Source: Bryum argenteum (lineage: Eukaryota; Streptophyta; Bryopsida; Bryales; Bryaceae). From it: a stretch of 64,000 nt of DNA. Below the pieces are notes generated by a model. The model ran no database searches, was not told the origin of the DNA, and worked only from the letters and a program-made list of their open reading frames with translations. The DNA is taken from assembly GCA_037043015.1 (NCBI GenBank), contig CM073321.1, positions 12,408,001-12,472,000 on the forward strand, given 5' to 3'. Below are positions 1 through 64,000 of this stretch, piece after piece. A program made the translations under genes and the position numbers. Numbering within the stretch: the first letter of the stretch is position 1; every line of letters starts with the position of its first letter.

Positions 1-3000
1 CGGCTTCCTGTTTTGTCCTTCTGTGTCCATGCGTTGTCCTTCGGTGCCTGAGTCACTTGTGCCCTTGTCTGTGGTTGGCTTTTGTAATTGTGTATCCTCT
101 GTTGCCAACTGGTGAGCTTCGTTGACTAAATTATCATGAAGTTGTCCCAGACTCAGTGCCGGTTCTGTCTGATTGTTCTGACTGTGGTAATGTTTAAGTT
201 TGGCTGCATAGACAATCGTGGCATGTGCATCATAGTTGTCTTCGTTGACGAGCAACAAGGTGTTGTTTGGTAATACTAACTGCACGCAGTATGGCCCGTG
301 CCATACTGATTCGAACTTTGATTTGCGCAACTTTGGATCTCGGGGACACCAGAGAACTTGGTCGCCTTTGTGAAACACGCGATGGGGCTGTGAACCCTGA
401 AAATACTTAGCGCTGAGCACGTGTTTGTGTAAAATGTTTTCGTAGGCATCATTTCGGAGTTCTTCTAACTTGTGCAGATCCTCCATCCGGGCTGCCAACA
501 CACGATGTGGTGCAATGTCTTTTGGGTGGAGTGATTTGAAGGTTGGCACCAGGTATTCTGTTGGCAACAGGGGCTGCGTGCCATAGACTAGCTCAAAGGG
601 ACTTGCCTGAGTAGCCGACTTGGTGGCGACACGGTACGCCCATAGCGCTGCAGGTAAGCAATCATCCCAGTCTCCAAAGTTGGCTTGAGTAAATTTGCGC
701 AACATGTTAATAATTGTTTTGTTCGTGGATTCTGCCTAGCCGTTCCCCTGGGAGTAATACATTGTGCTCGTTCTTTGCTTGATGAGATGCTTCTCCATTA
801 ATTCCTCGATGACAGCGTTGACAAAATGCGTCCCTTGATCAGAGACGATTTCTAGAGGGCACCCAAATCGTGTAATAATATTATCATAGATAAATGTCGC
901 GGTCACCATGGTAGTGTTGTTTCGCAATGGTTTTGCTTCCACCCATTTTGTTGTGTAGTCCGTGGCAACGAGTATGTACTTGTACCCTTGCTTAGTCACC
1001 GGGCGAATGGGGCCAACAAAGTCTAGTCCCCATCTCTGGAATGGTCCCAGTGTTGGTATAGGCTTCAAAGGCACCTTTCCCTGGTATTGAAAATTAGTGG
1101 CTGCCGTCTGACAGGCATGACAGTTCTTAATGTAGGCAAAGGTGTCTTTGTGCAACGTTGGCCACCAGTATTTTGCTGCCAATATCTCTTAATGGTTGTT
1201 TCTGGTCCTTGATGTCCCCCTGCTGGCCCATCGTGTAGGTGAGAAATGATAGTTTGTTGCTGATGAGTTGGTACACACAAACGTACCTCGTAGTCGAGCT
1301 CTTTTCGGTACAGTTGGCCTTGGACGACTGTGTATGGCAACGTAGTGCGCACAAACTTGATTTTTTGCGTTCCTGTTGTGTCAGCGGGTAGCGTGCCATG
1401 AACCAGATAGTTCATGATGTGCTGTCTCCAATCAGCGGCTTCCGTTGTCTCCGCTGGCTGCATCGGTGCTGGTTGTGTAGGCTTCATTGACTCCGTTGCT
1501 TGTATCGAAGCCGTTTGTATGTATGGTTCATTGAATGAATCATCAATGCCTTCTTCAGTTGTGTTGGTGTCTCTTGATAAGTAATCTGCTTTAATGTGCC
1601 TTTTGCCTGGGATGTAGACTACCTCAAAATAATACTCCATGAGAATCATGATCCATCGCGCTACTCTCCCCGTGATCAATGGCTAATTCACTAGATAAGA
1701 CAGACTATGATGATCTACCATGAACCTAAATTTGTTACCAAGTAGGTAATGTCTAAACTTCTTCACGGCGTATATCATGGCGAGTGCTTCCCGTTCCGTA
1801 GTGGAATAATTTCTCTCTGCCTGGTTGAGTAATCTACTTGCGTAGGCTACGGGTTGATCATGTTTGCCATCCACATTTTGAGCTAACATGAACCCCACGG
1901 CGATCTGAGAGGCATCGGTGTGAACATGGAATTGTTTCGTCCAATCCGGTGCCAACAGTATAGGTGCCCTTGAATAGGCTTGTTTAATTTTCTCTAAGGC
2001 AGCTTGGGCTTCTGGTGTCCAGTCACGTGGGTAGGTGTAGCCAACATGGTTCAGCTTGGTATTCGGAGCCATAATGTGAGCAAGTTTCTCGATATACATT
2101 CGGTTGAATTGTGACAATCCTAACACTCTTTGGACGCCTACTTGATCAGTGGGAGGTGTCATGTCCATGATGTCCTGGATTTTGGCCGGATCTGGAAGTT
2201 TGCCATATTTACACACTATATATCCCAGGATGACTCCCGCAAAGAATAGGAACATACACTTGTTGGCATTGAGACTTACCCCGTTCTGTCGACAAGCCTG
2301 GAATATCTGTCGTAATTGGTCAACGTGATCTTTCATCCGCCTGTACATCGTCCCATCATCCAGGTAAATGCGAAAAAACCTTTTTAGGTACAGTCAAAAT
2401 ATTAATTCCATGACTCTCTGAAATGTCATTGGTGCATTCTTGGCTCCAAATGGCATCCTTTCAAATTGATATGGCCCCCATTCCGTGGAAAAAGCCGTTT
2501 TATTTTTGTCCTGTTCCGCCATGGCAACTTGGTAGTATCCGGAAAAACAATCCAGGAAGGAGTACATTTCATGCCCGGCAACTTTGTCGATGATTTCTTC
2601 CATATGAGGCAACGGATAGTGATCTTTTTTGGTGGCTGCGTTTAATTTTTGAAAGTCGACACAGATCCGCAGGGCACCGTTTTTCTTTGGTATGATGACC
2701 ATGGGAGACAACCAGGGGGCAGCATCGACTAGTGATATAAACTTAGCACTGAGCAGTTTCTCTAGTTCTGTTTTTACTTTGGCAGCGTAGTTCGGATTCA
2801 TACGGTACCTTCGTTGTTGTACAGGTTGTGCATTGGGCTTCAAGTCGATGGTGTGCTCGGCTATGTTGCGCGGTATGCCCTTGAGATCCTCATGTGTCCA
2901 TGCAAATATGTCTCGAAACTCCTTGAATAGTGCAACGGTGGCCTACTTCATGACATCCGGAGCGTCGGCGTTAATTTTCACATACTTGGGTTCTTCTTCG

Positions 3001-4115
3001 CTGCCCAGGTTGACTAATTCAATTTTCTCCTTGGCACCGTTAGTCCATCCCGTGACAACTTGGTCTTCAAGTGCTTTTGTTGCCGGGGTAGCATTTACTG
3101 TGATATCTTCTGTAAATTCCTCAGTAAAACGCGAGGGTATATCTAATGCTTCTTCCTGCGGTACAATGCCGGCCAAATGAATTTCGGCAACTGGGATCAA
3201 CGAGGGGTCAGCATGAAAGACTAAAGCTTCCTGTTCTGGGCTTAGCCCTCTGACCCAATTGGTGCCTGCTCGATTGCGGATTTGGTCAACTTTAGCCTTG
3301 GTAACACATCTGTTTACGGGATGGACGATTGTCCTGCCATGGTGGTGTAATCTAATTTGATTCGGGGCCCAATCATGCACGGCATTCATATTACGTAACC
3401 ATGGTCTACCAAGTATGATAGGGAAATTGGTAGTATCTGGCATGTCAATGACGACGAAGGTTGCTGGTGTTGATATGCCATGCGTGGTAATGGCTACAGT
3501 GGCTAGAATTCCTAAGGGTGTGACAGGGGCATTGTTGGCCATCCTTAGTATGAACTAAGCCATTTCTGGTGATGGGAATCCGAGCTGCCGACGCAGACCT
3601 TCACTCATATCGTTGACACCGGAGCCTCCATCTACTAAAACGTTAGACAGCTTGTGTGTGCCTAACCGTAAATGTATTACTGCAGCGTCAGGATCAATAG
3701 TGGTAGCATTGTTGTCTACAGTCTCCAATGCTGTCGATGCGTTGAGTAATGTTGTCTGTTGCAAGTATTTCTGTAATTCGGGACTAATTTTTAACAAACT
3801 AGTTAGTGTGATACTTACAGTTGTATTGTCCAGTACTTGCTGTAAATTGGCTCCTGATGGGGACTCCAAGTCTTGTTGAATTTGCTGTCAAATGTTGTGT
3901 AGACGCTCCCAATGTTGTTCTGGAAATGGTTTGCGATGTTCTACCACGTGTTCCGGTGTGGCGGCTTTAGACCTCGTGTTGACGGCGGCGGTAGAAATAG
4001 TAGAGATGTTAGTCTCGGTTCCATGAACCTCTGTCAACGTTACCCCCCCTCGTCGGTTTGGGGTGGGTCCATGGTTGTCCAATGGCGTCGTAGTGTTGGG
4101 GTTTGTTTCCGTCAT
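1..4115 (-). pseudogene. pol: Pol polyprotein (protease, RT, RNase H, integrase), disrupted
   Basis: Protease: LVDGGSGVN at about 3620 is the retropepsin active-site region, with the D-[ST]-G triad seen as DGG. Reverse transcriptase: the fingers/palm segment lies at 2843-2394 and the YLDD box at about 2363, separated by an in-frame TGA near 2386. RNase H at about 1930-1690 shows the HTDAS motif and a late DHHSL motif. Integrase has the zinc-binding HLHDG...H and CHAC elements (split by a frameshift near 1180-1190), then catalytic Asp in LDFVG and SDQGTHF. The Glu region is interrupted by TAG at 736-738. The frame then stays open to base 1, covering the integrase C-terminal part. Other in-frame stops are at about 3892, 3555, 2943 and 1683. 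No complete enzyme can be made. Confidence 0.9.
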
Positions 4116-4187
4116 GGGGCGGCTTTGGAACCAACGCTGCTTTAGAACAGGGCATTGACCTCGTCGATGATGTAGGGATCCACATTC

Positions 4188-5222
4188 TCAACAACCATCA
4201 CTTCTGCCTGGTTGGAACGCGTCGACATGGACTTCCTCGGTGTACATTGCTGCAGTGGTGGGTCGATGTCGTCTGGTGTCTTCGCTGCGGTTGTTGCCCG
4301 AAGCAAACCAACATCGTCCATTGTGAGCCTTTCCGCATGTCATGCACAGTGTCAACGTTATGCGGGCATCGTTCCGCTGTCTTTGACTCGGTAAAGGCAA
4401 CAGGGGAGCTTGGGTTTTGTTAAGCAGCCCAAGCTCTCTACTGATGTCATTGGCGGCTGTTAAGATATCGGGTAGGGTTTTTACCCCTCTGATGACAATA
4501 CCTTGTTGGATCCATGGCAACAACCCCTTTTTGAACCACTCGCATAAGTAGTCATCTGTTGGCCTTTGGTTCAGTTTATCAGCCAACTGTTTGAATCGAT
4601 CGTAGAAGGTGTCCACAGTTTCTCCCTTTTCTTGGGTAATATTTCCCAAAGCGCGGAGAATTTCAGAGGACATCTTAAGTTTGCAAAATTTCTGCAAGAA
4701 ACTTCTTTCCATATCTTCCCAGGTGGGGTTGGCATGTTCGGCTTCGAAGTCGACATACGAGTTGATATGGTTCCCTTGCAACGTAGTACCAAAGATACTC
4801 TGTAAGTCAGTAGTGGTAGAGACGCCATTAGTTCTGGCGATAACCTTAAAACGCCGGATATGCCAATCAGGGTCAGCATTGTCGTCAAACACCGGGTAGG
4901 GTATTTTGGGTAGCTTAATGAGCCTATCTCTTGCTCCTCCATCCATCGATGTAGCCACCGTTGGGTTTGCAGGAGGCACCGATGTTGACGACGAAGGCAT
5001 TGCTGCGATCCCTGGACTGGGTGTAGTAGCGGAAGTGGCCGTCCTTTGCAAATGCTGGTATTGGTGGCTAAGTATTTCCAACTTGGCATTGGTGGCGTAA
5101 TTTTTGGCAACAAGATCGGTCATTTGTTGCTTCATCCATTGTAAGAATTCCCTGGTGGCATCAGGGTCGTCAGTAAGTGAAACTGCTTCTGGTTCTTTGT
5201 CTTTCTGCCGCCATGTCGGCAT
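4188..5222 (-). CDS. gag: Gag polyprotein of Ty3/gypsy element
   Basis: This 344-residue frame encodes the particle-forming capsid and nucleocapsid protein. An N-terminal helical, Q-rich part (about residues 15-70) and a low-complexity A/S/P/T linker precede a retrotransposon gag region (about 100-250). That region has tryptophans typical of the family, for example around WEDMERSFLQKF and ERFKQL-like stretches. Near the C terminus lies a compact zinc knuckle, CMTCGKAHNGRC (C-x2-C-x3-H-x3-C). The start is the first ATG after the primer-binding site. The frame ends early in a segment that continues in another frame toward the protease, so a frameshift near 4205 probably separates gag from pol here. 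Codons read as stops downstream (about 4145 and 4105) fit C-to-T changes. Confidence 0.85.
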   Translation of the reverse strand: MPTWRQKDKEPEAVSLTDDPDATREFLQWMKQQMTDLVAKNYATNAKLEILSHQYQHLQRTATSATTPSPGIAAMPSSSTSVPPANPTVATSMDGGARDRLIKLPKIPYPVFDDNADPDWHIRRFKVIARTNGVSTTTDLQSIFGTTLQGNHINSYVDFEAEHANPTWEDMERSFLQKFCKLKMSSEILRALGNITQEKGETVDTFYDRFKQLADKLNQRPTDDYLCEWFKKGLLPWIQQGIVIRGVKTLPDILTAANDISRELGLLNKTQAPLLPLPSQRQRNDARITLTLCMTCGKAHNGRCWFASGNNRSEDTRRHRPTTAAMYTEEVHVDAFQPGRSDGC

Positions 5223-5280
5223 TTTGTTCGCGTCGGGCTTCTACTCGACTTCTGAGTATCTCAGCACTCCATCCCTAGCA

Positions 5281-5292
5281 TAGTCGCCAAAA
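5281..5292 (-). other. Primer-binding site of the Ty3/gypsy element
   Basis: Immediately inside the LTR the minus strand reads TTTTGGCGACTA. A TGGCGACT-type sequence next to the LTR resembles primer-binding sites of other plant Ty3/gypsy elements. Which tRNA it pairs with cannot be decided here. Confidence 0.5.
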
Positions 5293-6051
5293 TGTTAGCC
5301 GGGCGTGTATGGAAGTGCGTTTGTGAGACTACCTAAGTCGACCACTGTGGTATTTTTAAGGCAACGTAGAGTCTTTGGTGGAGTGGAGGAGGGAAGGGAA
5401 GACCTGTCAGCGTCAAAGAACACTTCGAAGTCTGGACTGAACCGGCCAAGACCCCGTGGGAAGTCTTGTTGACTACCGGTGAGTTTGAAGGTAACTCAGC
5501 GTTGGCTTCCGTGGGCCTTTGATGGCTTGGAGTTCAGTATCCTCGTTGTCAACGTTGGCGCCAAAGACCGGCGTTGGTGCAAGAGACTTATGCTAGTCTT
5601 GGCCAGCGAGGGAGTTACAGATATCTCAAGAAGAGGAAGAAAACCGAAGAAGAAAAGGGGAGAGGAAAGAGAGAGAAGAAGGAGAGCCTTGGTGCCAGCG
5701 ATGTCTTGCGTTGTGTGGCACTTAGGCAGCGTTGAGAAGGAAGGGCGCTTCCCCAGCAGCGCGCCATAGCCCACGAGGAAGGGCGAAGGAAACAGCAGGA
5801 AGTAATGGCCAGGCAATCGTAGAATCATAACAAGTTAGGATTGTGCAGGTTAGGTAGATAGCAGGGACTCAGATCACTACCAGAAAAATAGCCAGTTATT
5901 CAACTAAGAAACAAGTAATACGTCTTGTATCTTAGAGTGGAGACATGCTTTACTGGATTTGGGGCACCAATCAAGTGACGGGGCTTCAAGAGAAGACGGA
6001 TCCAGAGAAATCTGTTGGTTAACCCGCTAATGTGCCTGGGTGAGTGTAACA
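5293..6051 (-). repeat. 5' LTR of the Ty3/gypsy element
   Basis: On the plus strand the segment starts TGTTAGCCGGG and ends GTGTAACA, giving the TGTTA/TAACA inverted ends usual for LTRs. It directly abuts the primer-binding site and precedes gag at the usual distance. Its interior has a purine-rich stretch near 5630-5690. The flanking five bases are CGTTG (6052-6056); the matching target-site copy would be outside the window. The length is 759 bp. The right boundary rests only on the terminal inverted bases, because the partner LTR is not present. Confidence 0.7.
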
Positions 6052-7283
6052 CGTTGCGACAAAGGAATGCAGGGAACGGACACCTGGGTTAAGCGGCCAC
6101 GTAGACAAACCCTGTTCACACTGGGGACTGAGAGTGTAGGGGCGATGTAGATACCCTGGTGCGTTGATACTCTGGTGCGCTGATACCCTGTGCGATGTTA
6201 CCGCATACCCTGATATATACTTCATCATCTCGTCGCTATTGTACGGGATGAATATCACAAGTGGTCATGAAAATCGAGAACTTCAAGACTTACCTCGATA
6301 TGAGCGTCGTGAGCAGTTCTCTCGGCATCTTTCAGGATCACCACTTGCATGATCCTCATCTGTTTCAGCTCTTTAAGTTTTTCAAATAGGAACTTCATCT
6401 CTCTGGACAGAAGCCGCAGAGTCGGGTAAGGTTAAATGGAACGATCGTTAAATAAGCTCCCCACTTGACTGTTCCAAGTTTGATTACGGTACTTAATTTC
6501 AGCATAATGAACTCGATCTTCTCCGAATCAAGGGGTGTACATATACGAACCTTTTGAGGACCTCAACAGTATCTTTGAGATGGTTCATTTCTGCAGCTTC
6601 CGAAGTCAGCAATCCCAGGTTGAAACCCCTTTGTACCTTGTCTCCAGGTTTCCATCCTGTGCGATGTTACCGCATACCTTACTACGGATATACTCTGGTC
6701 AAGCCCTGGAATTCGCTTACAAGACCGCTAGCTGCTGAAACCTAGGTCAACAACTTGGGGTGGGGGGGGTTATGGGGGGGTGTAGTAGTTATCATGCCAC
6801 GGCCCACAAGTGTTCAAAGATTATGCAGAGGACATTTCAGTGTCTTTCCATCATAAATTTAGGCAAGGTTATGTCACTAAAACATATAAATACAGTACCG
6901 AAGGTAAGGAGAATCAGAATGGTGCATTGTGACGAAGTTTGATATACATAAAGCCGTTCAAAGGCAAGTTTACATGTTCCGTAGTATCTGCCGAGCCATA
7001 CTGGTGAGCATGGGTGATTTCATCCTACAAAGATGTCTAGAACGTAGAAGGATCAAGCATAAAGCCTCCTTCGGTCCACAGTAAAAGTTGCTACAAACAG
7101 AATTCAAAAATTCCACATTGCATCTACGACCGACTACCTAGTGCAGGGGAAAAGTACCTACATACTAGGCACATTCACATGGATATACTGATGAAGGTAT
7201 TGACTTTTCAATCCTCTGCAGAGGAATCACCAAGATCCCTGTCCAGCGTGTCTGCAGTGTCTGAGCCTACGTCCGGTACAAGT
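6052..7283. other. Intergenic stretch, no gene seen
   Basis: No coding frame here resembles a known protein. A sequence containing GCGATGTTACCGCATACC occurs twice (about 6192 and 6661). There is a G-rich run at about 6757-6780. The 3' end of the neighbouring CACTA element should lie here. CACTAAAACATATAAATACA at 6877 is a possible but unsupported terminus. Confidence 0.5.
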
Positions 7284-10200
7284 TCACTCACTTGGACTAC
7301 TCTGCCCGTAGGGGGGGGGTGGGTTATGGCCTTCGTTGAGCTCCTCGGGAACTTGAAGACCAGGAAACTCAGAATCCCGCCCGTGCCGAAAAAGCAGGCC
7401 GTGGTCCTCTTCGTCCCCCTCTGCCACAACCCTCCTACCTCGGGGTTCGGTACGAACGATAACCTTCCACTCCGGGGCTTCGTAACATGCACTGAAAAAA
7501 ACCTGCTGGCACTGCGACGGAAATGCGAACGAGTCCCTCCCAAATGGGAGGGTTCTCGAGAAGTTGGCCATGGTGAAGCCCCACTCGTCTTTCTTGACAG
7601 TGCCGGTATTTCCACGATAGTTGGCCCTGATCCAAGTTCCGATAAAGACTACCTGCTTAACGGTTCCATAGTTTAGCTCGAGGATCTCTTCTAGCGAGCC
7701 AACATACTCCACTGGCGCTAGTACGGGGTTAGGGTCTCGCATGCCATAGCGGCACTCACGAACAAAAGTGGCGGCAATACCGCAGTCAGAGGTACGGAGA
7801 TTGGATTCAGCGCTCTGAACCCGATAGTGGTACCCATATGCAGACATGGATCGGAATTTTGTAGCGAATCGAGATGGGAATTTGGCCAGAGCCTCTGCAG
7901 TGGGATCCACGTCAACGCCGTTTGCCTTCTCCTCAGCAACAGTGGATTGCAACCAAAGCCCGAACGATGGAAGCTCTGACAACTCAGGAGGGAAGTTTGG
8001 ACCCCGTCCATTGTTGCGACCAGGGTGACGCCTCCGCCAACGTGCACGCGCTTGGATACGATCCTCGACGAGGGGCTGGTACATCCTGAAGGCAACAACG
8101 ATAATGTAAGAGAGAAGAAGACATTTAGTCTGGTAAGTCGGGCACGTAACTGAAGATTCATATTGCAGAAGGGATGGCAACAAGGGGAAAGTCCTCGCCA
8201 GACAATTGAAAATCCAATTGTGAATGTATACGACGAAGGCTCCTTTACAGGGGGCAACCGAATTCGAACATTATTGAATGATCGGGGACAAGAAATTGGA
8301 TACAAGAGACAACTTCTCTGACTCAAGTTTGGTTTGGAGAAATTCAAGAAAAAGAAAAAAAAAAAAAAAAAAAAAAAAAAAAGAAGGGGGAAGAAGAATG
8401 AACTGAAATTGTCTATAGCGGAGGAAGCTAAACTAAGAATCCCTATAGAGGAGTAAATTTCAGCCTCAATAGAAGATCCCTCAACATTCCTGCTGAGAGC
8501 AATAGTGCAAGACCAACAGGACGCAACACACAAGACAGGAACAGACCTACAAACTGAAGCGAGACAAGAATTTTGGGGATCGCAAGTGCCCAAGGACAGA
8601 AAACACAAGTGCATGGAGTGCACGTACCGCCGGTAGTACTCAATGCAATCAACGTTGTCAATCACAAAAGCATGGATGTGGTCCAGGAGAATCCCATCCA
8701 ATTCCCGTCGCTTCCCCTTACCTTCAAGAACCATATCCGTCATGACAGGATCTTCTTCACTGTCCCAAACTCCCTTCACAGCCACCGAAACGTCCCCTAT
8801 GTATTCCGAGAAGAATCCACAAGCTTCCTCTACTTCGTATCCTTTCGTCATGCATCCTTCGGGCTTTCCATGGTTCCGAACGTAACCCTTTAGAGTCTTG
8901 TAGTATCTCTCGAACGGATACATCCACCGCACGTGGATCGGTCCACATATGAAGAGTTCTTCAATCAAATGGATGCACAAATGCACCATTATATCAAAGA
9001 AAGCGGGAGGCAGTTCCTTCTCGAGGAGGCACAAAGTCTCTACGCACTCAAGGAATAAAGACTCCCTCTCAGCGCGGTCGACTGTCTTTGAGCAAATTTT
9101 CTTGAACATGTGGCTTGATCTCATGACCACTGCTGTCATGTGTGGAGAGTCACAGTTCCGCATGCACAGCGGCATGAGGTCCTGTAGAAGCACATGAAAA
9201 CATGAGATTTCAAGCAGGAAAGCTTACCTTTAGAAACTTTCGAGTGTATGGTGCTTGAGTAGTGCGAAGGTACTCGGATTTCCTTTAGGGTATCAAGAAA
9301 AATCTGGCGCTGCTCCTTCGATAGGACCCATGGAGCGTCGGGTAGATATGCGCGCTGATCATAGTCTGCAACACGACGCAGCCACAGGTGGCGCCGGATA
9401 TTCCGTTGTTGTAGATCCAGCCGTACGCTAGGTAGGTCCTTTTCTCCAAAGAGGGTCTTTAAGAGATTTTCTGCGACGTTTTTCTCAACATGCATGACAT
9501 CAACCAGGTTTCGAACTGGGAGTTCCTGTGAGCACGGTACATGAAAAGTAATCCACCGATCAGAAGGGGATATACAAAAATGACATGCATGAATGGAATA
9601 GGGAAAGCAAGGGCATGGATAGGAAAATCTACGGTTCGAAGGGTAAGAGACAGTGCCTTGTACAAAAGTTACCATAGATAGCAGATATGAGAGTCTGGGC
9701 GTTTAGTTAACTGACCACATAATCGGAGTAGGGATGTGGTGTGGCAAAATTCCGAGAAATTGATTGGGGCACTGTTCAAATATGGCGATCATGACTAACT
9801 CATAGTCAATCGAAAGAATATGGGGAATCGAGATACCGGTGATTAAAGCGATACTGCCAAGAATTGTGGTCATGAAGGTGTTGGGTGTGGACAAGAAGAA
9901 AAAAATTAAACAAAAAAAACACTGTTTCATAGTGTGTACCAAATTAAAGCGGCCGAAAGCTCAGGTGTCATCACGCTCGGACAAGGCAGGCAGATTGATT
10001 GGGGAGGTGAAGAAATGATCTAGGAAGATGACAAAGGACAAGAGCGGGAAGTATGATTGAACAAAGAAAACGCCTGTAAACAGAGACTGGAACACTATGA
10101 ACGATGGGCTACAAAGGGATATGTTAAATAGCATCTTTGAGAAAACAAAGGACCAGGAAGGAGGGACACCAAGAAAGAGAACCGACTTACTCGAATTAGA

Positions 10201-12319
10201 AAACGCAGCAGGCGTCCAAGAGAAGGGAAGAGTGGAGGGAGGTTAATTATATTGGCTGCCTGAGGGAGGGTGCCAATCTCCATCAATGACCAAAGAGATG
10301 GTTGCAAAAGTAAGTTACCGGTGGTGCATGGAGACAAAAATCAGCCATGAGCATGCTTTTGGGGGGGGGGATAGGGGCTATGACACATGAATTATAACAA
10401 GATTGGATGACACAAGAAAGATGTCCCTTATTACAATGTCTCGAAAACGATAACCCTCGGGCCATGACGAACAGGGTGGACACCGACTCTGAGAAAAATA
10501 CAAAGGTCTTCAAGAAGGGGGCCTGAGTGAATTGTATTGTGGTGTACCTTCCAGTATGGGAGTGCAAACAATATGCTCACACGCTTTACGCCGTGTAGCT
10601 TCACTGGATCGCCCTCTGAGTCCTGCACTCCGCCAGCACGTAACCAATCCTGGCGGGCTCTCCCTTGCGCCATCACCTCGGCACCGGACCGACGTTGAGG
10701 TGCATCACCGTGTTCTGGGTTGTTGTTGAAGGTGGCTCTTGCGCGTCTAAACCTATGGCCTTGCGGTAGAAACCTCCGGGATCCAAGGTACACCATCTTC
10801 TTTAGACAGCGAGAGTGCTCTGCAAACGTCTCCCCACCACAAACGAGACACGCTGCATAGCCTTTTACCGTTTGTCCAGCGATTAGGCCAAGTGCCGGGA
10901 AATCATGCACGCTCCAAATTAACATGGCTCTCAAGATAAATTGACGCTCTCGCACGGGCTTGCTCATATTAACCGCTGGAACACCGTCCCAAAGTGTAAG
11001 AAGATCACGTACCAGCGGCTTAAGGTACACGTCAATTGTCTCGGAGGTGGGAGCTTTTGGTCCGGGAATAAGAATGGACAAATTCAGGAAGAATTTCTTG
11101 GTACACAGCCAACCTGGAAAGTTGTAAATCGCTAAGAGGATAATCCATGTTGAATGTTTTGAGCTCTGGTTTCTATGAGGGCATACTCCATCTGCAATTA
11201 ATCCCCATCGCAAGCTAGAAGACAGGTCACGGAATTCCGGATACATGCGCGACACCTCCTGCCATTGGAAACTATCCGCAACGGAGCGCATCATCCTGGA
11301 TCCCTCCGTGACCCCTTCAAAGTGGTTGAGGAGTTCCGCAACTTTTGGGCAAGCATACAAACGTTTTAGCTTTGGAATGAGTGGAAAATATCTGGTGACG
11401 GCATACGGTACAGTCAAAGAATCTGGAATGTAGCGCGGGTGCTGGCAGCGAGGGCATTCCAGGAGTTTACCATTAGTGTCGCCCTCGTAGAGAACGTGCC
11501 CGTTTGGGCAGGAGTGGATGGGGTTATGCTCCAAGCCTAGCCTCCGTATCCTCCCCTTCAACTCGTAACATGTCATCGGCAGACTATTGCTTTCCGGTAG
11601 CAGGGTCCCAGCGAGGTAAGTTAGCAGTGCGGTAAGGAAGGCATCGGAGACGCCGTATACAGTCCCGAGTGTCATCAGCACGATGCCACTCTGCATGCGA
11701 CTCTCACGTGACCCGGCATATACAGGCTCCACACATTTCTCGAGTACATTTGCGAACTCCACATTGTGCTCGAATGCTTTGTTGTCTCGCTCCATCGGGA
11801 GCAGGTCCTCGTTCCTGAATTCTTCGGCTACCTCCCTCTGCAGGGAATCAGCCCTTCCAAACGCGTCGTATGCCATTTGGCGGGCTCGGACACCAGCATC
11901 TCCCTCATCTGAAGCCGTGGATTCTGAGTCAGCAAATTCGATGCCTTCGTCCAGGTCGACATCCGGATTCCTCACTGGGCCACGAAGGTTCCTCTCATCC
12001 ACGGTCTGTATCACACATATAGACAGACTTCTGAGTTTATGTATAGAGAGCGGACAACAAGCTGGATAGAGAAGTTAGTACATTGTTTCCATGGGCGCCT
12101 AGATGCACAACAAGTCCAGGAAAAACTTACCAGGACAGGGTGTGGTAGATATGGATCTCTACCGTACCGCCGGTGATGCCGGGTGACTGAAGCATTCCCT
12201 AAAATACGCCCGCCTCTGCACCTCCTACATCCACAAGGATACTCTGGAAGGCCTAGACGAGTAGCGATATTGCGCTTGATGTGGAACGCCGCGCCGAGTC
12301 GTCGTCGCCTCATCTTCAG
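7284..12319 (-). CDS. CACTA (En/Spm) transposase, TNP2-like, five exons
   Basis: My exon model is complement(7284-8085, 8628-9181, 9228-9525, 10548-12005, 12131-12319), with gt...ag at each junction. Exon 1 holds a transposase-associated cysteine cluster (YPCGCRRCRGG). Exon 2 is the TNP2 core, with zinc-ribbon-like CPNGH...CPRC, the LADG-like turn (LIADGV), and the PWLC-K-x-F...LIPGPK block and WSVHDFPALG stretch typical of CACTA transposases. Exon 3 contains the DVMHVEKN motif, exon 4 the DUF4218 region (around MVHLCIHLIEEL and WMYPFERYYKTLKG), and exon 5 the DUF4216 region (EWGFTMANFSR...DSFAFPSQCQQVFF). It should bind element ends and catalyse cut-and-paste transposition. The exon frames are largely open, so this copy is younger than the LTR element. 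The 10.5-9.5 kb intron is long; a missed exon is possible. Confidence 0.85.
8355..8382. repeat. A28 homopolymer in a CACTA intron
   Basis: An unbroken run of 28 A sits within the fourth intron of the CACTA transposase gene. Confidence 0.9.
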
Positions 12320-14167
12320 CACTGTGTGTTCCTACGAATTCCTATGGAATGTGAAGAGACAACAGGAGGGATTCACTCCATTCAGCCATACGCGTGATGT
12401 ACTAGTTGCAGCAACTAAAGTCCTCTGAACATAAACTAAGTGAAAGAGGACAAAAAAAGAAGAAGGTAATACTCTCAAAAAGGAAATAGATTCATCGTAA
12501 TCTCTTCGTAACAAAATAAAACTGTGAAATATTCCTGCATTCGGGAATAGTATTCTGGTTGAATCCAAGAGATTTACATGAATTTCCCCGGCTCCATTTA
12601 ACAGTTTTTGCATGCTTGTAAACGAAAGCTGACTTTTCCTCAATCTAGACCACAACTCACAATCAGTTTCTTGCTGTAGACGCTGCCATCTGGAGCCATT
12701 GTGAATCCAATAGATTGCCCACATCTATGTTTCAATCATGAAGGCATCCGTGTGATTACCAGAGTACCAGAGACACATGTGCATCGTGGACCCCATGCAC
12801 ATTCTGAGCGAATTGGTAATAGCAAATAACAAAACCTAGAAACACATTCTTAAACTATGAGAGCAAATAAAACCAAAATCTTTCAATAGTCCCTACAGTA
12901 GAAGTCAAAAACCAAGCGCTCCGCTCATAAAGTCCAGCGAGCGCAAAATTCCATCAGCAATCGTAGAGTAGCAGTTATGTTTTGTAACTTTCTCGAGACC
13001 CGATCACGATCAACAAGAACTTGACTTCATGCAACAAATAATTACCTCAGAGAACAAAACGTAGGGAGGGCAAAACGAACCACAGGCACATTCAGCTCCA
13101 CTGCCATACTAACATTCCTCACAAAACTCCTAAACACAAACAGCTCAGCAAATTCCACACCACACTTACTGGAGACTCGCCAACTAAGCAACTGACCGGA
13201 AAAGTTGAGATCAGAATCGAAGCCTTAGTTCGCATTCGGGGAAAAAACAAACACTCACTAGAAATGAGTCATAGGAAAGAAAACGGACACATCCGATCAA
13301 CCAATCGAACCTACAAAACTATAAAGCCAAAATTGCGAAAGAACAAGCATCGCTATTTCAGAAACTGATTACCAAAACTAATAAAAATCAGCAGCTCCAG
13401 GATCAAACACTCCAATCCATAGACTAATTGCGTTTTACAGAAACCTCATACATGAACCAAAATTGCTTGCAAAAATTCCGACACAGACATATTTACCACA
13501 AATGAGGCTCCTGGGGAAAAAAAAATAGACACTACATTCCGATCAATCAATCGACCCTACCAAACCAAAAAGCCGAAATTGCGACGCCATTTCACATCAC
13601 CGCAATTCAGAGATCGACTACCATAAACTTAAGGAAAATAATCAGAAGCTCCCACTCCAATCCACAAACTAAATGGGTTCCATTGCAAAAACCTCAAACC
13701 TGAACCGAAAATGCTCGCAAAAAATTGCGAAAACACTCATCGCCATTTCTCAACACCGGAATTCAGAAGAAGGATACCAAGACAAGACTAGACACGGGAA
13801 ATGAAGAGCTCCAGGATCAATCCACAGAGTGAGAGGGTTTTAAGGTAGAAACCTCATACCTGGACCAAAAAGGCTCACAAAAAAAGGCTCTGAAATGGAA
13901 TGCGCAAGGGAAGGCCGTGAGATCAGCACGAGTCGGTCGCTGGCGTCCTCGCCATAGCCACTGCGATTGGAGTGTTTAGAGAGGTAGGAGAAGAGACCAA
14001 GGGAAGTGGCGTGGACGAAGGGGATCTTCGAGGAAGGATTGGCAGGAGCGGGAACGGGGACAGGCACGGGCTGGGCCGGCCCGGGTCGGGTCGGTCCGAG
14101 GGCGGGGGTGGGCCGGTGGGGGGCCCACGGTGGGGATGATGACCACGTGAAATGGTGAGTGACCTAA
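12320..14167. other. Upstream region of the CACTA gene with imperfect repeats
   Basis: No protein-coding frame is recognisable. From about 13200 to 13880 three imperfect copies of a 170-250-bp unit recur. They carry shared phrases such as CCGATCAAYCAATCGA, AAAATTGCGA, CACTCCAATCCA and ACCTCATACMTG. This is probably the subterminal or 5' untranslated region of the CACTA element, which in this superfamily carries repeated binding motifs. A short GC-rich patch lies at 14050-14130. I could not find a terminal TAGTG that would define the element's end. Confidence 0.5.
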
Positions 14168-14448
14168 GGTAGAGTGTCCTAAAAGCGCCACCTTAAGAGA
14201 TCTGACCTATTTTTAGCACTAGTAAATTCAAAATAAAAGTATGACCACATTTGAAATAGGTTTTTGGGAGGATTGCAAAAATTTGCAACAAGTAATTCGC
14301 ATTTGTGAATTTTATAGAAAATTTCAAAGTGCTAAGTAAGATTTGACCCAAATTTGTTATATACAAATGAGGTACATCTGTATCTTCACAATCTACAAAT
14401 GAGGACAGATCGCTTTTGGGTCCTGTGGCGCTTTTAGGACTGCCTACC
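14168..14448. mobile_element. 281-bp MITE with about 25-bp terminal inverted repeats
   Basis: The left end reads GGTAG, four variable bases, then TCCTAAAAGCGCCAC. The right end is its reverse complement, ending CTACC. No coding capacity. Termini and size fit a miniature inverted-repeat transposable element. Flanks do not show an obvious target-site duplication, so the superfamily is not assigned. Confidence 0.75.
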
Positions 14449-17400
14449 ATGATCTCACTAATGAAGGAGAATTTCAAACTTATTTTGAGGTTAATTTGAA
14501 TATGGTTTTGTTCGTTTGACAAATCAAATTTGCTTCATGGTCGGAGTATGTGGCGTTTTCAAGCTTTAGAAGGGGCTTACTTGGAAAATTTATTCTAGAT
14601 ATTTATAAAAACTAATTCGTGATGCACAAAATATGAAAAATATACAAATTCCATAACATAAATCTATACCACTTCTTGAATTGCTGCCAAATACTTTTAT
14701 AGATTCTAAGGTCATGTATGCCTTATATTTAAGGGATACGCATATCTGGTTGCTAGCAACCTTTGATAGCCACTTTCTGATGTGTATATCTACATGTGCA
14801 CTACCGGTTCAAGATATTCTTTGCAGCCGCCGTTCTAGTTGATCACATCCCACATGCTCGCAAATACAATTGCTATAAAGTACTTGTGGCTTCCGATTTT
14901 TGGCCGATTGTAGGGTTGGATTGCGAGCAACGACTAAAATGAAGCGAGTTTTACCCATCGTTTATTGTCACCAAGTGACCAATGAAGTTCATCAGGGCAT
15001 CTGGGCAATGGTAAGCTTGGGGTATCACTTTTTGGACACACTAATTAGGTTATTTTTATTGAAAGCCTCCAAAGTTTGTCTAATTTAGTCATTTTAATCA
15101 AGTAAAAAGACCCTAAATTAGAAAATAAAATATCATGCACCTCACTGAAATCAAAGTATATATGCCTATAGATTTTCTTTTAGATTTTTAATTTTTTTCG
15201 GATCCATTCATAGATGAGGGAAAAAGTGTTGAATTTGGGGATTTGCAGGCATTATAGTGCACAATGAATTAATTTTTTTATTATTAAATAAATGATTTTG
15301 TATTCTATACAAGAAGATGTAGGTCATATTCAAAAATCATATTAAAATAAAAATGGTTGATATTCCATTTGCTTGATTCTATGGATTTTAGGTTATTGGG
15401 ACATGACTTACTTTTTCAACTAAAAAATCAAATAAAATTACTTCAAAATATTTTTTTTAATTTTTAATTTTTTTTCTTGATACATTATAAGTATAGACAA
15501 CTAAAACCACATCTAATGAAGTCTTATTGTATAACAGTTTAGAAATGGATATGTTTGTCACACCAGCATAGAGTGCAATTGTTCATGGGACAACCTTTTT
15601 GGGTACCCCAACCAGACCATCACCCATCTGCTATAGCCAATTGCAAACCCGTATGTGCGATCGCCTTTAGTCAATCCCCAAGTGAACAAACCATAATAAA
15701 AAAAATCTTAAAAGATCTATAGAAGTATTCAAAATTCATTGATGGATTATTGACTCATACTTTAATAGTTATAATCGGCAATGCTTAAAAGTAGGAATAC
15801 CATATAGGAACTTTTTAAGCCCCCAACCACTTCGCACATGTCACTAAAGAACAATTTTTCCAACATTGATATTGCATCATGGTCTCACACTTGTCATAGG
15901 TCTGGAGGATTTTGATCCTAGAATTCTATAATGGAAATATCCTCAAGGAATCCTTTGAAGCTTCCAAAGGTCATTGCACAATCACCAACTATCACTATAT
16001 GAGTCACAACCGCCCACGCTTTAGAGCGGCATATCACAATTGTACCAACTAAACACTCAACCACTTGACACCTCTTTCAATCGAACTTTCATAAATTTCT
16101 TTTACATCAGAATATCAGCTCCAGTCTCACGACTATCTGCCAAAAGATATGATACTATGATAAATAGATCCTTCAAAGATCCTAAGAAGCTTCCCAAAAT
16201 TATTGCACGATCCTAAATTAACACTTTATGAGTTATAACCAACAATGACTTAGAGTATGGACACAAAAATGGTACCATGTGATCTAATTTTAGATTGCAT
16301 GAAGTTGCAACTTTGGCAGATTGTAGAGTTTTTCCATATTTTTCCGAAAAGACCATTCATGCTCCAAAATTCCTCATACTTTAGGAGATATTTCCAGTCA
16401 AAGTTTGAGAACACTATTAGGGCATCCTGAAATCTGCCAAAACTACTGTATATGCTCATTTATTCTCAAAATCTGCCCAAAATTAATTAAATCGCAGAAA
16501 CTTCAACAATTCACCAAAACTTGAGATTTTACCTTTTTTCAAGTTTTGTTTTTTGGGTGTGTAAATAAGGTAATAAGGCATGATCTCACCGTTTGGATTT
16601 TCAATTCAATGATTTTTCACATGCCTTTTTAATTATCAAAAAGGGGAACACCATATTCGTTCTATTGGCCCCATCCCCGTTATATTTGGCCGCACACTAT
16701 TCAAATAAATAGAGTAAAGTGAAACATAGAGGGGGTCTCAATTACTATGGGTATGGAAAATAGTAATAATTTTCATTGCTAAATGCGATGGTTGTGTGAC
16801 GTGGCGATTATATGTTGAAAATGCAAATACAATGCATGATATAATATGGAGAAGATAAAAACTTTTTTTAATAAAGAAAAGAGGTTATACAAGCGGGCGT
16901 TCGTAAGCAACAACTCAAGTAGGAGTACTAATGTTTGGTACCCGCCATGTCTGCTCGTAGCGTAGGTGTCAAAAATCACCCTTTTAGACGTTCAATTTTG
17001 CCACAACTTACAAATTCTACAAGAGAGTGCATGCCGTGTCTTTCACATTTTTCGATGAAATGAGATTTTTTACCACTAGAGTCAATCTGGAATACAATCC
17101 AACAAAAAAATTCAAATTCAAATGGTGGATGAAAGAGAAAAAAATCAATCTGCATGTCATGTTTTAGTTTTTGAGTAAAGAATCATCATCATTCAATACT
17201 AAAATTATCCAAATTTATGAGAAACTAAATTGAATTTCACATAACTCACTTGCATTGATAAAACATGGCTCATATTTCAGAACCTTGTAAAAAGAGTTGC
17301 ATTCACTAAAATAAATTTGATCATTTCACACTACTCTATGGGTCAATCGAGTAAGTTACTCCAACTGTCTGTCAGACAGGCTGTCCCTATTATCGCATCC

Positions 17401-17535
17401 CAAGCACGGAGTCAATCTGGGAGACTGCTCGCTAATCGCAGGCGCAACCTCCTCTACGGTATCTGGATAAGTTCAGATGTTGATCTTATGGAACACGTGG
17501 AGCTGTGACGATCACATGTGTTTGAGTGAACGTCC
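14449..17535. other. AT-rich gene-free DNA
   Basis: Open frames are short, and none resembles a protein family. Many poly-A/T tracts. The phrase ATGATCTCAC recurs (about 14449, 16580 and again near 28230), suggesting remnants of a dispersed repeat family. Confidence 0.5.
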
Positions 17536-18039
17536 GAGAGCCTCGGCTCTAACGGCGCCTGCCCCAGCGGCAGCCTCAAAGAGCCGGGGCGGCAGGCTCT
17601 AGCCCGCCTTGGGCAGCCTTGCCCCGCTCGCCCGAAAGTACAGCCCGCATGCCCGAACGTACCGCCCGTCCGAAGGTACAGCCCGCCCGCCTTTCGTCGC
17701 ATTCTACAGCTAAGAGTTTGCCCTTAGTCGCTCCGCTCCCAGCCTTTTGACATTTGCTTTCCTGGATCCGTATGCTCTCACGGCAGCTCCCAGTAGGAGC
17801 TCGGTGAGGCCTTCCCATTCGGAAATAATGTCTTTAGACAAAATCTCACCATTGGGGGACTTTCATCCACAAAAAAAATTTAAATGCGATTCACAAAAAA
17901 AATTAGATGCCATTCACCAAAAAAATTTAGATGCCATTCACAAAAAATATAATTAGGTGCCATTTTCATTACTAAAGATGATTAGGCCATTGAAATTGAA
18001 TTTCAACATAAGTCCAAGCTTATTATGAGCTTCTAGAGG

Positions 18040-18330
18040 GACGCATGGGGGGTTTTAATTGTATGGACATGTTCTTGACTCACTAAGGAACAAAAATTTG
18101 ACGAGCCAGGATTCACTCTTAAAACTCGTCTTTAGGGTAACAAAAAACTTGAAACCCATTTTGCAACAAGGGAACAATTTCTTTATTTGTTTTTATTTTT
18201 TTATACTTTGAATGTTAGAATCTTAGAAAAAGAAATTTATCTGAAACTATGTTTTTGGTACACACGTACATGGACAAGTTATGTGTAAGATCTTACGGTA
18301 TCATACGTGCGAGTAACCGTACCACCATAG
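18040..18330. repeat. Dispersed repeat family, copy 1
   Basis: Resembles 28060-28330. Shared phrases include GACTCACTAAGGAACAAAA, AAACTTGAAACCCAT and AAGATCTTACGGT in the same order and with similar spacing. Non-coding. Confidence 0.6.
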
Positions 18331-18929
18331 CAGGTTCGTTAATAAATTATTATTATTTTTTTTTTAAAATTAGAAATTAGAGACCAAGAGAAATAAAAAG
18401 TTAGAAAATTATATTATGATAAGAAGTTCAAAAAGTTTGAGAAAATTATATCCAAAAACCGCTTTATTGTGGCAAATGGTAACCAAAAGTTGGGAAATTA
18501 TATTTTTTGAAAAAAAGGAAAAAAGAAAAAGAAAAAAGAACAAATTTGAAAAAAATCTATTTCCGTCAGACGAATATTATTCTTTTATTTTTATCATTTT
18601 ATTTTTTATTTTTTTAATTCGTTCGTTGAGAACCGAAAATGTTGTGGTAGTATGGTAGTCAAAAGTTTAAAATTATCATCTTGCACTTAAAGAGTTTTTG
18701 GTCTTCAAGAGGTTTTATGGCCATCCATGAGCTTTCTACTTGAGGAGTTAATAAAAGGGTGGCAAATTGACGATCCTCCAAGCGACGTCACAAGTACTAC
18801 TCGAATGCTTTTTGTGTGTTTTGATCATTTGATGTGCAAGTTTAGGGTGTCTGTGATGATGATTTTTCTGTAATGGAGGATTGATCTTTGGTGCTTACTT
18901 CAATCTGGTGAAAAGCCAGGTATTTTGGC

Positions 18930-19200
18930 GAAAAACTGCAAGAGCACTTCTTGTTTCTTCGGAGCCCTTTACAGCTTTTCGGTGAAAACTGCAAGAGCAC
19001 TTCTTGTTTCTTCGGAGCCCTTTACAGTTTTTCGGTGAAAACTGCAAGAGCACTTCTTGTTTCTTCGGAGCCCTTTACAGCTTTTCGGTGAAAACTGCAA
19101 GAGCACTTCTTGTTTCTTCGGAGCCCTTTACAGCTTTTCGGTGAAAACTGCAAGAGCACTTCTTGTTTCTTCGGAGCCCTTTACAGCTTTTCGGTGCCCT
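18930..19200. repeat. 53-bp tandem repeat, five copies
   Basis: The unit containing GCAAGAGCACTTCTTGTTTC recurs at 18938, 18991, 19044, 19097 and 19150 with an exact 53-bp period and almost no divergence, so the expansion looks recent. Confidence 0.95.
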
Positions 19201-19436
19201 TTAGAGCTTTCTGGTCACGAGGCCGCAACCCAAGCTCCCGTAACACCAGCCTCCGCAAGGTTCATGCTCTGGACTCTTAGAGAGATAGGGACTTACAAGG
19301 AAATACTTCGCTCACAGCTTGAGTGCACTGTGCGATTAGCTTGAGTGCACTGTGCGATTAGGGCACCACAAGAGCTTGGCCGGCAGTGTTGTTTCTTCCT
19401 TGGCCGGCAGTGTTGTTTCTTTCTTCTTGAATCAAT

Positions 19437-20880
19437 GCGTTATCTGAGAGGCTGGCTTGATGTGTGTGTGTGTGTTCATTAGCAGCGTCTTGTAGCAGTT
19501 GGACGGGAGCTAGCGACGCCGCGCTTGCAGAAAGAACTGTTGTGAGTTGTGAGTTCCGGTTTTACAGCTTCTTTTTGCTTTGTCGTTTTTTTTAGGCAAT
19601 TTCGGTGTATGGAACTGCATCTACATATCTGCATGCTTGCATTACGGTAGTTGATTGCCTCGTTTCTGCTCTTCAGAACGATGTAGGTAAAAGCAGTCAC
19701 TCTGTCACGCACAAAAGTTTGCCTGCAGGGAGTCTAGAGCAGAGCAGGTCAAGATTCTATTCACCACCAGATCCAGAGTCGTCACACTTACCAATCTCAT
19801 AAGTATTTGTTTCATTGGCTACGGCAGATAAGCATCTCCAGACCGGTTTCTTTACATAGCTTGGGTCACTATACCGGCAATAGAAGTGTTTGTAATCACT
19901 GGAGAACAGCGTAGGAGCCCTCAGAACAAGCAAGTGTAAATGACTGAGATCCGCATACGTTTGTTCAGCGCTTCTGGAGTTAACTAAAGTTAACAGAGGT
20001 GCTTTTATTAACTAAAGTTAACAGAGGTGCAATTTCGGTCTATGGGCGCATCTATCATATATCGCATGCTTGCATGCTTGCATTCTGATAGTTGCCATTG
20101 CCTCGTTTCGCTTTCCCAGGATAGATGTAAGTAAAAGCGATCACTCACACGCACAAAAGTTTGCTGCGGGAGTCTAGAGCAGAGCTCTGTATGTATGGTG
20201 AGCTCACAGGGAACCGACCGCGCTATTTTTGCTTTTTCTTCTTGAAACAATGCGTTATCTGAGAGGCTGGCTTGATGTGTGTGTGTGTGTTCATTAGCAG
20301 CGTCTTGTAGCAGTTGGACGGGAGCTAGCGACGCCGCGCTTGCAGAAAGAACTGTTGTGAGTTGTGAGTTCCGGTTTTACATCTCCTTTTTGCTTTGTCG
20401 TTTTTTCTGAGGCAATTTCGGTCTATGGAACTGCATCTACATATCTGCATGCTTGCATGCTTGCATTATGGTAGTTGATTGCCTCGTTTCTGCTTTTCAG
20501 ATAGATGTAAGTAAAAGCAGTCACTCTGTCACGCACAAAAGTTTGCCTGCAGGGAGTCTAGAGCAGAGCTCTGTATGTATGGTGAGCTCACAGGGAACCG
20601 ACCGCACCATTTTTGCTTTTTCTTCTTGAATCAATGCGTTATCCGAGAGGCTGGCTTGATCTGTGTGTGTTCATTAGCAGCGTCTTGTAGCAGTTGGACG
20701 GGAGCTAGTGACGCCGCGCTTGCAGAAAGAACTGTTGTGAGTTTGAAATCCTCTGTTTCTTGTTCTGACGCCGCGCTTGCAGAAAGAACTGTTGTGAGTT
20801 TGAAATCCTCTGTTTCTTGTTCTGCCACATTCATCAAGCACGTGCGCATTGAATAGCCTTTGGCGCTTCACATCCTCTAA
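19437..20880. repeat. Three diverged direct repeats with nested short duplications
   Basis: A unit starting GCGTTATCTGAGAGGCTGG, with a (GT)n tract and GCAGCGTCTTGTAGCAGTTGG, recurs at about 19437, 20250 and 20636. Within it a 57-bp segment from GACGCCGCGCTTGCAG is duplicated in tandem (20710 and 20767), and TTAACTAAAGTTAACAG is duplicated near 19985-20025. Open frames here merely translate the repeats. Confidence 0.85.
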
Positions 20881-20947
20881 TTCCCTGCTTGAAGGATTTT
20901 GTTTTTCTGTATTGGCAGGCAGGACTGTATTGCGCGAGCCAAACATA

Positions 20948-21060
20948 TGTCAGAGAAGCATTCGTGTGTGCGCGTGAGAGTGTCTGTTGCTACCAGCTCG
21001 TGTGCGCAGAAGCGTTTAAGGTATACATTGCCTGGTCGCTCGCTCGCTCTTTTCTATCGC
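20948..21060. repeat. 113-bp direct repeat, copy 1 of 2
   Basis: Nearly identical to 21559-21671 (offset 611 bp), beginning TGTCAGAGAAGCATTCGTG and ending CTTTTCTATCGC. Confidence 0.9.
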
Positions 21061-21558
21061 AAAGTTTGCGAACGACCTTTTTTGTCAACAAGATGGATCA
21101 AAGATAGTGAACGGCCCCCTTTTCATACAGGGTTCTGAAAGTGTCAGATTAAGAGGTTCTTCGTTTGCGGTAGAGGTAGGTGTAACATGATACATTGGTC
21201 GCTGAGAGTTGGTTATGGGATTATTTACTTACATGGTTGTATTACATGTACGAAAGCAGAGAATATTCATGTCTTTTCGATAGACGTTCATAGTTTGCCT
21301 GGACTTATCATACATTGGAATTCCCCCTGAGGTACTTCTGGACCGTCGAGTGCCTAGAAGCTGTTAAGCATCTATAGTTGCCACCGTTACAAAACCATCT
21401 GGCTATTCCCGATTGCATGGCCTCCTTCAATGAATCTCTGGCTGGTTATAAGGAGTACGTTAAATTCAGAACCGGTGCATTCTCTCGAAGGTGGAGGTAA
21501 ATTAAAATTGCAGAATCAATTCTGGAGAATGCGGCCGATTGCGCAATTTAACATTAGG

Positions 21559-21671
21559 TGTCAGAGAAGCATTCGTGTGTGCGCGTGAGAGTGTCTGTTG
21601 CTACCAGCTCGTGTGCGCAGAAGCGTTTAAGGTATACATTGCCTGGTCGCTCGTTCGCTCTTTTCTATCGC
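21559..21671. repeat. 113-bp direct repeat, copy 2 of 2
   Basis: Second copy of the 20948-21060 repeat with one clear substitution (GCTCGTTCG for GCTCGCTCG). Confidence 0.9.
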
Positions 21672-21804
21672 GAGTTAATTTCTTGTATTGTGGATACTGA
21701 CTGAACGTTAGAATTTGTTTACAGCAGGTACTCTAGCGCGGAAGATCGGCGGAAACCCTAACTCGGAAGATCGGCAAGGCTGCCCAAGGCGGGCCAGAGC
21801 CTGC

Positions 21805-23090
21805 TAGGGTGAGCATCCGTCCTTTTTGCTTTTGCGAAGCCTCTGTCACGGTGGTATCCATTTTGTCACTCATTTTCCCTTCGCTGGTCGCACCGACGTT
21901 GACAGTCTTGCGGAGTTTGATTTGTGTGAAGCTAGAAAAGGTCTGACTGTGCTTCGTTTTGTACTGCTTCGTTGTTACTAAAAAATGGCTTTAGACTCAG
22001 TACGCCAAAAGTCTACCTATTTGATGCTCAAGTTGTTTTGATTTCGGCATGTGTGATGATTGGTTACACTTTCTTATGTCAACGTTGACAGAGATTATTC
22101 ATGATGTAACTATCTAGAGAAAGTTTTCCTATTCCACTTTATTTTTACTCCCTCTCACGTTGTACTCCCAAATCCAACATCATTTCTTCTGTTCATTATA
22201 CCATGTCTCTCTGCTACCAACCTACTTATCACGCACTTGAAGTTCCAATACGTAATAGAACCTCAACTCAAAATTGTAACCTCTGTCGTTTCTGCATATT
22301 GAGACAAGTATTCTGCTACGATGATTTGTATGTAGATCAGTTTTCATGTAAGAAATAGTACTTATTCTTCAAGAATAATGCGACAGTGGTGTAATTTAAG
22401 ACTTTTGTCCCTGAGTTCGAACTTTTATTGGAAAATAATGCAATCGCGGTTCCAAGTAGCTTTTACCATAGTTGATGTCTGTTATTTATTGATGTCGTTT
22501 GGAATATAGGTGAATCATGCAAGCGCGGTTCCAGATTGCTATTAACCTGTTTCTTGATGTGAAATAGAAGTTCGGTAAATTGTTTAAGCGCCGTGCTAAT
22601 ATGCTAATCCTGGAGTTTACCTGTTTATTGATTTTGGATTGATGTTTTTATTATGTAAGTGTAGTTTCAATGTGCCATTGCTGGTTCTTGACTGCTCTTA
22701 GTCTTGCGGAGTTTGATTTGTGTGACTTTCTAAGACGGGCTGCAAATAATTAGTGAAAAGTTGATTTATGACGGTGGTAGTAGTATATCACAGTCAACTG
22801 CAAATTCTGGTTACTACATGCAATTATTTGTCTGTGTGGCTCCAGAACTTCACTAACCTGCAAACTGTGGAAGTTGAAATCTCTTCTCCTTTGAAAAACT
22901 CAATTATCTTGATTATGCTGAACTTTGTTTTTTGCTTGCAGAAGGCTAAGGAACAACAAACTGGTGTCATTTTAAATCAATTCTGGAAAGGCTTCAAAAA
23001 TCTAAGAACAAAGTATGTTTTTCATTTTCTCTTGTCTTGATATTTTATTAAAATGTGATACATTGCAGTGATTGGTATCAAAGCATGAAA
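21805..23090. other. Gene-free stretch upstream of the dioxygenase gene
   Basis: No coding frame is convincing. The phrase GTCTTGCGGAGTTTGATTTGTGTGA appears at about 21908 and 22700, so part of it is internally duplicated. Confidence 0.45.
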
Positions 23091-23096
23091 TATCTC

Positions 23097-23470
23097 TATG
23101 GAATCGTTCGGTTTTTTCTCTTTGAGATTGGCCCTACGTTGACGTTGGGATTAATACATTCTAATATATACCCATACGGACTCGTTCGGTTCTTTCTCTT
23201 TGAGATTGGCCCAACCTTGCCGTTGGGATTAATACATTCTAATATAATACCCATATGGACTCGTTCAGTTCTTTCTCTTTGAGATTGGCTCAACCTTGCC
23301 GTTGGGATTAATACATTATAACATATACCCATACGGACTCGTTCGGTTCTTTCTCTTTGAGATTGGCCCAACCTTGACGTTGGGATTAATACATTCTAAT
23401 ATATATCCCGTACGGACTCGTTCGGTTTTTTCTCTTTGAGATTGGCCTAATCTTGACGTTGGGAGTAATA
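23097..23470. repeat. 78-79-bp tandem repeat, five copies
   Basis: Units carrying CGTTCGGTT, TTTCTCTTTGAGATTGGCC and TTGGGATTAATACATT start at 23105, 23183, 23262, 23340 and 23419. They lie about 270 bp upstream of the dioxygenase-like gene and could be promoter or subterminal repeats of its element. Confidence 0.95.
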
Positions 23471-23729
23471 GAATCCAACTTTCACGTGGGGAATAATAGA
23501 ATCCAAAATATAAAGCAATTTATTTGTATATTAGTGATAGAATTTGTAGTAGAATTCCAATAAGTGATCTCTAATAAAATTTGTAGTAGAATTCTAATAA
23601 GTGATCTACTAATAAAATTTGTATTTCTGTTGTATTAAATATGACGATATTTAGTGATTACACTTATCTAAGTTTTTCTAAACTTTTTATAATTTCTGAA
23701 ATTATAAAAGATTTATTTGAAAGAAACGC

Positions 23730-25389
23730 GTGGATATCATGGAAAACAAAAGGAAAGGGGAAGAACAACCTCGTGTTGGATGCGAGATTTGTAAATCCAA
23801 ACCAATGCCCTTAAGCACTGCACACATAGCACGTCACAACGCAGGTGAGAAACACAGAAGGCTTCTTGAGCTTGTGGAGAAGCAAGCTATCCTCGCAAGT
23901 TGGGGAATTGAGAAGGTAGAAGGCAGTACGGTTATTTACAATTGCACGATATGTAATATCGTTATGCCGCTCAGTTTCAAGGGCATGACCGATCATTCTG
24001 GCGCAAAGATAGTATCTCCAAGCCGAAGACTTTTGAGATTTCCACATTGGAGGTTTTTAAGGTATTTTCAATGTTTTACATATTTATTCGATATTTCTTA
24101 ATAGATTATATTTTATCAATAATTTATGTGTGTTCATTTTTACAGATCTACAGGCCATAGAAGTACTATACCGATCCTACTAAATATAAGTTCGAGGAGG
24201 AAAAGAACAATTTCGATTTAGTGGATGGATCCATGTTGGTTGTAGAGAAGAATGTTCTGGCGAAAAATTCTGTAGCACTTTTCCGCACCGACCTTATCCC
24301 TCCGGATGAAATCCCATCTCTCTACAAAATGGCATCGGTCTTAGAGATGTACGGCAAGGTTGTGACCCGAGGAAAGCGGATTAGCGGCACAAAAATGATC
24401 ATGTTTGGCATGTACTATAATGCCACTTGCGGTTGGTGAGTTTACAAAATATTTCCAACTTTCTTTATTTTGATTTATATGAATTTGATTTTTAATAAAA
24501 CTTCATTTCATGTTTGATTTTTGTACAGGTTTGTTCAAGAGCATTGAGAGTTAGCTCACTTATCCGAGGTATTCATACAAAGAATGTGTGAATATTTTCA
24601 CACAATATTTCCGGAGGCCATGTGGGATTTTGAAGATATTTTGGTAAATGAAGGCTTACATGGAGCCAATGGCCGATTTGCTGGCACTCCATTTACTGCG
24701 TTTGCAATTACAAAAGACTACAATCGTCTTCCCCATAATGACCCCAACGACTACAGATATGGCATCATTGTATGGTTGCACCCTGGTAAGTTTGCTCTTT
24801 CAAATATTTCTCGAACTTTTCTATTATATTTTTTTGAATTACTTTGGTTAATTTATAATTGTCCCAATATTCAAGTCAATTCTTATGTATTTTGCATTAC
24901 ATGCTGTTTTAAAATCCTTGTCTTGAAAATAAAAATTTGCAGGTGGAGGTGTAGAAGTGGAGGACATGCCTTCATTTTGTCTTCCTCAGTATAAAATCCG
25001 ATTTAGCTGTAAGAATGGAGCTGGTTTAATAATCAATGGAGCTACAACATTTCATTGCACTTCTTCTTCGAAGGCGCCGGGAGTTCTTGGAATGGCATTT
25101 ATACAGAAACATGACTACATCGCAGGATTGAAGAGGGCCTTGCAAGATCCAACTAGCAATGCTGGGCAATGCTACATAAGTGCCAAGGATAAATACTTCT
25201 CCACACGGGTCAGTTATATTTTATATTATACTTATTGAGATTATAAATATTTTATTCTATTCTATTATTGTGTTATTTTACTGAAATGGTTTTCGCTGTT
25301 ATTTTTTGCTAACATTCTCATATTATTCAATTTTTTATCTTTTGCAGGACAATTACAAAGACAATGGACTAGCTACTCTGTTTATGTGA
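23730..25389 (+). pseudogene. Putative TET/JBP-type 2OG-Fe(II) dioxygenase with N-terminal zinc-finger-like region
   Basis: The exon model is 23730-24060, 24147-24435, 24529-24785, 24943-25208 and 25348-25389; all junctions are gt...ag and keep phase. The N terminus has two C-x2-C...H clusters (CEICKSK...H...H and CTIC...H) like U1-type fingers. Exons 3-4 show a double-stranded beta-helix pattern: LPHNDPND gives the HxD iron ligands, followed by GIIVWLHPGGGVEVED. A hydrophobic strand leads to TTFHCT, which offers the distal His. This order fits the TET/JBP-like 2OG oxygenases that oxidise 5-methylpyrimidines in DNA, a group known in some fungal transposons and early plants; the assignment is by motif only. 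The arginine expected after the distal His is not obvious. In-frame TAG near 24160, TGA near 24545 and an apparent frameshift near 23996 suggest decay. Confidence 0.55.
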
Positions 25390-26255
25390 TTGGTTTAGGA
25401 TTGTTGGTTAATATTTCTTACACTTAAAGAGTTTGGACTTATTTGTATTCTGTTTTATATTTTGAATTTCATTTTGGTCGATATTTACAATCGTGCCAAA
25501 ATGACTCCCTTTTTTGACAATTCTGCCAATATGACTTCCTTTTTTCCACATTATCTCCAAAACGTCCCCATTTCACGTATATCTTTTTATGTTTTTCTCA
25601 TTTTCTCACCCAAAATCGTTCCATTTTACCGTAATATTGTCATTTTAAAGGAATTGAGGTTATAACTTCTCAACATAGTTGTTTTAGTACTCTAAGAACC
25701 ACATTCAAAGCATACAATAGTTCCTCCAAAATAATAGAGGTTTGCATATGATGTTTCTAAATATACAAAATGGGCAAAAATTATAATATTTGAAGAACCT
25801 TCTTTCAGTTGTGTTAATAAGTAATAATAAGCTCACAATCGTACTGACGAGGCTCTTATGGTGTTGATAAGCTGCTCGTAATACTTTAGAAATCAAGTAA
25901 ATTGTTGCCGCACACAATTTCATAGGTTGTTGAAATGGCATGTACAATATTGAAACACAACTCAAACACCCTATCCAACATAATAGCGACCAAGAGAAAA
26001 CCATTTTACAAGATATAGCAACACTGATACAACAAAGAACACAACCTACATTATTGTGTAAAGCACAAGCGCACACAAATATAGATAGCAACAAAAAAGC
26101 TAACAACCAGCCAAAGAGGGTAGAGAAAAAGATTTCGTCAACAAGCTGTACCACATGAATTTGCACATCTACACCATATTAATTTCAGAGGGTTGGTTGC
26201 ATTCTATGATTGAAACCCTAGGTGAAGGCCTTATAAGATCTCTTTGAAAATAAAA
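25390..26255. other. Gene-free stretch downstream of the dioxygenase-like gene
   Basis: AT-rich. Open frames at about 25700-26160 on either strand have low-complexity products without recognisable motifs. Confidence 0.45.
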
Positions 26256-26259
26256 CAAA

Positions 26260-26830
26260 GAAATGTACAAAAAGAAATATACATTTGGTGTAAAGAATTA
26301 TACGGTTATTGTAAAGAACTAATACACTAATTGTAAAGAAATATTGTATATTTGTAAAGAATTATACGGTTAGTATACAATACAATAATTGAAATACATA
26401 GTATCTGTAAAGAAGTACCAGTATTTGTACAAGAATGTTTGTAAAGAAGTATTCAATACTTTTAAAGAAATGTACAATAAGTGTAAAGAAATATATACTG
26501 TATAGTAATGAATTCTACGCTTACCGTAAAGAACCCTACACCCTAATTGTAAGGAAAAACTGTATATTTGTAAAGAATCAAACGGTTAGTGTACAATACG
26601 ATAATTAAATACATAGTATTTGTAAAAAATATTAGTATTCGTACGGGAATGATTGTAAAGATGTATTCAATACTTTTAAAGAAATGTACAATAAGTGTAA
26701 AGAAATATACACTTACTGTAGAGAGTTATACTGTTATTGTAAAGAATCATACGTAAGATGCAAGGAATCTACTTTTTGTAAAGAAATATATAATAAGATG
26801 CAGAAATATACCGTAATTGTACAGTAAATT
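26260..26830. repeat. GTAAAGAA short-motif array with a duplicated 216-bp block
   Basis: TGTAAAGAA followed by an A/T-rich ATAC-like tail recurs more than fifteen times at intervals of about 20-40 bp. A larger block is duplicated: ACGGTTAG-TACAATAC at 26366 and again at 26582, and CAATACTTTTAAAGAAATG near 26453 and 26668. Clusters of a short motif downstream of a gene look like the subterminal repeats of a DNA transposon. Confidence 0.8.
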
Positions 26831-27028
26831 TAAATACATATAAAAAATGTGTTAAGTATTTGTTAATTGGAAAAATATATTAAGTATTTATTTAAGTCCT
26901 CTCAATGCATGTTGAATTTGATGTATTTATGTACTTGGCATTGTTTTCATTTGTGCTTATACACTATTTCAAGCGGCCAAAATAATAGGGATTGGCCAAT
27001 TTAACAAATATGGCGTTGGAGCCTTTGT

Positions 27029-28012
27029 ATTTAACCCTTAAACGCTCACGATGTCGAAAAACGACATTTTGGATGTACATAAGAAACTTTGAAGTGCCAT
27101 ATCTTCTTCATCCAAGGTCCGTTTGGATGAAATCACTTGGATTAGGTTCCAAATCAAGTCTAGTTTGTGTTGTACAATTTTCAAGCCCATACAATAAAGT
27201 ATGAATTAATGGAATGCACTTTAGTGAAGACAGCTCTTGTTTTTGGGATTCCAAGCATGGGGCATGTATTACCATTGCAAGTCAATTATGTGAAATTAAA
27301 AATAGTTTTTCATGATTTTTTTTTTCATGGTCATGATCTTAAGGTGATTAATAACAACTTTGTATTGAGAAGTTTTTTGATCCAAATGAAATTGCTATTG
27401 GATTTGCAATGATGTTTTGGCAACAGAAAAAGTGAGAAAATGGATGATATTTGAGGAGCTATATCTCCCTCATCCACCGTTGGATTTCAACTTAATTTTT
27501 TGGGATGACCTCCAATTAGAGTCTAGTCTAAGTGGTAGAAACCTTAACAAGATCGAAGATGAATTGAAGATAAGGCATGAAATTCAATGCAAAGGGTCTA
27601 GTTTTGGACTATTTTTCCTTTGTAAAATGTTCGGTAGTTTTTACCATTGCATGGCTTTTATTTGAGCCAAGAAATTTTTTTGATGAATTTTTGTTGGGTA
27701 AAGGACTTATTAAGATGAAGGTGAACATCTTTCTAGTTGGTGATTTTTTCATTGCAATAGGTATATTGGTAGCATTTCCACTTCAAAGTGAAAATGATGA
27801 AATTTTGCAGTTTGTTTTTGATATTAATATGTTATGATCTCCCGATCTATAAGGCCTCATGACTCAAATTTTGGTCCACATGATCTTCGATAAGTCTATT
27901 ATAAGTTTGTACAGTTGAGATCTTAATAGCTTCTCTTGATTTTCATCTATGACGATTTCTATGGAAATGTGCTTTTCTGCTAAAAATAGGCTCGGGCGTT
28001 TAGGGGTTAAAT
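27029..28012. mobile_element. 984-bp element with 19-bp terminal inverted repeats
   Basis: The left end is ATTTAACCCTTAAACGCTC, and the right end is the reverse complement of ATTTAACCCCTAAACGCCC (2 mismatches). The interior contains two related AT-rich stretches (phrases like CATATCTTCTTCATCC and TATATCTCCCTCATCC, each followed by a conserved AGTCTAG). No transposase. It is probably a non-autonomous DNA transposon. Another GGGGTTAA end lies at 28412, so nesting is possible. Confidence 0.55.
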
Positions 28013-28059
28013 CTCAGCATACCTCCATGTGAAAAATCAAGCATTTCTCCGGGTTCTAT

Positions 28060-28330
28060 AGGTTCTTTGAGGGTAAGAAGAACATAGGCGTAATCCTAAC
28101 TCACTTAGGAACAAAATATTGAAGAGCCTCAGCTCAAATTTACTCTTAAAATTGGTTTTTTTGGGTCACAAAACACTTCAAACCCATCATGCATCAAAGA
28201 GATTTTTTTTTTTTTTCAACACTGACCATTATGATCTCACTAACTGTAAGGAATTAAAATCTAAGATTTAGGGTCCATGTACATATACAAGTAAGGTAGA
28301 AGATCTTACGGTTATATCCCCAAAAATACA
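28060..28330. repeat. Dispersed repeat family, copy 2
   Basis: Related to 18040-18330 with the same order of conserved phrases (CTCACTTAGGAACAAAA, CTTCAAACCCATCATGCA, AGATCTTACGGT). Confidence 0.6.
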
Positions 28331-29800
28331 TCAAACATTGAAATTTTACACCTTGCTTTGAAAGAAGGCAGTTTTGAGAGTTTCTGGCAGTTTTGAGGCC
28401 TTTTGACTTTAGGGGTTAACATGAAACAACGACAAGCATGCCACATTTCACAAAAAGAGGCAGCCACGTCAACATAAAGATTCTATATAATATTTACAAG
28501 TTTATTTTTTGTCTTTTATCTACAACTCCTATATATATTTTGTATTTTATATGGACTTTGTTTCCAAATGCTATATCCGTATATTATATTTGTATACATA
28601 TCGGTATGCCCATCCAACGGCTCCTAACTTTTTGTTTGGGGGGGGGGATTTTTTTCCCACATCCAACGGCTTCCGATTTGTAGAGCTGTCATGTGTCAGG
28701 AGCACAAGGGTATCATTCTGAGGTCGATTGTATGATCTATTCCAATGGAGAGAACGGTAATAAATCAATGTGACCAGACAATTTGTACATCGCATTGAAT
28801 ACACGCCCATCATTCTAGTTATGACGCAGAAAAGGCGGCGCCCCTCAAGTACGCCATGCCTGTAGATGTACGCTAAACAACATGGCGCTGTTCATCTTGA
28901 TTTCACCAGTTTGATCTGTCATCCCCTTGGCGCTGCACTGATCTTGGCGTCCATGGATCCGCAACCATTCCTGACCAGCGTAGATCGCCGTGCACTTATT
29001 CGCACGATTCCCGTTCATCCCTACCGTCGGACTGCATCCGGTATCGCCATGCTAGCATGAAGCTGCCCAAAAAGTTTCCCCTCGTCAATTGCCTCCCCGA
29101 GTGCCTCGTTTCCCCCATTAGGTTACTCCGACCCATCAATCACCTCTCTCCTCTAATTTCCATGTTAACTAGTGCAATTGTAGCATATGTTTCCTTTGCA
29201 CCTCCTTGACCTCTGCATGTTGTAGCCCCAGTGGTCCATGATCCCTACGTCCCAGTCCTGTTCAGATTACAGAAGGAACGCCGTCATCGCCACGACCTAA
29301 TTCCTACCCTTTATGCCAGTCTTCACTTCGCTGATCATCTTAGGGATAATCAACATACTCCTCGCCACAATTCTAGCACATTAGTAAAATTGTGAGGCTC
29401 TGGTGGGTATAGTTGAAGTCCACCGCGTGAAGGTATGTTGGACACACAAGTCAATCATTGTTTTTGGCCTTGCATATCATAATGTTTAAGTTCGGAATGC
29501 ATTGCCTAACACTACGTAACTAGCGCAGTCTTTGCTCCATGCTTGAAATGCAACTAATCACTCCAGTCTTAAGTAGCAATAACGCCTCTTGGAAGCTTGT
29601 TTTTAGTCCAGCGGACACTGTGAATTTTTTTTGCAGTCATCTCCACTCGCTGAAGTCAGCAGCCCTTTACTAGAAGAGTGTCTTATTAATCTAGATGACT
29701 CCCCGCCCGAAGCCGAAGCGGACCCCTGAGGCATGGGCTTTGAAGCCCCCGTTGAAGGTGACAAATTGCAACGCAAGTAAATGTAGTACTACTCCACATT
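28331..29800. other. Gene-free stretch
   Basis: No convincing coding frame. A G9 run lies at about 28639. From about 28850 the base composition rises toward that of the following gene, so unrecognised 5' exons or a promoter could lie at 28850-29800. Confidence 0.4.
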
Positions 29801-29820
29801 CGTAGGCTGAAGACAAAACT

Positions 29821-32800
29821 GTGCATGTGCCCAATCCTACCGCGTCCACGACGTCGGCTGCATCTCTTGGCTCCACCCAAAGTATTGGTAGGAAGAAACT
29901 TCCGCTTCCACCTGATGCATGTGCAGAAGTTTTGGAAGAGCACCGTGCAATGTTATCTAGGAGCTCACTGCCTACGTCGTCCTCTATTCCTTCCTCAGAT
30001 AAACCGTCAAAGAACTCAACATCTATCAATCGCACAGGTTCGTTCCTCTGACCATGTTTTTAGCTATCACATAGACTTACCCGACTTACCTAAACTGTGC
30101 TCGGGTTTTCGGCGATGTTGGTTCCATCTTGAATTGTACAGTCACCCTAGCGGAGATCTTTAACAATTTCAGAAAGCTTCACCGAGCTATGTCTCCCAAT
30201 GTCCAAGCCTGACATAGATGTCATCCCCTTATTCTGTAGCCTTCAGAGCCTTCCTCGTATTTTGATCAGTTTCCCTTTTACATCACAGTCACTCTCTTCC
30301 TCCCCATAATTTGCTATGGACAGCTGGTCATTCTTGCTTGCAAACCCTTCTTTTGCCATAACGCTCTCAAGAAAAAGTATCTCCTTTGCATAGTTGATCT
30401 CATTCCACCTTGTAAATCTCAGATAAAAAATTCCTGCTCTTCCAAACAAATTTAATGTTCTATTTTAATCTATCTTCATTACAGGCTATCTGAAGTAAGT
30501 GTTCCACTACCTCTACTCCACTGCATTGATTGTAACGTGTATTGATTACCTTACTGCTTAATCACCACTAACATACGCTAAGGCTACCGCCAACTACTAC
30601 AATACTGTTTATTCTCCAGCACGTACTGGTCTACCCGTGGTAGCCAACATATTGTTTTGCAGCCAATACAAGGCGTACTTTGTTCTGATCCGTACTAATA
30701 TGTCTCCAAGAACCTTACGTTCTCATCATGTTGGATTATGACCATGTCCTGCACAACAACGTCCATGCTCCAGTCTGAACAGTTCACTCACGTGTCTAAT
30801 ATTGATTCTCACTTATGTTTCGTGTCTTTGTTTGTAGTGTCTCCTCTTCTATCGTCAAAACCTGTGAGCCTCGAAGACTACACTGTCCAGGACTGGCCCA
30901 TTCACGAAGGCGTTAGTCCACGAGGGCATTCCAAGACCGCCAGCAAGGAGCCGCACAAACAGCCTGCCGATGTTGCATGCGGTGGCACGAGAGATTTTGG
31001 GCGTCGCGAGGTAAGTGGCGATGATTACTACGTCATTTCTTCTGAAGACAACCGGGAGCATTGGAAACAAAGTTCGCGCCGACCACGAAAGAGGAGGCGG
31101 TCCGAGTCTCGCTCCCCATACCGCTCCTCCTCCGACGAGGTAAACAGTAGTGCATGAGTACACATTCAAGGAATAATTACCCTCGACAAAACCCGATATT
31201 ATCTTTAGTATCTGAATTTCATGCTCGCTCTTAAGCCATTTCATGTTATCCTTTGACGGTTTTGGATTTGAACCACGTCCTCCGTCCATGCTACTTTAAC
31301 TTCCACACGACACGTCCATTTGTTTGCAGAGGGTGCACCACCGAGAGGCCCGCCAACAAAGGACACGCAGCCAGTCCGAGTCTGATTACTCTCCGGACCG
31401 TGGACGACGCAAACATAGGAGGAGCTCAAGCTACACTTCACTTCGACGTAGAGACTCTCGTGGTCTTCGTAACAAAGACACGGAATTTAGTCGATACCCG
31501 GCAGATCTGCACGTACACGGGAGACAGGGCCACCGCCAAGACCACTCAGCAGGCATTGGTTTGTATGCACATTTGTCCTGGCCACGTACGCCCCCCTCCA
31601 CCCGCGCAGGCGCATCTCACTCTCAATTGCCGATCAGAGGGCACGATCTGGCTTTGATCAAGAAAGAAGAGAGCTCGTCACATGGATTCCGCGACGAAGG
31701 ATCTGCTGGGAAGCGTTCCAACCGGTTAATGCACGGGCTGTCTCTTGTTCCAGAGAATGTTCAACGTCGAGAAGGCGGGAGCGGGAGACGCAACGCGAGG
31801 AAGAGGCGGACTTCAGGGAAGTCTCAGGCCAGAAACGTCATTATGTGCATGTCAACCCTGAAGGCAAACCTTACGGACTTGGGATATCAGTCTGGAACGA
31901 CGCCCTCGCAAAGGTAGTCAGGGGCCTTGATCCCTCCTACATAGACATTCGGCAGCAACCGTTCCAGCTAATGCAGACTCTCCTTAAAAGACTCAGTGAT
32001 GATTTTGAATATGGCGCAGAAATCTCCCAATCCTGGCTGAGGACTCGCATTGGAAATGCCCTCTCTTCATATAGACATGAGCTGATACGGTTGATCCAGG
32101 CCAAGAAGGAGAAACCACCATGGGTTCCCGTGTCAACATGGCTGAAACTTGCGAAAATGGCAGACTCAGAGAAATTTCGGCAGAAGTCGGAGCAGATGAA
32201 ATTCGCATATTCTTGCCGTCGCAACAAAGGTCGGACAGGACCCCTTGGTGAAGTCGGTATCCGAGAGAGACTTCAAAGGCAGCTTGGACGTTCTCCTGAA
32301 CTCGAGGAGGTCTACGACGAGATGACGAGGGACAAGGGATATGCCGGAAGAAGCAAAAGTGGCTCCGTTGCACTGAAGTCCTCTAGTCCACCCACTGGCA
32401 AAGAATTCATATTGCCCACTCTCGGTGCAAAATCATCAAGTCCTGGCCATAATTCGTCTCACTGCGCCGTGCAAGTACAGAGTACACGGACTGAGAACAC
32501 TGTGCAAACCTCACGCGATAGAGGAGGTTCGGATCCGGCTCCAATCGTCAGAGAACGCTCTGCCGCAGTCTCCATGTCCCCCTCCGCTAACCCCGTCCTG
32601 ACAATCATTTTGAAGCAGATAAGCGAGATTCGTGACAGTCCCGTCGGCGATACAAATGACGGACAGGCAGTAATTACCGCGTTGGAACTGCAGCTCTCCG
32701 TACTACGTAAGAGGAAAAACCCAATCGATAGCGAAGAGACTAGCTTTACTCGTGGTGTCACTACACCTGCTACAATGCCACCCGCAACCGAACATGGCGA

Positions 32801-33245
32801 GTGTGGAACTCTTCGGAATCTAGTAAGTCGCACGATTTCTCATACAACCTGAAATGTACGAATTGAAGGTTTTGTGTCTGTCAGCCCGTGTCTAAATTAT
32901 TTCTCTGTGAATATAGATGACTTCTTCCGAAGGGCACGCGGGTATCAAGTTCACGGAAATTGATTTGAATCCCATCGTGGATCCCAATACAGTCCATGAC
33001 GAAGGGGATTCCCCGCAGGAACATCAGGTATGGCTATTGTCACGTATGTTATGGCGTGCAAAAATTTGCACCTCAATCACATGCTATAGTTCTTAGTCTC
33101 CATGCATGTCCAGGACACCACCATAGAGGACCACCCGGGTGCCACAAGGAAGGGAAAGGCATCATCCACTACGGCCTGGCAACCTCCTACCGCGACTCGG
33201 AAGAGCATGCGACCTGTGAAGAAGAAAATTCGTGCCGACTATTAA
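29821..33245 (+). CDS. Ptta/En-Spm-like transposon protein, multi-exon
   Basis: Coding frames joined by plausible gt...ag introns run from about 29821 to the stop at 33245. The N-terminal exons encode Ser/Arg-rich, low-complexity sequence (RRPRKRRRSESRSPYR, RGRRKHRRSSSYTS). The central exon (about 31743-32818) has YVHVNPEGKPYG-GISVWNDAL, then a helical block with WLKLAKMA, SEQMKFAYSCRR and GRSPELEEVYDEM. That order and spacing recall the Ptta/En/Spm plant transposase family (Transposase_24 type), thought to be DNA-binding partners of the CACTA catalytic protein. Short 3' exons (about 32918-33028 and 33113-33245) end in a basic tail, RPVKKKIRADY. The central frame is intact over more than 330 codons. 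The exact 5' exons and the intron around 31560-31740 are uncertain. It may belong to a CACTA element whose ends I did not find. Confidence 0.5.
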
Positions 33246-34785
33246 ATGTGTCAAAGCACCGTAGTACATTGCTCTCCATTCATCTCCAGGTACCCTGAAC
33301 TCACCGTGCTCATTCTGCTGATTCCAGTCGGTGTTTTATCAATTAATTCTCACCTGCAGTCCATTGTAATATTTATTGAATCATGACCGGTTACCGAAAC
33401 TGACTCAATTTGCGTAGTTCTAATCAGACTTGGCGGCCATGAGGATTGACTGTCCAATCCTCTCCAGACTGCTCGTGATGCTCTTCGGGTGTATCAAATT
33501 CGCCATGACTTCTCAGAGACTCATATCCACTCCCACTCTTCTCGGCACATCCTCACACCTCCAGGAATGACCAACATAGATGGTACATGAATTAATCAGT
33601 TCTGAAGTGTATTTAGATCCGGTAGAGTCCATTTCGGAAATGTTTGTATAATTTTCCCATTACCTGCACTCCATGTAGTGCTGGCTCATGGTAAAATTTG
33701 GAAATCAGACATGCACTTTTAATACAAGTAGGAGACTTGCCTCTTTTATGAACGATATACTGATCTTGCATTTACAGCTTCATATTCTGTAGAAATTTCA
33801 ATTTCGGTCTCCTGTAGCGACACCCATGTATGCATAATGCGATGAGATACGGCGATGTACATCCAACCGGTAATCCCCGCACGACCTTCGAACATGATCA
33901 CTTAAACCCTAAACCGCACCCCTATAACATACCCTAAAATCCATGCTTGATTTGGTACCTGTTCGTACCACACCGCCACCCCAGATGTAACACGTAGCTC
34001 TACTTCATTCGCTGTCGGCCGATAGAGTGACCGCAATATTCCCGTACCACCGACCTCCAACAGAATTCAAACACATGCCTCCCTCTGAGAACCTAGGATC
34101 ACCCGGGAAACACAATGACCACATCACACATGTCTCCATGGGGTTTGATGGGCTGTTATCCGCTAATGCCTCAAGAGACGCTTCCTTACGTCTTCGCGAG
34201 AACTCTAACCCTAATTGTAGCGCCTTCCACGTCCGAACATCTGTCTCTCTTACAGAACATCGCTACCCTTATACACGTAGGAGCCCGCCATGTCTTTCGG
34301 CGTCGCCATGTCACGGCCACCTTGTCGACACAGTCATCGATACCCTCCACACGGCTCATCGGACTTCACACGTCACTCGTCCGCGTCAGACGCCATAGTG
34401 TCACCCATGTTTCAGTGATCTCCCACGTCGATGACCTACGTGGACGTCCTCACAATAAATCAACAGAAAAGTCTTCCTCACGTCCGAATCAAGACATTCA
34501 ATCAAGTGACTTCTCTTCGCTATCACTTGATTCACTGTGTGTTTTTTTTGTAGTGGATGTAGAGAGAAGACTGGCCATGGCCTTGTATTGATAATGAAAA
34601 ATGAGTACAAACAGTTTGCTCCTAATCCTCTCTATCAATGCATGTCAAGAAAAACCAGTGTCTACTCTGCTGCAACTACACTCTTAAGTAGCCGATGTCG
34701 TCCGAAGTCCCTGCTGCCGTTCGGTGGCCCTATCCTCCCGCCTTGATCGCGACTCCCCTTTTGGCAACGTTGGCTTCGGTAACAA
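33246..34785. other. Gene-free stretch
   Basis: No recognised coding frame. Frames at 34027-34590 are Thr/Ser/His-rich and lack motifs. Scattered CCCTAA-like words at 33905-33945 are too few to be telomeric. Confidence 0.4.
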
Positions 34786-36282
34786 TGAGCATGACACAAT
34801 CATCATCAACGATGGCCGTAAGAAGCACGTCGTGAATGAACCAGAGAATGTCGTACTGCCAGTCTCGTGGTCAGAGCATGATGTATCTAACAGATTCTTG
34901 GTGGACGAGCTCCTCCCTTGGACTCAACGTCTACATCAAAGCCGCGGTCAGGGCTTGTGTCTTTCCGTAGGGAAGACAACATTAGGCGTAGAATGCTCTC
35001 TGAAGAACTCGATACTTCAAAATACGAAGAGCTTATTAATGGCGTAGAGGCTTCTAGGAAGCTAGTGCTTGATTAGGCTAGTTAACCAAGATTGGTCTCA
35101 CCACACAAGATTCAAATTTGTCATGTATATTGTGTAGATTATAATAAATGATTTCAATATTAATGTCTCCTCTCGGAATGATGTCATTTCAGAGCGGGCT
35201 TGTGTCCGACCCTTTATTTTATCGTAGTATTTGATGGTGCTAGTTCTCTCAGCATTGATTTAACTCGAGTCGAGTTGATTTGGCTATATCATATTGCATA
35301 TCATCCTTGTTGATGATTCCTCTAAAATAAATTCGTATCCAGTTGTCCAATTCCGTCTCGGTTTTGGACAATGATTTTGATTTCCGTTCTTGCCTTTCGC
35401 TGATTCGATTTTGGACTACGGACGATACTCAATTTCGCAGAGCGGAATGGGCCACATAATTTACTCAAGAACTCTTCGCACAATCAACTATGGACTACTC
35501 GACAATGGCAATTGATGATGGTGTTGTGGATAGTCCTCCTTTTCGCGGTAAGCAACCACACTCTGCATGTTCTCCTTCCCCGCTGAAGAACCGTACCATA
35601 ATAGACGAATCAAGTCGAGGTGGCGCTCCGCAAAGAAAGCTTTACGATGATTCTGAGTTAGTTGAGGATGCACTTCCGGTACAGGTATGACATACTTGAA
35701 GCAGTTCATTTATGAGTTTTTCTTAGTTTTTAACTTCAATCGTAGTTTGATTTACTTACATTTCTCAATCTCTTTTCATGCACTTAGGCGACAACTGCAG
35801 CAGTCGTGCCCATACCGGTCATTTTTGAGTCCCCGGCTCTTTGTGTATCACCTCATAAGGCATCGTCGCTGAAAATATCTCGTGGTGCGTCGACACATTC
35901 TCTCTCTATGCCTTGTCCATTGAAGTCTTTGGAGTCAGCAGCAGAACTTGGAGACTGCGGGACGGAACTAATGGGGCCACCTATTCCGTCTGTTGCCCAC
36001 GCTGTTGATACCTCGCGTTTGTGCTTCCGTACTATGCGCCCGCCATTACACGAGGGTCACCGCCAGACTCAGTCACACGATGGATTTCAGTCCAGAGTTA
36101 GTTGTCCTCCAGTTTGCGATGCATTGGAGCAACGGATTTTGAAGCTTCAGCGACGTGAAAATTCAAGTTCGCGTTTGTCACCATACACAGGCTACAGTCG
36201 TGGACCAAAAGTGTGGAAGGCACTAGCTGAAATTCGAAGCCGTTCGCACTTGGTATACGGCAACAGTCTTGATATGATTTAG
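34786..36282 (+). pseudogene. FCP1-like HAD phosphatase gene, 5'-truncated copy 1
   Basis: Only the C-terminal part of the HAD domain is present, with TIIINDGRKKHV in place of the usual acidic DDS motif and the downstream SWSEHDVSNRFLVDELLPW. It is followed by the exon with DDGVVDSPPFRGK (about 35490-35685) and the terminal exon (35797-36282) ending GNSLDMI. The duplication break removed the N-terminal catalytic motif, so it cannot be an enzyme. Compared with copy 2, its last exon is intact, whereas copy 2 has a one-base insertion. An AACTCGAGTCGAGTT palindrome sits between exons. Confidence 0.7.
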
Positions 36283-36627
36283 AGTATATTGATCGGTATG
36301 GTTCTCCATGGATAGCCCACATTCAACACCATACTGTATTGTTCTATTGGTATAGAAATATCGTATTTACCATCGTACATTCGGATCATTCATATGTAAC
36401 TAGAGCTCACATATATATATGGATGAGCATATTTCCTTTGACGTGGTCAATTCGTGTATACAATGTCTATAAATAAACATACATTCATGTATATTCCAGT
36501 CTGGCATACAATTATTCATCCATCTATATCTACTTTATACCTTTTTTTACAGACTATTTGTATTTTTATCATTTTTTCTGGGCCTCAACAATACTCTCAT
36601 TATTGAGGGATACTCTCAAAATAATGA
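34786..36627 (+). repeat. 1.84-kb segmental duplication, copy 1
   Basis: Nearly identical in the same orientation to 44255-46119. Similarity starts at GAGCATGACAC and ends at ATACTCTCAAAATAATGA. Differences are few: scattered substitutions, a rearranged stretch at 34975-35000 against 44430-44490, and one inserted A in copy 2. It includes one AACTCGAGTCGAGTT palindrome (35262). Confidence 0.95.
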
Positions 36628-37619
36628 TTATGGTGTTTGTATGTAGATGGCCATGGGGGTCCAGTTTCCATTCAGCCACGGTATGCTAGGTAATCGAGAT
36701 TTTGGTTTGATCTGATTGTTCCGATTTAGACACGGTATGCTAGTCACCTATATTCTCTAGCTTGCAGTTAGAAGAAGAAAACCGTTGCCATCTGTCAGGG
36801 CGTGCTCAAAATGTGGTTGACTTGATGATGCCCGTTGCCTCTTGTGTTGGTCTTCTTTCAGTGCAATTTTTCTCTAGTCGTTTTGCATCAATGATGTTGA
36901 GTCTTTGCCTCTTGCTTTTTGTGTTGCCTTCTTAGAGGTTTTACAAATCTTATGGCGTATTTCTCTTCGTTTCAAGAGATATTATGGTTGTTTCTAGTTC
37001 TGGTACGCAATCACGTTTGATCCATACATGAAGTACTTAGCACGAGCCACTCTTGTATGTGTGTTTGGCTAATTAGTCAATGTCTCAAAGTTTTGCAATT
37101 TGATTTCAGTGGCGTTACATTCAGATCTCCTGTCTGCTTTTATCGAAGTATATTGGTCAATTTGGTCTTGTATAAATAGGCTGTAAATACGACAATGATT
37201 ACCAGCACAATTGATCACTTGCAAGAGCCTAGATCCTTGATATTGTTTGCTTATTCTAATGATGTTAATCTGGATTTTTGTTTTTCTTAGCATGATCAGT
37301 TGTAAATGGTCTCATATGTGGTGAATTTAGGACTTTTCTGCATGGATTGTTGATGTCGTTCTACTGGATTGCAGCGAATTTTGTTTTAATGCAATATTGA
37401 TCAGATTCGACACTGATCAAATTTGAATGCAATTTTGTTCCTTCAGGATCAGGACAAAGCTGAGCTTTGTTGAATTGCGTGCGGTATTCACATAGTAAAA
37501 GAGAAGCAGATCTATCAATGGGTGAGTAAACACTATTTTTTACTCGTTCAATCTGAAGTTGTTTTAGCATAATCGTTGGCAGTTCAACTAGACCGTAGTT
37601 GAATCTCACACACAACAGA
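36628..37619. other. Gene-free stretch between duplication and palindrome array
   Basis: AT-rich, with no coding frame recognised. The phrase CACGGTATGCTAG is repeated at about 36676 and 36729. Confidence 0.45.
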
Positions 37620-38715
37620 GAGAATTTAACTCGACCCGAGTTGAATCTCTAATCTAGTAATTTCTTAATACTTAAAGTAGCATTATAAGTAGCGACGTTT
37701 AACTCATATATCTCCGAATAGGATAAAATTAGGACATATGAACAATTCAACTCGACTCGAGTTGAATTAGAGTAGCGCCCTACGTTAGCAACTCTAATAT
37801 TGATTGAACTCGAGTTGAGTTGAAACGGACCGACTATGTAAAGTTGTCCGAGCAATTACAAAAGCAAAATAAAATTTAACTCGAATCGAGTTGAAGTGAT
37901 CTTGCATTATAATAATGTCAATACAGTCGAGTAAGTCTCACATACATATTCAACTCAACTTGAGTCCGAGTAGCGGCATGAGTGACTATCTAGAACAATA
38001 ATTCAACTCGAGTCGAGTTGAAACAGGTTCACAAATTAAAGTTGTAAAAGCAGCATAAAAACAATCATAACATTTAACTCGGCTCGAGTTAAGATGGACA
38101 AGCATATTAATAATATTGATTGACTTCAGTTAGTCTTAGTGGACCAATTCAACTCGAATCGAGTTGAATCAGTTTACCTCCATACGTGAGCAACAATAAT
38201 TATAATTCAACTCGAGTCGAGGTGAAACGGACTATCTAGGTAGAGTGGTTCGAGTAGTTTAAAAAGACCAAAACATTTAACTCGACTCGAGTTAAAGTGA
38301 ATTAGCGTCGTAATAATGTTGATCGAAGGCAATAACTCACAGTAAACATATTCAACTCGATTCGAGTTGAATCAAAGTACCGCTTACGTGAGCAACCATG
38401 AAAAATTTTAACTCGAATTGAGTTGAAAAGGATAGACATTCGTCAGTTGTTCGGGCAGTTCAGAAAGAAACTTAACATTCAACTCGACTCGAGTTGAATA
38501 ACATTCTAGTAACTATAACCTAACAAAGATTCTAATATAGCCTCCGTATGTCAACAATCGAGTTGAAAGTATCTAAGCTCTGTATGTAGAGACCACAAAC
38601 CGCCATGAAGGAAAGATTCAACTCGAGTCGAGTTGAATCCAACTTCCTTGCTAACGATAATCGTAGACTAACAGAGACAAATAGAATGCTATTTCAACTT
38701 GACTCGAGTTGAATA
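37620..38715. repeat. Regularly spaced palindrome array, TCAACTCGANTCGAGTTGA family
   Basis: About sixteen near-perfect palindromes start at roughly 37624, 37744, 37803, 37874, 37949, 37999, 38070, 38145, 38203, 38273, 38347, 38404, 38476, 38555 (half), 38614 and 38691. Apart from one 120-bp gap, start-to-start spacing is 50-79 bp, averaging about 70, and the DNA between is not obviously repeated. The variable positions are mainly the central N and the outer T/A. The array ends about 50 bp before the first coding exon of the ParB-like gene. It could be a promoter-proximal binding array or the subterminal region of a transposon. Confidence 0.95.
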
Positions 38716-40232
38716 CTAAACCTTGCAATACGTATGGATTAATACTCATTTGGCCCCTCTGTCTCATCAGGAGAAACCAATCCAAAGGACAGGCTCTCAG
38801 CATTCTTCAAGCCCTATGTTCCTGAAGGGGACAACGAAGTCGCCGATCCAGATATATTTGGCGACATGTGGGTGCACACAGAGCCTACGGATGTCGAATG
38901 GTGGAGTATGCTCCTCACACCGCACACGGACAAGTTGGCTGTAGTCACCAAGTACAGGGGAGCAGAGTGCAACCTTCCTGTCAATTTGGAGGAGAACATC
39001 ATCGATGTCGTCGTCCACAACACGCACTGGATTTGCGCGACGTGCATCGTCGACGACCCCAATCAAGACACGGCTCTGGACCTGGACTACAACTTCACTT
39101 ACATGATCGATACAACAAAAATCGAATTCGACATTTGGGCTCATGTTGAGAGTATAAGAAATACTCCGGACGAACCCTTGGCGAAAAATGTCGAACAACA
39201 CATTCGCGAGTTTCGATTCACAACCGAACTCGGTAACCAGCAGCCACCAAGTATTCTCGCCCCTCGTCTCCGATCACTTATCACTGCCATGGTGAACTTC
39301 AAGGCAAAGCTGCAACGCAAGAAGATCCAAATGTAGCCCGTTCGTCTGATGCAGGAAGTAAGCATGCATAGCGCCAGCCACGAGTCGATTCTATATCAGA
39401 TTCCTGAGACGACGGGAACAAGAAGGCGCAAGGGGAATCCGTCCCAAACATAGCGGGGGCCGACACTAAAGAAGATCCAATTAGTCACGACAAAGAAGTC
39501 GATCTTGGCCGATCCCACTGAGATTGAACGGGCGAGCTTAGTGTCGGCCTTGACGGAAGTATCCATCGTCAATGTAGAGAAAGTTGTCGATTACAAGGAG
39601 TCCATGAATGCCTTCAAGAACTACTGGGCTCTTTGCCAGGACTCTTACATCTTCGGCTCAGATGTCACTTACGAGATTCCAATCAAGCGTCTCTTTACCC
39701 CCCCCCCCCGCGGAACTGAACATCCGGAACCTTGAGCAGGAAAAAGTAAGGCACACAATGCATTTCATTATTGAGATGTGCGATCAGGAGAAGTAGAACA
39801 CCCTCTGCGTCTTCCTGAAAAATAAGCTCGTAACAGGGTCAACCACTTCATGAATACAAACCACAGGGACCCTTGGGAGGAGATACAAGACGGAGAGTTC
39901 TACATGGTCAATGGACAACATTGCTTCGAGGCCTCCAAGCAGTTGCAAAACAGGCTAGATGTGGATGTGAAGATCAGGGATGCGATTAAGGCCTGGGACT
40001 GCTTCGTTGTATGGAATGAAGATAAGTCCATCATTCAAAGAATCTCCACGTTCTACAACAGGGTCAACCTCTTCATGAATACAAATCCAATGTGGGCGAC
40101 AAACATCATCGGGGCGCGAGAGCTGTGGAATAGCCTCGGTAGACCGCAGAATCCAAAGGAGGCTACTGAGGTTGGCAGGACCGTCACACAGAAGGCTCCA
40201 AGGGCAAGAAACCAGCAAAGGACGCATTCAAC

Positions 40233-40377
40233 GTATGTGCAATTCCAATCAACTCGATTCGAGTTGAATAGTGTCCTACACTACTTAAGATGATATTTTG
40301 GTTCCATTCCTGCTGTAACCTATTTCAACTCGACTCGAGTTAAATATCTAACTCAATATCGTACTCGTTTGATACAG
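40233..40377 (+). other. Probable intron carrying two palindromes
   Basis: GTATGTGC at 40233 and an acceptor GATACAG ending at 40377 interrupt the coding frame. Two copies of the AACTCGANTCGAGTT palindrome lie inside (40247 and 40324). Phase across the junction is not perfect, perhaps because of decay. Confidence 0.55.
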
Positions 40378-41737
40378 GAGTTCATGGAAGCTCTCAGGCT
40401 TAGATTTGCTCTCATTGACATGAAGGGCGCCTAGAAAGCAGTGACAGCAAGCAACGCAGCCAGAGAAAAGCTCAACATCCAGAATGAGCTTAAAATCATT
40501 TGTGCTCCAAATGATGTCTACAAGGTCTGGCTTGAGCTTATCTCATCCGCATCCCAAGGGGAGCTCATCGACCCCGACACAGGAAGGAAGATGAAGGAGT
40601 TGGGAAAGTCGAAGCCTGAACGTGGACACATCACCAGGGAGTTCTTCAAATGGATCGGCAACATAAGCTACCCACAGCTCAAGCGATTAGCCGAGCATAT
40701 GGTGAACAGACCAAACCCAAAACGGCGATACACATATCCCAAAGTCACATTGAAGCAGATGAAAGGTGTGTTTGTAGATTGCTACAGCTCTTACGACTGG
40801 CTGCAGCGCTGCAAGAGGAAGACCATCGTAAAGCGCGTGATTCACAGCATGCGCCCTGACTTAATGCTGTTCAGCACAAGTGGGGACTTCAGGAAGGAGA
40901 GCTGGAAGAAATTCAAGACCAATTTCAAGATAGCGCCAGCTACACTGAACGTTCTGATCACAAATCCCGGGGAGTCCTTCTTTACGTTGGCGAAATTCCC
41001 CAGCAATAAGAACAAGTCCGTGGAGCAACTCTCGCCGTATGCAGCAAAGTTCTTCAGAGTCTTCCTCGCCAACAAGGGGAAGTTTCAGGTTCCAAGAGGC
41101 GAGACAAACTTCAAGGCCTACAGCCTAGAGGACGATGTTCTGGGGGAATGGCACAATGACACTTGGAACGAATTATCTTCTTAGAGAATCAAGGTCCGAA
41201 TAATGGACTTCCGTAATCTCCCCGGAGCACAGGAGGTATCAGCTTCATCGAGCTCGTCAACAAGCTCGTACTTTTGCAACGTCCTCCAAGTCCTTAAGTC
41301 TATCACAGACCCGGTGGTAACTGAAATCTTTGTTTGGGTTTGGATCTGCGGATGTAGGGATGCTGAGGCAAAGATCAAGAATCACCTCGATAGTTGCAAG
41401 TTCGGAAACAACTACAAGATAGAGTATGCCGAATATGTTCCGGCTCCACATGAGCAACTCGAGGACCAAACCCTGTCGACCAAGAAGGCCAAGGATCATG
41501 TCCGAATCCTCTTCTTGTTTCAAAAATTGCAGAAGCTGAAGATTTTAAACCTCCCGAAGTTCTTCCCGGCCCCCGACACTCCACAATTCAACATCTGCGG
41601 GAGATACAACAAACTCGAGTACCTTTAATACGGTATTGAGGATGGAGTTCTACCTGAAGCTACTTGATCTCTTCTGCAAGGAAGGGGATGCGATCCTCAG
41701 TGTTTTTGGAGGCGGGAAGCTCTACTGTGCGGCCTCG

Positions 41738-42145
41738 GTAAGGACATCCAATATATCAACTCGATTCGAGTTGAATAGTTCGTCATGACTCTGTTGCTTT
41801 CTAAGCTCGTTGTAATTAACTGGAATCGAGTTCAGTGTCCACTTCAGTGTCCAGGGATCATTTCACACTAACTTGGATTCTATTCAACTCGACTCGAGTT
41901 GAATGGATTATTAAGTGTGCTACAAAACCATGTTATCTCATGCGTTCTTAAGTTTAACTTGACTCGAGTTGAATGTATTAATTGGTGGCGCTTAGAGTTC
42001 ATATTTGGTATTCAACTCGAGTCGAGATGAATGCGCACAACAGAGTAGTATTGTAGTGCTTTCACACGCCAGCTTCATTTCAACTCGATTCGAGTTAAAC
42101 GTACAAATCATTGATGTTGTCATCTCCTGCTATGTCCACTCGTAG
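41738..42145 (+). other. Probable intron carrying five or six palindromes
   Basis: Donor G|GTAAGG at 41738 and acceptor CTCGTAG at 42145. The palindrome motif occurs at about 41757, 41884, 41953, 42010 and 42079, with a degenerate copy near 41818. Spacing is again about 57-70 bp where copies are adjacent. Coding similarity to copy B resumes on either side. Confidence 0.6.
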
Positions 42146-43124
42146 ATGTGTTTGCTGATGAATTACACGATCAGCTCCAGCGACGAGCACGACGAAGTCG
42201 TCAAACTTTCGATGGAGGTCTTCAACTTGGATCGTTGAGATTTTGAAGGTGGGTACCGGATTGGTGAGGCTTCTGGATCCAGGGAGAGACTGGAACCACC
42301 ACCACTCCCCATGAAGGCTGAGAAGGGGAAGGCAAAGAGGAAAGGCAGGGCAGTTGAGTTACCACTTGACGTGAATGACCCAAGACCGATAGTAATCGGG
42401 TCAAGTGACGACGATGACGATCCTAACCAAGATGTTGAGGCCTACGGATCTTAACTCCCGATAACGCCCCAAATTAGACGAGGCTCATCTTCTCATCTTC
42501 CTCATCCCCAGGAACAAGGCTTCTCGGACAGCTCTCTTCCGGCTTCCACGCCATCTCCTCAGAAGAGGAGAAGGGAGTCACTATCCGTTGACGCTCTAAT
42601 GGAAAGGCTCGTCAGAATGGAGGAGGAGGCGCAGGCGCGACAAAGGGCCGAAGTTGAAGCAATGCTTGCTCGAGAGCGCGAGGAACGCAGACTCCAGAGA
42701 CTGGAGGATGAGCAACGATGGAGCGTAATGATGCATGAGGTCTTCGCGAGAATACCTGGGGTAGTAGTCCAAGCAACTTCGCACCTCAAGGCAAAGCCGC
42801 TCCACTCGCTCGATCTAAGTCATAGTGAACCTCTGCTTCTGACCCACAAAGCTACTCAGTCTTCCGATAGCGGTGCAGCTCGACATGCATCTCCTCGACG
42901 TTCCCTCCAAGGCACGCCTTTTCAGTCGATTGCAGCTCCCCACCTGCGGGCAACATCGATCAAGTTGTTTCTAGGGATCAAGGCCCATCAAGTAGCTCCA
43001 CACCATCGGACCCAGTCGATCTGGAAAGGAAGACCATGGATGAGGAAGAGCAGATAGGGACACAAGATGAGACTCTCAATCCGAACGTTTTTGAATCAGG
43101 TTGAACTCCACGATCTAGTCTTTC

Positions 43125-43145
43125 ATTTAACTCGACTCGAGTTGA
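43125..43145. repeat. Single palindrome between the two module genes
   Basis: TTTAACTCGACTCGAGTTGA occurs in the gap between the coiled-coil end of the ParB-like gene and the first HAD-gene exon. Confidence 0.9.
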
Positions 43146-43276
43146 ACTTCTCCTTCGATTGATGGAAGATTGCCTGTAGAAGCCTTCGAGAGTTGTTGTT
43201 AGCCTAGTATATATATCCCCCTAGGACAGTTTTGTTAGATTGGAATTGGTGTTCATCGTGTAAATACTTTTTGTAA

Positions 43277-45773
43277 ATGTCGCTCATTTTTGAACGCAGA
43301 GTTTGGAATACAATCATATTTTCTTACACATTTTCTCCCTCTGATTTCTACGCAGGCTCTATTGATTTGCGAGGTGTTCCGAATGTTTGCCTGTCTCATG
43401 ACGTCCCCCTTGTGGAAGACACTAGTCCTTTGAGTCCGTTTTATGGTGAGCCAAGTAACACGCCGCAAGATGATCACAATGAAGGTCACACTCGGGATTC
43501 AATCCTGCTCTAGGTTCACATTCCTCTTCCATCCTCGACCGCTGTACGAGATTCACAAATAGCTAAAACTCAATCAGAGACGCCGGTAAGCTGCTCCTTT
43601 TCCAAAATCTCATTCAATCCTTTCTTTATTAGTTCGGTGTGATCGCATTGTTTGGATTTGGGATTTCTTAGTGTTATAGAAATGGTCAGTCTTGAAATGT
43701 GGCAGTGCAGTACTTAACTGTATACACATTTTTCTGCCCCCCTTCTGAACAGGAGATGAGTCATTCCCACAATCCGGTAGTTGTAGCCACGGAGGATATC
43801 CCTCGTTCTATTCCTTCAAGGGTGCCATGCAAGTGGCTCAATGTCATCCTGGACTTGAACGGTATCCTCTGTGTCTGCAAGGAGAAGAGATTCATGCCAA
43901 AGGACCAAGTTTACAACATGGTCGCGAGTGCACATTCCTCTGTCCTACCCGCTCCAATTGGTCCCAAGGCTGTTTTCGTCGGCCCTTCTGCCTTGATTTC
44001 CTTCGTGAGTTGACTGAAGTTGCATACGTCTCCGTATGGAGTTCAATGGTTCATGGGACCACGAAGTCCATATGTGACTACTTGTTCCGGGGTGTGCCAT
44101 CCCCGTGCCTTGTTTGGGAGCAGAACTCATGTGAGGTTGTCAAGGTTCGTGGACCGCGGAATAAGTTGTCCAACTTCAAGTTGAAGGGGACTAATAAGGA
44201 TCTCTTCCTCAAACCACTGATATGCTTTTCAATGGTCTAAACTCAAAGTCTAGTGAGCATGACACGATCATCATCGACGATAGCCGTGAGAAGCACGTCG
44301 TGAATGAACCAGAGAATGTCGTATTGCCAGTCTCGTGGTCAGAGCATGATGTATCTAACAGATTCTTGGTGGACGAGCTCCTCCCTTGGATTCAACGTCT
44401 ACATCAAAGCCGCGGTCAGGGCTTGTTGTCTTTTTGTAGGGCGTAGAATGCTCTCTGAAGAGCTCGATACATTGGGCGTAGAATGCTCTCTGAAGAGCTC
44501 GATACTTCAAAATACGAAGAGCTTATTAATGGCGTAGAGGCTTCTAGGAAGCTAGTGCTTGATTAGGCTAGTTAACCAAGATTGGTCTCACCACACAAGA
44601 TTCAAATTTGTCATGTATATTGTGTAGATTATAATAAATGATTTCAATATTAATGTCTCCTCTCGGAATGATGTCATTTCAGAGCGGGCTTGTGTCCGAC
44701 CCTTTATTTTATCGTAGTATTTGATGGTGCTAGTTCTCTCAGCATTGATTTAACTCGAGTCGAGTTGATTTGGCTATATCATATTGCATATCATCCTTGT
44801 TGATGATTCCTCTAAAATAAATTCGTATCCAGTTGTCCAATTCCGTCTCGGTTTTGGACAATGATTTTGATTTCCGTTGCGCAGCTTCTGCTGATTCGAT
44901 TTTGGACTACGGACGATACTCAATTTCGCAGAGTGGAATGGGCCACATAATTTACTCAGCAGCTACTGCACAATCAACTATGGACTACTCGACAATGGCA
45001 ATTGATGATGGTGTTGTGGATAGTCCTCCTTTTCGCGGTAAGCAACCACACTCTGCATGTTCTCCTTCCCCGCTGAAGAACCGTACCATAATAGACGAAT
45101 CAAGTCGAGGTGGCGCTCCGCAAAGAAAGCTTTACGATGATTCTGAGTTAGTTGAGGATGCACTTCCGTTACAGGTATGACATACTTGAAGCAGTTCATT
45201 TATGAGTTTTTCTTAGTTTTTAACTTCAATCGTAGTTTGATTTACTTACATTTCTCAATCTCTTTTCATGCACTTAGGCGACAACTGCAGCAGTCGTGCC
45301 CATACCGGTCATTTTTGAGTCCCCGGCTCTTTGTGTATCACCTCATAAGGCATCGTCGCTGAAAATATCTCGTGGTGCGTCGACACATTCTCTCTCTATG
45401 CCTTGTCCATTGAAGTCTTTGGAGTCAGCAGCAGAACTTGGAGACTGCGGGACGGAACTAATGGGGCCACCTATTCCGTCTGTTGCCCACGCTGTTGATA
45501 CCTCGCGTTTGTGCTTCCGTACTATGCGCCCGCCATTACACGAGGGTCACCGCCAAGACTCAGTCACACGATGGATTTCAGTCCAGAGTTAGTTGTCCTC
45601 CAGTTTGCGATGCATTGGAGCAACGGATTTTGAAGCTTCAGCGACGTGAAAATTCAAGTTCGCGTTTGTCACCATACACAGGCTACAGTCGTGGACCAAA
45701 AGTGTGGAAGGCACTAGCTGAAATTCGAAGCCGTTCGCACTTGGTATACGGCAACAGTCTTGATATGATTTAG
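43277..45773 (+). pseudogene. FCP1-like HAD phosphatase gene (copy 2)
   Basis: Exons are about 43353-43584, 43753-44450, 44833-45174 and 45278-45773. The second exon carries the FCP1/SCP-type HAD phosphatase domain: WLNVILDLNGILC (motif I), VSVWSSM (motif II), IIIDDSREKH (motif III) and SWSEHDVSNRFLVDELLPW. These enzymes dephosphorylate Ser/Thr, classically in RNA polymerase II tails. Motif I reads DLNG rather than the usual DxDx[TV], so the general acid Asp is Asn. The third exon has DDGVVDSPPFRGK, probably a disordered linker. Frameshifts near 43980 and 44220, TAG near 43513, and an inserted A at about 45555 (relative to copy 1) inactivate it. An AACTCGAGTCGAGTT palindrome lies between exons (44750). 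It directly follows the methyltransferase-like gene, as in copy B. Confidence 0.7.
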
Positions 45774-46119
45774 AGTATATTGATCGGTATGGTTCTCCAT
45801 GGATAGCCCACATTCAACACCATACTGTATTGTTCTATTGGTATAGAAATATCGTATTTACCATCGTACATTCGGATCATTCATATGTAACTAGAGCTCA
45901 CATATATATATGGATGAGCATATTTCCTTTGACGTGGTCAATTCGTGTATACAATGTCTATAAATAAACATACATTCATGTATATTCCAGTCTGGCATAC
46001 AATTATTCATCCATCTATATCTACTTTATACCTTTTTTTACAGACTATTTGTATTTTTATCATTTTTTCTGGGCCTCAACAATACTCTCATTATTGAGGG
46101 ATACTCTCAAAATAATGAA
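44255..46119 (+). repeat. 1.86-kb segmental duplication, copy 2
   Basis: Direct duplicate of 34786-36627, offset about 9.47-9.49 kb. It includes a local 34-bp tandem duplication (GCGTAGAATGCTCTCTGAAG at 44441 and 44476) absent from copy 1. Copy 2 is continuous with an upstream HAD exon, so it is probably the source arrangement. Confidence 0.95.
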
Positions 46120-47235
46120 TTTAATGTTCAAAGAATGAATAGGCATTCTAAACTTAAATAAAATATTTCAAAAGCATTTGAATACCAAATTTTAATAAAA
46201 CATTGTAGTAAAAAATAAAAGAAATTGCGAAGGAAAAGTAAACGAAGTATTTTTCAAAATAAAAATTCAATAAATTGACATGGCCATTTTATGCAAATGA
46301 GCATGGTCATGTGCATGGCCGTGTACATGGGCATGGCCATCCGCATGACCATGCTCATGTGTAGTAATGATCAGGGTTGTCTTTTGTAACACAGTCGAAC
46401 GTTAGACGGACAAGACATTTCAAACAGACACACAGCCTCAGAATGTCCAAAAGAATCTACAGAATCTTTTCCTTCGGAAAAATTACCCTTGATTTACCCT
46501 GTCGACGTTGCATCCTGCATGGTTGCCCAATCGAGTGTACAACTTAGCAATACGATGACGCTATTTGAGCGACTACGCCACGTAGGACTGGAACTCGTCC
46601 TGGACCGGCAGTCGCCTCGTCCACTGCGATTGTGGGCAATCGACTGTCGCCCTTATTTGACCAACTGCCGCCATTAGGCGACCGGCGGTCTCCTTGGACC
46701 GACGGTTGCCCTAGACCTACGAACGCCCTAAACTGGCAGTCGGCCTAGATCCGCGGTCGCCTAGGATTGTCTTAGATTGGCGGCTGCCCCCGATTAGAAT
46801 AATTCATTTTGCTTTCCAACATTACGCAAAAATTCTTCCGTTCACGTTATCCAAAGGAAAAACTCAAGCATTAAGATGAAACAAATTACAACAATCCACA
46901 AATCCCCTGAAGACAAGGCTAACATCAACCATGAGATCTTAAACTTGTGGAACAAATAATGTGGTGACATACATGTGTGACTAGTGTGAAAAACGAACAT
47001 AATCAAAAGAGTTGCAAAATTCATGAAAACTGGAACAATATGTCAAAAAGTGGATTGTATGTATTGCAAGTATAGTTTGTGAATTACATGGCTGAATCAG
47101 CACTCATTGATGTGAGATGATCATCACTAGGAGCCTATAACTTGCATGAAGAAATACTGATATTGTATACTAATTACGGTCCTCTCTAAATACACACTGT
47201 GGTGGAAGCATATAATATGGTTTTGCCGTCAAGCG
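46120..47235. other. Gene-free stretch with CATGGCC and CCGGTCGCC clusters
   Basis: At 46278-46360 CATGGCC/GGCCATG words alternate in both orientations. At about 46590-46790 variants of GACCGCCGGTCGCC and its complement recur (clear copy GGCGACCGGCGGTC at 46677). No coding frame is recognised. Confidence 0.6.
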
Positions 47236-48642
47236 GTTCACCACTACCGCATAGGTCATTCTCTTGTCCGGTTCATCCGTGGTCAGTGATAACACTTTTG
47301 ATAGGAATTATTCTCGCACCGCCAAATGTGAGAATGGCTCTTTGTCGAATTCGTTCTCTACATTAATCAGGTGGATGAGCTTCCCAACTCCATACGAATC
47401 TGATGCAACTATAGTTGGATGTCGGAGTTCCTGGATGTGCAAATTTGTATGAGAATTTTCTGGTCCAAAAGTATAAAATATCTCGGGCGCCACCTACCAT
47501 CGAAGTTTTACCTCCATTTCCATTTTCTCTTTTAACTGGTATCCATAACGTGAAGGTTGTTGTTCTACTATACGAGATGCCATCCCCTAGTCACACACTC
47601 CAATACAAATCTTGTCAGTTGGGACCTCTGGGAAATGCAATAGAATGTTTGAGGAGGATAGGTCGTTGTGGAGTACGCCAGCCTTATGGACCAGATTCAT
47701 GATGTACACTAAAACCCAAGCTAGCTTCATCTAATGACAACAGAAAAGGCTAATTCTGTCAGCCTCTTCTTTAGTGAGACTTGGAACGTCCTTTATTTTC
47801 TACCAAAGAAGTTGTTTGTCGCCGACCTTCTCATCTAACTTCAGCATTTGGTGTAGTGATCCTCCATTCCATCAATATGTGTAAGCCTCGAGTGTTGTTG
47901 TATGCAACGCCTAAAACTTGATAATACCTAGATGATTGAAAGGACATATAAGAGCTTCTTCTGAAGTCTCTACTCTTCTCTTGTGCATAATCAAATCTTT
48001 GGAAACTTTTGCAGCAAAAGGGATCTAATTTGGAACATGGTCTACTCCAACAATCTGCACCTTCCGCACCAATCCATGGCCTCCTTGCATATCGCGGGCC
48101 GATAGAGCTTCTATCGTAGCGTCTTGAGGAATCTACACCACTCTTGACCCGGTGTCTTGTTCAAATGTGGTCAGCAAATCGTCTTTTTGCCATGCCATCC
48201 CTCGGCTTTTATGTTTGCCAAGCTTTGTGATTGAGCGTTGCCACCAATCTATCTTGTGTTTAAATTTCTTCTCCTCTTTAGTTAGAGGCCTTTGTCCAAA
48301 TCGCCTCTTCCACAACTCTTTCACATTGAAGCTGCATTGTTGAATTGTATTGGCTAGCCAAGTTGGGTATTGCGAGTGATAATCAACATCTTTGAATTCT
48401 TCCGATTCCGCCATGGCCTTAATAATTATTGGCTCCAGTTTATCCTTTAGTCTCTGTCCACCCTTGTTAACATTCCTCAAGTAGTTGTGCTCCAGGAATT
48501 GAGCGTCCGTTTCCTCATACCAATTCAAACACGCTTTTTCTGCATACCGACTATACTCTGATGGTGGTAATTCCGAATCTGCTTCTTTTTGGTTTCTCTT
48601 CTTCTTCCTCTTCTGGCCTGCGCTTCTAGTAAGTTCCTGCAT
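47236..48642 (-). pseudogene. Protein-kinase-like pseudogene with an unrecognised N-terminal domain
   Basis: One uninterrupted minus-strand frame reads through an N-terminal basic/helical domain (48642-48133; WKRRFGQRPLTKEEKKFKHK) into a protein-kinase-like domain. The subdomains are in order: glycine loop QGGHGLVRKVQ, FAAKVSKD (VAIK Lys), FNHLGIIKF, WNGGSLHQML (hinge), catalytic loop VLHNDLSSSNILL, VCD-G (DFG position), VAPEIFY (APE), SDSYGVGKL and DKRMTYAVVVNRL (subdomain XI). Nine in-frame stops and no frameshift lie in the frame (48133, 48025, 47911, 47872, 47800, 47731, 47587, 47494, 47308): seven TAG, one TGA, one TAA. The RD-type HRD is HND. This looks like a kinase gene carried by a transposon and silenced by transitions. 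It is divergently arranged to the gene at 49180, with a motif cluster between them. Confidence 0.75.
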
Positions 48643-48884
48643 AGCAATGTTCGTAGCAAATGATACAGGGGCATCAAGATCCTATGTTGGCACTCTCTCT
48701 TGGTTCTTTTTGGATCTACTCATCATTGAAACTTGTTGTGAAAGACGACAGAAAATCAGGGTGCTGCTATCAACGTGCACCAAACCCCAAAACCCCTCTA
48801 ACCTGGTAGTGCGCGTTTCTTTGAGTTAAGATTGAGGGCGAAGGAGGGAGTGGTTGGGCGAAAAGTAATTTACAAACTGCCGGT

Positions 48885-49040
48885 TGAGGATTATATATCC
48901 CTATAGACCGCCGGTCGCCCCACATTCAACACTCACGACCCCTGGACCAGCGGTTGCCCATGCAACGTTGTAGCGGTATCTAGACCGCCGGTCGCTTTAT
49001 TGCTGTGGCAGCGGTCGCCCAATGCGAGGTTGCCCTACAT
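48885..49040. repeat. CCGGTCGCC motif cluster between divergent genes
   Basis: GACCGCCGGTCGCC occurs at 48905, nearly perfectly again at 48992 (GACCGCCGGTCGCT), with weaker forms (GACCAGCGGTTGCCC, GGCAGCGGTCGCCC) around them. It lies in the likely shared promoter region of the kinase-like and 49180 genes. Confidence 0.75.
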
Positions 49041-49179
49041 ATTCCCCCATCCTTCATGACCTCATTATTTGGATTACCAGCTTGGCACATAGACTTGCAT
49101 CCATTAATTTGGCTGCAGGCAAGTTTCGGGTAGGTAAAGACTATTCTATTGTATCGATTTTGGCTATTTTCTACCATCC

Positions 49180-50634
49180 ATGTCTACTCCTGAGCAACTT
49201 AAGAAGGCTAAAAACGAGAAGAAGAGGAAGAGGAGCGGCAACTTTCAACGGAAAAGATTGCACATGCTTCAAAATTCGGATAAGCTTGCATTTAAAGGTT
49301 GGGAAGTTGAACTAGATATGTGGACGATGGCAACTTGCGAATCGTACATTGAATGGTGACACATTGGCAAGAAATTCCCTCTGTCGCGTCACCATTTCCA
49401 TCGGCACACCAACAAGGCAAATCTAAAGTATTGCGATTGCCCAAACTTCAAACAACAATGCATTGAGGTTTACCAAGTCTTGTATGGCACGCCATGTGTG
49501 GAGCGCAATGAGGTTCCCTTGTTTCTTGCTCGTGGAGTATACGCTGAAGTTGCTCTTGGTAAACGAGTGGATTGGACAACTGCCATAGAGAGGAAGCATG
49601 TAACACGACCTTCAACGAGTGACATTCCGAGAGGCATTCTAAGATTCCTTGATGCTCCTAATGGTGGCATGGGAGTGACGAGGTCTATTACCAAGGCTAT
49701 GGAAGATGCTTCATATCATAGTGCTACATCAGAAGAGGACTGTGACTCAGATGGTTCATGACATGGTAAAGCGGTGCGTCAAGTATGGTGTGCTATTCCT
49801 CCCTCTATCGTTGTGATTGATGTAGATCATCGTTGTAATTTGCCCGGCCGCGTTCCTCAAACATGTGGCTCTCACCCTCTAATAGCAAGTAATCATTCTA
49901 CCGTAGTAGAGCCCCATGATACTGACATCTTACCATTGGACGAACTTGACACGTCTTCTGATTTCAAAGCTCTTTTGAAGAGCAAAGACAATGTCATAGC
50001 AAGATTGGAAGCAGATTTCAAAAAAACACGACCAACGTATGAGGTGAAGGTGAAAGAAGGGAAGTGGCTTTCTGTGGAATATGCACGAATGCGCGAGAAG
50101 ATGCAAGGACTATCTCACCCACGTAACATTCTTGGAGAAGCACAGAAATCGGTCATGGCGGATGTTGATAGAGTTGTCTTCAATCTTAGGAAGGACCTCG
50201 CTTTTGGAGAAATGTCACCGCAATGCCCTCAACTGCGCCGCCCTGTGAAAGCTCAGCCATGTCCTGTTGTTAATATGCATGGCTTGGAACAGGAAGAAGA
50301 TGCACAAAGTGATACCCAAGATTCGTTATTTTTCCTTCTCCTTCGTATTCCATATATTTCCTACGAATCTTGGGTATCACTTTGTGCATCTTCTTCCGAC
50401 GGGTACCGCTTTTTACTAAAGCAAAATCAACAATTGCAAGATTGTTTGTTGCAGTTGTCTACCACTTACTACCATTGGAAGGTGCCATGTATACTTTTGG
50501 TGAACAGAGGTAGACAAGTTGCAGCGGAGTTGGAGAAGATCAATAAGAATTTTACTAGTGGAGCTTGTCGGATGCCATGTATCTATGTTGTCTTCCCTTA
50601 CACGTTTATTAGTGTGATACCCCTGTTTAGGTGA
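49180..50634 (+). pseudogene. Unknown transposon-associated protein, family C copy 1
   Basis: From ATG at 49180 the frame encodes a basic N terminus (KNEKKRKRSGNFQRKR) and LAFKGWEVELDMW. A His/Cys-bearing segment follows (FHRHTNKANLKYCDCPNF), then EVPLFLARGVYAEVALGKRVDW and, after about 49760, a coiled-coil-like charged region ending at 50634. An in-frame TGA lies at about 49357, and TGA at 49759 separates the two main frames. I do not recognise the family. It has a clear homologue on the opposite strand at 53.7-55.05 kb (EVPYFLARMVYAEKILKKQVDW). H/C spacing hints at metal binding, but that is weak. Its C-terminal part contains the perfect hairpin at 50292-50397. Confidence 0.5.
50292..50397. 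repeat. 35-bp perfect inverted repeat (hairpin)
   Basis: 50292-50326 is exactly reverse-complementary to 50363-50397, with a 36-nt spacer. It lies inside the open frame of the family C gene, so half of it likely arose by an inverted duplication of coding sequence (GAAGAAGATGCACAAAGTGA). Confidence 0.97.
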
Positions 50635-52060
50635 CTCGTGTATCGTTCTAGGGATTCTGTGAAGTGACCAAGATCAAATAGTGCTAAGACAACCAATCAC
50701 CAACCGTACTATTCCCAAACTTATGTTTAACCTTGCTTGGCATGGATATCCCTTTGCAAGAGGGGATGCACAAAGACTCTTTCTCTTATGTTTATCGTGG
50801 TGGAAACGTCCACACTTAAACTCTACACAAACACCTACATTTAGGCAATCATAACGTCTTCACAACTAATCCGTCCTAGCCGTCCGGATTAGCAGGTCAC
50901 GCAGGCCGTCCTCGTTGCCCTACTTACTACAATGACAAACTCCAAGAGATCAAAATCCGGCTAGAAGACGTCTACACGTATTCCGGTCACGTACTGTGCT
51001 TGATCCGTCCTCTGAGACTACAGAGTAACCCAAGTCTGTAGCAGTTGGAGGTCGGATTGTAATCCGGCCTCGCACACTCTACTCGCAGACCCTTCTAGAC
51101 CGTAAGGTGTTTACCACAGTAGTTTCCCTCTCTCAGACACCTAGACCAGTTCAAGACACAAGGCACTCGCTAATAAGCCCAACCCGACTTCAACTCCACA
51201 GACACAATCTAGCAAGGAATCCGGATTCTTAACTCCCAACTTTAAACTCAGAGACAGTAGATACGACTTCTAAGCACTCGACCTCAAATGGGAGACGAAG
51301 CAAGGATCACACTGAATATGCGCATAAGAGGTTGTTGATTAACATGTAAGGAATGTTTTAGATGACAAAACCCTTCACCTATAAGTACTCAAAGTCAAAG
51401 ATCTCTAAGACCTAAAAACTTAGCGGGGACCGCTCTACTGGGCCTACACTACGGAAAGCGGCTCGCTTTCCCAAAAAGATCCTACCTACTGCCATAGTTC
51501 GGATTTCTAGCCCTACGCCGGATTCTAATCCGGCTTCACAAACCTAGGTCGGATTCTTATCCGGCTTCCTAATTCTAGGCCGGATTCTAATCCGGCTTTC
51601 TAATCTTAGGCCGGATTCTCAATTTAGATTCCAAGTTCGTTCTGCTACCTCGTACTTCTCGTCGCTTTCATATGGATGCGTATCCACTAGAGGAGGACGA
51701 GCGACTGGAGTCGATGCAGGTGTGTGTGTGAAGGCCGAAATGGATCCGACCTCCTTGATCCTCTCGAGGACGGATTTGAATCTGGCCATCATACCCTCGC
51801 CTAGTACGGAGCCGTCATTCGCCATTTCCGTCATTGTTGTATCCCGACGACTTCGTTCTTTCGCCACTGTTCTTAAAACCCTTGTCCGGCTTCTGACAGT
51901 CCTCCCTTACATTTTAAATGAGAAATACTAGTTCTAGAACTAGACCTCTTTATTCTAAACTATTATCTAATAATTTGGTACACTATCAAAACTTTATTTG
52001 CCTTATAGTAGACGGCCTACAACACACTTAGGTCGGATTTTACACACAATACGTACTCTT
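50635..52060. repeat. GCCGGATTCTAATCCGGC palindrome array
   Basis: Half-sites and full palindromes recur at about 50893, 50957, 51053-51076, 51217, 51500-51535, 51551-51566, 51582-51598, 51611, 51894 and 52033. The densest part is 51500-51625, with five palindromes or half-sites about 31 bp apart. A minus-strand frame of 82 codons (51867-51619) lies between, with ERIKEVGSISAF-type helical sequence; I do not recognise it and it may be a terminal exon. Confidence 0.85.
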
Positions 52061-52107
52061 ATTGCGCATTACACTTATGAAGTACTCAATCAAGAAAATG
52101 GGTTCCG

Positions 52108-52722
52108 ATAGAGCTGGTCGACAAACGTTTGATATGACCTCGTGGCCGGGGTGGATACATTGTTTGATAATCTTCCTATGATGGACCTTAAAATGAAAGA
52201 TGACACTTCTACAGAGGTTGTGGACTGGAGCAAGGTCGGGTGAAATTTCAAACACCACATGTCGGCACAGGATGATGTAGCATCGAGGACATTATTGTGG
52301 CCCAACCCTGCGCAGTTTGTATTGGATCTCTCTACGTGTCTCATACGCCTAAATCCATTTGAACCTAAGGGGGGATGGGCTTTGGGCTCTTGAGTCCATA
52401 TGTATCATCCGCAATGTCTCTTGGTTCATTGTTTGACTCAAAGTCACAATGCTACATGCAAAGCGCCTTTTCACGAGCGCTTTTACGAGATGTTCAATCT
52501 AAGATATTATATGCCACCTTCTTGGGAACACAATGCTGGGACTACTGATGTGGTTTGATTTTGGGGTAGAGACCTTCTTTGGAGTTGGCGTAGAGGTAAA
52601 CATGATCTTGAGTAGATTACTTCTAGCTGTCAATTCAATTGGGAAACTGATCCAAATGAGATTCTAAGAGTTGCACCAATACTTGCTAGACATGTCTACA
52701 ACATGAGGGTCTTTGGGTGATC
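52108..52722 (+). pseudogene. Decayed coding frame, unknown protein
   Basis: One plus-strand frame gives protein-like sequence across several stops: SRTLLWPNPAQFVLDLS, CKAPFHERFYEMFNLRYYMP, WGRDLLWSWRRGKHDLE and NWETDPNEILRVAPILARH. Stops are near 52239, 52395, 52556 and 52614. Aromatic and charged composition looks coding, not random. No family is recognised. It lies next to the CCGGATT array and may belong to the same element. Confidence 0.4.
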
Positions 52723-53392
52723 TTCTTCCAATGCCTCGGGGGCTATTTTGATGTGAGCTCCAATACATTCAAGTGGAGGCCCCACCCCATGGAACATCGT
52801 TAGAATCAGTTTGAGACGAGAGTAACCGATGGTGAAGGCCATGCCTCCATGCAAGATTTGGAAGAGCATCAATTTGCTGAATCTACTTGGGGGCCACAAT
52901 ACCAGTCCCAAGGGCTAGACTATTTACTGGATGAACATAGTCTCCTCACAAGAAGACTTTGTAAGACTTGAAAGACTCTAGAGTCTTAGATCTGATCTTA
53001 AACGCAGATGGTCCATTCAAACGAACTCGTGCAAAGCGTAAACTCATTGTTGGAGAATGCTCAAATTCTAAATCTACTAAATGATTATTAGCATATTGTC
53101 ATTCCATACACTCCAGTATAGCGTATGGTTTTAGCTATATAGGACTATATTCGATATTAGTATTATCTAATGGTAGCTTTTGCAGCAAGGTTTGTCACTT
53201 ACTATTGTACTACTTTTTTCACCGATTAAAACAGCGGTATATATTTGGCTGACTCCTTTGCTTGTGATCTATCGATTGTAACTTGTAACCTTTTATTGTA
53301 TCTTTCATCTTCATAGTCCATATAACCTGCCCAACCCCTTGTACCAATACACATACACATACACATGCATAATGAAAGGTGAAAACAAACTT

Positions 53393-53430
<38 letters not shown>

Positions 53431-53690
53431 TATGCGAATAAGTATATAGAAGTTATTACCTACACCTAAATCAAATATTGTTTCAATGAATGTTGGAGGT
53501 GTAAGTCCATTGTCTTTAGCTTATGAATCTTCAACTTTGTCCTTGCTCTTTGAAAAATGTGATTGTTGCGGTTCCAAATGTGCGTCGATTGAGTTCATGT
53601 TGATCTCATCTTCCGCGTTCTTTTTACGACGAGCGCACTTTGCCCACACGTTCTCAAAAACGAGCATCCTCTTCAGCTAGACGTAGTTGC
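52723..53690. other. Gene-free stretch with (AT)n
   Basis: No coding frame is recognised. An (AT)n microsatellite of about 33 bp lies at 53395-53427, preceded by (ACACAT)n-like words at 53348-53366. Confidence 0.6.
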
Positions 53691-53719
53691 TTCGCGTGTT
53701 TTACATTCTGGTCTTCACT

Positions 53720-55046
53720 CTATTTCACAAGCCTTTTCAATTTATCAACTTCCTCTAGAGTTTTGCCATACTTACCCGCGAACGCCAAATCACAGATATG
53801 TAGCATCTCTTTATCTCCCTCTAGATCATTAGATTCTTCTATATCCTTCAACCCCGCATTAAAATGATATAAAACTATCTCCCGAGCAAGGACCCCTTCT
53901 ATGTAAGTGCAATTCGTTGTCCATATCTCTACGTAGTCTTCTATGGAAAAATTGTTTGATTGTTTCTTCTCGACGAACATCTCACGAGCCTCTCTTTGTA
54001 GCACAAGTATGGTCTCTATATAAGCTTCCTTCTAGAACTTTTTCCAAATTTTTCTGATAGTCATCTTGGAGATTGTATGATTCTGTGGCAAGAAGAGCTC
54101 TTTCTTTGAGGGCTTCCAATTTCTTTTGCCTGCTGCATTACTTCCTCTAATTCATTGCTTTATTTGAATGAAATCGACCATGGTGTTAAGCTTGCCCATA
54201 TAGTCAGATAATCTTCCACCTATTGTTCAAATTGGAGTTGCCTCAAAAGTATTTCCCTCTGTCATATTTGTTATGTTACCAGTACGTTCACTGAGCTCGT
54301 ATTTGTGTGTTTTCATCGTCCAAGGATTCGGAAGACTATGTTATAAGAGTTTTTAGCGTTGGCCTAAAGACTCACAAGTATAGCTCCAAATCCTTCTCCT
54401 TCAATAGTAGTTGATGTTTCTCCAACCTCTATAGGTTCAGTGTTTTCTTGTATAAGCAAACATGAATGCTTCAACCAATCCACCTGCTTCTTGAGAATTT
54501 TTTCCGCATATACCATTCTTGCCAAGAAGTAGGGAACCTCATATTTAAAAATATGGTTGTTACCATATATCAAATGCCAAACGTATATGCATTTGACTTT
54601 AAACAGGTCATTATGGCACTCACGGAGGTTTGCTTCATTGTGAGCCCAATGAATGTTGTGACAATGAAGAGGAAAGAGCTTGTTGATGTGCACCACTCCA
54701 CTTATCTCACACACGTGGTAAAAGACCACGGCTCCGTCTCTCCCGCCCATCCTCTTAACGCTAATATCTTTGGATTCTTCAAGATCTCTATGCGCTTCTT
54801 CTCAATCCTCTTCTTTATCTTCCGACCTTGGTCATGTGGCACCATGGATGTAGTAGCTACAATGGGTGTGCCTCCATCAAAAAAATCCCTAGAGATGCAA
54901 ATTCCCTCTACGTGCAAGCAAGTAGCGTTACTAAAGTCCATACTAGTGGATGCGAGAAAGGAGGGACGAGCAAAGTGTGAAAATGGATTGTCGGTCGCCT
55001 TCTTAAGCACAAGAATAAGGCGACCGGCGGTCTGCAAGATCTGCAC
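53720..55046 (-). pseudogene. Unknown transposon-associated protein, family C copy 2
   Basis: The minus-strand frames at 55046-54702, 54750-54364 and 54004-53720 together match the order of the 49180-50634 gene. First comes a basic segment with RKIKKRIEKKRIEILKNPK and LALRGWAGE. Then a His/Cys-bearing stretch (HNIHWAHNEANLRECHND) leads to EVPYFLARMVYAEKILKKQVDW, followed by a helical charged C-terminal piece (EVDKLKRLVK). Frames overlap or are offset, so introns or frameshifts separate them. Function unknown. The divergence between the two copies suggests separate element lineages rather than a recent duplication. Confidence 0.45.
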
Positions 55047-55345
55047 TGCCGGTCGCCCCAGCCACCAGCGATCGCCCTATCTGCACCGCCAACTGCCCTA
55101 TCTGCACCGCCGAGGACTCTATTTGCACCGCCGAGGACTCTATCTGCACCGCCAGTCGCCCATCTGAACCGCCGGTTGCCCTTTTGAACCGCTGGTCACC
55201 TTGCCACACGAGGTCGCTCTATTTGCAGCGCCGGTCGGCCTTTTGAACCGCCGATCACCCTGCCACACGAGGTCGCTCTATTTGCGACGCCGGTCGCCCT
55301 TTTTGCACTGCCGGTTGTCCTTCGGCGCAGACGTTTGCTCTATCT
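55010..55345. repeat. CCGGTCGCC motif cluster upstream of family C copy 2
   Basis: GGCGACCGGCGGTCTGC at 55019 and about a dozen CACCGCC / GCCGGTCGCCC / GAACCGCCGGTTGCCC variants follow at intervals of about 18-30 bp to 55320. Same motif family as at 46.6-46.8 and 48.9-49.0 kb. It occupies the 5' side of the family C gene, as the 48.9-kb cluster does for copy 1. Confidence 0.85.
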
Positions 55346-56490
55346 TCACCCTTGGTCGTCCTATTTGCAATTGGGAATTCTCCCAGTCTATATTGCATGC
55401 AAGTCTATGAGAGTTTGTAGCAGCTTCTAGAAGGATGAGATGAGAATGAACACTGGATGGGGGAGGGGTAAAAGAGCCTTGTAGTTTTTAATGTATTAGT
55501 TTAAATTCACAAGGAGTAGGCACGGGGTAGTAATTTGGAATCGTTAGTCCCATAATTCCCATTTCATGGTCTTTCAGTTCATAAAAATTGGACATGTGAG
55601 GTCTAAATTGAAAATAATCAATGGGAGGGAGGATGCGGTGACACTTTCTCATTCTCTTAGTAGGAATCACATGGTATATATTTTATCATATGGTGCATAT
55701 TTTAGCAAGTCATATTGTTCCCAACTATTTAGTAATTGATAAAATGTGTATTGATTTACAATGTCTCAGCCTCTTCAATGCAACAAACACTTCAATGCAT
55801 CTAACGGTTTAATATCTACAATCTTAGAATTTAATCCTGTCAGTCAATTTCTAGCATTTAGATAAGATACTATCTTTGCAGCAAAACTTCACGACATATT
55901 CTAACATAACATTGAAGAACAATTTGTAGTTTCTATTTATATCAGCGGAGCCTTAAATATATTATAACTTTTAAGGGGATATTCGTTATCTTGAGACAAA
56001 ACGCTCATAGTGAGATTCCTAAACTCGTAAATATTGTGTCATAGTTGTTGAAAGTTGTTGAAAATGGTTAAAAATTGAATAATTTCATCTAGATGACCAG
56101 CCTAAATTGGGAAATATGTAATCAATGAAAAAAGTAGAAGATGTGTACGCCAATAGAAATTTAGTACTATATATAGATATAGGAAAATATGTTATGACTT
56201 GATCCAAAACTAAAAATAAAATTCAGGTGAAGGTGATCACCCACAGCATTCAAAATGATAAGGCATAGAATAAGGGTAAATCTCATCAACGTGTAATTTA
56301 TAAGATAAAAGTAGTACCACAAGTCCAGTAAAATTTGAACCACATTTATATAGCAAGTTGAACTAAAAAATAAAGATATATTCAAAGATATACGTTGCTG
56401 CTAATCAATAAGCTCAAAAATCAAAACCCTTGTGCATTTGACTCCTTTATCTTGATTGATCTCTCTAGCAACCTTCCCTCAACCTCTTGC
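55346..56490. other. Gene-free AT-rich stretch
   Basis: No coding frame or repeat of note is seen. Confidence 0.45.
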
Positions 56491-56499
56491 TCCTTTACA

Positions 56500-58430
56500 A
56501 GTCCTCGATCAAGAACACTGCGACGGGAGTTGGCCATGCAAGTGGTATCAAACGCCTCACTCCATGTGCCAACCATGTATCAAAACTTTCCCTCTCTTGG
56601 CGGCGTAGTGAGTCTAAGGAGCATGAGGGACAAGATGCTTGAGCTGAGTTCAACAACTGCTGTCGTAGTGAACGCGGTATGTTAGATGCACGTTTCAAAT
56701 TAGGGGTAGGAGTCCCTAGTGACTTTCGCCAAGCCAAGGGGATACCTCTTGCCAAGGGTTGACGTGGCACACCGCCAACAGAACGCGCTGTTCTCGCACT
56801 CTGATTGATTTGGGCTCGTAATGGCGGAACATTTGAGTTGGAAGGCCACGCGCTTTCACCATTGAGGGTGCTGCTCCCAAATCATAAGGGGAAATGGGCT
56901 GAACCATACGGCAGATCCATCAATGTATAGCTGACGCTGAGGGGTTCTTGAATGATGGGGCGTTGGTGAGGTCGAGCGCCTACTTGACGAGGATGTACAG
57001 ATGCGCTTGAGTGGCGAGAGAGAGCACACATGAGTCCGTCTAGGACCACGACTTGGTGGACTATCTACAACACCTTCGTCCATACTCTCTCTTGTAAAAT
57101 CCATCGTTGTAGATGCTGCATCAGTGGCTGTAAACATATCAAAACACCTGGACGATAGCGAGTTGGCCATACTTGCTGAAATTGACAAAGAGCATTCCAT
57201 GTTCGAGGTTCGATAGGATGTCAAAAAAGAGTCCCCATCAGTAGGTGTTGATATTGTAGTCACCTCAGAGAAAATAACATGCAGGAATCACAATTAGGAC
57301 AAGGGTCATTTAAAAGTCGACAACAATAATACAAGTTATCCACGGGCCGTGGATAACTATTGTGCACAAAATATATACCACCTCAAAAAAGAGGTGAGTC
57401 TTACATTCAAAAGAAGAATCAATGTTTAACGAGCAGTAAACACGGTAAATTGCTACAACATAAACAATAGAAGAGGCATCACAATGCATAAATAAAGATA
57501 CAAGTATTTCAATCCAAAAAGATCTTCTTTATTATACAAAATTGCGTTGATATAGCAAGAGCATAATTACATTGCAACAAACAGCGTCCCGAAGGTTTAA
57601 TGAAGAGATCCCTAAGTGTCATCTTGAGAACGAAGTAGAAAAATTCAGAGTATTGTATGTATGACCTAGGTTTCTAAAGGATCGTGCCATTCCATCTACT
57701 ATGTAACTATCTAATGTGCTATGTGCGTTGAGTGGCTGGGCTCCTATCCTGTTAGCATCAACATAAGCCCGGAGGTTGCCAGGCCCACACTGGGATTGGA
57801 GGGTAAGCAACCATGGGGTAAGCTTGAGCAAGAAAAAGTCGCCGACGCACGAGGACTTTGACCAAGGATGGAGAAAGATTGCGTTTCCAGTGTGGTTACA
57901 AATACTCGTTTCAGGACTATCGTCAATGAGGAGAGTGTCTTCCACATTAAACACAACACCTCCGTAACTCAGAGGTTACCAACAGTCGACACAGTTTTCA
58001 AAAAAAACTTTTTGTCGGCATTTGACACGCTTGACAAGAACTTTCCACTGCTAACCTCAATCGTGCCACATGCGTCCTCACTGAGGATTTGAAAAGGCTC
58101 AGGAAGTCCATCAAAAAGGTAGTCTACGACAGCCTCAACAATCGACTTCCTCATGGAACTCCATATTACAACCCGAGCAACATGGGCACTAATGGATTCC
58201 AAGAATCCCCTAATTCCTGGTCGGCAGTAAACCGCCTTTGTAGGTATCTTAACAGGGATAACGGAGGTGTACAAGCGGTCTCTAGGCTCGCACAGTCTAG
58301 AATTCTTCTGCAGTGATGCGAAAAGCACACACTGACAAAGGATTCTGTTGATGTCGAGGACGACATTTAGCCACCAACGGGGCGTCGTCTACTGGACCGC
58401 AACGATGGGTTGAGGAACACACCCAAATTG
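56500..58430 (-). pseudogene. FCP1-like HAD phosphatase gene (copy 3)
   Basis: On the minus strand the HAD domain starts at about 58400 with WLNVVLDINRILC (motif I, Gly replaced by Arg). It continues through KAVYCRPGIRGFLES and VVIWSSM (motif II) to about 57969, then after a break NVEDTLLIDDSPE (motif III), HPWSKSSCVGDFFLLKLTPWL to about 57620. A further exon (57263-56880) matches the DEGVVDSPPSRG linker exon of copies 1 and 2, followed by remnants near 56700-56500. Its DDSPE motif is the canonical FCP1-like form, better kept than in copies 1 and 2. It lies directly downstream of the methyltransferase-like gene copy B, mirroring 38.8-45.8 kb. Motif I has Asn in place of the second Asp, as in copy 2, so it is probably a lineage trait. 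Confidence 0.7.
57334..57358. repeat. 25-bp near-perfect palindrome
   Basis: Arms AGTTATCCACGG and its complement flank a single central base. It shares the TTATCC core with the other palindromes of module copy B and lies in a non-coding gap of the HAD gene copy 3. Confidence 0.9.
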
Positions 58431-58969
58431 GGACACTGATTCTACCTGGCAATCAAAGAACAGTAAAATGAGGATACCTGATTGGATATAGAGACAATGG
58501 GATCCGCGCAAATCCTCGAGGAGGGAACGGAATGAATCCTCGGCACTGGAGGAAAAGCCTTAGGATTTGAAGGCGATCCCAAGGCCAATGGGCGAAGTAC
58601 ATGCTTTACAACCATGGGCTGACAAACAAATACAACGAATCAAACGGCGAAGGAAACAGATATAAAAAAATTGTGTTCAAATATAATTCAACAAAATTGT
58701 TGGAGTCTGTACACACAAGTATCCGTCAAGCTAATCCTAACCCGCTGAACCAATCCTAATATGTTAAACAAAATATTTAACAAGATGTGCCACGGGGATG
58801 CTTGACAAGTTTGCAAATATCAGAAAGCGTAAGCATCGAAATGATCGTCCATCTCCTGTAGATGAGAATAGACGTATGAGCAGAAAGAAGCACTCGGTCG
58901 GAAGGGTGTCAACAAAAAGTCGAGAATATCCATATAACATGTCAAACAGAATGAAGGGGGATTAAGAAC

Positions 58970-61900
58970 TTATAAGTCTTGATGTTGCTTCCGCCCCAAT
59001 TCCTCCGTAGGACTCTCGCTGTAGTCGACGGCGTCCTCCCTCGGAGTATCATAAAGATCTCCAACTAGAGATCTTAAACTCTCGTCGTTCGCTGTCGCAA
59101 CAGGCGGAGGTGTTCCGGTGTCCTCTGTTGGAACTACCGCCTCTGCAACCTCTGAGTCAACAACTTGCGCATCATCCATCGTAGCGTCACGATTATCCCC
59201 GCCGCGGGGATGAAGGAGGTAGTTGTCATACTAAGACAACCCCAGCCCACTATCGGGATCCGAAATCGGGATAGCTGCGAGCGAAGCCACTTTCGACCTT
59301 GTCTCTAGATGACCTATATCCACGGCGTACGGGGCACAAGGAGAAGACAGAATGGAATCAAGAGTATCCCCGGGGTGGGAATAACGTGCACCATCAGGAA
59401 CTCGCGCATCAGCAGGTAGCGATTCAGCTGCATCCTAAGCCCATCCGATGGATGTGAACCATCGCACTCCATAGTTGCTCCACAAACCAAATCCGGAAGT
59501 GGTGAGGTGGATTTCCCAGAGTCAGTTGCATTCCCAACTTGGGGAAGGACTACGGCCGACTCCAATTGAGGGGCCGCTGCTGCGTCCACCTCCATGACCG
59601 CAATACGATCCGAAGAAGGTTGTTGAACGAAATTATCCCTGGAGCCGGGTTAATCCCGAGACGGAGGAAGGGAGCATCCTGCAGCCCGCTCCGCATCTGC
59701 GCATGCGAGAGAGGATGAGGGCATTGCTGATGTATCCCCAATCCGGGAATAATCTGTTGACGGTGGGAAGGGGACAGACTTAGCGGCTGACGCAGAATGA
59801 TGGCTCTCATATGTCCGACACCATCTCCACAATTTCCTGTGGGAGCTCAGATAGGCCGCAAGACGATCAGCCTTCTCAGCCTTCTTTTTGGCTACCTCCA
59901 GCTCGCGCCTCGCAACTTCGTCTTCCATCGCCTTCTTACGCTTTTCATCCTGACTATACTTCCATAACTGCTCAGCCTTGATTGGAGCGGCTGTTGCCGG
60001 CGATATCAAGTCCAGGGGCTTGACACAAAGATCCGTTGAGGTAGACTTCACCATCTCCCGCTTGACTGCCGTAAAGGCCTCTTCAAAAAGGATTACCTCA
60101 ACGACCCTCTTGTTCTTATCATCCTCGTCGTTGCCAAGTTCTTTCCAGACGAAGAACCATCGTGCATGTTTCCGGCACCCTCAACGGCTCCATCAAGATG
60201 CACCCGACCTTTGGTCGTCACTCTCTCCCAGCTTGGTTCAGGAGCACAGAGCGATGACCCAACGACTCCTACTGGAGTAGGAATATTAGAAGTGGCAGGA
60301 ACCGAGAGCGCCAGAGTTCAGGGCGTATCCTTGTTCGCGATTTCAACTACGACATTAGCCTCGGAGGAGGGCATCGGATGGTCCCCGCCATCAGAATCGC
60401 TCGAGTCACTTGACTTGTTGGATTGAACCTCGTTGATATCGGCTTCAGAGTCATTGTCCGATGACTACGATGGACTCGGCTCACGAGGAGACATCAAGAT
60501 GTTGTTGTGAAGGGCATCATTGTCCTCGTCATTATATTTTGGGCCTTCGCCTACGATCTCTTGCTCTTTGCCCTCTGCCTCTTCTCCTTGATAAAGGGCG
60601 GCCTCTCAGGCTCCGAGCTTGTACTCCTTGCTTTCTCCCTCATCTCCTTTATCAAGGGCAGCCTCTGAGGCTGTGAGCTAGTGCTCCTCGCCATCTGTTT
60701 CATCTCCTTGATAAAGCGCGGCGTTTGAGACTGTACCCGTCGTCGGGGACTTAGGAACAGATTGAACTAGTTCAACCGCGGATGCGGGCACTACGGCCGT
60801 TATTTAGAGCAATCGCTTGCTGATCACGGAGTCAGACCGCGTTTCTAAACTGACGGCAGGGGCCTGAGCTGACGTCTTACCGATGCCCAGATTGTAAGGG
60901 CAACGGCGATGAACGAAGTCGCGCCAGTCTAACCTTTGCCTCTCCATGGCCACGCTCATGTACTGGTCCTTGTATTGTTAGTCAACCAAACCAATGTACG
61001 AGTGACTCTAAATCTGCATCAAAGAACAACATATATTAATCCTACTTATCAACGACAAATTATCCCTGCAGCGGAGATAACGCAACCAATAAATTTCTTA
61101 ACAAAATATGACATGAGCAGCATTAGCAAAATGGTGTACCAATTATCCCTGAGCGCGAGATAATTGTAGAGCCATACCGATGTAAATGTATTATAAGAGA
61201 AGTACTCACCATAGATGCGACCATGAATTTGGATCCGCTAAAAATTCCCATGGTGGAATCTCCAGCATCGTAGTATTTCTGGATGAGCTCGATGTAGAAC
61301 TCCATCTGCATTTCTGACTCCATTGACATCTATTTGGCCTCATTGTAGAGACCGGTGTTGTGGTAGTACGACACCTCAGCGGCCGTGTATTCTGCAACCA
61401 TGGTTCCACGGAAACCGTCAACCTTTCCATCTCCTTTCTAGAAAAAGAAGAGGAGGTACACTTCATTAGCCAGCTTCTCAGGCTCGGGGAAATTGTATAG
61501 GTGTTCAACTTTTGGTCTTGTAAGTCAATGTCTGCAAGTGGTACTCCGCGAAATATACAAGAACGAGCGCCTTCAGCTTCTCCAACTTCTTGAGAGCCCA
61601 ATTAATAATGAAGACCCAAACCCTAGGAGCAGTGTAGATGGAATTTGAAAGAGATTTCACTTTCTTAAAGAGTTCTGTCAGCATCAACCTCCCACTCTCC
61701 ATGGTCTTACACGTGACAAAATGTGTGTCTCGTAGGTCAAACAAACGAAGCGATATGGCTGATTCCATTAAGATTTTCTTCCATTGCGGGCCCAAGTGGT
61801 TATCCGTGAGATACAAGGTTCTTAGGAACGTAATGTGGTCTTGGAAGTTTGAAAGCTTTCTTCATATCCAAGAAATTCAGGAAGATTGGCTGCACGTACG

Positions 61901-61994
61901 GATATTTCTGCATCATCTCTTTATATGTCTTGCACTTCCCGTGATTCTGCAAACGGGTGGAGAAGTATGACTTGTCCAGGTGGCCAAACAACAT
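58970..61994 (-). pseudogene. Amino-methyltransferase-like transposon protein (copy B), 5' end cut by a CACTA element
   Basis: Minus-strand frames match copy A segment by segment. The 61994-61800 frame (YPYVQPIFLNFLDMKKAFKLPRP) matches the A segment at 41020-41100, and 61816-61505 (RVWVFIINWALKKLEKLKAL) matches VWVWICGC. The segment at 61305-61210 (MEFYIELIQKYYDAGDSTMG with IFSGSKFMVAS) is the motif-I-like region. After an intron, YIGLVD-QYKDQYMSVAMERQ resembles the stretch after motif I in amino-methyltransferases. Then come three acidic repeats (EAALYQGEEAEGKE type, 60740-60580), an S/D-rich acidic patch, and a coiled coil (about 59990-59840; RKKAMEDEVARRELEVAKKK). The frame is cut at 61994-62003 by the CACTA terminus at 62004, so the ParB-like part would be beyond the window. 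Stops and frameshifts make it a pseudogene. Confidence 0.5.
59185..61165. repeat. TTATCCC...GGGATAA palindromes of module copy B
   Basis: Imperfect palindromes with cores TTATCCC and GGGATAA separated by about 6-10 bp occur at about 59190, 59250, 59366, 59630, 59733, 61061 and 61141. The last two lie in the intron after the motif-I-like exon; the others fall between coding frames. Confidence 0.7.
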
Positions 61995-62039
61995 GTTCTA
62001 TGACACTAATAAGAAAGGGTGTCAAATCTAACTAAACGC

Positions 62040-62800
62040 GAATGACTATGCTGTCAATTCTAACTCTGGCTAGTCAAATGCGTATTCAGATCGAAAAAAC
62101 TTAGTCAGCTAAGAGTGTAGTAATAATTTTAGTCATATGTTAGTCATATTTTAGTCATGTTTGTGGTCATATGACTATTCGCAGTCAGATATTTTAGGCA
62201 CCTCGATGAGAATACGGTTGGGGAACGCCAAGAACGTGGTTATTTACGTCCGGGCAGGCATATGACTAGAGTAGTCATCGTCTTGACTACGGTTTCGGGC
62301 AGCGATATGACTACGCATGATTTTCTTGTGGTCATCTAACTACCACAATGGTTTTTTATCTTGGTTCCGACCACTCAGAAGACTAGTTTGTGATTACACT
62401 AAATTCCCACCTGCCTTATGACTACTGTAGTCATAACTTAGTCACCACATCCGTTTGTTTTAATTCGTTTTCTACCATTCATAAGACTAATTTACTGTAT
62501 ATACTAAATTCACACCTGCCTTCTAACTACCGTAGTCATAACTTAGTCATCAGAGTAGTTTTATAAGAAGTGGTTTCCGACCACTCATAAGACTAATTTA
62601 CTGTCTACACTAATTTCCCACCTACCTTATGACTGTTGTAGTCAGAACTTAGTCAAAAGGTAGTTTTTTTTTTTTTTTTTTTTTTTTGCAACCACTCATA
62701 AGGCTAATTTATTGTCTACACTAAATTCCTACCTGCCTTATGACTACGGTAATCATAATTTAGTCAACCTTAGGGTTTTTTTATGCAGTCACTAGTTCAA
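62040..62800. repeat. TAGTCA subterminal repeats, with about 105-bp tandem units
   Basis: GACTAC-GTAGTCATAACTTAGTCA-type modules recur. A larger unit (CACTCATAAGACTAATTTA...CACCTGCCTT) repeats about four times, with CACCTGCC-like anchors at 62409, 62513, 62610 and 62727. A T24 run at 62664-62687 interrupts it. Confidence 0.85.
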
Positions 62801-62936
62801 CAAATATGACTATAATTAGGAGTAAGTCGTTCATACGACAAAACTCAACATGTAGCCGATTCTCATCAAGTACTCGTCCACACTATCTCTTACACTACGC
62901 ATACTACATGACCGTATATACCGACAACGCTTCCTC

Positions 62937-63799
62937 TCACTCCTCTGCATCCTCTTTGGAATCCAGCAAGTTTTGGTGGGCTTCCTCTGTGGTCAATCTC
63001 CTAGCAGTGCTGTGATCATGAGTTTCTACTTCTGCTTCCACGAGTGCGTACAGAGGTCTCAGGCCCTCATACTCTTCGTCTCTACCTAGCCGTAGACTCT
63101 GCGATTCTGGTCTTCCCGCAGCTCTTGACTCCACTCTTGCACCACGTGGCTGTCGGTGTAAAACGACCTTCCATCTACTGTTCTCTTCCTCATGGCAGAA
63201 AAATACTTGTTGTACGTGAAGGGGAAATGCGAAGGAGTTCGCTGAGTATGGAACCAACCAATCAAATCTGAACAATGTGAATCCATATTCATCGGTTTTC
63301 ATTGTAGCACGAGCTCCCCTTCTATTTGCTTGTGCCCACGTATAGTACAACACCACAACTTCAAATTTCCCGTAGTCAACGCTGAGAATTTCGTCCACCC
63401 ACCCCACGTACTCCAGATTTGTTATCCTCATATTGCGGTCATGCGAACTAGCGCGACAAGATTGGAAGAACGTGGCTGCTACTCCGTTGTCACTTGTGGC
63501 CATATCAGCTTCTATTCCACGTACATGGATATGATTTCCATATGCGTACATCGACTTGTATCCCTTTGCCTGGACTGAAGAGGGGGTCAACAACGCTTGG
63601 ATGTCCGCGGAGACATCTGTCCCCGTCGACATATCGTTGGATACAGTATCGAACGATACCACTGATTCAATTGCTGGTGCTGTAAGTTGATGAGGTAATC
63701 TACGCGTTTCTTCCTCTGATGTCAATGGAATATGTTGCGGGCGTCCCTCTCGTCGCTTCATTTCACATGCGTAACGCTTGTAGCAAGCCAGCACTGCGA
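62937..63799 (-). CDS. CACTA transposase C-terminal exon (DUF4216 region)
   Basis: A 285-codon frame preceded by an acceptor (ACGCAG) at 63800. It matches the last exon of the 7.3-12.3 kb transposase: SMYAYGNHIHVRGIEADM-TSDNGVAATF, LEYVGWVDEILSVDYG, and TDEYGFTLFRFDWLV...NSFAFPLHVQQVFF. DUF4216 is a region of plant CACTA transposases of unknown biochemical role. The exon is intact, so this copy may be young. The upstream exons (TNP2 core, DUF4218) would be beyond 64000. The intron upstream already contains TAGTC-type motifs. Confidence 0.85.
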
Positions 63800-64000
63800 C
63801 TGCGTTATTTCACATTAGTCTGTTTTTACAATGACGACTATTTGTAGGCCCCTTCATATGGCCTATGACTATTTGTAGTCGTTTGTTGATGACTGACGTC
63901 GGTTTACAGATTGACGTTTCCTATAGGCCATAACTATTCGTATTCGTTTTAGCAAGCGTACGACTATCCATAGTCAACCGCTTCTAAATTTGCTGACTAT

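Follow-up and report, generated by a model that had tools for sequence, protein, structure and literature searches.

The window analysed here comprises 64,000 nt of contig CM073321.1 (C1 below, 44.09 Mb) of the moss Bryum argenteum, positions 12,408,001 to 12,472,000 of the forward strand. Judged from its sequence, the locus holds an incomplete and damaged copy of a 17-kb DNA transposon bounded by inverted ends, family F1, which is also found on C1 as copy A (C1:8157776-8174588, 16,813 bp) and copy B (C1:10035976-10053291, 17,316 bp). By alignment to these two copies, positions 36806–46128 (+ strand) are the right half of an F1 copy with mutated final right-end bases, and positions 34784–36637 (+ strand) are the right-terminal fragment of a second one, which carries a palindrome at 35259 and an inverted-repeat end at 36612–36637. 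The 168 bases between the two pieces (36638–36805) matched neither of them in the alignments. We also considered the 1.85-kb repeat formed by 34786–36627 and 44254–46118 as a pair of retrotransposon LTRs; this was rejected, since both fragments have the terminus of the DNA transposon in common and are therefore two right ends. Inspection by eye of the 40 scored of 129 candidate right ends revealed no pair on one strand <12 kb apart other than the window's own.

The inverted ends of copies A and B read AACACCATATTCATTATTTTGAGAGT and are perfect over 26 bp (A) and 22 bp (B). Both copies, the two in which both ends were read together, are flanked by 4-bp target duplications (TACA/TACA for A, ATAT/ATAT for B). 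Four-base target site duplications, terminal inverted repeats and a size that can exceed 15 kb are given for the Sola superfamily in the accessible text of PMC10741241, and all three are matched by F1. The likeness to Sola lies in ends, target duplication and size. The left half of the element carries a leftward gene matching Pfam DUF7869 (E 2.4e-36 in copy B), a putative transposase. Divergent from it, the right half carries a rightward ParB-like gene. Tandem repeats of ∼215 bp lie between the two genes (copy A, C1:8163314-8164033), with a higher unit count in copy B. Near the right end of copy A is a NIF/FCP1-like phosphatase domain (L006:3164-4036; PF03031, E 2.3e-15), of which a frame remnant, recognised from the copy A frame, is left at 43696–44240 (+ strand) of the window; such a domain seems unusual as cargo of a DNA transposon.

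The model of the ParB-like gene (+ strand throughout) is a prediction based on conservation between copies. Exon 1 contributes the first coding bases, ATGG (37518–37521), and the donor that follows (ATGG/GTGAGT, 37518–37527) is kept in six of nine aligned copies; ATGGGTGAGT was found in the window copy (W), A, B, L045, L046 and L050. The acceptor, a CAG ending at 38770, is kept in eight of the nine, four of which read CAG/GAG. Spliced in this way, the reading M-G-E-T-N-P continues into the already known exon of the gene. The predicted intron 1 (37522–38770) thus has splice sites conserved between copies, and the palindrome array, which the initial annotation had placed directly upstream of the ParB-like gene, lies instead within it. 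Exon 2 (38771–40232) encodes the N-terminal part and the ParB-like region, with a weak DUF6551 match; its frame is broken in the window copy, where the ParB-like region is 59% identical to that of copy A. Intron 2 (40233–40377, GTATGT..ACAG by reading of the sequence) is followed by exon 3 (40378–41740, right limit approximate), a conserved region of unknown fold defined by frame and copy comparison (C1:12448339-12449640) and interrupted by a stop codon at 41182–41184 in the window copy. Exon 4 (42239–43057, limits approximate, from the reading frame) is of low complexity and coiled-coil-like.

Scanning the window for TTCAACTCGANTCGAGTTGAA located 16 palindromes between 37583 and 38713, 15 of them with ≤4 mismatches and one (37949) with 5; with the centre base left free, six of the 16 had no mismatch and three had one. 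Their start-to-start steps are 42, 121, 58, 71, 74, 53, 71, 75, 58, 70, 75, 56, 71, 139 and 76 bp, and the 139-bp gap contains a half site at 38556–38568. When the whole window was shuffled three times by a first-order Markov model, no site at ≤5 mismatches appeared (1, 5 and 1 at ≤6), so the series of about sixteen regularly spaced palindromes first reported for this locus is real. The spacers, described there as unique, non-repeated DNA, are instead related to one another: 37752–38296 matches 37950–38498 at 69% over 554 columns, which indicates that a unit of ∼200 bp with three palindromes was tandemly duplicated and that the spacers have since decayed. CRISPR arrays consist of regularly spaced, palindromic and near-identical repeats with unrelated spacers. 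Of the CRISPR-like geometry that had been noted, the regular spacing of palindromic repeats stands; identity with CRISPR was rejected, as the repeats have diverged, the spacers are interrelated, and the array sits in an intron of a transposon gene in a plant nuclear genome.

The palindromes are not confined to intron 1. Two lie within intron 2 (40248 and 40324), six in intron 3, the non-coding stretch after exon 3 (41755–42099, first to last start 41755–42079; that at 41815 has 5 mismatches), and single ones at 43126–43146 and, ∼1.4 kb from the right end, at 44749–44769. The second gene of the element has its own array. In F1 copy A, 9 sites precede the DUF7869 gene (copy A sequence 28521–29219) and 21 lie in or after the ParB-like gene; in copy B, the sites start ∼60 bp ahead of the first methionine in the DUF7869 frame. 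Similarly, the element of a second family (F2) in A has 20 sites of the F2 word before DUF7869 (11716–12660) and 18 before the ParB-like gene (3289–4373), and that in B has 13 and 9. Both genes are therefore preceded by arrays in the two families, F1 and F2, where both were read. Since the identical word also precedes the DUF7869 gene, the word belongs to the element and not to the ParB-like gene alone, and a word that changes from family to family in both of two unrelated flanks is what would be expected from a shared trans-acting reader.

Given a putative transposase gene that is itself preceded by the array, the palindromes could be internal transposase sites of the subterminal or enhancer type, at which an excision complex assembles. 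Single sites do come closer to the right end, with distances of 3.0 kb for copy A and 1.4 kb for the window, but the arrays of copy A lie 3.7–4.5 kb from the left end and, in the case of the large right array, 7.4–8.4 kb from the right end, and they track gene 5′ ends and introns rather than termini. We consider this reading unlikely. The same positions are compatible with captured host transcription-factor sites that act as promoter elements and intronic enhancers, as plant enhancers are often located in the first intron or at the 5′ end of a gene. Against a host factor, however, both arrays of one element have one word, and families residing in one nucleus have different words at equivalent positions, which makes this explanation rather improbable.

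Globally, the search of 258.84 Mb in 25 contigs found 2,552 sites for the 19-base pattern TCRACTCGANTCGAGTYGA at ≤2 mismatches, compared with 54 for the reversed pattern, and 11,049 sites for the word of a third family (F3), compared with none for its reversed control. A motif scattered over the genome with no tie to this gene family would have spoken against the suggestion of the initial annotation that the palindromes could be binding sites of the neighbouring ParB-like protein. What we found is that, among the matches listed, which include 84 distinct exact F1 sites, all of them within the first 10.71 Mb of C1, 80 of the 84 lie ≤12 kb from a listed family exon, as compared with 2.3% of random positions. 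The 84 sites form 12 clusters, 10 of which have a listed F1 exon ≤1.7 kb away (89 of 1,138 exon candidates were scored), and the remaining two, of three sites and one site, have no listed exon nearby. All 28 loci examined beside the gene carried sites (2–27 per locus) assignable to one of three word classes. Three of these loci were reached via the motif (the window, A and B), two adjoin these (A_F2 and B_F2), and 23 were selected by protein similarity alone. The superfamily is large: the loose and overlapping candidate sets comprise 1,138 matches for the F1 exon (89 scored), 968 for F2 (90 scored) and 680 for F3 (109 scored), and the equally loose set for DUF7869 comprises 1,810 (150 scored).

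We compared the palindromes with their spacers in aligned copies. Columns within sites showed higher similarity than the remaining columns in 36 of 36 copy pairs; as the aligner may use the sites as anchors in distant pairs, we rely on the close ones. In the pair of copy A and L045, 256 of 260 palindrome positions agree (98%), as compared with 651 of 807 spacer positions (81%; Fisher p 5e-16). The exon 2 stretch of this pair, the sole one tested against an exon, is 92% identical over 1,495 columns and thus also below the palindromes. The same tendency was seen between copies A and B (255/260 in palindromes, 760/810 in spacers; p 0.006) and between the window and A (248/284 and 514/780; p 8e-13). 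An ordinary satellite drifting along with its host element would account for the partly tandem build of the arrays, with units of ∼200 bp in the window, 53, 105 and 158 bp in L036, 30 bp in L044 and 104 bp in L040. It would not account for the contrast between palindromes and spacers in the A–L045 pair, nor for the recurrence of the same word as single sites in other introns and as a second array elsewhere in the element, and we give this explanation next to no credence.

The type of substitution within the sites bears on whether they are read as DNA or as RNA. If the gene model is correct, the palindromes are transcribed, and each could fold into a 9-bp stem with a 3-nt loop; they might then be hairpins in introns and leaders that serve splicing or small RNAs. 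Among 87 sites of L045–L050, 14 of 17 two-sided changes were complementary, as a stem would require, eight of them at position 3. One-sided changes were far more common, however (105 as compared with 17), and the bases that flank the centre, which would form the loop, are conserved. The excess of one-sided changes and the centre base, which is free in most site sets, fit DNA half-sites rather than an RNA stem, and we regard RNA hairpins as very improbable. The CpG of each half site was among the weaker positions in L045–L050. On balance, the pattern suggests DNA half-sites read by a dimer, together with CpG decay in old copies.

Word classes were assigned to loci by the majority word, and extended classes by the flanks. 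TTCAACTCGANTCGAGTTGAA is the word of nine F1 loci and TTTAGGTNGCTGCCTGCTAAA that of five F2 loci, where it occurs in 30-bp steps in A and L044. TTTAGCTCGANTCGAGCTAAA is the word of four F3 loci (L030–L033), six further loci (L034–L039) and two more (L062–L063), and these families differ in symmetric flanks (CAG..CTG, GCCCA..TGGGC and AAG..). One 21-bp core with different symmetric flanks implies that the recognised word may exceed 21 bp. L040 has a degraded core with 6 sites and L041 has 2 sites in all. Minority words occur at five loci (three F3-like sites each in A_F2 and B_F2, two sites in L043 and one each in L045 and L046). We placed the classes on a protein tree of 27 of the 28 loci, L050 (an 85-aa segment) being left out. 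The three word classes required 2 changes, the minimum, whereas 200 label shuffles required at least 8 (mean 11.3); the six extended classes required 5, again the minimum. Eight of 24 inner branches of this tree are well supported (starred), so that support is short overall, and a long-branch warning applies, while the family groups themselves sit on starred forks. Judging from this tree, the word changes in step with the protein family, and the agreement is one of family specificity that is explicable by common descent of whole elements. As such descent alone suffices for it, the agreement between the two arrays of an element and the conservation of the sites are the stronger arguments.

Exon 2 of the ParB-like gene encodes a stretch, QHxVxA(S/A)K..W..xVVW, which is conserved in seven aligned sequences and resembles a ParB motif by eye. 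Profile searches did not bear this out beyond sub-threshold signals: PHROG 1033 ('ParB-like partition protein') matched two of five scanned proteins at E 0.016 and 0.075 and DUF6551 was at E 0.034 and 0.2, while Pfam ParB_N (PF02195) gave nothing over the cut-off in the whole genome, its one match (E 1.49) lying away from the listed copies, and no ParB family was listed in Pfam and NCBIfam scans of the element proteins. Membership of the protein in the ParB family is thus weak. The best NCBIfam row, Csx13-like at E 0.0053, was below the cut-off and is taken as chance. A profile search of solved structures returned one row at E 0.51 in one run and none in another, phage records gave just three rows at E 6, and 131 pattern matches in viral contigs contained no relatives. 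Single-sequence structure prediction of the window frame had a mean pLDDT of 36.7, too poor for a structure search.

In bacteria, a ParB gene commonly stands beside clustered palindromes, parS, that serve replicon segregation. The ParB-like region adjoining clustered palindromes recalls this arrangement, but F1 has no significant ParB_N match, is a chromosomal transposon and not a replicon, and has thousands of sites; identity with bacterial parS was rejected. A eukaryotic parS-like system, in which the ParB-like protein would load at 5′ arrays, spread or cluster, mark the element as self and shield it from silencing, with divergence of the palindromes separating the families, seems doubtful to us.

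A closer parallel to the layout is found in algae. Sola1-1_Ec32 of Ectocarpus (21.5 kb) and related algal transposons carry an accessory gene combining a ParB-like region with a DNA methyltransferase, and the authors suggest that such accessory proteins bind and modify their own transposon (PMC12477816, citing Iyer 2011 and Petroll 2025). As in F1, Sola1-1_Ec32 is a giant DNA transposon with the accessory gene, including its ParB-like region, on the strand opposite the transposase; the accessible text of PMC12477816 describes no palindromic target array for elements of this type. At the end of exon 3, a GG stretch resembles, by pattern, motif I of N6/N4 DNA methyltransferases, whereas a DPPY-type catalytic motif was not found, D-F-R or N-L-R standing by eye at the expected place, and Pfam and structure-profile scans of the element proteins gave no methyltransferase match. 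The methyltransferase part of F1 is therefore alike by pattern only and differs from that of the algal element in its lack of a recognisable DPPY-type motif. The layout equals that of the algal elements, and we take the ParB-like gene as a probable member of the ParB-methyltransferase accessory class, with a methyltransferase part that is probably inactive.

The arrays have their nearest counterpart in Arabidopsis VANDAL21/Hi, as far as the accessible text of PMC5735166 describes it. VANC21 binds a 9-base word at which methylation is lost; the word occurs upstream of VANA21 and within introns of both VANB21 and VANC21, the tandem repeats that hold it change in concert, and VANC6 acts on words other than those of VANC21. 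Both systems are multi-gene DNA transposons with arrays of short words in introns and upstream regions, tandem growth and family-specific words. Indeed, arrays of family-specific words within the introns of element genes and upstream of them, the VANC-type feature, are found here. The differences are a 9-base word in one orientation and another protein in VANDAL21, as compared with a 21-bp palindrome and DUF7869 and ParB-like genes in F1, and that VANC binding was shown in Arabidopsis, whereas the moss arrays are candidate sites.

This VANDAL21-like anatomy favours self-recognition encoded by the element, the likeliest candidate for the reader being its ParB-like product. We regard it as likely that the palindromes are sites of an element-encoded protein. 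That the ParB-like product is the protein that reads the word is slightly favoured, and we infer the DUF7869 product as second choice. In the mechanism we propose, a protein of the element, with the ParB-like product as first candidate, would bind the palindromes as a dimer and so mark the element's own DNA; the bound protein might then keep the promoters of the element active against host silencing, or otherwise control its own genes, as VANC does for VANDAL. Anti-silencing or activation as the purpose is a tentative suggestion that could well be wrong. Taken as a whole, the explanation of the array as dimer-type candidate sites of a transposon-encoded protein that controls its own element appears to us reasonably probable. 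The family-specific words further suggest that each transposon family may make a protein that recognises its own DNA.

We found no report of candidate target arrays for such transposon proteins in the openly licensed literature at the level of titles and abstracts, and openly licensed papers yielded nothing on DUF7869 or on a ParB domain with palindromes in moss transposons. The arrays are concrete candidate targets for ParB-methyltransferase proteins, numbering in the thousands per genome and spread over several families that differ in their words, and these family-specific words make protein–DNA specificity and its evolution directly testable. If the proposal is true, plant transposons would have arrived at VANC-like self-recognition a second time, from a seemingly unrelated source, and a prokaryotic-type DNA-binding module would be working in a eukaryotic element.

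Finally, the chromosome that harbours the window has an uneven gene content. The genome has 90 chlorophyll a/b-binding matches, as expected of a green plant or alga; for one of these proteins the best solved chains were 9vfj_2 and then 7xqp and 8htu, the last two being moss structures. None of the 90 and only one of 62 tubulin matches (below the cut-off and with stops) fell on C1, but the contig held 79 of the 96 F1 exon matches listed and 33 of the 40 right-end matches scored. C1 is thus poor in genes and rich in transposons, and may be a sex or B chromosome.
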